The notes below the pieces were generated by a model. That model worked only from the letters and a program-made list of their open reading frames with translations, ran no database searches and was not told the origin of the DNA. Both the position numbers and the translations under genes were made by a program. A DNA stretch of 5,275 nt. It comes from Thermoproteota archaeon (GTDB lineage Archaea; Korarchaeota; Korarchaeia; B14-G2). Positions 1 through 5,275 of the stretch are shown here, in pieces (position 1 is the first letter of the stretch; each line of letters opens with the position of its first letter). The stretch lies in contig QMWA01000128.1 of the NCBI GenBank assembly GCA_003661385.1, forward strand, positions 1-5,275. Direction: 5' to 3'.

Positions 1-215
1 GCCCTCCACACTAGAGACTTGAACCCCTGGCTGGTCAGGATCTTCTGGATCATCCTCCTTAAGACAGCTCTAGCTTCACCTCTCTCTCTGAAGCCAGCTT
101 CAGGCATGTAGGTCTCCATGTCCCACTCCATCAGCGAGAGGGCATGGCCTATAGCCCAAACCTCCCTGTACCTCCTTAAGATCTCCTTAACCTCAGGGCT
201 TTCAGCAAGCTCCAT
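1..215 (-). CDS. M32 (Taq-type) metallocarboxypeptidase, N-terminal part, cut by window edge
   Basis: The reverse strand reads open from an ATG at 215 to the window edge, giving 71 residues and no stop. The N-terminus starts MELAESPEVKEIL and continues through YREVWAIGHALSLMEWD, METYMPEAG and FRERGEARA. This is the pattern at the start of M32 carboxypeptidases (carboxypeptidase Taq), cytoplasmic zinc enzymes of about 500 residues that remove C-terminal amino acids from peptides. The HEXXH zinc motif lies far downstream and is outside the window, so activity cannot be judged. An in-frame GTG at 224, three codons upstream, lies about 25 nt from a TATA-like box and could be the real leaderless start; the ATG is the more usual choice. 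A second, broken copy of the same gene lies at 1737-2130. The family call rests on remembered conservation. Confidence 0.85.
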   Translation of the reverse strand, partial: MELAESPEVKEILRRYREVWAIGHALSLMEWDMETYMPEAGFRERGEARAVLRRMIQKILTSQGFKSLVWR

Positions 216-228
216 ACACGGCACCAGC
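180..228. repeat. 49-bp direct repeat, copy 1 (start region of intact M32 gene)
   Basis: This stretch is identical to 2095-2143 in the same orientation. It covers the first 12 codons of the M32 gene and 13 bases before its ATG. Similarity runs with one mismatch to about 233 and then stops, so the upstream boundary of the duplication is near there. Confidence 0.9.
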
Positions 229-244
229 CCCCAGAGCCTCACGC

Positions 245-252
245 CATATAAG
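245..252 (-). promoter_or_regulatory. TATA-like box of the M32 carboxypeptidase gene
   Basis: The reverse strand reads CTTATATG here. Its centre is about 25 nt from the in-frame GTG at 224 and about 34 nt from the ATG at 215, so the transcript would be leaderless or have a very short leader. The broken M32 copy has a similar box (CTTAATA) at the same distance from its start. Confidence 0.55.
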
Positions 253-265
253 CCTCCAGCTTCCA

Positions 266-281
266 TAGCTGCATGCAGCTA
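266..281. repeat. Perfect 16-nt palindrome over the ATPase stop codon
   Basis: TAGCTGCATGCAGCTA is its own reverse complement. It covers the TAG stop of the ATPase gene (281-279) and lies 14 bp from the TATA-like box of the downstream M32 gene. It has no loop and no T-run, so it is not an obvious terminator; a dimeric regulator site is possible but unproven. Confidence 0.6.
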
Positions 282-1571
282 AGGCAAGGCTTGCTGCCTG
301 GAGCTATGCTCGGTCTTCAGTGAAGCTAGGAAGAGCGGGAGCTTTTCTCTGTCTAGCAGTATGGTTCTCATGTGCTTTGGCCTGCTCCATGGTGCTGCAC
401 CCCACTTGGCCTCGAACCCCAGCTGCCTTCCCTCTATTACCGCCACCACATCGACTTCCGTCTGGTTCCTCCAGTAGTATACTGGAGCAAGCCTTGCTAG
501 ATGTGATGCCAGTATCGACTCTGCTATGCTCTCCTCTAAGACCTCTACTCTCGTGTACCTTGAGAAGACCCTGTAGATCAGCGGGTCTGCTGGATGTATC
601 TTCTTGTTCTTCCTATAGTGTACTCTCCCATCAGGTGTTATGAAGTTCAGGACAAGCACTGCGAACAGAGCCTCTAGGGTCTCGACATAGGACTGTGCTG
701 TGTGGGGTGATGCTATCGAAGTCTCTCTCGCTATGCTCAGCCAGCTCACTGGGGTCAGCCTGCTTCTCAAGATGTATGCTATGACTTCCCTCATGTACCT
801 GCTGCTCTTGCCTGCCTTAGTCCAGTCTGACCTAAGCCAGTCGAGGTAGGTTCTGACTGTTGTCTGCGTGACTCTACCTCTCTCAGCCTTGTCTATGATG
901 GACAGTGGGAAGCCTCCTGTCTCCATGTAGCTGGTGAAGAGCCTGCTTATCCTCCTGAGGAGCAGACTGTTGGCTTTCATGGCCCTCTCAACATCCTCTA
1001 GGCTTGCTATGCCAGCCTTGGCTGTCCTCACTCCATGCACTCTCTCCATGTACTCCGAGAAGCTCAGCGGATGCATTACGATATCTCTGCCATGGCCTCT
1101 CCTGCCTGGGAAGAGCTCCTTTTGGCTGAAGAGCTCGATGCTAGCTGACCCAGATACCACGATGACATCTCTACGCAGCAGCCTCCTGTCTATCCTCGAC
1201 TTGACTGCCCTCCACCAGTCCTCAACGAAAGTTACCTCATCGAGAACTATCAGAGAGCTCCTTACCCCATGCTCCTCTCTAGCTGAGAGATAGCTGTCAA
1301 GGACCTCTCCTAGCTCCCTGTAGTCGCTGAGCTCGTCACACGAGTAGTAGAACATGCTCCATGGGCTCCACCCTCTTCTCATGGCCTCATGTATGAGTAT
1401 CTTGAGAGCTGTAGTCTTGCCGACCTGCCTTGGACCTACTAGGAAGTGCAGGGCAAAGGGCTTAAGCTCAAGCTCATCTAGCACAGGCGGAACCCACTTC
1501 ACTACAGAGCTCCTCCACTCCTCATAGTCCTCATCAGTCTCATTAAACCACCATGGGTTATACCATTCCAT
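279..1571 (-). CDS. AAA-type ATPase with C-terminal DUF4143 / nuclease-like domain
   Basis: This encodes a predicted cytoplasmic ATP-binding protein of 430 residues, of the archaeal/bacterial COG1373-like group whose role is not established. Seen in the sequence: Walker A GPRQVGKTT at residues 46-54, Walker B LIVLDE at 107-112, a sensor-like VVSGSAS at 138-144, and a helical middle region with ETGGFP. The C-terminal part carries EVD at 372-374 followed by FEAK at 386-389, the spacing of a PD-(D/E)XK nuclease-like core as seen in the DUF4143 part of this family. The frame is open up to an ATG at 1649, but I place the start at the ATG at 1571 (protein begins MEWYNPWW). A canonical TTTATATA box centred about 24 nt upstream fits a leaderless transcript, and the upstream 26 residues read through that promoter. 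The gene lies between a broken and an intact copy of the M32 carboxypeptidase gene. ATPases of this kind are often multicopy and variable between strains, so insertion here is plausible. The biological role is unknown. Confidence 0.9.
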   Translation of the reverse strand: MEWYNPWWFNETDEDYEEWRSSVVKWVPPVLDELELKPFALHFLVGPRQVGKTTALKILIHEAMRRGWSPWSMFYYSCDELSDYRELGEVLDSYLSAREEHGVRSSLIVLDEVTFVEDWWRAVKSRIDRRLLRRDVIVVSGSASIELFSQKELFPGRRGHGRDIVMHPLSFSEYMERVHGVRTAKAGIASLEDVERAMKANSLLLRRISRLFTSYMETGGFPLSIIDKAERGRVTQTTVRTYLDWLRSDWTKAGKSSRYMREVIAYILRSRLTPVSWLSIARETSIASPHTAQSYVETLEALFAVLVLNFITPDGRVHYRKNKKIHPADPLIYRVFSRYTRVEVLEESIAESILASHLARLAPVYYWRNQTEVDVVAVIEGRQLGFEAKWGAAPWSRPKHMRTILLDREKLPLFLASLKTEHSSRQQALP

Positions 1572-1591
1572 GCAGTCATATTGCAAAGGTG

Positions 1592-1599
1592 TATATAAA
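1592..1599 (-). promoter_or_regulatory. Canonical archaeal TATA box of the ATPase gene
   Basis: The reverse strand reads TTTATATA, a near-ideal archaeal TATA box in an otherwise GC-richer stretch. Its centre is 24-25 nt upstream of the ATG at 1571, the distance expected between the box and the transcription start. This supports a leaderless mRNA and decides the start codon. It is the only box in the window that does not begin CTTA. Confidence 0.8.
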
Positions 1600-1635
1600 T
1601 GCATTTGCATCAATAATGCCAATACATCCATCGAT

Positions 1636-1660
1636 GCAGATGAGAACACTCCTCATCAGC
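1636..1660. repeat. Imperfect inverted repeat upstream of the ATPase promoter
   Basis: Nine-base arms (1636-1644 and 1652-1660) pair except for one A-A mismatch, around a 7-base loop; the core is GATGAG / CTCATC. It lies about 40-65 bp upstream of the ATPase TATA box. It could be an operator or a remnant terminator of the broken gene upstream. Short inverted repeats also arise by chance. Confidence 0.35.
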
Positions 1661-1736
1661 CAGTCTCTGCATGGGTAGCTAGCCTCATGAAGCCACCCTT
1701 CTGCAGCCAGGAGAGGCTCCAGCCAGCATGCCCTCC

Positions 1737-2130
1737 CTACTCTCCTAGCCTCCTCGTCCTCCACTTCCCCAAGAGCTCCTCTGCCGCCACGCGCGAGTAG
1801 GCCTCGGTAGTAGCCTTAGCTTCCTCCTCGATGAACTCAGGTGGAAGCTTCATGTACCTGTCGATCTCCCTCTCAAGAACCCTGAGCACCCCCTCTCGAA
1901 GTCGTTCCTCGCCTCAGCTCTCCTGACGAGAGGGACGAAGTCAGAGCTGGTCAGTGCTCTCTGAATCACCTTCCTGAGGGCAGCTCTAGCCTCACCTCTC
2001 TCCCTGAAGCTCCCTCAGGTATGTAGGTCCACATGTCCCAGACCATCAGCGACAGAGCATGCTTAAGAGCCCAAATCTCCCTATACTTCTCCAGGATCTC
2101 CTTAACCTCAGGGCTTTCAGCAAGCTCCAT
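1737..2130 (-). pseudogene. Broken 5' fragment of an M32 carboxypeptidase gene
   Basis: From the ATG at 2130 the frame reads MELAESPEVKEIL and then YREIWALKHALSLM, closely matching the intact copy at the left edge. At about 2010 one base is missing relative to that copy, and the original frame hits TGA at 1968-1966. In the shifted frame the homology continues (FRERGEARAALRKVIQ, then LTSSDFVPLVRRAEARNDFE). A second shift in a G-run at 1889-1893 moves it to the third frame, which reads VLRVLEREIDRYMKLPPEF and EEEAKATTEAYS, again like M32 proteins. The first shifted frame stops at 1850 and the last at 1737. After about 1797 the resemblance fades; a TGG at 1789 in yet another frame may mark a third shift. 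The rest of the roughly 500-codon gene, including the zinc motif, is missing. It can make no normal enzyme. It could be a remnant of a tandem duplication or the end of a copy displaced by the ATPase gene. Confidence 0.85.
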
Positions 2131-2143
2131 ACACGGCACCAGC
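2095..2143. repeat. 49-bp direct repeat, copy 2 (start region of broken M32 gene)
   Basis: This is identical to 180-228. Immediately inside the genes the two copies diverge clearly, including at silent sites, so the perfect match is confined to the start region. The two copies are about 1.9 kb apart and enclose the ATPase gene. Confidence 0.9.
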
Positions 2144-2160
2144 TCCCATAGGATCCACAG

Positions 2161-2167
2161 TATTAAG
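2161..2167 (-). promoter_or_regulatory. TATA-like box of the broken M32 copy
   Basis: The reverse strand reads CTTAATA about 25 nt from an in-frame GTG at 2139 and 34 nt from the ATG at 2130. This is the same geometry as the box before the intact copy, although the sequence between box and repeat is not conserved. The promoter may still be active even though the gene is broken. Confidence 0.45.
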
Positions 2168-2214
2168 GTTGTACTGGCTCCTACATGTCTCTAGAGGGCT
2201 AGGCAGCGATGGCG

Positions 2215-2877
2215 TCAAGGCTTCTCTGCCAGAGCAACCCAGCGGCTGCTCAGCTTACCACACCAGCTGTGCTCTCTCAGCTCTAGGTGCAGGACCCTGA
2301 ACTCTCCGAGAAGCTCCCTGACCTCCTCTCTGCTGGAGTAGTGGTGGAGCATGCCTGCCTCTGAGCCCTCATCCTGGATGAAGGTGTCCTCCTCAACCTC
2401 CTCTCCTCGCCCATACTTCCATGTCCTCTTGCTCATGAAGTTGACTAGGAGAAGCCCTCCACTACGCAGTACACGCCAGACTTCTGAGAGCGTCCTCCTG
2501 ATTCCACTCAAGGTGTCGTGGTACAGAGCATACCAGCAGACCACGCCGTCAAAGCACCCACTGACGTAGCCTAGCTCCCTCATGTCACCTAGCACGAGGT
2601 GAGCGCTGAGCGCCCTCTCTAGGAGCCTCCTCCAGCAGATCCTCAATGCCTCAGCTGAGAAGTCGAGGCCATGTACCTCAAAGCCCAGCTTGCTCAAGTG
2701 GAGGATGTGCCTGCCAGCACCACACCCCAAGTCAAGCACTCTCCTTGCATTCCTCTCCCTTAGCAGCTCAGCGAACCCAGCAACCTCCTCGTCGACATCG
2801 AGCTCAGTGAACTCGCCTCTCTTAAAGAGCTTATCCCAGATCTTATGCATAGAAGTCAGCCCACAGAGTGCAGCCAC
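2215..2877 (-). CDS. Class I SAM-dependent methyltransferase, substrate unknown
   Basis: This is a predicted cytoplasmic methyltransferase of 220 residues with a single Rossmann-type domain. Motif I is VLDLGCGAGRH at residues 47-57, the acidic residue after strand 2 is D72 in GLDFS, GDM follows at 98-100, the motif IV region is FDGVVCWYALYH at 109-120, and the post-motif strand is LRSGGLLLVNF at 137-147. The C-terminal part, with a TFIQDEGSEAGMLHHY stretch and a final basic strand, resembles small archaeal methyltransferases of the methyltransferase-11/25 type. Nothing in the sequence tells the substrate. The start is uncertain. GTG at 2877 lies about 24 nt from a CTTATCT box and suits a leaderless transcript. 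The ATG at 2850 gives MHKIWDKLF, which looks more like the usual N-terminus of the family. The gene is divergent from the ATP-grasp gene and is followed 84 bp later by the start of the broken M32 copy. Confidence 0.9.
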   Translation of the reverse strand: MAALCGLTSMHKIWDKLFKRGEFTELDVDEEVAGFAELLRERNARRVLDLGCGAGRHILHLSKLGFEVHGLDFSAEALRICWRRLLERALSAHLVLGDMRELGYVSGCFDGVVCWYALYHDTLSGIRRTLSEVWRVLRSGGLLLVNFMSKRTWKYGRGEEVEEDTFIQDEGSEAGMLHHYSSREEVRELLGEFRVLHLELREHSWCGKLSSRWVALAEKP

Positions 2878-2896
2878 ATAGCCCAGTCCAGCTCTC

Positions 2897-2904
2897 AGAT
2901 AAGT
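2897..2904 (-). promoter_or_regulatory. TATA-like box of the methyltransferase gene
   Basis: The reverse strand reads ACTTATCT. Its centre is about 24 nt upstream of the GTG at 2877 and about 50 nt upstream of the ATG at 2850, so it favours the GTG or a short leader of about 27 nt before the ATG. Confidence 0.5.
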
Positions 2905-2940
2905 CTGATGCTATAGCGGGTGCTCGCTGCACACAGCCAT

Positions 2941-2959
2941 GCTAGCCTACTAGGGTAGC
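2941..2959. repeat. Imperfect 19-nt palindrome in the divergent intergenic region
   Basis: GCTAGCCTACTAGGGTAGC pairs with itself around a central base with a single mismatch (positions 5 and 15). It lies upstream of both the methyltransferase and the ATP-grasp promoters, about 37 bp and 104 bp away. It could bind a dimeric regulator acting on either gene. It could also be chance, since the region is rich in CTAG and AGCT. Confidence 0.45.
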
Positions 2960-3062
2960 GCTGGCAGTGGAGGAGGCCTTCTGGAGCTTACCCTGCTCCC
3001 CTACACGCCTCACAAGCTCCAGCAATGCTGCACACGAAGCACTGCACTATCAGTGTGGATAG

Positions 3063-3070
3063 CTTAAGAA
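3063..3070 (+). promoter_or_regulatory. TATA-like box of the ATP-grasp gene
   Basis: CTTAAGAA is centred about 26 nt before the ATG at 3093. No Shine-Dalgarno-like motif precedes that ATG, which fits a leaderless transcript. Confidence 0.5.
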
Positions 3071-3092
3071 CTCCCAGAGCCTAGCCTACACG

Positions 3093-4178
3093 ATGAGGGT
3101 TCTAGTATACGAGTGGGCTTGTGCAGGAGGCTACAAGGCTGCCCCAGAGATACTTGGTGAAGGCTACGCCATGATGTCAGCTGTAGCAGAGGACTTCACC
3201 AGAGTAGCTGAGGTAGCTGTGTCCCTGGATCCAGCTCTAGCTTGTGTGAGCCCTCTCAGCACGTCTGTGGCGGCAGCTAGCCTGGGAGAGGCTATCAGGT
3301 CTTTCAGCCCAGACTACGCTTTAGTTATAGCTCCTGAGTCAGCTGGAGCTCTCAAGGCTCTCGTAGAAGAGGTCCTCGACTCTGGTGTAGCTTCACTGAA
3401 CTGCAGCCCAGAGGCCATAGAGCTCTGTGGAGACAAGCAGAGGACCATCGAGGAAGCTAGGAGAGCAGGCTTAGCCACCCCCTTCTCTACCGCTGTAAGC
3501 ACGCTTGAAGCTCCACAGCGTCCTCTCTGGCTTCCAGCTGTAGCCAAGCCGATAGATGGCGTAGGCTGTGAGGGCCTATACCTTGTGAGAGACAGGCTAG
3601 AGCTGCTTAAAGCCCTCAAGCTCATAAGGCAAGCAGGATGGCAGGAAGCCGTAGTCCAAGAGTACATCAAGGGCGCCAACATGAGCGTCAGCCTCATAGC
3701 ACAGCGGGGAGAAGCCAAAGCCTACACGGTAAACTCCCAGTTCATATCCCTAGCTCCACCCCCAAGGGCTTCAAGCTACAAGGGTGGCTACACCCCTGTG
3801 AAGCTCCCCAAAGCCAGGGAGGCAGCTAAGGCAGCTGAGCACCTGTGCAAGAGCATAAGAGGGCTGAAAGGCTACATCGGGGTAGACATAGTCCTAGCTG
3901 AGGAACCCTACATAATAGAAGTCAACCCAAGGCTCACAACAAGCTACATAGGGATGAGGCTGGTCCTAGAGCAGAATCCAGCTAAAGCAATGCTAGCTGA
4001 AAGAACACCCACACCAAAGCTAAGGGGGCACTCGGCATTCAGGAAGCTACAGCTGAGAAGGAAGCCGAAGCTCAGAGCACACATAGCAGCCCCACCAGGA
4101 TCCAAGCAAGCAATAGTAGCAGTATGGGCTCCAACGCTACCGGAGGCGCTAGCTGAGCTCAAGAGAATCAGCACATAG
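3093..4178 (+). CDS. ATP-grasp ligase, COG1821 / MfnD-like
   Basis: This is a 361-residue cytoplasmic ATP-dependent carboxylate-amine ligase. The N-terminus MRVLVYEWACAGG resembles the VFEY-x-GGG start of archaeal ATP-grasp proteins such as tyramine-glutamate ligase MfnD. Seen in order: an N-terminal domain to about residue 110, CGDKQRT at 112-118, the ATP-binding loop AVAKPIDGVGCEG at 149-161 (K152), VVQEYIKG at 187-194 with NMSVSLIA after it, GYIGVDIVL at 260-268, and the metal-binding YIIEVNPRLTTS at 273-284 (E276, N278). The core motifs are all present, so the enzyme is probably active. MfnD adds glutamate to tyramine in methanofuran biosynthesis. No other gene of that pathway is in the window, so the substrate here is unknown. 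The basic tail after about residue 305 looks like an extension. The start ATG fits the TATA-like box 26 nt upstream. The TAG stop is followed, in the same frame, by an open stretch leading into the next gene. Confidence 0.88.
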   Translation: MRVLVYEWACAGGYKAAPEILGEGYAMMSAVAEDFTRVAEVAVSLDPALACVSPLSTSVAAASLGEAIRSFSPDYALVIAPESAGALKALVEEVLDSGVASLNCSPEAIELCGDKQRTIEEARRAGLATPFSTAVSTLEAPQRPLWLPAVAKPIDGVGCEGLYLVRDRLELLKALKLIRQAGWQEAVVQEYIKGANMSVSLIAQRGEAKAYTVNSQFISLAPPPRASSYKGGYTPVKLPKAREAAKAAEHLCKSIRGLKGYIGVDIVLAEEPYIIEVNPRLTTSYIGMRLVLEQNPAKAMLAERTPTPKLRGHSAFRKLQLRRKPKLRAHIAAPPGSKQAIVAVWAPTLPEALAELKRIST

Positions 4179-4373
4179 CCCCAAGCCCCAGCACCCAGCC
4201 ACACGCAGCCTGGTAGCCACGCTATCCAGGTCTTCGGCTACAGAGTGAGAAGCCCAGCAGCCACGTACTCGATAGCTGTGCAGAAGGCCCCCGATAGGCT
4301 GCTGATAGAGCTGGAGCTGCCTCAGCTGCCTATAGCAGCACACCATAACTTAATATTGCACTGGGTTCTGCTG
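4179..4373 (+). other. In-frame open stretch between the ATP-grasp and membrane-protein genes
   Basis: After the TAG at 4176-4178 the same frame stays open to the end of the next gene at 5012. From a GTG at 4245 it reads VRSPAATYSIAVQKAPDR, then LLIELELPQ, using AGG, ATA and GAG codons as the real genes do. The first part of the stretch is rich in Pro and Ala and looks non-coding. It could be the former C-terminal end of the ATP-grasp protein, an N-terminal extension of the membrane protein starting at 4245, or chance openness. A TATA-like box lies inside it at 4348-4355, so I do not include it in the membrane protein. Confidence 0.4.
4348..4355 (+). promoter_or_regulatory. TATA-like box of the membrane-protein gene
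   Basis: ACTTAATA lies in the most AT-rich part of the intergenic stretch. Its centre is about 23 nt before the GTG at 4374 and about 32 nt before the TTG at 4383. It supports a start there rather than at the GTG at 4245. Confidence 0.5.
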
Positions 4374-5012
4374 GTGGGCCTCTTGGACTTCTTCACACAC
4401 CTGCTTGTAGGCCGCCTGATAGGCTTGCTTGGCGACGAGAGGAGCCAGACTGCAGCAGCCTTGGCTGCAGCTCTGCCGGATCTCGATGTGATCCTCATGC
4501 TAGCAGGCCTCTATGTGAGGCTCCCGCCTCTAGCAACCCACAGGGGGCTGACCCACTCAGTCTTCACGTCGACGCTGCTGGCTGCAGCAGCTACCTTAGC
4601 TGGGGTGCTCACTGGCTACTTCAAGCCTGCTCACCTGCCTTATGCTGTAGCTGGGGCTTTAAGCCACATCACGCTAGACTACCTCACGACAGGAGGGATC
4701 CCAGTCTTCTACCCTCTCTCAGCGAGGAGGTATGCTGCTGACCTCTTCTACTACATAGACCCACTTGTAGCAGTAGCCTCGTTCCCACTGTCACTTGCTC
4801 TAGCAATGAGGGTAGCAGGCAAGCGAGCTATACTGGCTTTCTCGCTCTACCTGCTAGCCTACGGGGCAGCTAGGCTAGCATTCAAGCTCATAGCGCTCAG
4901 GGCAGCAGCATCCCTGGCAGCATCCAGAGTGTACCCGACTCCACTCCCCAACAGGTGGCTGATACCCTCAGATAAAGGCCTAGTAGCCTACACGATACCC
5001 TCTAGAGGCTGA
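4374..5012 (+). CDS. YdjM / DUF457-type membrane-bound metal-dependent hydrolase
   Basis: This encodes an integral membrane protein of about 212 residues of the YdjM/DUF457 family (PF04307), annotated as membrane-bound metal-dependent hydrolases of unknown substrate. Seen in the sequence: DFFTHLLVG near the N-terminus (H9), PDLD at 35-38, HRGLTHS at 56-62 and GALSHITLDYLTTGG at 94-108. These His/Asp motifs are the presumed metal ligands. Hydrophobic spans lie at about 61-81, 127-149 and 151-173. The tail reads RVYPTPLPNRWLIP and then stops soon after, while many relatives continue into a longer C-terminal domain. The start is my choice: GTG at 4374 follows a TATA-like box, and TTG at 4383 would give MDFFTHLLVG, a typical family N-terminus. 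An upstream GTG at 4245 would add 43 residues that do not resemble the family. The 3' end overlaps the convergent gene by 11 bp. Confidence 0.85.
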   Translation: MGLLDFFTHLLVGRLIGLLGDERSQTAAALAAALPDLDVILMLAGLYVRLPPLATHRGLTHSVFTSTLLAAAATLAGVLTGYFKPAHLPYAVAGALSHITLDYLTTGGIPVFYPLSARRYAADLFYYIDPLVAVASFPLSLALAMRVAGKRAILAFSLYLLAYGAARLAFKLIALRAAASLAASRVYPTPLPNRWLIPSDKGLVAYTIPSRG

Positions 5013-5275
5013 GGCGCCTGCCCAGCGTCTTCTCAAGGAGCTTAACTGGAATCCAGCACCCCTCAACCCTGACAAGCCCAGTCTCCCTCTTGGTCTCCTG
5101 AAGCCTCCTCTTCATCTCCATGAAGTACTCCTGGCCATGCAGGGGGACACCATCCTCCAGGGCGTGCAGTGCAGTAGGATGCCTCCTCTCAAGCATGGCA
5201 GAGAACTCCTCTGGAGCATAGGCTACAGCCTCAATAGGAGCCTCGCCATCAGACAGCTCATATAGGACACCAAGC
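5002..5275 (-). CDS. Nucleotidyltransferase-family protein, C-terminal part, cut by window edge
   Basis: The reverse frame is open from the window edge to a TAG at 5004-5002, giving the last 90 residues. An internal ATG at 5196 is not the start, because the frame continues upstream with LGVLYELSDG and IEAVAYAPEEFSAMLERR. The pattern of a strand with alternating hydrophobics, then a YAPEEFSAML helix, then HPTALHALEDGVPLHGQEYF, is what follows the catalytic part in archaeal minimal nucleotidyltransferases of the COG1708 / NTP_transf_2 type. The GS...D-x-D catalytic motif would lie beyond the edge and is not seen. The end, after VRVEGCWIPVKLL, is basic and probably helical. Members are often paired with HEPN proteins as toxin-antitoxin systems, but no partner is visible here. 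The gene converges on the membrane-protein gene with an 11-bp tail overlap. Confidence 0.7.
   Translation of the reverse strand, partial: LGVLYELSDGEAPIEAVAYAPEEFSAMLERRHPTALHALEDGVPLHGQEYFMEMKRRLQETKRETGLVRVEGCWIPVKLLEKTLGRRLSL

Follow-up and report, generated by a model that had tools for sequence, protein, structure and literature searches.

How did a short archaeal contig come to carry the 5' end of an M32 carboxypeptidase gene twice, on the same strand, with an ATPase gene between the two? The window, i.e., the whole stretch of DNA analysed, is the entire contig C128 of the host assembly (G000), 5,275 bp with no flank beyond it; the assembly is a fragmented Korarchaeia MAG of 1.74 Mb in 206 contigs, estimated as 91% complete. 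The nearest genomes in our comparison belong to other families of the same class; one class relative is available as a single contig (G002), which we take to be Candidatus Korarchaeum cryptofilum. A synteny search across 100 relatives and GTDB r220 returned no close relative of the methyltransferase gene that adjoins one of the M32 copies, and none of the genomes compared offers a syntenic relative in which the M32 locus could be seen in its unduplicated state. Further along in the window, an ATP-grasp protein (3093–4178) resembles the tyramine-glutamate ligase MfnD, at 111.6 bits far below the 400-bit equivalog cut-off.

The better-preserved M32 copy lies at the left edge (3–215, minus strand) and comprises codons 1–71 in an open reading frame. 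Its N-terminal match to the M32/carboxypeptidase Taq profile (PF02074) scores 30.1 bits, above the curated cut-off of 25.1, and it retains the motif WDMETYMP; an ATG at 266 would allow the ORF to begin farther upstream. A TATA-like box, CTTATATG, can be read from the sequence at 245–252 (minus strand), 30 nt upstream of the ATG. A candidate frameshift near the contig end (GTGTGGAGGGC) was rejected because, read in frame, the sequence is colinear with the second copy. The first-pass annotation had described a decayed and an intact M32 copy flanking the ATPase gene: the two same-strand copies, the frameshifts of the right one and the open ATPase gene between them all stand, but the left copy could not be confirmed as intact, since the window is the whole contig, beyond whose edge the gene continues after codon 71.

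A genome-wide search did not find the middle of the M32 gene in the assembly, and the sole M32 3' end in the genome (profile positions 338–489; E ~4e-54) runs precisely up to the edge of a different contig, C103. Because the only 3' end abuts this edge, the left copy and the C103 piece are probably one gene split by the assembly, a link we draw because the pieces amount to no more than a single M32 gene and the contig edges correspond; about 830 bp, i.e., about 280 codons, would then be missing between them. The retained gene is probably functional, with its central part, where the HEXXH zinc site would lie, falling inside the assembly gap.

The right copy, henceforth the stub (1784–2130, with the M32 part at ~1790–2130, minus strand), had been said to contain at least two frameshifts and to lack a 3' part, and we agree on both counts: there are two -1 shifts, at ~2011 and ~1890, similarity to the M32 proteins of class relatives ceases at codon 113, and codons 114 to the end are deleted. 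M32 homology, disabling frameshifts and a missing catalytic part together mark it as a pseudogene. In addition, it reads WDMWTYIP in place of WDxETYMP, thereby losing the family-invariant Glu, and is without residues invariant in 16 class relatives, whereas the left copy keeps the motif. Both copies carry unusual residues at three positions conserved among relatives (16, 17 and 20 of the list of compared residues), which counts against the history favoured below. Random sequencing error is an unlikely cause of the frameshifts, because several indels within about 420 bp sit in the stub alone while the neighbouring genes stay open; on ORF inspection this holds for the methyltransferase, ATP-grasp, YdjM and ATPase genes of the window. 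The stub is most likely without function at present. Its own TATA-like box, CTTAATAC (2160–2167, minus strand; read from the sequence), stands at the same distance from the ATG as that of the left copy, and because the boxes are equidistant from both start codons, the core promoter was probably duplicated along with the M32 unit. No further M32 remnants were found elsewhere in the genome; in a different genome, G013, a second M32 5' fragment occurs at a contig end.

The remnant had originally been delimited as 1737–2130. This is correct for M32 down to codon 113, but 1737–1783 belongs to a fragment of another, small gene. Alignments and DNA matches within the genome (E 1.5e-7 and 1.8e-6) delineate it as part of a decayed paREP6-like, antitoxin-like gene that has suffered several indels (1713–1783, minus strand), with fainter similarity perhaps continuing to ~1640; the 70 bp from 1783 to 1713 align to this family with scores of 63–66, as against shuffled maxima of 26–30. 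On C103, an intact relative of the small gene follows on the same strand, starting 11 bp beyond the stop codon of M32. The stub and C103, itself inferred to hold the 3' end of the left copy, thus share a gene order that extends beyond one gene: M32, then the small gene. Because codon 113 joins a fragment of the very family found downstream of M32 on C103, the stub can be understood as a shrunken copy of the whole unit of M32 and small gene. The member from which the fragment came is uncertain, since two copies on contig C192 match it as well as the C103 copy (scores of 66 and 66 versus 63); hence, its source could be another family member.

The gene between the copies (279–1571, minus strand) codes for an intact ATPase of 430 aa, in which both the AAA_14 (PF13173, E 3.9e-23) and the DUF4143 (PF13635, E 4.3e-10) domains are over the Pfam cut-offs, at 82.3 and 40 bits. 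As in other archaeal and bacterial ATPases of this architecture, from which it departs in no unusual way, there is a P-loop (GPRQVGKTT) and a C-terminal EVD..GFEAKW. The strong promoter attributed to this gene is indeed present as a good archaeal TATA box read from the sequence, TTTATATA (1592–1599, minus strand), and because transcription would, at this spacing, begin near the ATG at 1571, it suggests a leaderless transcript. The protein also matches the PADLOC candidate defence singleton PDC-S01 (E 1.3e-27), where the defence role is a database label only. The closest named relatives are 50–57% identical and come from MAGs of Aenigmatarchaeota, Njordarchaeota, Altiarchaeales, Bathyarchaeota, Asgard and others; relatives inside its own class are many, several with internal stops, and reach about 41% identity or less. 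As the closest relatives are scattered over other archaeal phyla and none was found with M32, the ATPase gene was probably acquired horizontally and separately from M32. Neither an M32 gene nor a small gene stands beside the ATPase gene in any of the 19 named relatives, and an adjoining M32 gene is also absent among the best class hits and domain hits; the earlier proposal that the ATPase arrived together with part of an M32 gene therefore finds no support, no relative showing such a linkage.

The 5' ends of the two M32 copies are 79% identical over 238 aligned columns, and the flank alignment of the window scores 133.5 against a shuffled maximum of 21. Around the start codon they share a perfectly identical stretch of 49 bp (180–228 in the left copy and 2095–2143 in the stub, both minus strand), a run length reached in 10 of 100,000 column shuffles. 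Codons 1–12 thus show zero differences, as against 45 at the nucleotide and 18 at the amino-acid level over the 56 codons that follow, and the NG86 estimates beyond codon 12 are dS 0.76 and dN 0.25. As this perfect run stands amid sequence of about 75% identity, the simplest explanation is a recent short gene conversion between the copies, which we consider likely; the identity pattern suggests sequence exchange between the copies as opposed to excision of the segment. The alternative that these are attachment-site repeats of an integrated element was rejected because the paralogy runs past the 49 bp and an integrase is absent from the window.

Taken together, these observations lead us to favour, as probable though by no means assured, a history in which a unit comprising core promoter, M32 gene and small gene was duplicated in tandem and one copy then decayed, with a separately gained ATPase gene between the two. 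In outline, duplication followed by decay and ATPase insertion was one of the options in the first-pass annotation, and it gains from the stub having M32 and a small-gene piece in the native order of C103. Briefly, we envisage that the core promoter, the M32 carboxypeptidase gene and the paREP6-like gene would have been duplicated in tandem, rendering the copy adjoining the methyltransferase gene redundant. One or more internal deletions, amounting to ~1.2 kb, would have removed M32 codons 114 to ~500 and the start of the small gene from the stub, which would also have gathered its frameshifts; the deletion and the frameshifts are seen in the stub, and their order is our reconstruction. The AAA_14/DUF4143 ATPase gene, probably gained horizontally with its own promoter, would have come to lie between the stub and the retained copy, with the latter, probably still functional, now divided between contigs C128 and C103. 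Short-range gene conversion around the start codon would have re-homogenised the 49 bp of both copies, as their identity pattern implies.

The duplication in native order would also result from a Campbell-type single crossover, whereby incoming DNA with the ATPase gene and the M32–small gene piece of a related species recombined with the resident M32 gene. Such an event would explain in one step why there are two copies, why they diverge (the above dS and dN values) and why the ATPase is foreign, and would agree with the patchy distribution of the ATPase across phyla. We nevertheless regard it as unlikely: beyond the lack of M32 or small genes near the ATPase in all 19 named relatives, none of the 15 relatives with enough flank has clear flanking direct repeats (one of these scores 20.0 versus 17.5 shuffled and another 15.0 versus 14.5 shuffled, compared with the 133.5 of the window), and the window has no plasmid, integration or recombinase gene. 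We give somewhat less credence still to a recombination scar, in which an illegitimate or repeat-mediated event fused an M32 piece to one of the dispersed paREP6-like repeats, with no tandem duplication of the unit. Here, the junction does coincide with the boundary of the small gene's conserved 5' half, the family, with 13 matches genome-wide, seems to undergo local recombination, and the equally good fit to the C192 copies is accommodated; however, the intact same-strand order of M32 and small gene on C103 would then arise by chance only, whereas duplication of the unit predicts it.

The region had also been put forward as a potentially excisable segment. With perfect 49-bp direct repeats 1.9 kb apart, this is mechanistically possible, and a crossover inside them would presumably restore one continuous M32 gene; yet it is unproven, and the assembly holds the undeleted arrangement only. 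The stronger version, in which part of the population actively loses the ATPase gene and the stub through such crossovers, strikes us as very improbable in view of the limited identity outside the 49 bp and the lack of a recombinase. Tandem duplication with decay remains our preferred account of the window.

The small-gene piece in the stub drew our attention to the wider family, which is matched by no Pfam or NCBIfam model. In Makarova et al. (2009; PMC2701414), paREP6 is a predicted antitoxin subfamily near COG2886/UPF0175 with four named K. cryptofilum members, and its genes are "often associated" with PIN toxin genes; one paREP6-associated difference between Pyrobaculum species is also on record (PMC3558965). 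There are four members of our small-gene family in G002, whose number, order and positions fit the four Kcr locus tags given in PMC2701414, and from the number and order of these members we infer that the family is probably paREP6. Like the paREP6 described there, the members are small HTH-like proteins encoded next to PIN-like genes in archaea; in contrast, the paired arrangement with identical 5' halves described below goes unmentioned in the paREP6 section of that paper, and the window has a decayed piece only. No PIN-like gene is found beside the C103 small gene or in the window, which lowers the case for paREP6 membership but does not exclude it because the association is stated there to hold only "often". 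One small-gene relative has a weak UPF0175 match (E 0.055), and the PIN-like neighbours in relatives are identified by motifs only, with PIN_6 as the best Pfam match (E 0.096). No convincing match emerged when PDB profiles were searched with the PIN-like, small and ATPase proteins, and in the literature on DUF4143 and on antitoxin gene conversion we found nothing on point.

At twelve loci, from Korarchaeia and neighbouring classes, two members of the small-gene family flank a PIN-like gene, and in about nine of the twelve, spanning several genera, their 5' halves are near-identical. At the paired loci of C105, C192, K. cryptofilum and G004, identity is 119–120 of 120 nt in the 5' halves as against 37–53 of 81 in the 3' halves; a similar pattern is seen in G001 C4 (115/120), G026 (59/60), G027 (21/21) and G028 (60/63), and a less marked one in G001 C8 (103/120). 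It is absent in C154, and the two G151 pairs are diverged or poorly aligned. Such pairs include L010 (265–501 and 1034–1285), L114 (904–1128 and 139–366), L120, L121 and L173–L176, where the 5' identity extends to silent sites. For the C-terminal halves, similarity is higher among copy-1 genes of different loci (0.64) than between the two copies of one locus (0.41), with copy 2 showing no such excess between loci (0.38); the N-terminal halves display the opposite trend, at 0.80 within a locus and 0.45–0.56 between loci. To judge from these alignments, the pattern bears the signature of gene conversion confined to the 5' half.

When typed by eye, most single small genes have a C-terminus of the copy-2 type and no PIN-like neighbour, which would fit, without proving, excision of a toxin cassette between the repeats. 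Three single genes of the copy-1 type by the same typing (L164, L184 and L165, from G002 417k, G002 844k and G151 C5) are followed by truncated PIN-like fragments. Contigs also break within matching small-gene 5' halves, at the right ends of C29 (L119) and C39 (L115) in the host assembly and at the end of C103 (L161) and the start of C82 (L149) in G024; because the breaks fall inside these matching halves, they suggest that small-gene repeats interrupt assembly and hide further pairs.

We tentatively offer a general picture, more as a possibility than as an expectation, in which local conversion or recombination keeps identical the 5' halves of paired antitoxin-like genes around a PIN-like gene, while the same repeats serve as handles for toxin excision that leaves a single antitoxin, the M32 stub being one scar of such events. 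The locus itself is ordinary, combining duplication, pseudogene formation and a probable horizontal gain in an uncultured archaeon, and its value lies in the side result on the paired antitoxin-like genes. With these pairs, gene conversion and the loss of toxin cassettes could become directly testable in Korarchaeota, for which G002, as a single-contig genome, offers the starting point.
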